DNA of 41,527 bases from Patescibacteria group bacterium (GTDB lineage: Bacteria > Patescibacteriota > Patescibacteriia > UBA2591 > CALHIP01), in assembly GCA_026417895.1 (NCBI GenBank), contig JAOACJ010000015.1, positions 1-41,527 on the forward strand. Direction: 5' to 3'. The notes below the pieces were generated by a model, which was not told the origin of the DNA, searched no databases, and worked only from the letters and a program-made list of their open reading frames with translations. The translations under genes were made by a program, and so were the position numbers. Below, one piece after another: positions 1 through 41,527 of the stretch. Each line of letters starts with the position of its first letter. Positions within the stretch are counted from its first letter, which is position 1.

Positions 1-1
1 A

Positions 2-103
2 GATATGAACTTTGGCGAAATTAAGTTAATTAACACTTTATTGACAGAATGTGGAGAATTGGTTAAAATTTTAAGCGCCATCGTTCTTAAATGTAAAAAG
101 TAA
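2..103 (+). CDS. C-terminal fragment of a small helical protein, possibly four-helix-bundle (23S rRNA IVS-type) family
   Basis: An open frame enters from the left edge and stops with TAA at 101-103, leaving 33 residues. The tail (INTLLTECGELVKILSAIVLKCKK) is amphipathic and helical. It resembles the last helix of the S23/IVP-like four-helix-bundle proteins that are common in AT-rich and CPR genomes. The start and most of the gene lie outside the window, so the family call is tentative. It ends 89 bases before tRNA-Asn on the same strand. Confidence 0.4.
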   Translation, partial: DMNFGEIKLINTLLTECGELVKILSAIVLKCKK

Positions 104-192
104 TAATTTAGTCATTAGTTCCATTTATTATTTGGTAATTAGTAATTTATATTTTATTTAGTCATTAGTAATTAATATTTATTATTTCACAT
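104..192. repeat. Degenerate AT-rich heptad-like intergenic repeat
   Basis: The gap between the partial gene and tRNA-Asn is filled with variations on TTAGTAA / TTAGTCA / TTTATTA at a spacing close to 7 bp. The string TTTAGTCATTAGT occurs twice, near 107 and 158. No coding potential or clear stem-loop is visible. It belongs to the same class of 7-bp-periodic spacer seen at 13942, 28777 and 34932. Confidence 0.5.
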
Positions 193-265
193 TCCGGCGT
201 AGCTCAATGGTTAGAGCAACTGCCTGTTAAGCAGTGGGTTGCAGGTTCGAGTCCTGCCGCCGGAG
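193..265 (+). tRNA. tRNA-Asn (anticodon GTT)
   Basis: A cloverleaf can be drawn. Acceptor TCCGGCG pairs with CGCCGGA. The D arm is GCTC/GAGC. The anticodon stem ACTGC/GCAGT carries loop CTGTTAA, giving anticodon GTT. The T arm is GCAGG/CCTGC with TTCGAGT. The discriminator is G and CCA is not encoded. A T7 run follows immediately and may end transcription. Confidence 0.95.
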
Positions 266-288
266 TTTTTTTAAAAAAAACAAATTTT

Positions 289-297
289 TGATATAAT
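289..297 (+). promoter_or_regulatory. Extended -10 promoter of the DUF192 gene
   Basis: TGATATAAT is an extended -10 (TGn plus TATAAT at 292-297). No good -35 is visible because the upstream sequence is the T7A8 run. The box ends 6 bases before the ATG at 304, so the predicted transcript starts at or next to the start codon, making it leaderless or nearly so. Confidence 0.6.
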
Positions 298-303
298 AGC
301 AAG

Positions 304-762
304 ATGCAAAAATGGTTAGTTAAGAGGATAATTATTTTCTTTTTACTTTTTATTATTAGTCTATTTTTTATTTTTTTAAAATCTCAAAAAAACGCAATTC
401 ATCAGGCTTGTTTTAGAAATTACTGTTTTGAAGTGGAATTGGCGCGTACGCCTGCCGAACAAATGAAAGGATTAATGTTTCGTCGGAAGCTAGATCAAAA
501 TAAAGGAATGCTTTTTATTTTTGATCAAGAAGCTTATTATTCTTTTTGGATGAAAAACACCCTCCTGCCATTAGATATTATTTGGCTTAATCAGAATCAA
601 GAGGTAGTTTTTATCAGTCATCAGAGTCAACCTTGCTTAGAAAATTTTTGTCCAATTATCACCCCAGAGAAAAAAGCTAAATATGTCTTAGAAATTAACG
701 GAGGGATGGCAGAAAAGATGAATTTAAAAAATGGTGATCGGTTTATTTTTAAATTAAAATGA
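304..762 (+). CDS. DUF192 family membrane-anchored protein
   Basis: 152 residues. Residues 8-26 form one hydrophobic segment (signal anchor) and the rest is a DUF192 domain expected outside the membrane. Family motifs are clear: GLMFR at 56-60, NKGMLFIF at 67-74, FWMKNT at 81-86 followed by PLDIIWL, and a C-terminal YVLEINGG with NGD. Two Cys (PCLENFCP) could form a disulfide. The function of DUF192 is not firmly established; the fold is a small beta barrel. The start is the ATG placed just after a strong extended -10. A ferredoxin gene follows on the same strand, but a functional link is not evident. Confidence 0.88.
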   Translation: MQKWLVKRIIIFFLLFIISLFFIFLKSQKNAIHQACFRNYCFEVELARTPAEQMKGLMFRRKLDQNKGMLFIFDQEAYYSFWMKNTLLPLDIIWLNQNQEVVFISHQSQPCLENFCPIITPEKKAKYVLEINGGMAEKMNLKNGDRFIFKLK

Positions 763-829
763 TTTCTTCTTGACGGTTATTCTGTTTTTGTTAAAATTTA
801 TCAACTTGTCAATTTTAACTTTAAAAACT

Positions 830-1027
830 ATGAAGTATAAAGTGAAAGTTGATAAAAATTGCTGTCTCGGTTGTGGTTCTTGTGTCGCCATTTGTCCGGA
901 AAATTTTGAACTTGACGAAGAGGGGAAATCTCAGGTTAAAAATGAGGAGATTGAAGATTTAGGTTGCAGTCAGCAAGCAGCTGATGCTTGTCCGGCTAAT
1001 TGTATCAAAATTGAAAAGATTGAATAA
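830..1027 (+). CDS. Single-cluster [4Fe-4S] ferredoxin
   Basis: 65 residues from the ATG at 830. A longer frame from a TTG at 770 would add 20 residues that do not match ferredoxins, so it was rejected. The sequence has C-x2-C-x2-C-x3-CP (CLGCGSCVAICP) near the N terminus, a second Cys pair region (GCSQQAADACP), and the ENFELDEEGK loop. This layout matches the small Thermotoga-type ferredoxin that carries one cubane cluster, with the remaining Cys pair able to form a disulfide. It lies 39 bases upstream of the 2-oxoacid oxidoreductase genes, so it is probably their electron acceptor. No Shine-Dalgarno sequence is visible. Confidence 0.9.
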   Translation: MKYKVKVDKNCCLGCGSCVAICPENFELDEEGKSQVKNEEIEDLGCSQQAADACPANCIKIEKIE

Positions 1028-1066
1028 GTAACTTAAAATAACTTAAGTTAAAGATAACCATCAAAG

Positions 1067-2722
1067 ATGAAAGAGATTTCTATTTTAATTGGCGGAATGG
1101 CCGGCGACGGAATTCGCCAGGGCGCCCATTTAATTGGCGAATTATTCAACGAGCTCGGCTACTGGCTTTTTATTTACGATGACTACCCTTCTTTGATCAG
1201 TGGTGGCCATAATTTTTCTGTTATCAGAGCAGCGGAAAAACAAATTTTTTCTCATCGAGAGAAAGTTGATTTTGCCATTGCTTTTAATGAAGAGACAGTG
1301 AAAAAACATCAAAAGAAGTGGAAAAAGGAAACAATTTTAATTTATGATTCAACAAATTTTAAAATTCAGCAGGGATATGGCTGTCCCTTTTTTAAAATCA
1401 TTCAAGATTATTCTTTGCCTTCAGTAATGAAGAATACTATAGCACTTGGTTTTTTCGCCGGACTGTGCCAAATAAATTTTTCTTTAGTTCAAAAAGTTGT
1501 TAAGAAAATTATTGTCAAAAAAATTGACGAAAATATAAAAATAGCACAGGAAGGTTATGAGGAGGGGAGAAAAATTGAAAACAAATTCAATATAAAAAAA
1601 TTAACACAGAAACCAAAAATCCTATGTACTGGTAACGAAGCAACAGCATTGGGTGCGAAACAGGCTGGTTTAAAAATTTATTTTGCCTATCCAATGACGC
1701 CAGTCACCCCGATTCTTCATTTTTTGGCCGCTCATCAAAAGGAATTTGGCGTTAAAGTCATTCAGCCAGAAAATGAAATTGCCGTTGCTTTAATGGCTGA
1801 AGGGGCGGCTTATACCGGAAAACGAACAATGGTTGGCACTTCTGGTGGTGGTTTTGCTTTGATGGTTGAATCTCTAAGCCTGGCTGGTCAAGCAGAAATT
1901 CCCCTTCTTTACGTCTATGGACAACGGCCAGGTCCTTCAACCGGTGTCCCGACTTACACCGCTCAAGCCGATCTTCAATTTGTTTTAAAAGCAGGTCATG
2001 GGGAATTTTCTCGTTTAGTTTTAGCGCCAAGTAATGTTGATGAAGCTTTTTATTTAACAGGTCTGGCTTTGAATTTGGCTTGGCGTTATCAAATACCAGC
2101 CGTCGTCCTAACTGATAAACATTTGGGCGAGAGTATTTTTTCTGCTACTTTTCAAAAAAATAAAGTTAAAGAAGAAAGACCAAAAATTTGGTCAGGGCGA
2201 GGAAAATATCAAAGATATCTTTCGACAAAAGATGGTATTTCTCCACTAGCCTTTCCTGGTGGTAAAGCAATTGTTAAATCAACTGGTTATGAACACAATG
2301 AATTTGGTTTGACTGTTGAAGAATCAGAACAAATTAAAAAAATGGTTGAAAAAAGATTAAAAAAACAGAAGACATTAGAGAAAGAATTAAAGAAGAGAAA
2401 AACCATTAATGTTTACGGAACTCGGCGAAGTAAAATTGCTTTACTGACCTGGGGTTCGACTACTGGCGTGGTGAGGGAAATTGGTGAAAAATTGGGTTTA
2501 AAAGTTATTCAACCTCTTTTCTTACAGCCCTGGCCAGTAGAAGATTTAAAAAAAGAGTTGAGAGGTGTCAAAAAAATTATTGATATTGAAATGAATACCA
2601 CTGGCCAGTTGGCTGATTTATTAGATTCGTCCAGGATTGTCGTTAATCAAAAAATTTTAAAGTATGATGGCAGGCCATTTACTTTAGATGAGTTAGAAAA
2701 TAAAATAAAAAAATTTCTATGA
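1067..2722 (+). CDS. 2-oxoacid:ferredoxin oxidoreductase, fused gamma-alpha subunit
   Basis: 551 residues. Residues 1-180 form the gamma domain (IGGMAGDGIRQGAHLIGE, then DYPSLISGGHNFSVI). From about 185 onward is the alpha pyrimidine-binding domain (GNEATALGAKQAG, YPMTPVTPILHFLA, PENEIAVALMAEGAAYTG, TSGGGFALM), followed by domain II (GSTTGVVREI, FLQPWP). This gamma-alpha fusion is typical of the KorA-like branch. With the beta subunit it would oxidatively decarboxylate a 2-oxoacid to an acyl-CoA and reduce ferredoxin, in the cytoplasm. The substrate (pyruvate, 2-oxoglutarate or a branched-chain acid) cannot be read from sequence. Its stop overlaps the beta-subunit start by 4 bases, implying translational coupling. 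Confidence 0.92.
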   Translation: MKEISILIGGMAGDGIRQGAHLIGELFNELGYWLFIYDDYPSLISGGHNFSVIRAAEKQIFSHREKVDFAIAFNEETVKKHQKKWKKETILIYDSTNFKIQQGYGCPFFKIIQDYSLPSVMKNTIALGFFAGLCQINFSLVQKVVKKIIVKKIDENIKIAQEGYEEGRKIENKFNIKKLTQKPKILCTGNEATALGAKQAGLKIYFAYPMTPVTPILHFLAAHQKEFGVKVIQPENEIAVALMAEGAAYTGKRTMVGTSGGGFALMVESLSLAGQAEIPLLYVYGQRPGPSTGVPTYTAQADLQFVLKAGHGEFSRLVLAPSNVDEAFYLTGLALNLAWRYQIPAVVLTDKHLGESIFSATFQKNKVKEERPKIWSGRGKYQRYLSTKDGISPLAFPGGKAIVKSTGYEHNEFGLTVEESEQIKKMVEKRLKKQKTLEKELKKRKTINVYGTRRSKIALLTWGSTTGVVREIGEKLGLKVIQPLFLQPWPVEDLKKELRGVKKIIDIEMNTTGQLADLLDSSRIVVNQKILKYDGRPFTLDELENKIKKFL

Positions 2723-3513
2723 ATCAAGAAAATCTAAGAACAGGGGCAATAAATACCTGGTGTCCCGGTTGTGGAAATTTTGCTTTACAAAATGCTTTAA
2801 TTTCTGCTCTTGATGAATTAATTCAAGAAGGTTTCACTAAAGAAAACTTTGTTCTTGTTACTGGCATCGGTTGTCATGGAAAGATGGCTGACTATCTAAA
2901 TCTCAATAGTTTCTATTCTTTACATGGTCGAGCTGTTCCAGTGGCAACAGGGATAAAATTAGCTCAGCCAAAACTGATTCCGATTGTCTGTGTTGGTGAC
3001 GGCGATGTCTATAGTGAAGGTTTGGAGCATTTAATTTTTGCCGCCAAAAGAAATTCTGAAATTAAAGTTTTGGTTCATAATAATCGTGTTTTTAGTTTAA
3101 CCACTGGACAATTTACACCGACATCGCCAAAGGGCTTTATTAGCAAATCAGCGCCACAGGGAAATATTGAGGAACCTTTAAATCCTATTGAATTAATGTT
3201 GGTCAGTGGTGCTTCTTTTGTCGCTCGTGGTTATGTCGGCAGAAGTGGTCATTTGAAAAATTTAATCAAAAAAGCCATTCTTCATCACGGCTTTGCTTTC
3301 ATTGATATTCTTCAACCTTGTGTCGTCTATTTTAACACCTACAATTTTTATAATCAAAATATCTATGAACTAGAAGAAAAAGAGTTAGACAATTTTTCTC
3401 TGGCTCTAGAAAAGTCCCGCCAGTGGCGTTACCAAAATTCAGGTCAAATTCCTATTGGTCTCTTTTATCAAAAAGAAAGACCCACATTTGAAGAAGAAAT
3501 TTTGAAAGAATAA
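2719..3513 (+). CDS. 2-oxoacid:ferredoxin oxidoreductase, beta (TPP-binding) subunit
   Basis: 264 residues. WCPGCG (14-19), IGCHG (50-54) and LQPC near the C-terminal third supply the cysteines expected for the proximal [4Fe-4S] cluster. The thiamine diphosphate motif starts GDGD at 93-96 and ends at the NN near 111, followed by FSLTTGQFTPTS, which matches the family signature. There is no fused ferredoxin (delta) domain, so the stand-alone ferredoxin at 830 probably fills that role. It overlaps the alpha-subunit gene by 4 bases. An AT-only inverted repeat follows the stop. Confidence 0.92.
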   Translation: MNQENLRTGAINTWCPGCGNFALQNALISALDELIQEGFTKENFVLVTGIGCHGKMADYLNLNSFYSLHGRAVPVATGIKLAQPKLIPIVCVGDGDVYSEGLEHLIFAAKRNSEIKVLVHNNRVFSLTTGQFTPTSPKGFISKSAPQGNIEEPLNPIELMLVSGASFVARGYVGRSGHLKNLIKKAILHHGFAFIDILQPCVVYFNTYNFYNQNIYELEEKELDNFSLALEKSRQWRYQNSGQIPIGLFYQKERPTFEEEILKE

Positions 3514-3517
3514 AAAA

Positions 3518-3561
3518 ATATTTTAGATATCTATTAAAAAAATTTTTTTATTTCTAAATAT
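3518..3561 (+). terminator. Possible AT-rich hairpin terminator after the oxidoreductase operon
   Basis: The arms ATATTTTAGA and TCTAAATAT, with one bulge, enclose a perfect palindrome of A7T7 flanked by T and A. It lies right after the korB-like stop and before the tRNA promoter. It has almost no G or C, so its strength as a terminator is doubtful. Confidence 0.3.
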
Positions 3562-3575
3562 GGTTATTGAAATAT

Positions 3576-3604
3576 TTGACTTTATCACTTTTTTGTGATA
3601 GAAT
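3576..3604 (+). promoter_or_regulatory. Promoter of the two CAT-anticodon tRNA genes
   Basis: The -35 is TTGACT (3576-3581), the spacer is 17 bp, and the -10 is TAGAAT (3599-3604) preceded by TGA (extended -10). The spacer holds a perfect inverted repeat, TATCAC/GTGATA (3583-3600). The mature tRNA begins 11 bases after the -10. Confidence 0.7.
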
Positions 3605-3615
3605 TAAAAGTCAAA

Positions 3616-3690
3616 AGCGGGGTAGAGCAGTGGCAGCTCGCCAGGCCCATAATCTGGAGGTCGTGGGTTCGAATCCCACCCCCGCAACCA
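3616..3690 (+). tRNA. Initiator tRNA-fMet (CAT) with unusual anticodon arm
   Basis: Acceptor GCGGGG/CCCCGC leaves an unpaired first position (A1 opposite A72), the hallmark that marks an initiator for formylation. The D arm has A11:U24 and CCA is encoded at 3688-3690. The anticodon stem is CCAGG/TCTGG with loop CCCATAA. The pairs at 29-41, 30-40 and 31-39 are therefore A-U, G-C and G-U, not three G-C, and position 33 is C where U is nearly universal. The T arm GTGGG/CCCAC with TTCGAAT is normal. The next tRNA starts at the following base. Confidence 0.92.
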
Positions 3691-3762
3691 GGCAGGGTAG
3701 CTCAGTGGTAGAGCAACGGATTCATAATCCGTCTGTCATGGGTTCGAATCCCATCCCTGCTA
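3691..3762 (+). tRNA. tRNA with CAT anticodon, probably elongator Met (tRNA-Ile2 possible)
   Basis: Acceptor GGCAGGG/CCCTGCT (ending in a G1:U72 pair), D arm GCTC/GAGC, anticodon stem ACGGA/TCCGT with loop TTCATAA, T arm ATGGG/CCCAT, discriminator A, CCA not encoded. A fully paired acceptor and U33 exclude an initiator. Elongator Met and lysidine-modified Ile(CAT) cannot be separated with confidence by eye; the acceptor and anticodon arms look closer to Gram-positive elongator Met. A T8 run follows. Confidence 0.88.
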
Positions 3763-3794
3763 TTTTTTTTATTTAACCTTGTGGATAACTTCCC

Positions 3795-3832
3795 TTGTTT
3801 TTTTCATCTTAAGTAGTATGATAGTGTATGAT
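3795..3832 (+). promoter_or_regulatory. Promoter with 10-bp-spaced direct repeat upstream of the RHH fusion gene
   Basis: The -35-like TTGTTT (3795-3800), a 16-bp spacer and TATGAT (3817-3822) form a promoter. GTATGAT occurs twice, at 3816-3822 and 3826-3832, exactly 10 bp apart, so the two copies face the same side of the helix and cover the -10. Ribbon-helix-helix repressors often bind such phased repeats, and the next gene encodes an RHH domain. Autoregulation is an inference. Confidence 0.45.
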
Positions 3833-3858
3833 GATTTAATCCTTTATCTAAGCAGTTT

Positions 3859-4698
3859 ATGAGGAGACAACGATTAACAATTACCATGAAAAAAGATCTC
3901 ATTAATCTTTTAGACAAACAAATTGATAGGGAAAAATTAAGAAATCGTTCTCAGGCTATTGAATATTTTCTTTCCCAATTACTTTTGCCGAAAGTGACAA
4001 AAGTCTTAATTTTGGCTGGCGGTGAAGGGGTTAAATTCAGACCCCTTACCTACGAAATGCCAAAAGCTCTAATTCCAATAAAAGAAAAACCACTTTTAGA
4101 ATATACCTTAGAAAATTTGAAAAAATATAACTTTTCTGAAATTGTCATTTCTATTGGTCATCTTGGGCGAAAAATAAAAGAATATTTTAAAGATGGGAAA
4201 AAATTTGGTTTAAATATATCCTATTTAGTCCAAGAGAAAAAGACACCGGGTACTGCTCAACCAGTTAAACAGGCTGAAAAAATTTTAAAGAATGAAACTT
4301 TTTTCTTAATTTATGGCGATGTTTTGGCTGAAATTGACTATCAGGATCTTTTAAATTTTCATCAATCTCATCATGGCATAGTGACAATGGCTTTAGCCTC
4401 AGTTGATCGGCCAAGTGATTGGGGGGTTGCAGAAATGCGAGGCAATTTAATTACTAATTTTCTAGAAAAACCAAAAGAAAAAATCCGTTCCCACTTAGTC
4501 AATGCTGGAATTTTTGTTTGTCAGCCAGAAATTTTTCGGTACCTGAGAAAAAATTCAGAACGCTTAGAGAAAGATGTTTTTCCAATTTTGGTTCGTGAGA
4601 AAAAACTTTATGGTTATCCATTTGAAGGTGAATGGGCGGATCTTTCCACTCCAGAGATTTACGAAGAAGTTTTGAAAAATTTTCAATATTGTTTTTAA
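3859..4698 (+). CDS. Ribbon-helix-helix domain fused to sugar-phosphate nucleotidyltransferase
   Basis: 279 residues. Residues 1-45 look like an RHH (CopG/MetJ-type) DNA-binding domain: a basic beta strand (RRQRLTITM), a helix, then RNRSQAIEYFLSQLL. From about residue 48 an NTP_transferase domain follows: LILAGGEG, FRPLTYEMPKALIPI, YGDVLAEID with a metal-binding Asp, FLEKPKE, NAGIFV, and a final GEWADLSTPE. The signature loop reads GEGVKFRPLT instead of the usual G-x-G-T-R-x-R-P-L-T. The enzyme half should activate a sugar-1-phosphate to an NDP-sugar; the sugar is not predictable. The RHH half implies DNA binding, perhaps at its own promoter. The ATG at 3859 is required to include the RHH strand. 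Confidence 0.85.
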   Translation: MRRQRLTITMKKDLINLLDKQIDREKLRNRSQAIEYFLSQLLLPKVTKVLILAGGEGVKFRPLTYEMPKALIPIKEKPLLEYTLENLKKYNFSEIVISIGHLGRKIKEYFKDGKKFGLNISYLVQEKKTPGTAQPVKQAEKILKNETFFLIYGDVLAEIDYQDLLNFHQSHHGIVTMALASVDRPSDWGVAEMRGNLITNFLEKPKEKIRSHLVNAGIFVCQPEIFRYLRKNSERLEKDVFPILVREKKLYGYPFEGEWADLSTPEIYEEVLKNFQYCF

Positions 4699-4725
4699 AA
4701 AAAAATTAAATAAGGAAGAAAAAAT

Positions 4726-5724
4726 ATGAAAAGAATTGTAATTTTGGCCGGCGGGAGTGCTGGTCATCAAATAGCTAAATCTCTGAAAAAAGATCATTTC
4801 ATAAATTCATTTAAGTTTTCTTTCATCGTTAATACTTCAGATGACGGCGGACACAGCGGAGAAATCAGGCAAAAATACAGCATCATTCCGCCCGGTGACT
4901 TGCTGAAAGTTATATGTGCTTTTCTTTCTCCGAAAATCGCAAGAAGGTTGACAAACAGAGACTCAAAAGGAAGGGTGAAGGGAAACTTGATATTGACAGA
5001 ATTTCTGATGAATTATGGTATACCAGCAGGAATTAAAAAATTTACTGATTCATTTGGTGGTTTACCAAGAAACGTGTCTATTCTTCCGGTGACCGATTGT
5101 CCGACCACTTTCTGTTTAAGAACAAGAGAAAAAAAGAAAATATATAAAGGACAGTGGAAGGTAATTTTCTCTTCACCGACAGAAAAGAGAAGGGGTGATT
5201 TTTTTCTTGAACCCAGGGTTCAGATTCTACCTGTCGTCCGAAATGAAATTAAAAAATCAGATGCAGTGGTGATAGCGCCGAGTTCGGTCCTCTATTCGAT
5301 TTTACCAATTTTACTTGTATCGGGAATGAAAAAGATTCTTCAAAATAAAAAAATCATCTGGTTTGTTCCTCTTTTTTGTTTACCTACAGAACCAAAACGA
5401 CAAACTTTCGAATTTTATCTATCTCTTCTAGTTCGCTATGGAAAACAGCCCGATGTTGCGGTAATAAATAACAGAGAAATTTCCAAGAACATTCTTCAGT
5501 TATATGAAAAAAAAGGATTTACTGTAGTCTCGCCAACCTCACCAACTTGTTCCTTAACCATTCATTTCATTTACAAAGATTTAATTCCTAATCCCGATGA
5601 CGTTTCTCGAGAGGAGCCGAAAATTATGAATTTTGATTTTAACGGAATCTCATTTTCAAGGTTTTTTATTCCTATTAAACACGACTATAAAAAGATAAAT
5701 AAAATTTTAAAAGAGATCATCTAA
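4726..5724 (+). CDS. YvcK/CofD-like family protein
   Basis: 332 residues. The N-terminal ILAGGSAG loop, TSDDGGHSGEIR, PPGDLLKV, GNLILTEF, and a later VIAPSSVLYSILPILL segment match the CofD/YvcK superfamily (Rossmann-like). Bacterial YvcK proteins bind UDP-sugars and influence carbon flow and cell-wall growth; CofD transfers lactyl phosphate in F420 synthesis. With no F420 genes nearby, the YvcK-like role is favoured. It has one of the few clear Shine-Dalgarno sequences here (AAGGAA, 4713-4718), and codon choice (AGC, ATA, AGG, CTG) looks a little different from its neighbours, which may hint at a separate origin. It lies 27 bases after the nucleotidyltransferase gene. Confidence 0.8.
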   Translation: MKRIVILAGGSAGHQIAKSLKKDHFINSFKFSFIVNTSDDGGHSGEIRQKYSIIPPGDLLKVICAFLSPKIARRLTNRDSKGRVKGNLILTEFLMNYGIPAGIKKFTDSFGGLPRNVSILPVTDCPTTFCLRTREKKKIYKGQWKVIFSSPTEKRRGDFFLEPRVQILPVVRNEIKKSDAVVIAPSSVLYSILPILLVSGMKKILQNKKIIWFVPLFCLPTEPKRQTFEFYLSLLVRYGKQPDVAVINNREISKNILQLYEKKGFTVVSPTSPTCSLTIHFIYKDLIPNPDDVSREEPKIMNFDFNGISFSRFFIPIKHDYKKINKILKEII

Positions 5725-5750
5725 AAAGATGGTCTCTTCTTTTTTTTATT
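5711..5750 (+). terminator. Intrinsic terminator between convergent genes
   Basis: AAGAGATCATCT (5711-5722) pairs with AGATGGTCTCTT (5727-5738) across an AAAA loop, giving 12 pairs with one G-U, followed by a T-rich tail from 5739. The stem overlaps the stop codon of the YvcK-like gene. The left flank is A-rich, so it may also stop transcripts coming from the minus-strand gene that ends at 5756. Confidence 0.85.
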
Positions 5751-5755
5751 TCCAA

Positions 5756-6853
5756 TTATTTTAAATATTTTAAAATCGAATTTATATAATTGACAAACTT
5801 TCTTTTTGGGATTAAATTTTTAAAATCAAAATAAGATTCATCTAACTCTCTTTTCTTTAAAATTTTTTTTAAAGGACAAACATCAACAAAAAAATTACCC
5901 CTTTCCTTTTTAATAATTGGTGTCCAACCAAATTTTTTTTCGGAAAGTAAATTAACGGCTTTTTGTCCAAGACCGACAGCCAATTTTTTGTCAATTTCAA
6001 TTGCCCTTCCTGACTGTAGCCAATTGCCAGGAATGATAATTTTCGTATCAATACCTAATCTTTTTTTTATCTCGATTCGTAAATTCCAAGCCTTTAATTC
6101 ATGTCTTATGACCTTATATCCATCTTTTTGATCATCGAGAAGACCTTTTATTTTATCGCCAAGGAAAGCCTCCTTACTCATCACCACTACAGCAGAGCTA
6201 TTATTTTTTTTATATCGTCGAAAAATTATTTTGATTACCCGATCGATGTCGACATATCGTTCCGGTGGGATAATTATATCAGCCTGACCGAGATAACTGG
6301 TGGCCGCAAGCCAGCCTACTTTTTCACCCATCACTTCAATTATAAAGATTCGAGAAAGAGCATGGGCCGCATCTCTGATTTCTTTAACAAAATTAATTAA
6401 CTTAAAAGCAGCGGTAGGAAACCCTGGCGTCCAATAAGTTTCTGATAGATCGTTATCAATAGTTTTAGGGACACCAACTATTGGTAATTTTTCTTCTTTA
6501 AAAATTTTATAGGCTGTACCTAAGGTATCGTTTCCGCCAATTGCTATTAAGTAATCTATTTTTTGCTTTTTAAAATTATTTTTTAAGTTTTCGAGTCCAT
6601 TTTTTAATTCGTAAGGATTAGTTCTTGAGGATTTTAAAAATACCCCCCCTTTTTCTTTTATTCTTCTTTCGTCAAAACTATTCAATGGAATTATTTTTCC
6701 TTGATTAGAGAGACATTGCCAACCTTCAAGGCCGCCCCAAATGTTTGCCTTCAATTTTTTGGCTCTCTTGATTACGCCGTAAAGAGTTGGATTTAAAGAA
6801 GGGGAAAGGCCACCGCCAGTAAAAACAAGAACTTTTTTATTTTTTAAATTCAT
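5756..6853 (-). CDS. 6-phosphofructokinase, pyrophosphate-type branch
   Basis: 365 residues. FTGGGLSPSLNPTLYGVI is the N-terminal phosphate loop, IGGNDTLGTA the phosphoryl-donor loop, VPKTIDNDL the catalytic loop, and MGEKVGWLA the MGR-like fructose-6-phosphate region. The Lys in PKTIDND and the Asp in GGND are features of PPi-dependent enzymes; ATP enzymes have GGDGS and PGTIDND. The donor loop usually reads GGDD or GGED, so Asn here is unusual. The enzyme would phosphorylate fructose-6-phosphate reversibly in glycolysis. The ATG (complement of 6851-6853) lies 12 bases downstream of tRNA-Leu on the same strand, and the two may share a transcript. Confidence 0.85.
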   Translation of the reverse strand: MNLKNKKVLVFTGGGLSPSLNPTLYGVIKRAKKLKANIWGGLEGWQCLSNQGKIIPLNSFDERRIKEKGGVFLKSSRTNPYELKNGLENLKNNFKKQKIDYLIAIGGNDTLGTAYKIFKEEKLPIVGVPKTIDNDLSETYWTPGFPTAAFKLINFVKEIRDAAHALSRIFIIEVMGEKVGWLAATSYLGQADIIIPPERYVDIDRVIKIIFRRYKKNNSSAVVVMSKEAFLGDKIKGLLDDQKDGYKVIRHELKAWNLRIEIKKRLGIDTKIIIPGNWLQSGRAIEIDKKLAVGLGQKAVNLLSEKKFGWTPIIKKERGNFFVDVCPLKKILKKRELDESYFDFKNLIPKRKFVNYINSILKYLK

Positions 6854-6865
6854 AATTTTCTAAAA

Positions 6866-6949
6866 TGCCGGGAGAGGGATTCGAACCCTCACGACCTTGC
6901 GGTCACAGCATTTTGAGTGCTGCGCGTCTACCAACTCCGCCATCCCGGC
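6866..6949 (-). tRNA. tRNA-Leu (anticodon CAA)
   Basis: On the minus strand, acceptor GCCGGGA pairs with TCCCGGC. The anticodon stem CAGCA/TGCTG carries loop CTCAAAA, giving CAA. A long variable arm (class II) and T arm GAGGG/CCCTC with TTCGAAT are present. The discriminator is A, as required for Leu. CCA is not encoded. It is divergently transcribed from parA. Confidence 0.95.
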
Positions 6950-6957
6950 TTAGCTTT

Positions 6958-6986
6958 ATTTTAAAATTAAAAAAATCTCTTGTCAA
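6958..6986 (-). promoter_or_regulatory. Promoter of tRNA-Leu / phosphofructokinase
   Basis: Reading leftward: TTGACA (6986 to 6981), a 17-bp spacer, then TAAAAT (6963 to 6958), placed 9 bases before the tRNA. Its -35 overlaps the -35 of the divergent parA promoter almost completely. Confidence 0.65.
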
Positions 6987-7007
6987 ATTTAGTAAATAGG
7001 ATATAAT
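6980..7007 (+). promoter_or_regulatory. Promoter of parAB
   Basis: TTGTCA (6980-6985), a 16-bp spacer, TATAAT (7002-7007). The leader to the parA ATG is about 90 nt, long for this window. It contains CTATTTGT twice, 20 bp apart (7064-7071 and 7084-7091). ATCCTATTT (7081-7089) is the inverse of AAATAGGAT (6994-7002), which overlaps the first base of the -10 box. These could be ParA/ParB operator elements; that is only inference. Confidence 0.65.
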
Positions 7008-7104
7008 CGAATCATATTGAAATGTTAATCTACCAACCGCCAATCCATAAAATAAGTCCTTCGCTATTTGTCCAATTAGCATCCTATTTGTAGATTTGTT
7101 TTAT

Positions 7105-7854
7105 ATGAAGATCATTTCTATTGTCAATCAAAAGGGCGGAACCGGCAAGACAACAACAGTTTTAAATCTTTCGTCTTGTCTTGCCAATTTTGGTCAAAAA
7201 GTTTTAGTGATTGATTTAGATCCGCAGGCGAACACCACCTCTGGTTTTGGAGTTAATAATTTTCAAAAGACAATTTACGAGATCCTTTCTCAAGAGGCTT
7301 CTTTATTAGAAAGCCTGGTGAAAATTAAAGAAAATCTTTTTTTAATTCCTGTTAACGAATCTTTGGCTGGTGCTAATATTGAATTAGTGAGTGAAAAAGA
7401 TCGCGAATTTAAATTAGCCAAAATTTTAGAACCATTACCACTTGATTTCGATTTTGTTTTTATTGATACGCCGCCTTCTTTGGGTCTCTTGACGATCAAC
7501 AGTTTAGTTGCCTCACAATTTTCTTTAATTCCTGTCCAAGCTGAATATTTTGCCCTTGAAGGTTTAGGCCAGCTCATCAATACAATCAATCTAATTAAAG
7601 AAAGTTTAAATCCTAAACTTGAGATTTTGGGAGTTGTGATTACTATGTATGATGAAAGAGCACGCCTCGCGCAAGAAGTTTTGTTTGAACTTTATAAGAA
7701 TTTTCCCTTTCGAATTTTTCGGACAGTGATTCCCCGTTCAATTAAATTAGCTGAGGCACCAAGTTTTGGACAAACAATTTTTGAATACGCGCCAAATTCA
7801 AAGGCGGCAAAGGCTTATCGGCGACTAGCTATAGAATTTTTACATTATAATTAA
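7105..7854 (+). CDS. parA: Chromosome-partitioning ATPase ParA (Soj)
   Basis: 249 residues from the ATG at 7105; the frame could begin at a TTG at 7096 but the ATG fits the family. A deviant Walker A, KGGTGKTT, lies at residues 10-17. DLDPQANTTSGFG follows, then the Walker B region FVFIDTPPSLGLLTINSL. The C-terminal RTVIPRSIKLAEAPSFGQ is typical of chromosomal ParA/Soj. It acts with ParB to segregate the origin region. parB begins 17 bases downstream. Confidence 0.95.
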   Translation: MKIISIVNQKGGTGKTTTVLNLSSCLANFGQKVLVIDLDPQANTTSGFGVNNFQKTIYEILSQEASLLESLVKIKENLFLIPVNESLAGANIELVSEKDREFKLAKILEPLPLDFDFVFIDTPPSLGLLTINSLVASQFSLIPVQAEYFALEGLGQLINTINLIKESLNPKLEILGVVITMYDERARLAQEVLFELYKNFPFRIFRTVIPRSIKLAEAPSFGQTIFEYAPNSKAAKAYRRLAIEFLHYN

Positions 7855-7870
7855 TCATTAATTTTTGCTT

Positions 7871-8698
7871 ATGCCCTTAGGTCGTGGTTTAGATTCATTA
7901 ATTCCGAGAAAAAAAATTACTTTACCTGCAAAAAAAGAAGAAGTAATCTCAGAAATCCCCCTTTCTGCTATTCGTTCTAACCCGTATCAACCAAGAGATG
8001 TTTTTGATGAACAGGCAATGGAAGAATTGGTTAATTCGATTCGGGAACATGGTATTCTTCAACCGTTGGTAGTGAATAAAATTTCTGACGATTTGTATGA
8101 ATTGATTGCCGGCGAACGGCGATTACGTGCGGCTAAAATTTTAAATTTAGAAAAGGTACCAGTGATTATTCGTTCGGCTGATGAAATCAAAAAGTTAGAA
8201 TTATCTTTAATTGAAAATCTCCAAAGAAAAGACTTAAATCCGATGGAAAGGGCGAGGGCTTATCAACGTTTAATTGATGAATTTAACTTAACCCAAGAAG
8301 AAGTGGCAAGAAAGATTGGTAAAGCAAGGGCGACAGTGGCCAATACCTTACGACTTCTTAGTCTGCCGCCGATGATTCAGAGGGTCTTGGAAGAAGAGAA
8401 GATTACCGAAGGCCATGCCAAAGTTTTACTTTCCTTAGATTCTCCAGAGAAGCAAGAAGCGATGCTTAAAAGAATTTTGGGCACCGGTATGACCGTCCGA
8501 GAGACAGAGCAACTCATTGTTTCTAAAAGAAAAAAACCGATTTTCAAAGATCAAGTTTTGCGTCTTAAAGAAGAGAGGCTTCAGGAAGCACTTGGCACAA
8601 AAGTGACTATTAAAAAACGTGGACAAAGAGGGAAAATTATTATTGAATTTTATTCAGAAAAAGATTTGGAAAATTTAATCAAAAAACTCTCCTTATAA
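7871..8698 (+). CDS. parB: Chromosome-partitioning protein ParB
   Basis: 275 residues. The ATG at 7871 gives the classic MPLGRGLDSLIP start; a TTG two codons upstream is less likely. Family motifs: SNPYQPRDVFDEQAMEELV (ParB/Srx N-terminal domain), AGERRLRAA (the CTP-binding GERRxRA box), ENLQRKDLNPMERARAYQRL, the helix-turn-helix TQEEVARKIGKARATVANTLRLLSL, and EGHAKVLLSL. It should bind parS centromere sites and form a clamp; no parS was recognised in the window. It is the second gene of a parA-parB operon. Confidence 0.95.
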   Translation: MPLGRGLDSLIPRKKITLPAKKEEVISEIPLSAIRSNPYQPRDVFDEQAMEELVNSIREHGILQPLVVNKISDDLYELIAGERRLRAAKILNLEKVPVIIRSADEIKKLELSLIENLQRKDLNPMERARAYQRLIDEFNLTQEEVARKIGKARATVANTLRLLSLPPMIQRVLEEEKITEGHAKVLLSLDSPEKQEAMLKRILGTGMTVRETEQLIVSKRKKPIFKDQVLRLKEERLQEALGTKVTIKKRGQRGKIIIEFYSEKDLENLIKKLSL

Positions 8699-8791
8699 AG
8701 ATAAACAAACTCAATTTCTCTATACAAATTTATAAAAAATTATCTTACAAAAGAAATTTCTTTTTCGCATTTCTAGGGATATCAAAAATTA

Positions 8792-10828
8792 CTATTCGTC
8801 ATTTTTATCCTTGGGACTCTGCCATGAAGCAAAATCACATTCGGGCCATTTTGAGCAAGTATAAAAAAACCTTCCCTTTTTAGTTCTCTTTTTGACCACT
8901 TGCCCCTCTCCACATTTTGGGCATTCTATTAAATCATTACCGTCATTAATCGGTTGAAGCGATTTAGTAAATTTACATTCAGGAAAACCAGAACAGGCTA
9001 AAAACTTGCCAAAACGAGAAAATTTAACTAACATTAATCTGCCACATTTTTCACAAACTTGATCAGTTTTCTCATCAATTGGTTTTTGCTGGACAATTTC
9101 TTTTTCTTTTTCTTCTAACTCCTTTTTAAATGGCCAATAGAAATCGCTGATCATTTTTTGCCATTTTTCTTTACCTTCGGCAATTTTATCTAGCCTTTCT
9201 TCCATTGTGGCCGTGAATTGATAATCAACAATCTTCGGAAAATGTTTAACTAAAAGATCATTAACGCGACAACCAATTTCTGTCGGAATAAGCCGACCAT
9301 TTTCTTTTTGGAGATAATTTCTTTCAAAAAGGGTTGAAATAATTGGCGCGTAAGTTGATGGTCGGCCAATGCCATACTTTTCTAAAACTTTAACCAATCC
9401 AGCTTCTGAATATCTGGCTGGTGGTTCGGTAAAATGTTGGTTCGACTCCAAGTTTAATAAATCTAATTTTTCATCTTTATTGACATCCGGCAAAATTACT
9501 TCATCAATTTTTATTGGATAAACATCTAGCCAACCAGCGAATTTGATTTGACTTCCTGTTGCTTTAAAATAATGATTAGCTATTGATTTTTTTTTAGCCA
9601 AAACATCGATCGTCATCGTCTTAATTCTAGCTTCGGCCATTTGACAAGCTAAACTCCGTCGCCAAATGAGATCATAAATTTTAAACTGTTCTTTAGTTAA
9701 ATAATTTTTGATTTGATCTGGTTGACGATAGATACTCGTCGGTCGGATAGCCTCGTGGGCTTCCTGAGCAATTTTTCTTTTTGTTTGATAAAAGCGAAAA
9801 GTAGGTGGCTTATAGGTTGTATCAAAATTTTTTTGAAGATAATTTCTGGTTTCTTTTAAAAATTTTTCCGATAAATTAAAAGAATCAGTTCTTATATAAG
9901 TAATTAAACCAACCAAACCTTCTTGGCCCAACTTCACACCTTCATAGAGTTGTTGAGCGACCATCATCGTTTTTTTTGTTGAATAACCAAAGCGGCGATT
10001 AGCCACTTGTTGCAGGGTTGAAGTAGTAAATGGTGGTAGGGGGGGCTTAGAGATTTCTTTTTCTCTTATTTCATTAACTAAGTAGATGGCATCTTTCAAA
10101 TTTTTAACAATTTCTTCTGCTTCTTTTTTTGTCTTGATAGTAAATTTATCTAATTTTTTCTTACCAATCTTATATAATTTTGCCTTAAATTCATTTGGTA
10201 TTTGAGATTGAGGTTTGAGTATTTTTAATTTCCGCAATACCGCGAAAATAGTGTAGTACTCTTGTGGGATAAACGATTCTCTTTCTCTTTCTCGCTCAAC
10301 AATTAGACGAAGAGCAACTGACTGGACGCGTCCAGCAGAAAGTCGTCGAGCAATTTTCCTCCAGAGAAGAGGAGATAAACTATAACCAACAAGACGATCT
10401 AAAATTCTTCTTGCTTGCTGAGCTTCAACTAAATTCAGATCAATTTGGCGAGGATTTTTGATGGCTTCTAAAACTGCTTCCTTGGTAATTTCATGAAAAG
10501 CAATTCTTTGACATTTTGTTTCTTTTTTTAGAACTTCATCGAAAATAATTTTTAAATGCCAAGCGATAGCTTCGCCTTCTCGGTCTTCATCGGTAGCAAA
10601 ATATATTTCTTTGGCTTGACTCGCCTTTTTTTTGAGTTGATTAACAATTTTTTTCTTTTTAACAGGAATGATGTATTGAGGAGTAAAATCTCTTTCGATC
10701 TCAATACCTAACCTGCTTTTCGGCAAATCTCTGACATGACCATTACATGATTCAATAATAAAATCTTTCCCTAAAAATTGGGAAATAGTTAGCGCCTTGG
10801 TTGGTGATTCAACGATAATTAATTTCAT
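8792..10828 (-). CDS. topA: DNA topoisomerase I
   Basis: 678 residues. The TOPRIM domain is at the N terminus (LIIVESPTKA, ATDEDREGEAIAWH at 78-91). ARRLSAGRVQSVALRLIVE follows, then the active-site Tyr311 in GLITYIRTDS. GLVKVLEKYGIGRPSTYA and SLACQMAEA are also typical. Two C-terminal zinc ribbons are present (CEKCGRLM...CSGFPEC and CPKCGEG...CSKWPEC). It relaxes negative supercoils by cutting one strand. The start codon overlaps the dprA stop by 4 bases, so the two are translationally coupled. The gene is convergent with parB; AAAAGAAATTTCTTTT (8750-8765), a perfect AT palindrome, lies between them. Confidence 0.96.
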   Translation of the reverse strand: MKLIIVESPTKALTISQFLGKDFIIESCNGHVRDLPKSRLGIEIERDFTPQYIIPVKKKKIVNQLKKKASQAKEIYFATDEDREGEAIAWHLKIIFDEVLKKETKCQRIAFHEITKEAVLEAIKNPRQIDLNLVEAQQARRILDRLVGYSLSPLLWRKIARRLSAGRVQSVALRLIVERERERESFIPQEYYTIFAVLRKLKILKPQSQIPNEFKAKLYKIGKKKLDKFTIKTKKEAEEIVKNLKDAIYLVNEIREKEISKPPLPPFTTSTLQQVANRRFGYSTKKTMMVAQQLYEGVKLGQEGLVGLITYIRTDSFNLSEKFLKETRNYLQKNFDTTYKPPTFRFYQTKRKIAQEAHEAIRPTSIYRQPDQIKNYLTKEQFKIYDLIWRRSLACQMAEARIKTMTIDVLAKKKSIANHYFKATGSQIKFAGWLDVYPIKIDEVILPDVNKDEKLDLLNLESNQHFTEPPARYSEAGLVKVLEKYGIGRPSTYAPIISTLFERNYLQKENGRLIPTEIGCRVNDLLVKHFPKIVDYQFTATMEERLDKIAEGKEKWQKMISDFYWPFKKELEEKEKEIVQQKPIDEKTDQVCEKCGRLMLVKFSRFGKFLACSGFPECKFTKSLQPINDGNDLIECPKCGEGQVVKKRTKKGRFFYTCSKWPECDFASWQSPKDKNDE

Positions 10829-11946
10829 AGATTTAAAATAAAATTACCACCGCCGAGATTTTTTATTTTTTCTCTAATTTCCATAATAGAGAGAGTGGCT
10901 GAAACCTGGCTCGGTGTTAGACCACTTTTTCTAATTAGTTCATCGATATGAATTGGTTCTTTTGATAAATACTTGAGTAAAATTTCTTCTTCTTTTGTTT
11001 CGGGTTTAATTTCTCTTTGTCTCAAAAGAAATTCTAGATTGAAAGATTCTAAAATATCAGTTGCCTTAGTCACTGGTTTAGCGCCTAATTTAATTAGCCA
11101 ATTACAGCCGGCTGAATTTGGGGAGTAAATATTACCAGGGACAGCAAAGACTTCTCGATTTTGATCTAAAGCAGAACGAGCAGTGATTAAGGCACCACTT
11201 TCCATCGGCGCTTCAATAACCAAGGTACCAAGCGATAAGCCAGAGATGATGCGGTTACGCATCGGAAAAGTATAGCGAGTTGGAGATGTGCCAATTGGAT
11301 ATTCAGAAATAATTGCTCCACCAGCAGCAATAATTTTTCTTGCTAATTCTTTATGAATTGAAGGATAAAGAGTTTTTTCATCAAGACCACCGCCTAGCAC
11401 AGCTATTGTTCGTCCTCCTTCTTTTAGTGTAATTTTATGAACTAAACCATCAATACCCAGAGCCAATCCAGAGATAATGGTTAGACCAACTCGGACTAGG
11501 TCTCTGACTAATCCCTCGACTACTTCGCGACCGTAAAAACTCATTTTTCTTGTTCCGACCACTGCTAAGGGGTAATTTTCTTCTCTTTTTAATTCACCCT
11601 TGTAATATAAAATAGCCGGTGGATCATAAATTTCTTTAAGAAGTTTGGGATAATTTTTATCCTTAATCGTGATAATTTTTATTTTTTCGTCTTCTAATTT
11701 TTGCCATTCCTTTTCAGGGTTGATTGTTTTTCGCCATTTAACAAATTCTTGGACAATTTCTTGTTCGAGGCCAGCCTGTATCAATTCAGAATTATTCGCT
11801 TCGAAGGCCATTTTCATTGTCGGAAAATAATCGGCAATTTTTTTTAATCTCTTCGCCTCAAATTTTAAAAAAAGAGCTAAGGTATTCCAATAAATTAAAT
11901 CATGATTCGAGCTTTGGTCACCAGTGATTGATTTAGTTGATGACAT
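10825..11946 (-). CDS. dprA: DNA-processing protein DprA (Smf)
   Basis: 373 residues. A helical N-terminal region precedes the Rossmann-like DprA core (VVGTRKMSFYGREVV, SGLALGIDGLVHKITL, TIAVLGGGLDEKTLYPSIHKELA, GAIISEYPIGTSPTRYTFPMRNRIISGLS split across the ssDNA-binding surface, VEAPMESGALITARSALDQNREVFAVPGNI). A winged-helix-like C terminus follows (PIHIDELIRKSGLTPSQVSATLSIME). It loads RecA on incoming single-stranded DNA in natural transformation. Many reduced bacteria keep it together with topA, as here. The ATG at 11944-11946 is preceded by a minus-strand promoter. Confidence 0.95.
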   Translation of the reverse strand: MSSTKSITGDQSSNHDLIYWNTLALFLKFEAKRLKKIADYFPTMKMAFEANNSELIQAGLEQEIVQEFVKWRKTINPEKEWQKLEDEKIKIITIKDKNYPKLLKEIYDPPAILYYKGELKREENYPLAVVGTRKMSFYGREVVEGLVRDLVRVGLTIISGLALGIDGLVHKITLKEGGRTIAVLGGGLDEKTLYPSIHKELARKIIAAGGAIISEYPIGTSPTRYTFPMRNRIISGLSLGTLVIEAPMESGALITARSALDQNREVFAVPGNIYSPNSAGCNWLIKLGAKPVTKATDILESFNLEFLLRQREIKPETKEEEILLKYLSKEPIHIDELIRKSGLTPSQVSATLSIMEIREKIKNLGGGNFILNL

Positions 11947-11957
11947 ATAATTTTATT

Positions 11958-11985
11958 ATTATGATAAGATAAAGAAGAAAGTCAA
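11958..11985 (-). promoter_or_regulatory. Putative promoter of dprA-topA
   Basis: On the minus strand: TTGACT (11985 to 11980), a 16-bp spacer, CATAAT (11963 to 11958). The -10 ends 11 bases before the dprA ATG, predicting a very short leader. Confidence 0.5.
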
Positions 11986-12048
11986 TACTTAGTTTGTAAT
12001 AAAAATGTTAAACTGATAATTTTCACAGTATTTTCTTTATCATTTTTA

Positions 12049-12057
12049 TGATAGAAT
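12049..12057 (+). promoter_or_regulatory. Extended -10 promoter of murC
   Basis: TGATAGAAT (extended -10, TAGAAT at 12052-12057) lies 11 bases before the murC ATG. No convincing -35 is seen at the proper distance. TATCAT just upstream forms an inverted repeat with ATGATA across a T-run, the same arrangement as in the tRNA-fMet promoter. Confidence 0.5.
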
Positions 12058-12068
12058 AAATTCAAGAT

Positions 12069-13451
12069 ATGGATTTATCTCAATTCAAAAAAGTTCATTT
12101 TATTGGTATTGGCGGCATTGGCGTTTCAGCGGTGGCAAAAATGATGATTCTTTTGGGTAAAAAGGTTTCCGGTTCTGATTTATTCGCCTCAGAAATTACT
12201 GATGATTTAAAAAGGGAAGGGGCAAAGATTTTTATTGGGCATCAAAAAGAAAATCTAGCTAAAGATATTGATTTAGTAATTTATTCACCGGCTGTGCCGG
12301 AAGATAATATAGAAAGAAAAAGGGCGAGAGAATTGGAGATTTTATCATTTTCTTACCCAAAATTTTTAGGCAAACTTTCAAAAAATTATTTTACCATTAC
12401 TGTTTCAGGAACACATGGCAAAACTACCACCACTGCTTTAATCGGTTTAATTTTAGAAAAAGCCGGCCTTGATCCAACTGTGGTGGTTGGTTCAAAAGTT
12501 AATAATTTTCAAGAAGGTAATTTTCGTTTTGGCAAAAGTAAATATCTTGTTGTTGAAGCCTGCGAGTGGAGAGCGCATATGTTGAATTTTCGGCCACAAA
12601 TAATTGTCTTGACTAATTTAGAAGAAGACCATTTAGATTATTATAAAAATCTTGACGATATTATTTTCCATTTTCAGAAATATATTGACCAAATGTCAGG
12701 TGATGGAAAAATTATTTTGAATATTGATAATGAAAATTTATTTAAAAGACTTTTACCTCATCGCAAAGTTGTTAGTTATGGTATCAAAAAACCGGCTGAT
12801 GTAGTGGCGAAAAATATTAAAATTATTTCTGGTTTTCAGGAGTTTGATTTAATAGTTGACTCTAAAGTGCATCATCTAAGACTAAAAGTGCCAGGAATCT
12901 TTAATATTTATAATGCTTTGGCGGCTTCAACCGCTGCCTTAAGTTTAGGAATTAAATTAGAAATTATTAGAGAAGTTTTAGAAAATTATTCTGGCTGTTG
13001 GCGGCGTTTTGAAGTTAAAGATTTTAAAATTGAAAATTTAAAATTGAAAATTATTTCTGATTATGCTCATCATCCAACAGCTATTCAAGAGACAATTCAA
13101 GCCGCTCGCGAATTCTATCCGAATAAAAGAATTTTTGTTATTTTTCAGCCACACCATCATCATCGGACCAAGGTTCTTTTTGATGATTTTGTGAAAAGTT
13201 TTGATAGAGTGGATTTGGCTATTATTTCTGAAATTTATGGAGTGGCCGGTCGAGAGAAAAGTGCGGATCAAAACATTAGTTCAAAAGATCTAGTCAAGAA
13301 AGTAATTGAAAGAACTGGTAAAAAAATTATCTATACTAGAAACTTAGAGGAAACGAAAAAACTTATTTTAAAAAATATCCAGCCCAACGATGTTATTTTA
13401 ATTATGGGGGCTGGTGATATCTATACAATTATTGATCAATTGATAAAATAG
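12069..13451 (+). CDS. murC: UDP-N-acetylmuramate--L-alanine ligase
   Basis: 460 residues. Motifs: HFIGIGGIGVSAVAKMM (Rossmann UDP-binding loop), the P-loop GTHGKTTTTALI starting at residue 114, TNLEEDHLDYY, NIYNALAA, and SDYAHHPTAIQETIQAA from residue 330. It adds L-Ala to UDP-MurNAc in the cytoplasm, the first step of the peptide stem of peptidoglycan. Just before the DYAHHP motif, residues about 318-328 (FKIENLKLKI) are encoded by five degenerate 7-bp units, an addition of the same type seen in murB. An epimerase-like gene starts 6 bases after the stop. Confidence 0.95.
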   Translation: MDLSQFKKVHFIGIGGIGVSAVAKMMILLGKKVSGSDLFASEITDDLKREGAKIFIGHQKENLAKDIDLVIYSPAVPEDNIERKRARELEILSFSYPKFLGKLSKNYFTITVSGTHGKTTTTALIGLILEKAGLDPTVVVGSKVNNFQEGNFRFGKSKYLVVEACEWRAHMLNFRPQIIVLTNLEEDHLDYYKNLDDIIFHFQKYIDQMSGDGKIILNIDNENLFKRLLPHRKVVSYGIKKPADVVAKNIKIISGFQEFDLIVDSKVHHLRLKVPGIFNIYNALAASTAALSLGIKLEIIREVLENYSGCWRRFEVKDFKIENLKLKIISDYAHHPTAIQETIQAAREFYPNKRIFVIFQPHHHHRTKVLFDDFVKSFDRVDLAIISEIYGVAGREKSADQNISSKDLVKKVIERTGKKIIYTRNLEETKKLILKNIQPNDVILIMGAGDIYTIIDQLIK

Positions 13452-13456
13452 AAAAG

Positions 13457-13933
13457 ATGCTTGAAGGGGTAAGAGTTAAAAAATTAAAAATTATTAAAGA
13501 CGAGCGTGGTTTTTTAATGGAAATTTTAAGATCTGATGAAAAATTCTTTCAGAAATTTGGGCAGGTCTATTTAACTTTTTGTAAATATGGCATCGCCAAA
13601 GCCTGGCATTATCACAAACTTCAAGATGACTACTTTGTTTGTTTAGAAGGAAAAGCGCTTATTGGATTGTATGATCACAGAAAAAATTCCAAGACGTATG
13701 GCCAGACAGCTAGATTTATCTTATCGGCCCCACAGGAAAGAGGGAGACATCTTGTTTTAAGAATCCCGAGAGGTGTTGTTCACGGTTTTACTGCTTTAAC
13801 CAAAAACGGGGCAAAAATTTTAAATCTACCGACTAAAGTTTATAATTACAAAAATCCCGACGAATATCGAATGCCATGGCAGACAAAAGAGATTCCATTT
13901 CGCTGGCCAAGCTTTGTCCGGAAAGGAGGGTAA
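13457..13933 (+). CDS. dTDP-4-dehydrorhamnose 3,5-epimerase-like cupin protein
   Basis: 158 residues. It resembles the RmlC family: ERGFLMEILR near the N terminus, AKAWHYHKLQDDYFVCLEGKALIGLYD (broken here by family-typical spacing), a central LRIPRGVVHGFTAL, and a C-terminal YKNPDEYRMPW. RmlC enzymes epimerise a 4-keto-deoxysugar nucleotide on the way to dTDP-rhamnose. The rest of the rml pathway is not in the window, so the substrate may be another sugar. It sits between murC and galE, probably in one transcript. A purine-rich GGAGGG lies at its 3' end (13925-13930). Confidence 0.75.
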   Translation: MLEGVRVKKLKIIKDERGFLMEILRSDEKFFQKFGQVYLTFCKYGIAKAWHYHKLQDDYFVCLEGKALIGLYDHRKNSKTYGQTARFILSAPQERGRHLVLRIPRGVVHGFTALTKNGAKILNLPTKVYNYKNPDEYRMPWQTKEIPFRWPSFVRKGG

Positions 13934-13941
13934 GGAACCTT

Positions 13942-13969
13942 AAACTATAAACTATAAACTATAAACTAT
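13942..13969 (+). repeat. Four tandem copies of a 7-bp repeat in the galE leader
   Basis: TAAACTA is repeated four times in tandem and runs directly into the galE start codon (the final copy provides the A and T of the ATG region). There is no Shine-Dalgarno sequence between the repeat and the ATG. A perfect 7-bp tandem repeat at this place could change leader length by strand slippage. Confidence 0.85.
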
Positions 13970-14951
13970 GCGCATTTTCATTACTGGTGGTGCTGGCTAT
14001 ATTGGTAGCCACATTGTTAAGGAGTTGTTAAAAGAAAAACATCAACTTTTTATTTATGATAATTTATCAAAAGGTCATCGCCAGGCAATTCTTGGTGGTT
14101 TTTTTATTAAAGGTGACTTAAAAGATAAAAATAAGTTAGATCAAATTTTAAAAAAATATCAACCAAAAGTTACTATTCATCTAGCTGGTTTTATTGAAGT
14201 AGGTGAATCAATGTTAAAACCAGAAAAATATTTTCAAAATAATGTTTTAAACGGTTTGAATCTCTTGGAGGCGATGATTAAAAATAAAATTAAATTTATT
14301 ATTTTTTCTTCTTCAGCGGCCGTTTATCAACCGCAAAAACTTCCTTTGAAAGAAAATAGTCCTTTAAAACCAACTAATGTTTATGGTCAGACCAAATATC
14401 TTTTTGAAAAACTTTTAGCCTGTTTTGAGAAAAATTATGGTTTAAAATTTATTTCCTTGCGTTATTTCAACGCCGCCGGAGCCGATCCTTCTGGCAGAAT
14501 TGGCGAAGACCATTGTCCAGAAACCCATCTCATTCCTAATATCTTGAAAGTTGCTTTAGGCCAAAAAAGATATTTTAAGATTTTTGGCGACGACTATCCA
14601 ACGCCAGATGGAACCTGTATTCGCGATTATATTCATGTCAATGATTTAGCACAAGCCCATATTTTGGCTTTGAAATTTTTAATTAAAAATAAAAAAAGTA
14701 AAATTTACAATTTAGGCAGCGAAAAAGGATTTTCGGTTAAAGAGGTTTTAGAGAAATGTCGGCTAATCACTCAGCAAAAGGTTCCCGCTAAAGTGAGGGC
14801 AAGACGAATAGGTGATTCGCCAATTTTGATTGCTAGCTCAACGAAGATAAAAAAAGAGCTTGGTTGGCAGCCAAAACACTCTGATCTAGAAACAATTATT
14901 AAAACGGCCTGGCAATTTTATCAGAATTACCCTTTTGGCTACAAAAAGTAA
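13968..14951 (+). CDS. galE: UDP-glucose 4-epimerase
   Basis: 327 residues of an extended SDR enzyme. The NAD-binding GGAGYIGSH is at residues 7-15. HLAGFIEVGES matches the HxAG..VGES of GalE. FSSSAAVY supplies the catalytic Ser, and NVYGQTKYLFEKLL gives the Tyr-x3-Lys pair. FNAAGADPSGRIGEDH and DGTCIRDYIHVNDLAQAH are GalE signatures. It interconverts UDP-glucose and UDP-galactose for surface glycans, in line with the polysaccharide cluster at 32-40 kb. A gap with CIRCE and the hrcA promoter follows. Confidence 0.93.
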   Translation: MRIFITGGAGYIGSHIVKELLKEKHQLFIYDNLSKGHRQAILGGFFIKGDLKDKNKLDQILKKYQPKVTIHLAGFIEVGESMLKPEKYFQNNVLNGLNLLEAMIKNKIKFIIFSSSAAVYQPQKLPLKENSPLKPTNVYGQTKYLFEKLLACFEKNYGLKFISLRYFNAAGADPSGRIGEDHCPETHLIPNILKVALGQKRYFKIFGDDYPTPDGTCIRDYIHVNDLAQAHILALKFLIKNKKSKIYNLGSEKGFSVKEVLEKCRLITQQKVPAKVRARRIGDSPILIASSTKIKKELGWQPKHSDLETIIKTAWQFYQNYPFGYKK

Positions 14952-14978
14952 TAAAATTTAGCCTGTGGATAACTTTTT

Positions 14979-15005
14979 TTAGCACTCTTGACTAGGGAGT
15001 GCTAA
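14979..15005 (+). promoter_or_regulatory. Perfect CIRCE operator (HrcA binding site)
   Basis: TTAGCACTC (14979-14987), a 9-base spacer, GAGTGCTAA (14997-15005). It matches the CIRCE consensus at every position. It sits 80 bases before hrcA and overlaps the promoter, so HrcA binding should block RNA polymerase until heat shock. Confidence 0.97.
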
Positions 15006-15017
15006 TCCTTTTATAAT
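14988..15017 (+). promoter_or_regulatory. Heat-shock operon promoter
   Basis: TTGACT (14988-14993), an 18-bp spacer, TATAAT (15012-15017). The -35 lies exactly in the 9-base spacer of CIRCE, so repressor and polymerase contact the same DNA. The transcript would have a leader of about 60 nt before hrcA. Confidence 0.88.
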
Positions 15018-15084
15018 AAAAAAAGATAAAAAATACAACTTAAAAATACAAAGATAAATAAAGCCCACAATTGATCTGATTTAT

Positions 15085-15786
15085 ATGACCAATATTCAGT
15101 CTTTAAATAAACGTAAAAAGAATGTTTTAAAAAAAATCGTAGAAGAATATATTAAAAAAGCGAAACCAATTAGCTCTGGCTTTCTTGCCAAAAAAGACTT
15201 CCCTCAACTCAGTTCAGCTACTGTCCGCAATGAAATGTTTGATTTAGCAAAAAGGGGTTTTCTTTTTCAACCTCATACCTCGGCTGGGAAAATACCAACC
15301 ATTCAGGCTTTTAAATTTTTTCTTGCAAATTTTCTCAGCGAAAAAGAAATTAGTGACCGAATTAAAAAAAGATTTCTAGAGATTAAAAATAAAATTTCTG
15401 AATCGAGAAAAAAAATCAAAGAATTAGCTAAGGAATTGGCCCGGCAAACTAAAGGAGCGGTGATTGTTGCTTTTGATAAAGATGATTATTTCTATACTGG
15501 TCTAAGTTATCTTTTTTCCCAACCAGAATTCAACAATATTTCTTTCGTTCACAATCTTTCTGAAGTTATTGACCATCTTGATCGGGTAATGAGCAATATT
15601 TTTGATCAGATTAAGGGGAGAGAAATTTTTATCGGAGAAGACAGTCCTTTTGGTGACAAATGCGGAGCTATTTTTGATCGATTAGAAATTGATGATAAGA
15701 AAATTATTCTGGGCCTTTTAGGACCTTTAAGGATGGACTATAATAAAAACTTAAGTCTAATGAATTTATTAAAAAAGATTTTATGA
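15085..15786 (+). CDS. hrcA: Heat-inducible transcription repressor HrcA (short form)
   Basis: 233 residues, against about 340 in most bacteria. The N-terminal winged helix is well conserved (RKKNVLKKIVEEYIKKAKPISSG, then LSSATVRNEMFDLAKRGFL, then PHTSAGKIPTIQAFKFF). The central GAF-like part and C terminus are present (IFIGEDSPFGDKCGAIFDRL, LGLLGPLRMDYNKNLSLMN), so roughly 100 internal residues, including most of the inserted dimerisation domain, are missing. It represses the operon through the CIRCE site upstream. It overlaps grpE by 4 bases. Confidence 0.92.
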   Translation: MTNIQSLNKRKKNVLKKIVEEYIKKAKPISSGFLAKKDFPQLSSATVRNEMFDLAKRGFLFQPHTSAGKIPTIQAFKFFLANFLSEKEISDRIKKRFLEIKNKISESRKKIKELAKELARQTKGAVIVAFDKDDYFYTGLSYLFSQPEFNNISFVHNLSEVIDHLDRVMSNIFDQIKGREIFIGEDSPFGDKCGAIFDRLEIDDKKIILGLLGPLRMDYNKNLSLMNLLKKIL

Positions 15787-16298
15787 TTTTTCAAAAAAAA
15801 GAAGAAATCAATAAATTAAAGGAGGAGGTCGAGTATTTAAAAAAAGAGATTGAAGAATTAAGAAAACAAAATAAAGAATATTTAAACGGTTGGCAGAGGG
15901 CTAAGGCAGATTATCTTAACCGAGAAAGAGAAATTGAGAGAGAAAGAAATGAATGGTTTGAATTTGCCAATTTAAACCTGATTTTAGAAATTTTACCCAT
16001 TTACGAACACTTCAATCAGGCCTTAGAGCATCAAAATAAAAATGAAGATTTTATTAAAGGCCTTGAACAAATAAAGAAACAATTTGAGGATTTATTTAAA
16101 AAATTAGGCGTAGAGAAGATAAAGACGGTTGGCGAGAAATTTAATCCAGAATTTCATGAAGTGGTGGAAAAAAGAGATGATGGCGATGAAATTATTGAAG
16201 AAATTAGTCCAGGCTATACAATAAACAATAAAGTCATTAAGGTAGCAAAAGTTGCGATTGGTAAAAGAAAAAATTTGGACGAAGAAATGACTGAATAA
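15783..16298 (+). CDS. grpE: Nucleotide exchange factor GrpE
   Basis: 171 residues. A long N-terminal coiled coil (residues 5-60, rich in Lys and Glu) carries NGWQRAKADYLNRERE. The conserved tail is LGVEKIKTVGEKFNPEFHEVV and the C-terminal beta domain ends VIKVAKVAIGK. GrpE releases ADP from DnaK. The ATG overlaps the hrcA stop (ATGA-type), so they are coupled. No Shine-Dalgarno sequence is needed for this arrangement. Confidence 0.95.
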   Translation: MIFQKKEEINKLKEEVEYLKKEIEELRKQNKEYLNGWQRAKADYLNREREIERERNEWFEFANLNLILEILPIYEHFNQALEHQNKNEDFIKGLEQIKKQFEDLFKKLGVEKIKTVGEKFNPEFHEVVEKRDDGDEIIEEISPGYTINNKVIKVAKVAIGKRKNLDEEMTE

Positions 16299-16363
16299 AA
16301 TTTACTAAAGGTCGATTTAATATAATTTCAAATTATTAATTTTAAGTTATTAATTTAAAACCT

Positions 16364-16810
16364 ATGGCATTAATTCCCTGGCGTCCTTGGCTTTGGCGGC
16401 CTTGGGAAGATATAGAAAGGCTGTTTGAAGATTGGAAAGAAGAATGGCCAGAAATTCGGGCAGCAGAATTTATTCCACCGGTTGATATTTATGAGAAAGG
16501 GGGTAATTTGGTTGTAGAGACTCCAATTACTGGCGTCGATCCGGAAAAGATTGAAGTTTTGGTTGAAAACAACAACCTAATTTTGAAAGGAAAGAGTGAA
16601 AAGAAATCGGAGGTAGAAGATAAGAATTATTACCGCAAAGAGGTGCGTTATGGAAGTTTTTATCGAGCTATTGGTTTGCCAACTAAGGTGATTGGTGATA
16701 AAGCGGAGGCAACGTATGAAGATGGTCTTTTAAGAATTACCATTCCCAAGGCAGAAGAAGTCAAGGAGAAAAAAATTAAAATTAAAATTAAAAAATCCGC
16801 AAAAAAATAA
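16364..16810 (+). CDS. Small heat-shock protein, Hsp20/alpha-crystallin family
   Basis: 148 residues. A Trp-rich N terminus (PWRPWLWRPWEDIERLFEDW) leads into the alpha-crystallin domain: PPVDIYEKGGNLVVETPITG, ENNNLILKGKSE, YYRKEVRYGSFYRAIGLP, and TYEDGLLRITIPK with the conserved G-L. A Lys-rich tail follows. It is an ATP-independent holdase. Its place between grpE and dnaK, in a CIRCE-controlled group, is uncommon. The 65-base gap upstream is AT-rich and shows loose 7-bp periodicity. Confidence 0.93.
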   Translation: MALIPWRPWLWRPWEDIERLFEDWKEEWPEIRAAEFIPPVDIYEKGGNLVVETPITGVDPEKIEVLVENNNLILKGKSEKKSEVEDKNYYRKEVRYGSFYRAIGLPTKVIGDKAEATYEDGLLRITIPKAEEVKEKKIKIKIKKSAKK

Positions 16811-16865
16811 TAATTAACTTGCGGACTACTCCGTTTTTTAGCGGAGTAGGGGCAAGTTAATTATT
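16809..16865 (+). other. Long hairpin between hsp20 and dnaK
   Basis: A 14-bp arm (16809-16822) pairs perfectly with 16852-16865. An inner CTACTCCG/CGGAGTAG stem (16826-16833 with 16842-16849) encloses a T6-containing loop. No T-run follows the hairpin, so it is not an ordinary terminator. A smaller alternative hairpin, CGGA-CTAC-TCCG followed by T6 (16822-16839), could form instead. It overlaps the hsp20 stop. It may protect or process the mRNA and set hsp20 versus dnaK levels. Confidence 0.75.
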
Positions 16866-16876
16866 CTGTAATTTTA

Positions 16877-16902
16877 CTACCATTTCCAAAAGAAAATGGT
16901 AG
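16877..16902 (+). other. Second hairpin, in the dnaK leader
   Basis: CTACCATTT (16877-16885) pairs with AAATGGTAG (16894-16902), loop of 8 bases. It ends 15 bases before the dnaK ATG and lies just upstream of a GAGGG that may act as a Shine-Dalgarno sequence. It could be a stabilising 5' stem after processing, or influence initiation of dnaK. Confidence 0.65.
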
Positions 16903-16917
16903 ATTGAGGGCAAAAAT

Positions 16918-18762
16918 ATGAGCAAAATTATTGGCATTGATCTAGGTACTTCAAATTCAGCGGCCGCTTATATTGAAGCCGGTCGACCTAAAATGATTCC
17001 TTCGGCTGAAGGAACAACTTTAGTCGGAGGTAAAGCTTTTCCTTCTGTAGTTGCTTTTACGAAAGATGGAGAACTGTTAGTCGGCGAACCTGCGCGTCGA
17101 CAGGCGGTTGCTAATCCTGAAGGAACAATTACAGCAGCGAAAAGAAAAATGGGCACAGATTTTAAATATAAAATTTTTGGTAAAGAATATACACCACAGC
17201 AAATTTCTGCCTTCATCCTGCAAAAAATCAAAAAGGATGCAGAATTATATTTAGGTGATAAAGTAGAAAAAGCAGTCATTACCGTCCCAGCTTATTTTGA
17301 CGACAGTCAAAGACAGGCGACCAAAGATGCCGGCGCCATTGCCGGTCTAGAGGTAATTAGGATTATTAATGAACCGACGGCGGCGGCATTGGCTTATGGT
17401 TTGGATAAAGTTCAGGAAAAAGATCAGCAAGTTTTGGTTTTTGATTTTGGTGGTGGTACTTTAGATGTGACGATTATGAATTTTGGCGGTGGAGTCTTTG
17501 AAGTTCTTTCAACTTCAGGTGATACCCAGTTGGGTGGTACCGATATGGATAACATATTGATTGATTATATTGTTGAGGAATTCAAAAAAACTGAAAATAT
17601 TGATTTAAGGAAAGATAAGATGGCTATGCAGAGAATTCGTGAAGCAGCCGAAAAAGCAAAAATTGAACTTTCTTCTGTTTTAGAAACAGAAATAAATTTA
17701 CCCTTTATTACAGCCACTTCTGAAGGACCAAGACATCTTTTGATGAAGATTACACGAGCAAAATTGGAGAATTTAGTTAGACCAGTTATTGAGAGATGTC
17801 GTGGGCCATTAGAGCGGGCCTTGGCAGATGCAAAATTAACACCTCAGGATATTGAAAAAATTATTTTAGTTGGTGGACCAACAAGAATGCCAATTGTTCA
17901 GAAATTTTTGGAAGATTATTTTGGGCCAAAAATTGAGCGCGGCATTGACCCAATGGAATGCGTAGCAATGGGTGCGGCTATTCAAGCAGCAGTTTTAGCC
18001 GGTGATACAGAAGTTAAAGAGGTTCAGTTGCTTGATGTTACACCCTTGACCTTAGGGATTGAAACTTTGGGTGGGGTTATGACGCCTCTGATTGAAAGAA
18101 ACACGACAATTCCGACCTCAAAGAGTCAAATTTTTTCCACCGCGGCTGATAATCAAACCTCAGTGGAAATTCATGTTTTACAAGGTGAACGACCGATGGC
18201 TCAAGATAACCGAACCTTAGGTCGGTTTATTTTAGACGGTATTCCGCCAGCGCCACGTGGTGTACCACAGATTGAGGTGACTTTTGATATTGATGCTGAT
18301 GGAATTTTAACCGTTAGAGCTAAAGATAAGGCGACAAATAGAGAGCAACACATTGTCATTCGAGATTCTAAAGCCCTTTCTAAAGAAGAGATTGAAAGAA
18401 TGAAAAAAGAAGCCGAGAAATTTGCTGCTGAAGATAGGAAAAAGAAAGAATTAATTGATCTAAAAAATCAAGCCGATGCTTTAATTTATAGTGCTGAAAA
18501 AACATTAAGAGATTTTGCTGGCAAAATTAAAGAAGAGGATAAGAAGACGATTGAGGAGAAAATTGCCGAATTAAAAAAAGTAACAACCGGCAACGAAATG
18601 GAATTAATTAAAAAATCAATGGACGAACTTTCACAAGCCATTCAAAAAATTGGCATGGAATTATATAGAGAACAAGCCCAGCAAAGATCTTCAGAAACGG
18701 GCGAAAAAAAAGAAGAAAAAAAAGATGAGGGACCGATTGAGGGAGAATATGAAGAAAAATAA
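16918..18762 (+). CDS. dnaK: Chaperone DnaK (Hsp70)
   Basis: 614 residues. Nucleotide-binding domain: [75 protein letters not shown]. Substrate-binding domain: [46 protein letters not shown], then a helical lid. The C terminus ends [11 protein letters not shown]-like and acidic, as is common for DnaK. It is the central ATP-driven chaperone, working with GrpE and DnaJ. dnaJ lies 3.5 kb further on, separated by membrane-protein and ABC-exporter genes. GAGGG at 16906-16910 is a possible ribosome-binding site. Confidence 0.97.
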
Positions 18763-18821
18763 AAAATTAGATCCCAAATGTAATGTCAATGTAAAGAAAA
18801 TGAAATAATTTTAGATTTTGG

Positions 18822-18856
18822 TTTGTCATTTTGATTTTTGCATTTTGTATTTTTGA
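18822..18856 (+). repeat. Near-heptad T-rich repeat upstream of a membrane-protein gene
   Basis: Units such as TTTTGAT, TTTTGCA and TTTTGTA follow each other with G residues 7-8 bases apart (18825, 18833, 18840, 18847, 18855). It fills the dnaK to membrane-protein gap, and no promoter is obvious there. Confidence 0.45.
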
Positions 18857-18864
18857 TTATTATT

Positions 18865-19902
18865 GTGTCCCAATCTTCAACAATTAAGACTTTTATTTTT
18901 ATCACCCTGCTTTTAATTTTTGCTTTTTTGTTTTGGCAGAAATTAGCCTTTGTTTATCTTCAAAGAAATTTAAACCTGTCTTCCTTACTTTGGTTAGGGG
19001 CGTGGTTTTTGTTCTTTCTGATTTTTCTTTTATTTTTTTCTCTTTTAGTTGAATCAAAGTTACTGATTTTGGTTGTCTATTTTTTGACTTTGACAATTTT
19101 CTTCTGCTTTTTTTCTTTTCATTATGCTTTACTCATTGGTTTAGCGATCCTTTTTTTAATTTTTATTCTTAGCCGTGCCTTAATGCAAAAAGAAAGAAAC
19201 AATCATCTGAAAATTTCCATAATTCAAATTTTTAAAAAGGGCTTACCTTTGATTTTAACTTTTTTTGCTCTTTTTTTCGCCCTTTTAAGTTATTTTTATC
19301 CCCTCATTAAAATTGATCAGAAGGGTATCAGTTTATCACCGCAGATTTTAGAATGGCTGCTTCAGCCCTTGACTAAAAATACCGGCAATCTTCTGCCGTT
19401 TTTTGAGCCAGAAATGACCATTAACGAAACAATTGCCATGACCATAGCAATGCAAAAACCAGATTTAAGCAAACTTTCGCCAGAGATTCTTAAAAAATTC
19501 CAGGGGAGAAAAATAACGGAAATTAATCCAGAGGAACTTTTAAAAGATCCGGAAGTCGTTGCCATTTTAAAAAACCAGGCTAAAAAAATTGATCCACTGA
19601 CGGTTATTCAGCAAAGAAACGAATTAGCTAAAAATTTAGGTTTAGAATTAAAGGGAAATGAAAAAATAGCTGAAATTATTAATCAAATAGCTAGTAAAAA
19701 ACTGAATAATTTACTCGGTCCTTACCTCAAATATTTACCCATCATTTTCGCCCTTTTAACCTTCTTTCTTTTGAAAATTATTTTTGTTCCATTTTCTTGG
19801 TTGGTGATAGGAATGAGTTTATTATTTTTTCAAATCCTTTTAATTTTCCGCCTTGTGCGTATTGAAAAAGTGATGAAAGAGGGAGAAGATGTAAGGTTAT
19901 AA
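18865..19902 (+). CDS. Multi-pass membrane protein of unknown function
   Basis: 345 residues if the GTG at 18865 is used; an in-frame TTG at 18838 is the alternative and there is no ATG near the N terminus. Hydrophobic segments are near residues 8-25, 40-60, 64-83, 87-105 and 125-146, then a soluble region of about 130 residues, then two more near 285-303 and 305-325. The soluble part carries short Pro-Glu-Leu motifs (LSPEILKKFQGRKITEINPEELLKDP in pieces) and may face outside. No family was recognised. It follows dnaK and abuts another membrane gene, so the two may be one unit. Confidence 0.65.
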   Translation: MSQSSTIKTFIFITLLLIFAFLFWQKLAFVYLQRNLNLSSLLWLGAWFLFFLIFLLFFSLLVESKLLILVVYFLTLTIFFCFFSFHYALLIGLAILFLIFILSRALMQKERNNHLKISIIQIFKKGLPLILTFFALFFALLSYFYPLIKIDQKGISLSPQILEWLLQPLTKNTGNLLPFFEPEMTINETIAMTIAMQKPDLSKLSPEILKKFQGRKITEINPEELLKDPEVVAILKNQAKKIDPLTVIQQRNELAKNLGLELKGNEKIAEIINQIASKKLNNLLGPYLKYLPIIFALLTFFLLKIIFVPFSWLVIGMSLLFFQILLIFRLVRIEKVMKEGEDVRL

Positions 19903-19903
19903 A

Positions 19904-20143
19904 TTGCTAATAATAATTCGATTGAAAAAATATGATCTCTTTCAGATTATTCAGATTATTGGTTTACTATTCAATTTCATTGGCACAATTTTATTATTGA
20001 CATCCAACTTACAGATGGAAGAAGATAGAGAAACTGGTATTACATTTTTTAAACAAAATAAAAAATTATCTTTTATTGGCATTTTATTTTTGGCATTTGG
20101 TTTTCTTCTTCAAATAATTTATTCTTTTCTCGTTTTAAAATAA
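19904..20143 (+). CDS. Small two-helix membrane protein, unknown
   Basis: 79 residues from a TTG one base after the previous stop; no ATG is available before residue 38. Two hydrophobic helices (about residues 15-35 and 55-76) flank a short charged loop (MEEDRETGITFFKQNKK). The tight spacing with both neighbours suggests co-transcription. The family is not recognised, and a short hydrophobic frame with a weak start may also be spurious. Confidence 0.5.
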   Translation: MLIIIRLKKYDLFQIIQIIGLLFNFIGTILLLTSNLQMEEDRETGITFFKQNKKLSFIGILFLAFGFLLQIIYSFLVLK

Positions 20144-20146
20144 AAA

Positions 20147-20574
20147 ATGAAAAATAAAGAAAAGATTCTCTGTAGTGCCTGTCTGTTAGGAATTAAATGT
20201 CGATACGATGGGAAAAGTAAAAAGAATAAAAAAGTTTTAGCTTTAGCAAAAAAGATAACTTTGATTCCGGTTTGTCCAGAACAATTGGGTGGCTTATCAA
20301 CACCAAGAGAACCAGCCGAGATAAAAGGAAAGAAAGTGATAACCAGATCAGGCAAAGATATAACAGATATTTTTTAAAAGGCGCCAAAGAAGTTTTGAAA
20401 ATTACTCAATTACTCGGCATCAGAAAAGCCATTTTCAAACAATGTAGTCCATCTTGTGGTTGTGGTCAAATTTATGACGGTAGTTTTTCGGATAAAATTA
20501 TTAAAGGTGATGGCGTAACGACCAAATTATTAAAGAAACATAATATCAAAATAATTTCCGAAGAAGATTTATAA
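20147..20574 (+). pseudogene. DUF523 protein gene interrupted by a -1 frameshift at T6
   Basis: The first frame (20147-20377) encodes SACLLGIKCRYDGKSKKNKK, PVCPEQLGGLSTPREPAEI and GKDITDIF, then TAA. The -1 frame continues FLKGAKEVLKI, FKQCSPSCGCGQIYDGSFSDKIIKGDGV and ends at 20574. Joined together they make one complete DUF523 protein of about 142 residues with all conserved Cys. The break falls in a run of six T at 20370-20375; one extra T would restore the frame. It may be a real mutation, a sequencing or assembly indel, or slippage that yields full-length protein. The function of DUF523 is unknown. Confidence 0.85.
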
Positions 20575-20678
20575 AAACGACACTCTTATATTCTTAAAAA
20601 GGTTGGAATGTTCTAAGATCAATAAAAACTTGAGGAAGGTCTAGTGAAATAAAATTCTAATATTCTACAGAGTAAAAT

Positions 20679-21470
20679 ATGAGTATTATTGAAGTCAATG
20701 GACTGACAAAAAATTTTAAAGATTGTATAGCTGTTGATAATATTTCTTTTAGTGTTGAGAAAGGAGAAATTTTTGCTTTTCTTGGGCCGAATGGTGCCGG
20801 CAAGACGACAACAATTAAAATATTAACAACCTTACTTAGACCAAGTTCAGGCCAAGTTATTATTAATGGTAATGATGTTATAAAAAATCAATCAGACACA
20901 AGACAAGCCTTTGGTATTGTTTTTCAAGATCCAAGTTTAGATGACGAACTGACCGTCTATGAAAATATGTATTTCCACGCTGTTTTATATGGTATGCCAA
21001 AAAAAATTTATCAGCCACGAATTGAAGAACTTTTAAAATTTGTTGAATTATGGGATCGTCGAGATGAATTAGTTAAAAATTTTTCTGGCGGTATGAAGCG
21101 TCGTTTGGAAATCAGTCGTGGTCTTCTCCATCACCCCAAGATTATTTTTTTAGATGAGCCAACACTCGGTCTTGATCCGCAAACTCGTCAGCACATATGG
21201 GCTTATGTTAAAAAAATCAATCAAGAAGAGGGGATCACTATTTTTTTTACCACTCACTATATGGAAGAAGCGGAAAAAATGGCTAATCGGATTGCCATCA
21301 TTGATCAAGGAAAGATTATCGCTATTGGTACTGTTGAAGAAATAAAAAGAAAGACAAAAACAAATTCATTAGAAGAAGCTTTTTTGGCTTTGACTGGCCA
21401 TGTGATTCGTGAACAAAGTGGCAATGCTGTGGAAAATCTGAGAATGCGACATCGAGTTTGGCGGAGATAA
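20679..21470 (+). CDS. ABC-2 type transporter ATP-binding protein (DrrA-like)
   Basis: 263 residues. Walker A GPNGAGKTTT near residue 38, Q-loop VFQDPSLDDELTV, signature NFSGGMKRRLEISRGLLH, Walker B IIFLDEPTLGLDP, and switch His in FFTTHYMEEAE. The SLEEAFLALTGH motif near the C terminus is typical of the DrrA/daunorubicin-resistance-type export family. It pairs with the permease 16 bases downstream to form an exporter; the substrate is unknown (lipid, glycolipid or drug-like compound). The C-terminal tail RMRHRVWRR is basic. Confidence 0.93.
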   Translation: MSIIEVNGLTKNFKDCIAVDNISFSVEKGEIFAFLGPNGAGKTTTIKILTTLLRPSSGQVIINGNDVIKNQSDTRQAFGIVFQDPSLDDELTVYENMYFHAVLYGMPKKIYQPRIEELLKFVELWDRRDELVKNFSGGMKRRLEISRGLLHHPKIIFLDEPTLGLDPQTRQHIWAYVKKINQEEGITIFFTTHYMEEAEKMANRIAIIDQGKIIAIGTVEEIKRKTKTNSLEEAFLALTGHVIREQSGNAVENLRMRHRVWRR

Positions 21471-21486
21471 CCTTTCTTAGAAAATT

Positions 21487-22233
21487 ATGAATACCATTTA
21501 CATTCTTTGGTTGAGACAATTAAAAAGATATTTTCGTTCAAGGTCAAGAATTATTGGTTCTTTAGGTCAACCCTTGCTTTTTCTAGTCGCTTTGGGTTTT
21601 GGTTTTGGGCCAATCTTTCAGAAAGCCGGTGGTGGTAATTATATTGAATTTTTGACACCAGGTATTATCGCAATGAGTATTCTTTTTTTGGCGATTTTTT
21701 CTGGGATTGAAATTATTTGGGATAGACAATTTGGATTTTTAAAAGAAACTTTAGTCGCGCCGGTTTCAAGATTAAAAATTATGATTGGTCGAACCCTGGG
21801 CGGAGCAACCGTTGCTGTACTTCAGGGTTTGATTGTTTTAATCCTTTCTTTTATTATCGGCTTTCGACCGCTTAGTTGGACGATAATGCCCTTGGCGTTA
21901 GTTTTTATGTTTCTAATCGCCCTGCTATTTACTGCTTTTGGCACGGCTGTTGCTTCAAAAATGACCGATATGCATGGTTTTCAATTAATTATAAATTTTA
22001 TTGTAATGCCAATTTTCTTCTTATCTGGCGCTCTTTTTCCAATCCAAGGATTACCAAAAATAATTGCAATGGCCGTTTCGGTTAATCCATTGGCTTATGG
22101 CGTTGATGGTCTACGTGGTTCTTTGCTTGGTGTATCCCAATTTGGCCTTTTGCCCGATTTTTTCATTTTAGGAATCGTTACGATTATTTTATTATCTATT
22201 GGTAGTTATCTTTTTTCAAAAATAGAAATTTAA
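21487..22233 (+). CDS. ABC-2 type transporter permease (DrrB-like)
   Basis: 248 residues with about six membrane helices. [20 protein letters not shown] at the N terminus, the [18 protein letters not shown] segment, and [34 protein letters not shown] are characteristic of ABC-2/DrrB permeases. It is placed directly after its ATPase and 10 bases before dnaJ, so dnaJ may be read from the same transcript. Confidence 0.92.
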
Positions 22234-22243
22234 TTATCAAAAT

Positions 22244-23383
22244 ATGTCTAGCGATTATTACAAAATTCTTGGTGTTTCAAGAGATGCTTCGCCAGAAGAG
22301 ATTAAGCGGGCTTATCGGGAATTGGTCCAAAAATATCATCCAGATAAATACTATGGCAAACCAGAATATAAGGAAATGAATGAGAAATTTAAACAAATTA
22401 ATGAGGCTTATCAAGTTCTTTCTGATCCAGAAAAAAGAAGAATGTATGATCAGTATGGCCCGGCCTTCGAACAAGCACGAGCAACTGGCGGTTTTGCTGG
22501 TTTTGATGGGTTTAGAGATTGGGCAACCTGGGCTGAGGCGATGAAAGATGCTGGCCAAGACTTTTCTTTTGATTTTGGTGATTTTGGTTTTGGTAATTTA
22601 GGGGATATCTTTGAAGATTTTTTCGGTGTCAGAACAGAAACTAGACGACGAGCTAGGCGCGGTCGTGATCTTCATCTGGAAGTGACGATTGATTTTCGCG
22701 AGGCGATTTTTGGTAGTGAAAAAGAAATTTCTTTAGATAAATTTAATTTATGTCCTGAATGTTTCGGCAGTGGGATAGCCAAAGATTCTAAATTTATCAC
22801 TTGTTCAAACTGTCATGGTTCAGGGCAAATTTCAAAAGTTCAATCAACATTTTTTGGCCAAATAAGAACAACAACTACTTGTTCAAAATGTGGCGGCGAA
22901 GGGAAAATAGCTGAAAAAAAATGTTCAAGATGCAATGGCGAGGGTCGAATTCGAGAAAGAAAAATTTTAAAAATTAAAATTCCAGCTGGTATTGATGAAG
23001 GTGAAACAATTATTTTAAGGGGCCAGGGCGAGGCAGGAGTCAAAGGAGCGGCGGCTGGTAATTTATATCTGACTTTTCATATTAAACCGGACCCAATTTT
23101 TAAAAGAAAGGGTCAAGATATTTTGTCTGAAGAAGAAATTTCCATCTCCCAAGCCGTTTTAGGCGGAAAAGTTAAGGTTAAGACCTTAGAAGGTGAGGTG
23201 ATTTTGAAAATTCCTCCTGGTACCAAACCTGGCCAAGTTTTTAAATTAAAAGGAAAAGGTGTGCCCTATCTAAAAGGTCGTGGTCGCGGCGATCAATTAG
23301 TAACTATTCATATTAAAATTCCAAAAACTTTAACAAGAAAACAAAAAGAACTATTGGAAGAATTACAAAATGAAGGCTTGTAA
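22244..23383 (+). CDS. dnaJ: Chaperone DnaJ (Hsp40)
   Basis: 379 residues. The J domain covers residues 1-70 with HPD at 32-34. A Gly/Phe-rich linker follows ([24 protein letters not shown]). The four zinc-finger repeats [24 protein letters not shown] and CSRCNGEG are intact. C-terminal substrate domains contain [20 protein letters not shown] and [19 protein letters not shown]. It delivers clients to DnaK and stimulates its ATPase. No CIRCE site lies in front of it, and its position behind an ABC exporter is unusual. Confidence 0.96.
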
Positions 23384-23384
23384 A

Positions 23385-23470
23385 TGATCTCATAGACCAT
23401 TGATTGAGGGCTGAAAATTGGAGGGTATAAATTTGATAAACTATTTTTAAAAGAAGGCCTAATGAGATCA
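23385..23470 (+). other. Possible structured RNA or large inverted repeat after dnaJ
   Basis: TGATCTCAT (23385-23393) and ATGAGATCA (23462-23470) are perfect 9-bp inverted repeats 68 bases apart. The pairing can extend inward (AGACC with GGCCT, one mismatch, one bulged A). The interior is purine-rich (GAGGGC, GGAGGG). No known RNA family was recognised. Confidence 0.4.
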
Positions 23471-23480
23471 AGAGAACGAA

Positions 23481-23508
23481 TTGACTAAAGATAAAATTAT
23501 ATTAGAAT
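23481..23508 (+). promoter_or_regulatory. Promoter of the DUF8128-like gene
   Basis: TTGACT (23481-23486), a 16-bp spacer, TAGAAT (23503-23508). The ATG lies 8 bases downstream, so the leader is at most a few bases, although AAAGGAT precedes the start. Confidence 0.65.
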
Positions 23509-23516
23509 GAAAGGAT

Positions 23517-24854
23517 ATGCCCATTGAAATAGATATCACCGGGCTAGTCATCAATTGGGAGGCAATTTTGCGCTGGGCAGATTTACCCTTTTTTATTTTA
23601 CTTTGGCGTCTTATCAGTCGCGGTGGTTGGGTATTTTTTGTCATTTTGACTTTTGTCGGTTTAAAAGAAATTATAGCTTATCGAGCTGAATTGATAAAAG
23701 AAAAAAATACTCAATATGTTCTCTTGGCTATTGATGTGCCTAAAGACAACCCTCATGGTCCGGAAGTAACCGAAAGACTTTTTGCCCATCTCGCTACGGC
23801 TGGGTCAACTAAAGGTTTGAAAAAAGATTCATCGATTTTTACACAGCCACGCTTTTCTTTTGAGATTATTAGCTTAGGTGGTCGAATCCAGTTTTTAGTT
23901 AGAACTCCTCAAGAATATCGAGATTTAGTTGAAGCTGCTTTTTATGGTGAATATCCTAATGCCGAAATCCATGAAGTTGATGATTACACAAAAGAGGCGC
24001 CCGAAAAGTTTCCTCATCCTGATTATAATCTTTGGGGGACAGAAATTGTTCTTTACAATCAAGACTCCTATCCGATTCGGACCTATCCCTCCTTCGAGCA
24101 TTCTTTAAGTGGGGAATTTAAAGATCCAATGTCAAACATTTTAGAAGTCTTAAACAGAATTCGTGAAGGAGAACAAGTTTGGCTGCAAATTTTAATTACT
24201 TTTGGAGGATTAGCATGGAAAAAAAGAGGGGAAAGGTTAGTTAATAAATTAATAGGCACAAAACCAAAAGAAGAAGGAGGTGGTTTAGCTGTTTTAATTT
24301 GGAAATTATTTGAAAGTGTGTCGACTTTTATCTATGATACGATTTTTGGTGGCGTTTACGGAATCGGCGAGAAATCAATAAAAGAAGAACCACCTTCTTT
24401 AATAAGTTTTCTTTCTCCTGGCGAAAAAGATGTTGTCGCTGCCATTCAGAGAAAAATTTCTAAAATTGGTTATCGGACAAAATTTCGGATTATCTATTTA
24501 GCAAGAAAAGAAGTTTATGATGTTCATCGGGTCATTCCAGGTGTTTTGGGCATGTTGAATCAATTTAATACTTTAGATATGAATGGTTTTAAACCAGATG
24601 ATACAGTAAAAACCGTGCCCCCATCTTTTTCTCTCGCCCCAACCAAAGGGTTAATCAGAAAACAAAATGAAATTTTAAAGGCTTATCGAGAAAGAAGTTT
24701 TCGCCGGGGGACAAATGGCTATATTTTAAATATTGAAGAATTAGCCACCCTTTATCATTTTCCAGTGGCGACCGTTGAAGCACCGTTAATTAAAAAGACC
24801 GGCAGCAAAAAGGGTGAACCACCCTTTACTTTACCGATCAAAGAAACCTTCTGA
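23517..24854 (+). CDS. Membrane-anchored protein, DUF8128-like, unknown function
   Basis: 445 residues. An N-terminal hydrophobic region (residues about 22-47) anchors a large soluble domain. Residues 66-150 (YVLLAIDVPKDNPHGPEVTE, FSFEIISLGGRIQFLVRTPQ, AAFYGEYPNAEIHEVDDYT) resemble a conserved CPR protein that I recall as DUF8128, often found next to type IV secretion-like ATPases. No such ATPase is adjacent here. A second part (LISFLSPGEKDVVAAIQRKI, GYRTKFRIIYLARKEV, NGFKPDD) reads like the matching downstream half of the same family. The family name is from memory and should be checked. It is monocistronic with its own promoter and is convergent with cysS. Confidence 0.6.
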   Translation: MPIEIDITGLVINWEAILRWADLPFFILLWRLISRGGWVFFVILTFVGLKEIIAYRAELIKEKNTQYVLLAIDVPKDNPHGPEVTERLFAHLATAGSTKGLKKDSSIFTQPRFSFEIISLGGRIQFLVRTPQEYRDLVEAAFYGEYPNAEIHEVDDYTKEAPEKFPHPDYNLWGTEIVLYNQDSYPIRTYPSFEHSLSGEFKDPMSNILEVLNRIREGEQVWLQILITFGGLAWKKRGERLVNKLIGTKPKEEGGGLAVLIWKLFESVSTFIYDTIFGGVYGIGEKSIKEEPPSLISFLSPGEKDVVAAIQRKISKIGYRTKFRIIYLARKEVYDVHRVIPGVLGMLNQFNTLDMNGFKPDDTVKTVPPSFSLAPTKGLIRKQNEILKAYRERSFRRGTNGYILNIEELATLYHFPVATVEAPLIKKTGSKKGEPPFTLPIKETF

Positions 24855-24880
24855 AAATTAATTTCAATTAATTTCTGAAA

Positions 24881-26260
24881 TTAGAATAATTTTTTGATTA
24901 ATGGCCCGACTGGCGTATCGTCGATTTGATAGCCGAAATTTTTTATTTTAGATCTAATTTCGTCAGCCGCTGACCATTGCTTTTCTTTTCTCAATTTTTC
25001 CCGCTGAGAAATTAATTTCTTGACTTGACGAGGAATTTTTTGCGCTTTCTCTTGAATTTCCTTTAATTTTAAGCCAAAAATTTTGTCAAAATTAATTAAG
25101 GTAGCAATTTTATCAGCCAATGAATATCTTCTTTCTTTGATTAAATTCCAACTTAGGGCCAATGCCTTGGGTAAATCTAAATTGTCATTAATGGCCATTA
25201 AAAAATTTTTTCTCACCGCTTGAATTACTTTACCTGGTTTTAAACAAAAACTCATATTTTCATAAAGATTATTTAAAGCATTTTGGGCTGAGTCAAGAGA
25301 TTGCCAAGAAAAACTTAATGGTGATTGCCAGTGAGTAGTCAAACAGAGATAACGTAAACTTAAGGGATGATAGCCACGATCAATAATTTCTTGTAAGGTA
25401 ATGAACCGACCGGTTGATTTAGCCATTTTTTCTTGGTCTAAAAGTAAAAATTCACCGTGAAGCCAGTAGTAAGCGAGAGGTTTTTGATAGGCGGCTTCAG
25501 CTTGAGCCATCTCGTTTGGGTGATGAATGGAAAGATGATCAATACCACCACAATGAATGTCAAAAGGAATACCTAAGTTTTTAATACTCATCGCTACGCA
25601 CTCTGTATGCCAACCGGGGAAGCCAACTCCCCAGGGTGAAGACCATTCCATTTGTCTTTTGACACCAGGCGGAGAAAATTTCCATAAGGCAAAATCAGTT
25701 GGATTTCTTTTTTCTTTCATTTCTACTCTGATGCCCGGCCTAATTTCTTCTTTTTTTAAACGAGCCAATTTACCATAGCTTGGCAGTTTTGAAGTGTCAA
25801 AATAAAGACCATCACTCGTCCGATAAGTAAAACCATTTTTTTCCAATTTTTTTATTAACTCAATTTGATCTTTAATCGTTTGGCTGGCTTTAACCCAATG
25901 GTTTGGTGGGATAATATTTAAATCTTTGAGATTTTTTTTAAAAGCGGCAGTATAGAATTGAGCAATTTGCCAAGCAGTTTTTTTCTCTTTCTTGGCTGCT
26001 TCTTCAACTTTATCTTTGCCTAAGTCAGCATCAGATGTTAAATGGCCGACATCAGTGATATTCATCACATGTTTGACTCGATAGCCATTATACAAAAGCA
26101 CTCTTTTTAAAATATCTTCAAAAATATAAGTTCGGAGATTGCCTAAATGAGCATAATTATAGACAGTCAAGCCACAAGTATAGAGACCAACCTTTTTATC
26201 CCTAATTGGTTTAAAAACCTCCTTTCTCCTGGTCAACGAGTTGAATAATTTCAGTGGCAT
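24881..26260 (-). CDS. cysS: Cysteinyl-tRNA synthetase
   Basis: 459 residues from the ATG at 26258-26260, giving the usual start [16 protein letters not shown]; a TTG 27 bases upstream was rejected because it overlaps the promoter. [24 protein letters not shown] contains the HIGH-type motif (HLGN) and first zinc Cys. WHTECVAMS, then [14 protein letters not shown], complete the zinc site. KMAKSTG is the KMSKS loop. The C-terminal region carries [11 protein letters not shown], a standard end motif. It charges tRNA-Cys. Confidence 0.96.
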
Positions 26261-26267
26261 ATTTTTA

Positions 26268-26295
26268 ATTTTATCAAGACTTGACAAATTGTCAA
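26268..26295 (-). promoter_or_regulatory. Promoter of cysS, giving a nearly leaderless mRNA
   Basis: Leftward: TTGACA (26295 to 26290), a 16-bp spacer, TAAAAT (26273 to 26268) preceded by TGA (extended -10). The ATG begins 7 bases later at 26260, so the transcript is expected to start at or next to the start codon. Confidence 0.7.
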
Positions 26296-26309
26296 AATTA
26301 TGTTTTAAT
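26281..26309 (+). promoter_or_regulatory. Promoter of the small coiled-coil gene, overlapping the cysS promoter
   Basis: TTGACA (26281-26286), a 17-bp spacer, TTTAAT (26304-26309). The -35 is one arm of the perfect palindrome TTGACAA-A-TTGTCAA (26281-26295), and the other arm is the cysS -35. The two promoters interleave, so polymerase probably cannot occupy both at once. Confidence 0.6.
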
Positions 26310-26352
26310 AAAACAGGTTGATAAATTTAATCTTATTATTAATCTTAAATTT

Positions 26353-26574
26353 ATGAATATAAACGTAGAACAAAAAGAAAACGTCGATGAAAAAGCGATT
26401 CAAAACGAAATAGAGGTTACTAACAAACAGATCGAAAAATTAAACAAAGAATTGGCTATAGCCGAAGAACAAGGTAATAGAGAATTAGCTCAGACCATCA
26501 GAGAAGTAATTCACAACTTTACCAAAAAATTAGAATCGCTACAAAAAGGCATTATTCCTGAACCAGAAGAATAG
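26353..26574 (+). CDS. Small coiled-coil protein, unknown
   Basis: 73 residues from the ATG at 26353. A longer frame from 26281 would begin in the promoter and was rejected. The product is a highly charged helix (NEIEVTNKQIEKLNKELAIA and LAQTIREVIHNFTKKLESLQ) with heptad-spaced Ile/Leu and an acidic Pro-containing tail. It looks like a short antiparallel coiled coil. No family recognised. It precedes the DUF72 gene by 2 bases, so they are probably co-expressed. Confidence 0.65.
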   Translation: MNINVEQKENVDEKAIQNEIEVTNKQIEKLNKELAIAEEQGNRELAQTIREVIHNFTKKLESLQKGIIPEPEE

Positions 26575-26576
26575 AA

Positions 26577-27323
26577 ATGAAGAAAAATAATAAAATTCTT
26601 ATTGGCACTTCCGGTTGGAATTACTTTCACTGGCGAAGAATTTTTTATCCAGTAAATTTAAATTCTCAGGAATTACTTTCTTACTACGCTCAACATCTTT
26701 CTACTGTTGAAATTAATTCTTCTTTTTATCATCTTCCGCAAGAAAAGACATTTCTGCATTGGCGAGAAAAAGTACCAAAAAATTTTTTATTTTCCGTAAA
26801 AGTTTGGCGGCGGATTACCCATCTCAAAAAATTGAATCAAACTGAAGATGATTTAAAAACTTTTTGGCAGCGATCTCTAGTTCTCAAAGAGAAATTAGGT
26901 CCCTTATTATTTCAATTTCCACCTTCTTTTAAATTAAATCAGATAAGATTTAAAAAATTTTGTCAATTTCTTAGAAAATTGGTTGGGAAAAATCAAAAGG
27001 CAAGCTTTGAATTTAGAAATGAAAGTTGGTTTTCTTCAGAAGTTTATAAAATTTTAAGAAAATATAACTTTGCTCTTTGTTGGGCCGACGCCCCTTGTTA
27101 TCCTTATAAAGAAGTGGTTACCGCTGATTATCTTTATCTTCGTCTCCATGGTCATGAGCAACTTTATGCTTCAAAATATACAAAAAGACAGTTAGAGGCT
27201 TACGCCAAAAAAATAAAAGAATTTTTTAAGAAAGGAAAAATGATTTATGTCTATTTTGATAACGATGCTTATGGTTATGCCATCGAAAATGCCTTAGAAC
27301 TGAAAAAGTTATTAAAAAAATGA
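26577..27323 (+). CDS. DUF72 family protein (YecE-like)
   Basis: 248 residues. Characteristic DUF72 motifs: GTSGWNYFHWRRIFYP at the N terminus, YYAQHLSTVEINSSFYHLP, FLFSVKVWRRITHLKKL, LLFQFPPSF, SFEFRNESWF, and the C-terminal YLRLHGHEQLYASKYT and YVYFDNDAYGYAIENALEL. The family folds as a TIM barrel whose function is uncertain. It overlaps murB by 4 bases (ATGA), implying coupled translation, although a functional link to cell-wall synthesis is not known. Confidence 0.9.
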   Translation: MKKNNKILIGTSGWNYFHWRRIFYPVNLNSQELLSYYAQHLSTVEINSSFYHLPQEKTFLHWREKVPKNFLFSVKVWRRITHLKKLNQTEDDLKTFWQRSLVLKEKLGPLLFQFPPSFKLNQIRFKKFCQFLRKLVGKNQKASFEFRNESWFSSEVYKILRKYNFALCWADAPCYPYKEVVTADYLYLRLHGHEQLYASKYTKRQLEAYAKKIKEFFKKGKMIYVYFDNDAYGYAIENALELKKLLKK

Positions 27324-28294
27324 ATTTCGATCAAAAACTAAAGAAAGAGTTAGGCAAAAATTTGAAATTTAATGAACCATTAAAAAAATGGACAACCTTT
27401 CGCATCGGTGGACCGGCTAGATATTTTTTTCTAGCCAAAAGCGGAAAAGATTTAATTAAAGCAGTTACTTTAGCTAAAAAATTAAAAATTCCATATTTTA
27501 TTTTAGGTGGGGGGAGTAATTTATTATGTAGTGATGTGGGATATAATGGATTAATTATCAAAATTCAAAATTCAAAATTCAAAATTCAAAATTCAAAAAT
27601 TTTGGCTGAAGCGGGAACGAAGTTAAGTCAATTAGTAAGAATTTCTTTAGAAAGAAAATTAACTGGTTTAGAATGGGCGGCTGGTATTCCTGGGACTTTG
27701 GGTGGAGCCATTCACGGCAATGCTGGTTGGCCATCTAAGAGAAAAAATATTTCCACTGTTGTCGAAAGTGTTGAAGTGTTAAAGATTGATGATGGTAAAT
27801 TAAAAATTGAAAAATTTTCTCGGCACGATTGTCAATTTGGTTATCGGGCAAGTATTTTTCAAAAAAATAATAATTTGGTTATTCTTTCCGCTCTTTTAAA
27901 ATTAAAAAAGGGAAATAAAGAAAAAATTAAAAAAGAGATTATAGAAATTTTAAAAATAAGACAAAAGAAAATTCCCCAAGGTTTTTCTGCCGGTTGCATT
28001 TTTAAAAATTCAAAATTCAAAATTCAAAATTCAAAATTACTAAAAGAATATCCACAATTGAAAGAATTTAAAAAATCTGGTATTATTCCTACCGGATGGT
28101 TAATTGAAAAATTAGGTCTTAAAGGCAAAAAAATCGGTGGCGCTAAAATTAGCGAAAAACACGCTAATTTTATTATTAATCAAGGGGGGGCCAAAGCCAA
28201 AGATGTTTTAAAACTTATTAATTTAATTGAGAAAATGGTTTTAAAGAAATTTAATCTTAAATTAGAAAAAGAAATAAAATTAATTGGTTTCTAA
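27320..28294 (+). CDS. murB: UDP-N-acetylenolpyruvoylglucosamine reductase
   Basis: 324 residues. FAD-binding: TTFRIGGPARYF, ILGGGSNLLCSD. AGIPGTLGGAIHGNAG and QFGYRASIFQ are MurB signatures. SAGCIFKN holds the general-acid residue as Cys where many MurB have Ser. SEKHANFIINQGGAKAKDV and the closing LEKEIKLIGF (catalytic Glu) complete it. It makes UDP-MurNAc, the substrate of MurC. Two loops are built from 7-bp repeats: residues about 80-94 (KIQNSKFKIQNSKIL) and a stretch right after the active-site FKN (SKFKIQNSKLL). They replace ordinary loop sequence without disturbing the motifs. Confidence 0.95.
   Translation: MNFDQKLKKELGKNLKFNEPLKKWTTFRIGGPARYFFLAKSGKDLIKAVTLAKKLKIPYFILGGGSNLLCSDVGYNGLIIKIQNSKFKIQNSKILAEAGTKLSQLVRISLERKLTGLEWAAGIPGTLGGAIHGNAGWPSKRKNISTVVESVEVLKIDDGKLKIEKFSRHDCQFGYRASIFQKNNNLVILSALLKLKKGNKEKIKKEIIEILKIRQKKIPQGFSAGCIFKNSKFKIQNSKLLKEYPQLKEFKKSGIIPTGWLIEKLGLKGKKIGGAKISEKHANFIINQGGAKAKDVLKLINLIEKMVLKKFNLKLEKEIKLIGF
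27559..27600 (+). repeat. Heptanucleotide array inside murB, first copy
   Basis: Five perfect tandem copies of CAAAATT followed by one imperfect copy. Three units (21 bp) encode the heptapeptide KIQNSKF, so the array stays open in this frame. Confidence 0.95.
28004..28038 (+). repeat. Heptanucleotide array inside murB, second copy
   Basis: One imperfect unit and four perfect CAAAATT units lie directly after the codons for the active-site CIFKN. They are read in the same phase as the first array (SKFKIQNSK). Confidence 0.95.
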
Positions 28295-28296
28295 TC

Positions 28297-28324
28297 TTGA
28301 CATTTTTTTAGAATTAATTATTAT
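28297..28324 (+). promoter_or_regulatory. Promoter of infA and the ribosomal protein operon
   Basis: TTGACA (28297-28302), a 16-bp spacer, TATTAT (28319-28324). Overlapping its downstream edge, TAATTTCT (28326-28333) and AGAAATTA (28339-28346) form an inverted repeat that ends 4 bases before the infA ATG. It could be an operator or, if transcription starts upstream, an RNA hairpin at the start codon. Confidence 0.55.
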
Positions 28325-28350
28325 TTAATTTCTTCCAAAGAAATTAGAGT

Positions 28351-28569
28351 ATGTCCAAGAAAAAAGATTTTATTGAAGTTGAAGGAGTAGTTGAAGAACT
28401 ATTACCATCGGCTAATTTCCGGGTCAGATTAGATGATGGAAGGCTAATTCTTGCTTATTTAGGTGGCCGATTAAGATTGAATAAAATTAAAATTTTACCT
28501 GGCGATCGAGTAAAAGTGGAGATGAGTTCTTACGATTTAACAAAGGGCCGAATTGTTTATAGATACTAA
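28351..28569 (+). CDS. infA: Translation initiation factor IF-1
   Basis: 72 residues, the normal length. The OB-fold motifs are clear: [58 protein letters not shown]. It binds the ribosomal A site during initiation. It opens the infA-rpmJ-rpsM-rpsK-rpsD-rpoA-rplQ order that is conserved in bacteria. Confidence 0.96.
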
Positions 28570-28653
28570 ATAATAGAAAATAAATAAAAACGTAAATTAA
28601 ACATCTTTTATCTATTTTCATTTTCTAACATCTTTTATTTTAGTGTAGCGCCT

Positions 28654-28767
28654 ATGAAGGTTCGTTCGTCGGTTAAAAAAATTTGTCGATCTTGTAAAAT
28701 CGTTCGTCGAAAAAAAAGACTCTATGTCATTTGTCAAAATCCAAAACACAAACAGCGTCAAGGATAA
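28654..28767 (+). CDS. rpmJ: Ribosomal protein L36
   Basis: 37 residues: [20 protein letters not shown] and, after it, [17 protein letters not shown]. The zinc-binding CxxC...C...H set is complete. It lies between infA and rpsM, its usual place. The ATG at 28654 has no Shine-Dalgarno sequence. CPR genomes often keep this short gene, and it is easy to miss in automated calls. Confidence 0.96.
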
Positions 28768-28776
28768 ACTACCACC

Positions 28777-28825
28777 AAACTCAAAACTCAAAAATCAAAT
28801 TTAAAAATGAAAATATAAAATTAAA
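28777..28825 (+). repeat. Degenerate heptad array between rpmJ and rpsM
   Basis: Seven consecutive 7-bp units of the type AAACTCA, AAATGAA, AATATAA, AATTAAA fill most of the gap. The next gene start is about 50 bases later. No promoter or stem-loop stands out in it. Confidence 0.6.
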
Positions 28826-28874
28826 AATTTATCCCTCATTCTTAATTCAAAATTATAAATTACTTTAATATAAT

Positions 28875-29264
28875 ATGGCTCGGATTGCCGGCATCAATTT
28901 ACCACCAAATAAAAGGGTTGAAATTGGCTTAACCTATATTTTTGGTATTGGTAAATCTTTAGCCAACCATATTTTAAAAATTACTAAAGTCAACCCAGAT
29001 AAGAAAATTCGCGATTTAACGACTGAAGAAATTGAGAAAATTAAAAATATAATTGAAAAAGAGTATAAAGTTGAAGGAGACCTTCGTCGAGAAATTTCAG
29101 CCAACATTCGAAGATTAAAAGAAATTGGTTGCTATCGGGGGGTACGACATACTAGACAATTACCAGTTCGAGGCCAAAGAACAAGAACAAATTCTCGAAC
29201 GGTCAGGGGTAATGTCCGGAGAACAATGGGTTCCGGTCGTCGACCGCCGGCTAAAAAAGTTTAA
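28875..29264 (+). CDS. rpsM: Ribosomal protein S13
   Basis: 129 residues. [25 protein letters not shown] at the N terminus (read in parts), a helical middle, and [20 protein letters not shown] followed by [18 protein letters not shown]. It is a head protein of the 30S subunit that contacts P-site tRNA and the 50S bridge. The ATG is preceded by AT-rich sequence with no Shine-Dalgarno signal. Confidence 0.97.
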
Positions 29265-29282
29265 TAGTTTAATTATTTTTCT

Positions 29283-29687
29283 ATGTCAGAAAAGGTTAGT
29301 TCTAAAAAATCTTCACCAAAAGCTTCTAAAGCATTAAAACAAATATCACGTGGTCGAATTTATATTTATTCTACCTACAATAACACAATTATTACTGTTA
29401 CTGATTTACAAGGCAACGTTATTTGTTCTTCTAGTGCTGGTCGGCTCGGTTTTAGTGGCCCTAAAAAAGCCACCCCACATGCTGCCGGGATTGTAGCAAA
29501 AAATGTGATGGAAGAAGCCAAGAAATTTGGTCTTAAAGAGGCTCAAATTCTTGTTAAGGGTATTGGTACAGGTAGAGATGCAGCAGTAAGAGCAGTTTGT
29601 GAGTTTGGTCTTAATATTACCTCAATCAAAGATATTACACCTATTCCTCATAATGGCTGTCGACCACCAAAAATAAGAAGAGTATAG
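29283..29687 (+). CDS. rpsK: Ribosomal protein S11
   Basis: 134 residues. After a Lys/Ser-rich N-terminal extension comes GRIYIYSTYNNTIITVTDLQGNVICSSSAG, then GFSGPKKATPHAAGIVA, VLVKG-type IGTGRDAAVRAV, and the terminal DITPIPHNGCRPPKIRRV. It is a platform protein of the 30S subunit near the mRNA exit. It begins 18 bases after rpsM with no Shine-Dalgarno sequence (TTTTTCT before ATG). Confidence 0.97.
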   Translation: MSEKVSSKKSSPKASKALKQISRGRIYIYSTYNNTIITVTDLQGNVICSSSAGRLGFSGPKKATPHAAGIVAKNVMEEAKKFGLKEAQILVKGIGTGRDAAVRAVCEFGLNITSIKDITPIPHNGCRPPKIRRV

Positions 29688-29710
29688 ACAAAATAAAAAT
29701 TAAATTAAAT

Positions 29711-30346
29711 ATGGCTAAATATTTAGACGCTAAATGTAAAATTTGTCGCCGTGAAGGGAAGAAGATGTTTTTAAAAGGTGAAAAATGTTATACGGCTAAA
29801 TGTCCAATCATTAAGAGAAAATATCCGCCTGGTCTTCATGGACCAAAGGGGTATCCTAAGCTTTCGACTTATGGTATTCAACTGAGAGAAAAACAGAAAT
29901 TAAAAAGAACTTACGGCATTTTAGAAAAACAATTAAAGATTTATTACCGAAAAGCACTAAGAATGGCTGGTAATACAGAAGAAAATTTGCTAAAATTATT
30001 AGAACGAAGAATAGACAATGTAGTTTATAAAGCAGGATTTTCTTCGTCGATTAATCAAGCTCGACAGATAGTCAATCATCGTCATTTGGTGGTTAATGGT
30101 CGTCCAGTTAATATTCCTTCTTATCTAGTCAGACCAAACGAAGAGATAGCATTAAAAATGAATAGTTCTTTGAGAGAAAAAATAAAAACTGAAATTGCTA
30201 AGGCTAAAGAGAGGGGAAGAATTAGGCCAGAATGGTTTTTTGTCGATGAAGAAAAATTGACGATTAAAATTTTAAGAAAACCTGAGGCCGAAGATTTGCC
30301 AAAAGATTTCGACATGAGAGCAATTATTGAATTTTATAGCCGATAA
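29711..30346 (+). CDS. rpsD: Ribosomal protein S4, zinc-binding form
   Basis: 211 residues. The N terminus keeps a four-Cys set (CKICRREG, then CYTAKC), the C+ zinc form. KYPPGLHGPKGYPKLSTYGIQLREKQKLK follows in the usual positions. The S4 RNA-binding domain is LLERRIDNVVYKAGFSSSINQARQIVNHRHLVVNG. It is a primary 16S-binding assembly protein and in some bacteria a translational repressor of this operon. Confidence 0.97.
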   Translation: MAKYLDAKCKICRREGKKMFLKGEKCYTAKCPIIKRKYPPGLHGPKGYPKLSTYGIQLREKQKLKRTYGILEKQLKIYYRKALRMAGNTEENLLKLLERRIDNVVYKAGFSSSINQARQIVNHRHLVVNGRPVNIPSYLVRPNEEIALKMNSSLREKIKTEIAKAKERGRIRPEWFFVDEEKLTIKILRKPEAEDLPKDFDMRAIIEFYSR

Positions 30347-30415
30347 ATTAAAATATATAACCCTTCTTTTTTCTTAATCTTCTAATCGATTTAATTATTT
30401 AATCAATTTAAATTT

Positions 30416-31198
30416 ATGGAGCCAATTCTTTTACCAACAAAAATTGATTATCAAGAAGATAAGGAAAATAAAAATAAAGGATTGATTACTATTGAACCAT
30501 GTTATCCGGGCTATGGAATAACCTGGGGTAGTGCTATCCGAAGAGTTCTACTTTCATCTTTGCCCGGGGCGGCGGTGACGGCTGTGAAAATAAAAGGCGT
30601 AAAGCATGAATTTTCTACCATTCCTTTTGTTCAAGAAGATGTTTTACAGATTATTTTAAATTTAAAACAATTAAGGGTTAAACTTTATTCAGAAGAAGAA
30701 ATAAGATTAAACCTTAAAATTAAAGGAGAAAAAAAAGTTTATGCTAAAGATATCGAAAAAAATGCTCAAGTAGAAATAGTTAATCCTAATCTTTTGATCG
30801 CTACCCTTACTGATAAAAGAGCAAATTTAGAAATGGAGATTTTTGTCAATAAGGGTCGCGGCTATGTACCAGTTGAAGAGAGAAAGGAAGAAAGAGAAAT
30901 TGGGAAAATTTTTATTGATGCTATTTTTAGTCCAATAAGAAAAGTTGGTTTAAAAGTAGAGAATGTAAGAGTTGGCGAAAAAACAAATTTCGATAAATTA
31001 ACCTTAATGATCGAGACAGACGGAACGATAACTCCATTGGAAGCATTTATTCAAGGAGCTGAATTGTTAAAAGACCAATTTTTTTATTTACTCACTAAAA
31101 GCAAATCTCTCGAGTCAGAAAAGTTTGGAGAAGAAAAAAGAGAAGAAAAAAAAGACAAGAAGATAAAAAAGAAAAAGGAAAAGCCAAAGAAAAAGTAG
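30416..31198 (+). CDS. rpoA: RNA polymerase alpha subunit lacking the C-terminal domain
   Basis: 260 residues, against about 310-330 in most bacteria. The N-terminal assembly domain is complete: IEPCYPGYGITWGSAIRRVLLSSLPGAAV (read in parts), KHEFSTIPFVQEDVLQIILNLK, GYVPVEER, DAIFSPIRKV, LTLMIETDGTITPLEAFIQGAELL. After about residue 235 there is only a highly basic/acidic Lys-Glu tail (EEKREEKKDKKIKKKKEKPK). The helix-hairpin-helix alpha-CTD that binds UP elements and activators is absent. The frame ends cleanly at 31198 before rplQ, with no remnant of the domain seen in the 80-base gap. Confidence 0.95.
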   Translation: MEPILLPTKIDYQEDKENKNKGLITIEPCYPGYGITWGSAIRRVLLSSLPGAAVTAVKIKGVKHEFSTIPFVQEDVLQIILNLKQLRVKLYSEEEIRLNLKIKGEKKVYAKDIEKNAQVEIVNPNLLIATLTDKRANLEMEIFVNKGRGYVPVEERKEEREIGKIFIDAIFSPIRKVGLKVENVRVGEKTNFDKLTLMIETDGTITPLEAFIQGAELLKDQFFYLLTKSKSLESEKFGEEKREEKKDKKIKKKKEKPKKK

Positions 31199-31278
31199 AT
31201 ATACAATATATATTAATAATGACTAAATATAAATTTTTTTATAATTTGTAATGAGGATTTAATATTTGCCAAAAAGGT

Positions 31279-31632
31279 ATGCGGCACCGGAAAAAGAAAA
31301 AAATTTTAGACAGAAACAGAGATCAAAGAAAAATGCTTCTACGAAATCTCGCCACATCTTTGATTAAAGAAGGAAAAATTAAAACAACCTTAGCAAAAGC
31401 AAAGTTTTTAAGACCGAAAATTGAAAGACTCATTACGACTGGCAAGAAAGGAGACCTTACAGCCAGAAGAAGACTTTTATCCTTTTTTCAGGACGAAAAA
31501 ATAGTCAAAAAAATTTTAGAAGAAATTTCACCCCGTTATCAAGAAAGAAGGGGTGGTTATACAAGAATAGTAAAAATAGGAAGAAAAAGAACAGATAAAG
31601 CCAAAATGGCTATTATCGAATTAGTTCAATAG
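31279..31632 (+). CDS. rplQ: Ribosomal protein L17
   Basis: 117 residues. MRHRKKKKILDRNRDQRKML, RNLATSLIKEGKIKTTLAKAKFLRPKIERLIT in the family positions, and the C-terminal GGYTRIVKIGRKRTDKAKMAIIEL. It sits near the peptide exit of the 50S subunit. AAAAGGT five bases before the ATG is one of the few Shine-Dalgarno-like sequences in this operon. Confidence 0.97.
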   Translation: MRHRKKKKILDRNRDQRKMLLRNLATSLIKEGKIKTTLAKAKFLRPKIERLITTGKKGDLTARRRLLSFFQDEKIVKKILEEISPRYQERRGGYTRIVKIGRKRTDKAKMAIIELVQ

Positions 31633-31647
31633 AAATTGATAAAAACT

Positions 31648-31998
31648 ATGGCGTCGAAAATCTATACTATTGATGCTGCCAATAAACCATTAGGAAGGTT
31701 GGCTTCTCAAATTGCTACTCTTTTAATTGGTAAACATAAAACAGGCTTCGTGCCATACAAAGATTTGGGCGATATTGTTTTGGTTAAAAATATTGAAAAA
31801 ATAAAATTTACTGGCAAGAAATTAGAACAAAAAAAATATTATCATCATACTGGCTATCCGGGCGGTTTGAAAACAAAAAAATTAAAAGAATTATTTGAAA
31901 AAAATCCAAAAGAAGTTTTAATTAGAGCTGTTAGTCGGATGTTGCCGAAAAATAAATTAAGAAAATTTAGAATTAAAAGATTAAAATTTATTCCATAA
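31648..31998 (+). CDS. rplM: Ribosomal protein L13 (short)
   Basis: 116 residues from the ATG at 31648; a TTG four codons upstream was rejected. YTIDAANKPLGRLASQIATLL, GDIVLVKNIEKIKFTGKK, YYHHTGYPGG and VSRMLPKNKLRKFRIKRLK match L13. It is about 25 residues shorter than the common 142-residue form, because the C-terminal tail after the RLK motif is missing. It binds 23S rRNA early in 50S assembly. It is followed by rpsI 6 bases later, the normal pairing. Confidence 0.95.
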   Translation: MASKIYTIDAANKPLGRLASQIATLLIGKHKTGFVPYKDLGDIVLVKNIEKIKFTGKKLEQKKYYHHTGYPGGLKTKKLKELFEKNPKEVLIRAVSRMLPKNKLRKFRIKRLKFIP

Positions 31999-32004
31999 AA
32001 ATTT

Positions 32005-32448
32005 ATGCCAAAAATAAAAAAAATAATTTCTGAAAAAGAAAAAATAGTTGAAGAAAAAGAAAAAGATTTTTTTGTCGCCACCGGTAAAAGAAAAAGCGCT
32101 GTTGCTCAAGTTAAATTAAAACTAAAAAGCAAAGACAAAATTCTCGTTAATCAAAAAGATTATCAAAAATATTTTCCATTTTTTACTTGGCAAAAGATTA
32201 TTTTAGACCCCCTGAAAGTACTGAAACTGCAAAATGTTGAAATTTTAGTCAAAGTAAAAGGTGGAGGTTTACAGGCTCAGGCCGAAAGTATCAGATTGGG
32301 CATTTCTCGAGCGCTGGTCAAAGCTAATCCGGAATGGAGAAAAATTTTAAAACCTTTAGGCTTTCTGAAAAGAGATTCACGTATCAAAGAAAGGAAAAAA
32401 CCAGGTTTAAAAAGAGCAAGAAGGGCGCCGCAGTGGCAGAAGAGATAA
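32005..32448 (+). CDS. rpsI: Ribosomal protein S9
   Basis: 147 residues. A charged N-terminal extension of about 22 residues precedes FVATGKRKSAVAQVKLK. VKVKGGGLQAQAESIRLGISRAL and LKRDSRIKERKKPGLKRARR follow, ending RAPQWQKR; the usual end is QFSKR. The extreme C-terminal Lys-Arg reaches the P-site tRNA anticodon loop, which is notable here because the initiator tRNA anticodon arm is altered. It is the last ribosomal gene; a flippase gene starts 3 bases downstream. Confidence 0.96.
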   Translation: MPKIKKIISEKEKIVEEKEKDFFVATGKRKSAVAQVKLKLKSKDKILVNQKDYQKYFPFFTWQKIILDPLKVLKLQNVEILVKVKGGGLQAQAESIRLGISRALVKANPEWRKILKPLGFLKRDSRIKERKKPGLKRARRAPQWQKR

Positions 32449-32451
32449 ATT

Positions 32452-33933
32452 ATGGTTCAATCTTATTCTTTTTCCAAAAATACACTTTATTTAATGGTGG
32501 CTTATATTTTTCAAAAAGTATTAGCCTTTTTTTATTTTATTTTTTTGGCTCGTTATCTTGGCACCGATGGGATGGGTAAATATTCTTTTGCTCTTTCTTT
32601 TGTTGCTATCTTTTCTGTCTTCCTTGATTTGGGATTTTCTACCGTTTTAACTCGAGAAACGGCCAAAGACAAAGATAGGTCCAGCGAATATTTAAGTAAT
32701 AGTTTGACTTTTAAAATTATTCTTTCTTTTTTGATTTATTTTTTCATTATTATAGTCATTAATTTGTTGGGCTATCCAGTAATCACTAAACAAACGGTTT
32801 ATTTAGCCGCTTTAATGATGATTCTTCAATCATTGGCCGTGACCTGTTACTCAACTTTAAGAGGTTGGCAAAATTTAAAGTATGAAAGTTTGGGTATTAT
32901 CATCGATCAGGTTATTTATGTGGGTCTTGGCTTTCTTTTTATTTTTTTAAAATTTCCTTTGCCAATTTTAATGTTGCCCCTAATCTTAGGTTCTATTTTC
33001 TATCTTCTTTATCCTTTATTAGTAATTAAAAAATTAAAAATCCCAATTCGTTTTTCTTTAGATAAAAAGGTTCTTTCTTATTTTTTTAAGATTGCCCTAC
33101 CGATTGTCGTAGCCATTATTTTTTCTAATATTTTTTCTCAAATTAATACCGTCCTACTTTCTTTTCTTAGCGAAGATAAATTTGTCGGCCTGTTTTCAAC
33201 GGCTTTTCGTTTACCCCAAGCCCTACTTTTTATCCCTCTGGCTTTTGGCACCTCGACCTTTCCAGCTTTTAGTTATTATTATGCTAAAGCCCGAGATTTC
33301 TTAGATAAAGTTTTTAGCCGGGTGGTTTTTTATCTCATTATTTTTGCTTTACCAATTTTAGCAGCTGGTATTATTTTAGCACCTCAAATTATTTTATTGA
33401 TTTATGGTTCAGAATTTATTGGGTCTGTTTTATCATTACAAATTTTATTACTGGCACTGGTTTTTATGTTTCTTGATTTTCCTTTCAGTTCTCTTTTAAC
33501 AGCTGCTGATCGACAGAAATTTAATGCCATTTCCCGAGGTTTGGCTTTAGCCATTAATATTCTTTTAAGTTTTATTTTTATCCCCAAACTTCTACACCTT
33601 GGCGCCAGTCTTGCTTACGCGGTGAGTTTTTTTATTTTCTTTTCTCTTCAACTTGTCTGGATTAGAAAAGTGGTGAAAATTGATTTAAGATATTTTGGTA
33701 AAAAAATTTTTTTAATTTTATTAGCGACCACATTAATGAGTTTTTTTATTTTTTTTATAAAAGATAAAATGCATATCATTTTTACTATTTTTGTTGGTCT
33801 CATTTTTTATTTATTGGCTATTTATTTATTAAAAGCCTTGGACAAAGATGACTTAAAAGAAATCAAAGATCTTTTTTTGAAATCAGTGATGAAAAAAGAA
33901 ATGTTGGTAGAGAAAACAGAGAATCTAGAATAA
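32452..33933 (+). CDS. Polysaccharide flippase (Wzx/MATE-like, polysaccharide biosynthesis family)
   Basis: 493 residues with about 12-14 membrane helices. The N-terminal YIFQKVLAFFYFIFLARYLG and GKYSFALSFVAIFSVFLDLG motif is typical of the oligosaccharide flippases, with ETAKDK in the first loop. It would flip lipid-linked sugars across the membrane before polymerisation. It follows rpsI by only 3 bases, so it may be expressed from the ribosomal operon, and it opens the surface-glycan cluster. Confidence 0.9.
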   Translation: MVQSYSFSKNTLYLMVAYIFQKVLAFFYFIFLARYLGTDGMGKYSFALSFVAIFSVFLDLGFSTVLTRETAKDKDRSSEYLSNSLTFKIILSFLIYFFIIIVINLLGYPVITKQTVYLAALMMILQSLAVTCYSTLRGWQNLKYESLGIIIDQVIYVGLGFLFIFLKFPLPILMLPLILGSIFYLLYPLLVIKKLKIPIRFSLDKKVLSYFFKIALPIVVAIIFSNIFSQINTVLLSFLSEDKFVGLFSTAFRLPQALLFIPLAFGTSTFPAFSYYYAKARDFLDKVFSRVVFYLIIFALPILAAGIILAPQIILLIYGSEFIGSVLSLQILLLALVFMFLDFPFSSLLTAADRQKFNAISRGLALAINILLSFIFIPKLLHLGASLAYAVSFFIFFSLQLVWIRKVVKIDLRYFGKKIFLILLATTLMSFFIFFIKDKMHIIFTIFVGLIFYLLAIYLLKALDKDDLKEIKDLFLKSVMKKEMLVEKTENLE

Positions 33934-34005
33934 GAATTTTTTATAAAAAAATTCGGCGAGAACCAAAAGTGTTGCCGTTTTTAATTTCAATGCTTCTTTG
34001 AAAAT

Positions 34006-34033
34006 TTGTCAATAATTTTTTTTCTGATAAAAT
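34006..34033 (+). promoter_or_regulatory. Promoter of the glycosyltransferase genes
   Basis: TTGTCA (34006-34011), a 16-bp spacer, TAAAAT (34028-34033) preceded by TGA (extended -10). The ATG at 34043 is 9 bases past the -10, so the leader is about 3 bases. An imperfect AT hairpin (GAATTTTTT / AAAAAATTC) lies just after the flippase stop and may end that transcript. Confidence 0.65.
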
Positions 34034-34042
34034 AATCAAACT

Positions 34043-34930
34043 ATGAAACTCTCGATTATTATTGTTAATTGGCAAACGAAAAATTTCTTAGAAAAATGTT
34101 TAAAATCTATTCAAAGTTATGGTAAGAACTATAGCGAGAATATAGATTTTGAAACCATTGTGATTGACAATAATTCAAATGACGAAAGTCGAAAATTTTT
34201 ATCTGAATTCAAAATTCAAAATTCAAAATTCAAAATTATTTTAAATCATAAAAACCTCGGTTTTGCTCGGGCGGTCAATCGGGGGATAAAATTATCAAAA
34301 GGTGAGTACATTTTACTTTTAAATCCAGACACAGAAATCAAGGAAAATACTTTTAAAATACTTGAGTTTATGGAAAGTCATTTAAAGATTGGTGTTTGTG
34401 GTGGTAAAATTTTAAATTCTGATGGTACTCTTCAAAATTCAGTCAGAAAATTTCCTAATCTCGTCTCCCAAATTTTTGTCTTATTAAAAATTCATCATTT
34501 CTTTAGAAATTTTAAACCAATTAGGAATTATTTTGCCTTAGACTTTGATTATAGTAAAACCCAAGAAGTTGATCAGGTTATGGGTTCGTTTTTTATGGTG
34601 AGAAAAAAATTGATTGAGGAAATTGGTTTCTTTGACGAAAAATTCTTTCTCTGGTTTGAAGAAGTTGATTTTTGTCGGCGAGCGAAAAAGGCTGGCTGGC
34701 AAATTTATTATTATCCAGAAGCAGAAATCATTCATCAAAAAGCAACCAGTTTTTCACAAGTTTCACCTTTTAAAAATCAGTGGCAATTTAATCAATCTTT
34801 GTTATACTATTTTAAGAAACATCATTCTTTTTTTAGTTGGTTTATTTTACTACTTCTTCAACCAATCAGTTTACTTCTTTCTTTAATCGTCTCGTTCTTG
34901 CCTGGGATTAAAAAACTTAAAAAACTATAA
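34043..34930 (+). CDS. Family 2 glycosyltransferase
   Basis: 295 residues. GT-A fold signs: LSIIIVNWQTKNFLEKCLKS, VIDNNSNDES, NLGFARAVNRGIKLSKGEYILLLNPD with the metal-binding Asp, and GSFFMVRKKLIEEIGFFDE then FEEVDFCRRAKKAGW. A C-terminal hydrophobic region (residues about 262-288) attaches it to the membrane. It resembles rhamnosyltransferase-like GT2 enzymes that act on lipid-linked glycans. Residues about 56-65 (FKIQNSKFKI) come from an in-frame 7-bp repeat. Sugar specificity cannot be read. Confidence 0.92.
   Translation: MKLSIIIVNWQTKNFLEKCLKSIQSYGKNYSENIDFETIVIDNNSNDESRKFLSEFKIQNSKFKIILNHKNLGFARAVNRGIKLSKGEYILLLNPDTEIKENTFKILEFMESHLKIGVCGGKILNSDGTLQNSVRKFPNLVSQIFVLLKIHHFFRNFKPIRNYFALDFDYSKTQEVDQVMGSFFMVRKKLIEEIGFFDEKFFLWFEEVDFCRRAKKAGWQIYYYPEAEIIHQKATSFSQVSPFKNQWQFNQSLLYYFKKHHSFFSWFILLLLQPISLLLSLIVSFLPGIKKLKKL
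34208..34235 (+). repeat. Heptanucleotide array inside a glycosyltransferase gene
   Basis: Four tandem copies of TTCAAAA (the same unit as CAAAATT in murB, rotated) are read as FKIQNSKFKI. The insert lies in the loop between the first Asp motif and NLGFA, at the protein surface in GT-A folds. Confidence 0.95.
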
Positions 34931-34931
34931 C

Positions 34932-34994
34932 CAGCAATCAGCAACTAACAACTAGCAACCAACAACCAACAAATAATAACTAATAATTAATAAC
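34932..34994 (+). repeat. Nine-unit degenerate heptad array upstream of the PycTM-like gene
   Basis: Exactly nine consecutive 7-bp units (63 bp) fit YARYAAY: CAGCAAT, CAGCAAC, TAACAAC, TAGCAAC, CAACAAC, CAACAAA, TAATAAC, TAATAAT, TAATAAC. It occupies almost the whole 70-base gap and ends 6 bases before the ATG at 35001. There is no Shine-Dalgarno sequence or clear promoter in it. Confidence 0.85.
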
Positions 34995-35000
34995 TATCCT

Positions 35001-35468
35001 ATGACACCAGAACAACTAAATTTTATTCGCGATGCTTATCTTCACCAGCGGGAACAAAGAGGAGTTTTTGATACTAAGGCTTCTTTTCTTGTCGGTGTTT
35101 CCGGCATTATTTTTGCTTTAAGTATGGGACGGACCGAAAAAATTGGCTTTTTAATTATTGCTGTGGCCGCTCTCATTTCCTTGATTTTAACTATCTGGGC
35201 AGTCAGTTATCCATTTCCTCGACCAAGTAAAGGCGTTTTTAGTCTCCTTTGTTGGTCTGGCTTTATTGGTTTTAAAAATGGTGAGTATGAGAAAAAAATC
35301 AAAGAGGTGATTAGTAGTGAAGAAAAAATGGCCCAGGAATATTTGAAAGAGATTTATGCTCTTTCTAAATATTCGATCGAGCCAAAAGCAAAAATGGTCA
35401 GAACCGCCAGTTTTATTCTTTCTCTCAGTTTGATAGCTGGCCTTTTTATTTTAATTCTTGGTATTTAA
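35001..35468 (+). CDS. PycTM (DUF5706)-like three-helix membrane protein
   Basis: 155 residues. N-terminal region with REQRGVFDTKASFLVGVSG leads into TM1 (about 27-43) and TM2 (48-70). A soluble stretch (WSGFIGFKNGEYEKKIKEVI, then EEKMAQEYLKEIYALSKYS) follows, and a last TM lies at 133-154. The D-x-K-A before TM1, the short aromatic region after TM2, and EYLKEIY-ALSKYSIEPKAKM before the final helix resemble DUF5706/PycTM membrane effectors of Pycsar defence. No cyclase gene is present in the window. The match is by eye and divergent, so another small membrane family is possible. It is one base before the polymerase gene. Confidence 0.45.
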   Translation: MTPEQLNFIRDAYLHQREQRGVFDTKASFLVGVSGIIFALSMGRTEKIGFLIIAVAALISLILTIWAVSYPFPRPSKGVFSLLCWSGFIGFKNGEYEKKIKEVISSEEKMAQEYLKEIYALSKYSIEPKAKMVRTASFILSLSLIAGLFILILGI

Positions 35469-36950
35469 ATGAGAGTTTTTTTTCAAAAGCCATATCTAAT
35501 CTTTTTATTATTAATTGTTTTTTTTGAACTACTTTCCTTTTTGGGTTATCTTGTCCCTTTAATTAATCGTTTTGCCTTTCTGCTTATCAGTCTTAGTTTT
35601 CTTTTTTTAACTTTTTGGAAGTTGGAATATGGCATTTTTGTTCTTTTAGCTGAACTTTTTATTGGTTCAAAGGGTTATCTTTTTTATTTACCAATTGGCC
35701 CAATCAAAATTTCTCTTCGAATGATTCTTTTTAGTTTAGTAATGTTGATTTGGTTGATTGGAATTATCCGAAAAAAATATAAATTAAATTTTCTTCACTC
35801 AAAATTTTTTAAATTCTATTTTCTATTTTCTATTTTCTATCTCTGGGGTGTTTTAGCTGGTTTCCTTTATCGCAATTCAAAAGATTTAATTTTTTTCGAT
35901 GCCAATGCTTGGCTTTATTTTCTTCTTGTTTTTCCAATTTTCGACGTCATTAAAAAAGAACATTTAGATAAAATTTTTAAAATTTTATCTGCGGCGATAA
36001 GCTGGTTAGCCATTAAAACCTTTATTCTCTTTTTTATCTTTACTCACCAGATTCCTTTTATTACCATTGATCTCTATCGCTGGACAAGGCGGCATGGTTT
36101 AGGAGAAATTACTCAACTTGATTCTTTTTATCGTATTTTTTTGCAATCGCAGATTTATTCTTTAATTGGTTTTTTTATTTTTCTATCTATTTTTGTTTTT
36201 TTATTGAAAAAGAAGAAAGTAAGTTTTTTTTCTTTCCTTTCTCTTTTTCTATCTGTTGTGCCAATTTTGATAAGCTTTTCACGAAGCTTCTGGCTAGGAT
36301 TTGTTTTCACTTTGATAATTTTCTTTCTTTTTCTTAAAATAAAAGAAAATTTTTCTTGTTTTGATTTAGGTAAAATATTTTTCATTATTTTGTTAGTTTT
36401 TCTGCTTTCCTTTGGTTTGATTTGGCTTTCTTTAAGACTGCCGCCAAAAATTAGAATAGATTTAGCCAGTTTGGTTGAGAAAAGAATGGAGATAGAAGAA
36501 CCAGCCACCTCGTCAAGACTATTACAGTTACCTCATCTTCTCGACGCTATTTTAGAAAAACCAATTTTTGGTGCTGGTTTTGGCAAAACCATTTCTTATT
36601 TTTCTACCGATCCAAGAATTTTAGGTTATTATACGACCTATGCTTTTGAGTGGGGATACTTAGACATCTGGTTAAAAATTGGTTTCGTTGGCTTAAGCGT
36701 CTTTCTGATTTTTATCGGAAAGATTTTTAAAGAAGGATGGAAAATAGTTGAAAATTGTAAATTGAAAATTGAGAATTTCCAAAAATCTCTAATTCTTGGT
36801 TTATTGTCTGGTCTGGTGGCTTTAGGAATGACTCATTTTACCTCACCTTACCTCAACCACCCTTTGGGTATAGGTTATTTAATTATTTGTTTAACTATTT
36901 TTAACCAAATATCATATGAAAGTGGCTATTCAAATTGTCACTTGGAATAG
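35469..36950 (+). CDS. O-antigen ligase/polymerase-like membrane protein (Wzy/WaaL family)
   Basis: 493 residues with about 10-12 membrane helices and a large loop near residues 330-400 (RLLQLPHLLDAILEKPIFGAGFG). FSRSFWLGFVFTLIIFF and the GxGFGKT region are typical of Wzy_C (O-antigen ligase) proteins. It would polymerise or transfer glycan repeat units at the outer face of the membrane. Residues about 427-437 (IVENCKLKIENF) are encoded by degenerate 7-bp units. Its 3' end overlaps the next glycosyltransferase gene by 35 bases in another frame. Confidence 0.85.
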   Translation: MRVFFQKPYLIFLLLIVFFELLSFLGYLVPLINRFAFLLISLSFLFLTFWKLEYGIFVLLAELFIGSKGYLFYLPIGPIKISLRMILFSLVMLIWLIGIIRKKYKLNFLHSKFFKFYFLFSIFYLWGVLAGFLYRNSKDLIFFDANAWLYFLLVFPIFDVIKKEHLDKIFKILSAAISWLAIKTFILFFIFTHQIPFITIDLYRWTRRHGLGEITQLDSFYRIFLQSQIYSLIGFFIFLSIFVFLLKKKKVSFFSFLSLFLSVVPILISFSRSFWLGFVFTLIIFFLFLKIKENFSCFDLGKIFFIILLVFLLSFGLIWLSLRLPPKIRIDLASLVEKRMEIEEPATSSRLLQLPHLLDAILEKPIFGAGFGKTISYFSTDPRILGYYTTYAFEWGYLDIWLKIGFVGLSVFLIFIGKIFKEGWKIVENCKLKIENFQKSLILGLLSGLVALGMTHFTSPYLNHPLGIGYLIICLTIFNQISYESGYSNCHLE

Positions 36951-38019
36951 TTTGAAGTTTTTACCTGATTGTCTAAAAGCAATTAAAGCCCAAACGTATC
37001 AAAATTTTTCTATTCTTATTATTGACAATGCTTCTCAGGATGGTACACGTGAGTATTTACAAAAAAATTTTCCTGAAATTAATATATTAAGAAATAATAG
37101 AAATTTAGGCTTTGCCACGGCTCATAACCGAGGCTTAAGATTAAATCAAGGCGATGACTATATTTTAGTTATCAACCCCGATATCATTTTAGAAAAAGAT
37201 TGGTTAGAAAAAATTTTACCCATCATTGAAGAAGATAGAGAAATTGGCGCCATTGGCGGTAAACTTCTTAAAATTTATACAAGTGATTTTGAGTTAGAGG
37301 AAAAAGTCAAAACAAAAATTATTGATTCAACTGGCTTAAAAATTTTTAAATCAAGAAGAGTCATTGATCGAGGTGAAGGAGAATTAGATTGTGGTCAGTA
37401 TAATAAGAAAGAAGAAGTTTTTGGTCTATCAGGTGCCTGCGTTTTATATCGTCGTCAAGCTCTCGAAGATATAAAGATTATTATTAATAAAAAAAAATCA
37501 AATACGAACCCACAAATATCTAAAGATGAATATCTTTGTGAAAAATTCATTATTGATGGAAAAGTAAAGAGAGAGTGTGGCGAATATTTTGATGAAGACT
37601 TCTTTTCTTATAAAGAAGATGTTGATTTAAGTTGGCGTTTAAGATTAAGAGGTTGGAAAATTTTTTATTATCCTCAAGCTATAGCTTATCACTATCGTCA
37701 AGTCTATAGTCAAGGCAAGAAAATTAAAGAAATTATAAAAAGAAGAAAAGAAAAGTCGCCCCTGGTGAATTACCTTTCCTATCGTAATCACTTATATTGT
37801 CTGATAAAAAATGATTTTTTCATTAATTTTTTAAAAGATTTACCCCTGATTATTTTTTATGAATTGAAAAAATTATTTTATCTTTTTTTCTTCGAACAAA
37901 AAACTTTAAAGGGGTGGTGGGAAATTCTTAAAAATTTGCCAAAAATAATTAAAAAAAGAAAATATATTATGAAAAATAAAAAAATTTCTTCTCAAGAAAT
38001 AAGAAAATGGTTTCAATAA
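36916..38019 (+). CDS. Family 2 glycosyltransferase with extended C terminus
   Basis: 367 residues. MKVAIQIVTWNSLKFLPDCL, LIIDNASQDGTREYL, NLGFATAHNRGLRL, LVINPDIILEKDWLE, GLSGACVLYRRQAL, and DEDFFSYKEDVDLSWRLRLRGW are standard GT2 motifs. An insert (residues about 193-220, CEKFIIDGKVKRECGEYFDE) separates the two halves of the acceptor region. The C-terminal Lys-rich part has a hydrophobic stretch near residues 300-325. The ATG lies inside the upstream gene (35-base overlap) and is followed by a 13-base overlap with the next gene, a compact translationally coupled series. Confidence 0.92.
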   Translation: MKVAIQIVTWNSLKFLPDCLKAIKAQTYQNFSILIIDNASQDGTREYLQKNFPEINILRNNRNLGFATAHNRGLRLNQGDDYILVINPDIILEKDWLEKILPIIEEDREIGAIGGKLLKIYTSDFELEEKVKTKIIDSTGLKIFKSRRVIDRGEGELDCGQYNKKEEVFGLSGACVLYRRQALEDIKIIINKKKSNTNPQISKDEYLCEKFIIDGKVKRECGEYFDEDFFSYKEDVDLSWRLRLRGWKIFYYPQAIAYHYRQVYSQGKKIKEIIKRRKEKSPLVNYLSYRNHLYCLIKNDFFINFLKDLPLIIFYELKKLFYLFFFEQKTLKGWWEILKNLPKIIKKRKYIMKNKKISSQEIRKWFQ

Positions 38020-38825
38020 TTATTGTTAATTACAATCAAAAAAATCTTTTGAAGCAATTTTTAAGGGGGATCAACCTCATTAAGCCAAAAATTGATTATG
38101 AAATTATTATTGTTGATAATGCTTCGAGCGATGGAAGTCAAAAATTTCTTGAGGAGTGGAAGCAGAGGATAGCAGGACCAGTTAAATTTATTCTAAACAA
38201 AAAAAATATAGGTCTGGCAGCCGCCTTAAATTTAGGTGTTAAAAAAGCCGAGGGTAAATATCTTCTCATTCTTAATCCAGATGTAGTGGTCTTAGAAAAT
38301 TCTATTGAAAAACTCTATCAATTTATGGAAAAAAATCCTCAAGTTGGTGTTTGCGGGCCAAAACTTTTAAATCCTGATCGAAGTATCCAGCCATCCTGTT
38401 ATCGTTTTCCAAAATGGTATATTCCTATCTTAAGAAGAACATTTTTGGGCCAATTTTCATGGGCTAAGAAAAAGATTGATTATTATTTAATGGCTGATTT
38501 CGATCATCAGGTAAATAAAGAAGTTGACTGGCTTTTAGGTGCCTGCTTAATGATTAGGAAAGAAGCTTTGGAAGAGATCGGTTTTTTTGATGAAAGATTT
38601 TTTCTCTATTTTGAAGATGTTGATCTTTGTCGAAAAATGAAATTACATGGTTGGCGTGTCGTTTATCTTGCTCAGTCAGAAATGTTTCATTATTATCAAA
38701 GAGCTTCAGCCGAACAAGAGGGTTTTTATGCTTTATTTTCAAAAACAACTTGGATTCACATTTTCAGTGCCATCAAATATTTCTTTAAATGGCGAAAAGA
38801 TAAAAATCAATTTTCTCTTTTCTAA
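38007..38825 (+). CDS. Family 2 glycosyltransferase
   Basis: 272 residues. MVSIIIVNYNQKNLLKQFL, IIVDNASSDGSQKFLEEW, NIGLAAALNLGVKKAEGKYLLILNPD (in parts), GACLMIRKEALEEIGFFDERFF and YFEDVDLCRKMKLHGW. It is closely related in motif layout to the gene at 34043, and probably adds another sugar to the same lipid-linked glycan. It overlaps its upstream neighbour by 13 bases. EamA follows 4 bases after the stop. Confidence 0.92.
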   Translation: MVSIIIVNYNQKNLLKQFLRGINLIKPKIDYEIIIVDNASSDGSQKFLEEWKQRIAGPVKFILNKKNIGLAAALNLGVKKAEGKYLLILNPDVVVLENSIEKLYQFMEKNPQVGVCGPKLLNPDRSIQPSCYRFPKWYIPILRRTFLGQFSWAKKKIDYYLMADFDHQVNKEVDWLLGACLMIRKEALEEIGFFDERFFLYFEDVDLCRKMKLHGWRVVYLAQSEMFHYYQRASAEQEGFYALFSKTTWIHIFSAIKYFFKWRKDKNQFSLF

Positions 38826-38829
38826 TCCT

Positions 38830-39729
38830 ATGTGGTTATTTTTAACTATTCTTGCCTATTTTTTTAGTTCGATTGCCGCAACGATTGATAAGTTTTTAAT
38901 TTCCAAGAAAATTCCTCAGTCAATCAGTTATGCTTTTTATATTGGGACTTTGAGTATTTTGGCTCTCTTTTTAATTTTTATCGGCGGTTTAGTCTGGCCA
39001 ACTTTTGAATATTTTTTACTTTCTCTATTGACCGGTGCTTTATTTATTTTATCTCTCATTTTCTTTTTTGAAGCCTTAAGAATTAACGAAGCTTCGAGAA
39101 TTGTTCCTTTGGTTGGTAGTTTTTTGCCAATTTTCTCTCTTCTTCTCAGTTTTATATTTTTAGAGGAAAAATTAACTACCTTCAGTTTAATTGCTTGTTT
39201 CTTTCTTATTTTAGGAAGTTTTTTAATGAGCCTTAGATTTAATGCGGGTAAAAATTATTTTATTCAAGGTTGGGTTTTTATTATTCTTGCCTCTTTTTTA
39301 TCTGCCCTTTCTTTTGTTCTTTCAAAGATAATTTATCTTCGTCTTCCTTTTTTGAGTGGTTTTATCTGGATTCGTCTCGGCAGTTTTGTTTTTAGTTTGA
39401 GTTTGCTTTTACCAAAAAAGATAAGGTCAATTATTTGTCAATCTTTAAAAACGACTCAACCAAAAACTTCTTTGCTTTTTCTGATAAACCAAGGGGTGGC
39501 GGTCCTTTATTTTGTTCTTTTAAACGTAGCCATTTCTTTAAATAGCGTTTCTTTAGTCAACGCCCTTCAAGGTATTCAATATGTTTTTATTTTTTTCTTT
39601 GCTCTAATTATTTCAAAAAAATTCCCCCATCTTTTTCAAGAAGAATTAGAGAAAAAGGTTATTTTTCAAAAAATCATCGCCATTATTTTAATTTTCATTG
39701 GCCTTTCTTTTCTTGCTTTCTTTAAATAA
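38830..39729 (+). CDS. EamA/DMT family transporter
   Basis: 299 residues from the ATG at 38830; a frame reaching back to 38647 would overlap the glycosyltransferase and was rejected. About ten membrane helices form two EamA halves (FEALRINEASRIVPLVGSFLPIFS in the first, QGIQYVFIFFFALIISKKFP in the second, each followed by a short cytosolic turn). DMT proteins move small metabolites or lipid-linked sugars; ArnE/F-type members flip modified undecaprenyl sugars. The cluster suggests a glycan-precursor role, though amino-acid export cannot be excluded. The glycosidase-like gene begins one base after its stop. Confidence 0.85.
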   Translation: MWLFLTILAYFFSSIAATIDKFLISKKIPQSISYAFYIGTLSILALFLIFIGGLVWPTFEYFLLSLLTGALFILSLIFFFEALRINEASRIVPLVGSFLPIFSLLLSFIFLEEKLTTFSLIACFFLILGSFLMSLRFNAGKNYFIQGWVFIILASFLSALSFVLSKIIYLRLPFLSGFIWIRLGSFVFSLSLLLPKKIRSIICQSLKTTQPKTSLLFLINQGVAVLYFVLLNVAISLNSVSLVNALQGIQYVFIFFFALIISKKFPHLFQEELEKKVIFQKIIAIILIFIGLSFLAFFK

Positions 39730-39730
39730 T

Positions 39731-40732
39731 ATGGCTATTCTCAAAAAAATCATTTTTATTATTCTCTTGACAACCGTTTTTCTCTCTGGCTTCTACTTTT
39801 TGTCAGAAAAAATTGAAAGAGACAATTTAGCAAAGGAAACAACCTTTGGTGTAACTTTCAGTCGAAAAAAGATTGAGGCTTTAAACTTAGATTGGCGTGA
39901 GGTTTATCAAGCCATTTTAGATGACTTAAAAGTGAAAAAAATTCGTCTGTCCGCCTATTGGGATGAGATTGAAAAAAAAGCAGGCGAATATGATTTTCGA
40001 GTTTTAGACTGGCAAGTGGAGAAAGCGGAGAGAAAAAATATCGAGATTATTTTAGCCGTTGGTCAAAAATTGCCAGGCTGGCCAGAATGTCATTTGCCTG
40101 ACTGGGTAAAAAATTTAAAAAAAGAACAAAGAGAGTCTCGTCTCCTTATTTTTTTAGGCAAGGTGATTGAAAGATACAAAGGAAAACAGATGATTAAAGC
40201 CTGGCAATTAGAAAATGAGCCGTTTTTAACTTGGTTTGGTCTTTGTCCGTCTTTTGATGAAAAATTTTTTGCCCAAGAAGTTGATTTTGTCCGAAGATTA
40301 GATCAACGTCCAATTATTGTTTCTGAAAGCGGCGAACTTTCTACCTGGTTACCAGCCAGTCGTTATGCCGATATTTTAGGCGTAACCATGTATCGAGTGG
40401 TTTGGAATAAATATTTTAAATATTTCACCTATCCCTATCCAGCCAGTCTTTATTTTTTAAAAGGCGAGGCGATCAAAAAATTGACGAAGATAAAAAAAAT
40501 TATCTGTCTTGAATTGCAGGCTGAGCCGTGGTCAGATAGACCATTGCTTCTTACCCCCTTGGCCGAACAGAAAAAAATTATGAATCTTGATAAGTTTAAA
40601 AAGATTATTGAATTTGCTAAAAGAGCTGGTTTTTCTGAATATTATTTTTGGGGTGTTGAGTGGTGGTACTGGTTAAAAGAGCAGGGTGATTCTTCTTTTT
40701 GGAATGAGGCCAGACTGCTTTGGCAACCTTGA
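39731..40732 (+). CDS. Membrane-anchored clan-A glycoside hydrolase-like protein
   Basis: 333 residues from the ATG at 39731. A hydrophobic anchor at residues 5-22 is followed by a TIM-barrel-like domain: FGVTFSRKKIEALNLDWREV, IRLSAYWDEIEKKAGEYDF, ILAVGQKLPGWPECHLPDWV, AWQLENEPFLTWFG, then ICLELQAEPW and YYFWGVEWWYWL. The Glu in NEP fits the acid/base after strand 4 and the Glu in LELQAEPW fits the nucleophile after strand 7. The exact GH family is not clear (GH5/GH39/GH42-like). In Pseudomonas, PslG is a glycosidase encoded inside an exopolysaccharide cluster; this gene has the same setting. Confidence 0.75.
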   Translation: MAILKKIIFIILLTTVFLSGFYFLSEKIERDNLAKETTFGVTFSRKKIEALNLDWREVYQAILDDLKVKKIRLSAYWDEIEKKAGEYDFRVLDWQVEKAERKNIEIILAVGQKLPGWPECHLPDWVKNLKKEQRESRLLIFLGKVIERYKGKQMIKAWQLENEPFLTWFGLCPSFDEKFFAQEVDFVRRLDQRPIIVSESGELSTWLPASRYADILGVTMYRVVWNKYFKYFTYPYPASLYFLKGEAIKKLTKIKKIICLELQAEPWSDRPLLLTPLAEQKKIMNLDKFKKIIEFAKRAGFSEYYFWGVEWWYWLKEQGDSSFWNEARLLWQP

Positions 40733-40756
40733 AAAAATAAAAGAATTTGTTATAAT
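40729..40756 (+). promoter_or_regulatory. Promoter of tRNA-Gln
   Basis: TTGAAA (40729-40734, overlapping the previous stop), a 16-bp spacer, TATAAT (40751-40756) preceded by TGT, again an extended -10. The tRNA starts 28 bases later. Confidence 0.65.
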
Positions 40757-40783
40757 GTAAAAACTTAGTTATTTTCATTTGTT

Positions 40784-40854
40784 TGCGGGGTCGTCTAATG
40801 GTAGGACAGTGGCCTTTGGAGCCATTAATCTTGGTTCGAGTCCAAGCCCCGCAG
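40784..40854 (+). tRNA. tRNA-Gln (anticodon TTG)
   Basis: Acceptor TGCGGGG/CCCCGCA with a weak U1:A72 pair and G73, both typical of Gln. The anticodon stem GTGGC/GCCAT has loop CTTTGGA, giving TTG. The T arm CTTGG/CCAAG with TTCGAGT is normal. CCA is not encoded. A T7 run at 40857-40863 follows. Confidence 0.93.
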
Positions 40855-41132
40855 CTATTTTTTTATATATAATATAATTTAATTTTTGAGAAACAATAAG
40901 GATTAATACATCATAATTCTATAATTCTATGTTAATTAAATACAAAATTTATTTGTTTGGTCAGCCAGTCGTTTTGTTTAATTAAACAATACAAAAATCC
41001 AGTAATTTTTATCTTTCGAAAAATATTTTCTTGATATAAATATAAAAAGATTTATTATTTTTCTTTAAAAGCAAAAACGTAGGCCCCGTATTACTCTCTT
41101 TGGTTAGAAAGATAATTTTTTTATAATACTTT
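40855..41132. other. AT-rich intergenic region between tRNA-Gln and the LRR gene
   Basis: 278 bases with no coding frame of note. TTAATTAAA (40932-40940) and TTTAATTAA (40977-40985) form an inverted repeat that can extend by CAAAA/TTTTG with a 2-base bulge. ATAATTCT is repeated at 40913 and 40921. The region lies downstream of both flanking transcripts, so the hairpin may act as a terminator. Nothing else was recognised. Confidence 0.5.
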
Positions 41133-41527
41133 TCATTTTTCCATATAGATGATTTTTATTTCTCTTCCTTGTTTTCTTAAGAATTCAATGGTTTGTTCAA
41201 TGAGTTTTATTTCATCTGTTCCGAGATTATTACTTCTCAAATCAAGACTCGTCACTTTATTATTCCCATCCTTCAAAGTCTCAGCTAATATTTTCATCCC
41301 TTCTAGTCCGAGACGGTTATATCTCAAATCAAGACTCGTCACCTTATTATTCTCATCCTTCAAAGCCTCAGCTAATATCTCCATCCCTTCTGGTTCGAGA
41401 CTATTACCACTCAAATCAAGACTCGTCACCTTATTATTCTCATCCTTCAAAGTCTCAGCTAATATTTTCATCCCTTCTGGTCTGAGATCATTACTTCCCA
41501 AATCAAGACTCGTCACTTTATTATTCC
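41133..41527 (-). CDS. Leucine-rich-repeat protein (ribonuclease-inhibitor type), 3' part
   Basis: The frame is open to the window edge, so the N terminus is missing. At least 131 residues are visible, made of 29-residue repeats with consensus NNKVTSLDLxxNxLxxEGM then ILAExLKDE. The LxLxxNxL core and following helix match the RI-like LRR class common in eukaryotes and in some bacterial effectors or surface proteins. The last repeat decays into a helical cap (ELIEQTIEFLRKQGREIKII-like). Function is unknown; LRRs of this kind usually bind proteins. The stop is at 41133-41135. Confidence 0.88.
   Translation of the reverse strand, partial: NNKVTSLDLGSNDLRPEGMKILAETLKDENNKVTSLDLSGNSLEPEGMEILAEALKDENNKVTSLDLRYNRLGLEGMKILAETLKDGNNKVTSLDLRSNNLGTDEIKLIEQTIEFLRKQGREIKIIYMEK
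41238..41527 (-). repeat. Nearly identical 87-bp tandem repeats encoding the LRRs
   Basis: The string CAAATCAAGACTCGTCAC starts at 41238, 41325, 41412 and 41499, exactly 87 bp apart. The units differ by few bases, mainly at the variable surface positions of the LRR. The array continues past the right edge. Confidence 0.95.

Follow-up and report, generated by a model that had tools for sequence, protein, structure and literature searches.

Seven-base tandem arrays in murB and other core genes of a Patescibacteria genome and their recurrence at variable sites in related genomes

The murB gene and the heptamer repeats of the window

The DNA analysed here (the window, 41,527 nucleotides) contains a murB gene whose reading frame holds two tandem arrays of a seven-base unit, together with several related or similar repeats elsewhere. 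The features are listed by position:

13023-13052, + strand: imperfect related heptamer AAAATTG in murC, peptide FKIENLKLKI before SDYAHHP (TRF, period 7 and 14)
13941-13969, + strand: intergenic heptamer (TAAACTA)4.1, with stops on both strands (repeat call)
27320-28294, + strand: murB, UDP-N-acetylmuramate dehydrogenase, 324 amino acids, host of both arrays (PF02873, PF01565, PRK13905.1 and TIGR00179 above their cut-offs; solved MurBs match most of its length)
27558-27598, + strand: heptamer array 1, (TCAAAAT)5.9, residues 80-93, in the variable segment between the conserved GLxIK and AxAG motifs (100% match; length as in array-free MurBs; a hot spot in the class)
28005-28038, + strand: heptamer array 2, (AAAATTC)4.9, residues 229-240, beginning on the Lys-Asn codons of the C-I-F-K-N motif (100% match; at the edge of the most variable MurB window, residues 233-244)
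34206-34237, + strand: third array of the CAAAATT unit, (AATTCAA)4.6, in a family-2 glycosyltransferase (34043-34930), peptide FKIQNSKFKI (repeat call, translation)
34942-34996, + strand: intergenic imperfect heptamer (CAACTAA)7.9 (repeat call)
35814-35840, + strand: T-rich heptamer (TTCTATT)3.9 in a hydrophobic segment of an O-antigen-ligase-like membrane protein (35469-36950) (repeat call)

The murB product scored 282.6 bits against NCBIfam PRK13905.1 (cut-off 259) and 232.2 bits against TIGR00179 murB (cut-off 144.5), and it carries the SxGxxFKN-type motif. Both arrays lie within the single open frame 27320-28294, which encodes a full-length MurB, just as the initial annotation had described. 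Array 1 encodes IKIQNSKFKIQNSK (residues 80-93) and array 2 encodes KNSKFKIQNSKL (residues 229-240), and both translate to the cyclic heptapeptide KIQNSKF. The second array had been placed directly after the catalytic motif, and its first bases are indeed the codons of Lys229-Asn230 in the FKN motif. Cys226 (27995-27997) occupies the position of E. coli Ser229, and both Cys and Ser are common there across the class. An AlphaFold2 model of MurB made with two sequences as input had a mean pLDDT of 52, falling below 50 over most of array 1; judging from the alignment and the sequence pattern, the segment around this array (site 1) may be hairpin-like. From its role in the peptidoglycan pathway, murB is presumably essential in this organism.

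The initial annotation assumed that only arrays in a suitable phase keep the reading frame, which is not the case for this unit. None of the three sense frames of CAAAATT contains a stop, and each of them gives the identical cyclic heptapeptide KIQNSKF, because 7 and 3 share no factor; phase is therefore irrelevant and only the net length change modulo 3 counts. On the antisense strand, TGA appears within 21 bp in every frame. At this base composition roughly one heptamer unit in two lacks stops on any given strand, and coding heptamers are therefore not intrinsically rare.

A tandem repeat of a different kind, with an 87-bp unit in 3.6 copies (41215-41526), encodes a leucine-rich-repeat protein and reaches the edge of the window.

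Heptamer arrays across the genome

The window belongs to a 650 kb draft genome of 18 contigs that is 98% complete. We determined the spectrum of repeat periods in a 318 kb sample of this genome, in which some stretches were centred on known AAAATTC arrays. Among exact arrays of at least three units with periods from 4 to 21, period 7 was found 19 times, period 10 four times and each other period 0-3 times. Five third-order Markov shuffles of the same sample produced 0 exact period-7 arrays, and chance is therefore excluded. A draft of 18 contigs could harbour misassemblies and AT-rich sequence eases the formation of short repeats, yet the empty shuffles, the length of the arrays (at most 41 bp, well within a typical sequencing read) and the recurrence of the pattern at matching codons across many genomes that were assembled independently, presented below, make chance or an assembly artefact barely credible as an explanation.

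A search of the whole genome with three CAAAATT units gave 18 overlapping matches that resolve into nine arrays, three of them in the window, while the control pattern read backwards had no match anywhere in the genome. Nine arrays of at least three units is the highest number among the 286 genomes of the class that were searched. The copies are plain direct repeats, without inverted-repeat structure and without common flanks. At a looser cut-off the 318 kb sample contained 28 heptamer arrays, 12 with the unit AAAATTC and 16 with other units; the share of AAAATTC is an upper estimate, from the sampling around known AAAATTC arrays, and the 16 arrays with other units show that the dominance of period 7 is not due to the AAAATTC-centred stretches alone.

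Twenty of the 28 arrays lie inside open frames, two at gene ends and six between genes, and most sit in conserved genes. The 12 AAAATTC arrays without exception occupy genes or the end of one, always on the stop-free strand, and the T-rich units encode parts of signal peptides or stretches of membrane-spanning sequence. The units that contain stops whichever strand is read (AAAAATT, AAACTAT, AATAATT) occur between genes or where a gene ends, and four of the six intergenic units have stops on both strands. Arrays that were generated at random and then purged would be left in just such a distribution. The hosts include valS, leuS, gltX, fmt, tgt, pgk, ligA, a Mur ligase, a phosphoenolpyruvate-synthase-like gene, the end of rplO and glycosyltransferases; they were identified by length, motifs and, where tested, matches to solved structures, and otherwise from their translations.

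Recurrence at variable sites of MurB and LeuRS

To follow the murB arrays through the class we aligned 146 MurB genes, that of the window and 145 others, and scored as a run any repeat with at least 11 matched positions. The 145 other genes contained 12 runs of period 7, with 0-1 for every other period apart from 14, a multiple of 7. In window numbering, seven of the 12 lie at site 1 (84-91) and three at 155-164, with single runs at site 2 (235) and at residue 8. The last two belong to L049, a gene left out of the statistics as it had been retrieved by a pattern with the array peptide KIQNSKFK; without it, seven of ten arrays fall in the 15-residue site 1 (81-95), with P = 5e-8 against uniform placement and P = 7e-6 when placement is restricted to the variable half. 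The units found at site 1 are TCAAATG (in two unrelated lineages), AAGTTAC, ATTACTA, GTTCATG, AAGATTA, AATGAAA and CAAAATT. Arrays at site 2 occur only in the window and L049, and in two genomes (G048 and G272) the MurB array is the sole locus with at least three units of its heptamer. Three MurB matches (L136, L138 and L144, from G284, G267 and G224) were reported with one internal stop codon each.

The arrays coincide with the variable parts of the protein. Among 313 twelve-residue MurB windows, site 1 ranks 5th in variability, site 2 ranks 3rd and the segment 155-166 ranks 10th, and all arrays fall, to within one residue, in the top four windows for variability that do not overlap (starts at 233, 82, 3 and 156). 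The idea that the arrays are a tolerated product agrees with this placement, and the alternative that all MurB homologues share the same conserved residues at these sites is contradicted by it. In a tree from which the columns of sites 1 and 2 had been left out, the window grouped with L049 and L025 (SH-aLRT 94), all three with CAAAATT-type sequence at site 1, and the other array bearers were scattered. Read in this way, site 1 was filled independently on several occasions, and in the group of the window, L049 and L025 it has probably been occupied since their ancestor. Even array-free genes show a 21-nt (seven-residue) periodicity at site 1 (z = 2.3). In 321 kb flanking the MurB genes the excess of period 7 was weak, with 5 arrays against 4 for period 9 at a stricter cut.

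A second core enzyme gave a similar picture. In LeuRS from 30 genomes we found 13 runs of period 7 and 0-2 of any other period apart from 14, clustered at 232-237, 272, 457 and 673-677, with four different units at 232-237 and two at 457. The length of LeuRS is constant at 272 and partly so at 235, and position 457 lies in a clade-specific insertion of about 35 amino acids. One leuS array is pure in both G000 and G001, whose LeuRS proteins are 77% identical and whose third positions agree in 61% of the other shared residues; codons this alike would arise by chance with a probability of about 0.008, which suggests, as modest evidence from one locus, continued homogenisation or re-formation of the array. 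In four other LeuRS proteins (L235, L248, L250 and L257) the zinc-finger region, equivalent to residues 438-472 of LeuRS in the window genome, contains an insert of 190-200 residues that resembles an alpha/beta hydrolase (GHSLGG or GHSAGG motif).

We considered whether KIQNSKF might be a selected protein feature, a useful strand-turn unit kept at hairpins whose DNA repeat would be a by-product of AT-rich codons. The native periodicity of site 1 in array-free genes would fit, as would the CAAAATT-type segment in all three MurBs of the window's clade; a seven-residue protein repeat does not itself yield a 7-nt DNA period, however, and units, hence peptides, vary between lineages, T-rich units encode quite different peptides and the codon identity of the LeuRS array goes beyond expectation, leaving this reading quite unlikely.

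In all array-bearing orthologues seen, of MurB and LeuRS alike, the number of units keeps the frame. This bears on the possibility that murB is a phase-variable contingency locus, switched off and on by slippage of one unit. Repeats of similar size act as such switches in other bacteria, and gain or loss of one 7-bp unit would shift the frame. Against this, the arrays lie in the middle of genes, and the hosts are housekeeping genes instead of the dispensable surface or virulence genes typical of contingency loci; for murB and most of the others (valS, leuS, gltX, pgk, ligA), expected to be essential, the OFF state would be lethal. We regard switching as very improbable.

The initial annotation took the arrays for inserts at loops, which the alignments do not bear out at site 1. 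Of 135 array-free MurBs, 117 have a segment of 23 residues here, as do 8 of the 11 that bear an array (decayed cases included), and solved MurBs align through this segment with a gap of one or two residues. Arrays at site 1 thus usually bring no extra residues and overwrite a segment of fixed length. The sister proteins L026 and L023 are 86% identical and equal in length, and their array-covering blocks retain 1 and 4 of 10 residues, against 9-10 in most other blocks; L089 and L090 likewise have diverged blocks at two array sites. Elsewhere, the Tgt array sits in an insertion of 16-19 amino acids and the PGK array causes almost no net length change, so that arrays arise both by overwriting and by insertion. 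Loops and hairpins of core enzymes can thus change in whole blocks rather than by single residues.

The same observations weigh on the proposal, one of two raised by the initial annotation, that a single CAAAATT array spread by copying in trans into many genes and was tolerated at surface loops, in the manner of the Rickettsia elements. It would account for the nine arrays in 650 kb, for unrelated genes that share the unit and for the Tgt and LeuRS arrays within insertions. It does not account for the absence of length gain at MurB site 1 or LeuRS 272, for the other units that relatives carry at the same sites or for units confined to a single locus of their genome (G048, G272), and we saw no terminal repeats, target duplication or coding partner. 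A search of the genome for reverse transcriptase (RVT_1) gave no match, a result that speaks against spreading and led us to reject copying driven by a reverse transcriptase as well. The unchanged length, the differing units and the single-copy units rule out a spreading element as the sole cause in MurB, and as a general explanation we think it unlikely; the other proposal, slippage, fits the data.

Probable origin of the arrays and relation to known heptamers

Instead of two inserts in a single gene, the murB arrays represent what one gene has received from a heptamer process that spans the genome and the class and in which variable parts of core enzymes are rewritten repeatedly. The reading we favour, and consider probable, is that they are coding members of a genome-wide heptamer class in which a heptamer-biased process makes or homogenises runs and selection filters them. 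Some process would favour making or homogenising short seven-base runs (about 3-6 units) anywhere in these genomes, most likely through misalignment of the polymerase by seven bases, and selection would then purge arrays that break genes. Three kinds would survive: units that have stops on each strand, chiefly in intergenic DNA; A-rich units with a stop-free sense strand, in variable segments of soluble proteins, where they would encode KIQNSKF-like strand-and-turn heptapeptides; and T-rich units in hydrophobic segments. MurB would offer few tolerant variable segments, one of them with a native seven-residue pattern, and arrays would arise there repeatedly, from different units and usually at constant length. 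On this account the arrays need have no function of their own. The period of seven would stem from generation and not from selection, because selection for the frame would favour periods of 6, 9 and 12, which are nearly absent from spectra that cover genomes of the class (the window genome and the MurB and LeuRS genes of relatives).

Among repeats with units of 5-11 nt, heptamers are reported to form the commonest class in most genomes (PMC4679880, PMC4692102), and an earlier proposal, as summarised in PMC4679880, attributes their frequency in bacteria to slippage across the seven bases that the polymerase holds. The present data fit such seven-base slippage and add that its products can be length-neutral. 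That AAAATTC makes up 12 of the 28 arrays argues against unlinked local events, unless composition and codon use favour this unit. A more specific mechanism, which we put forward tentatively and consider doubtful, is a heptamer-writing process in Patescibacteria, in which a transient misalignment by seven bases during DNA synthesis writes the previous seven bases across the following 20-40 before realigning, with no net indel. If true, this frame-neutral process would keep re-sculpting variable segments of essential proteins, with the MurB and LeuRS segments as its recorders.

Loss of mismatch repair was considered as a cause and set aside. The MutS core domain (PF00488, MutS_V) had no match in the 98% complete genome, yet this explains little about the period of seven; MutS repair is generally considered to miss loops of seven bases.

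The kinship to cyanobacterial heptanucleotide repeats (STRR) noted in the initial annotation is borne out, with perfect or near-perfect seven-base runs beyond chance at many loci of one genome. Like the STRR, the TAACTGA repeats of Beggiatoaceae and the GGGAATC repeats of Xanthomonas and Nostoc, the arrays have a seven-base unit, few units per array and many loci. The heptamers of Xanthomonas, Nostoc and Beggiatoaceae lie mostly between genes, and inside genes they are under-represented on the coding strand (PMC4679880, PMC4692102), whereas only 6 of 28 arrays are intergenic here (a mainly intergenic location describes the known heptamers but does not define them), and the dominant unit lies in essential genes, in sense orientation, at recurrent variable sites and often at constant length. 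Borg elements of archaea (PMC9879509) also contain A-rich tandem repeats in open frames with perfect amino-acid repeats; all units of their in-frame repeats are divisible by three and they often create disordered regions (PMC9879509), whereas the present unit has 7 nt and the MurB site-1 arrays fill an existing segment of fixed length. Palindromic elements of Rickettsia and other small mobile sequences (PMC2229807 is one example) likewise place short repetitive DNA in frame inside conserved genes; such elements are longer and have an inverted-repeat structure, unlike the simple seven-base runs with lineage-specific units described here.

The suggestion that coding heptamers are undescribed in the candidate phyla radiation agrees with our literature searches, which found no description for Patescibacteria and no paper for the array peptide strings or for simple sequence repeats in this radiation. 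Heptamer repeats as such are known; their coding, recurrent and often length-neutral form in essential Patescibacteria genes appears to be undescribed in the literature searched. The usual expectation is that repeat units within genes are divisible by three, and heptamers have been described mainly between genes; here seven-base repeats are found inside essential genes of reduced genomes and, with different units, recur at matching codons in separate lineages. The question of why heptamers are the commonest longer repeat of bacteria thereby becomes directly testable with alignments of orthologues. A warning also follows for annotation, in that KIQNSKF-like peptides common to unrelated Patescibacteria proteins do not indicate homology.

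In the murB gene of L049 (ORF 2995-3990), the TCAAATG array at site 2 is followed directly and in frame by the palindrome CCTGCCGGCAGG (peptide VLPAGRHGK), and LeuRS loops of other relatives contain 'PAGG' traces; together they suggest a second class of coding repeats. In a Nealsonbacteria genome, SecA (L050, secA gene 1145-3706) carries KIQNSKFKIQNSE.
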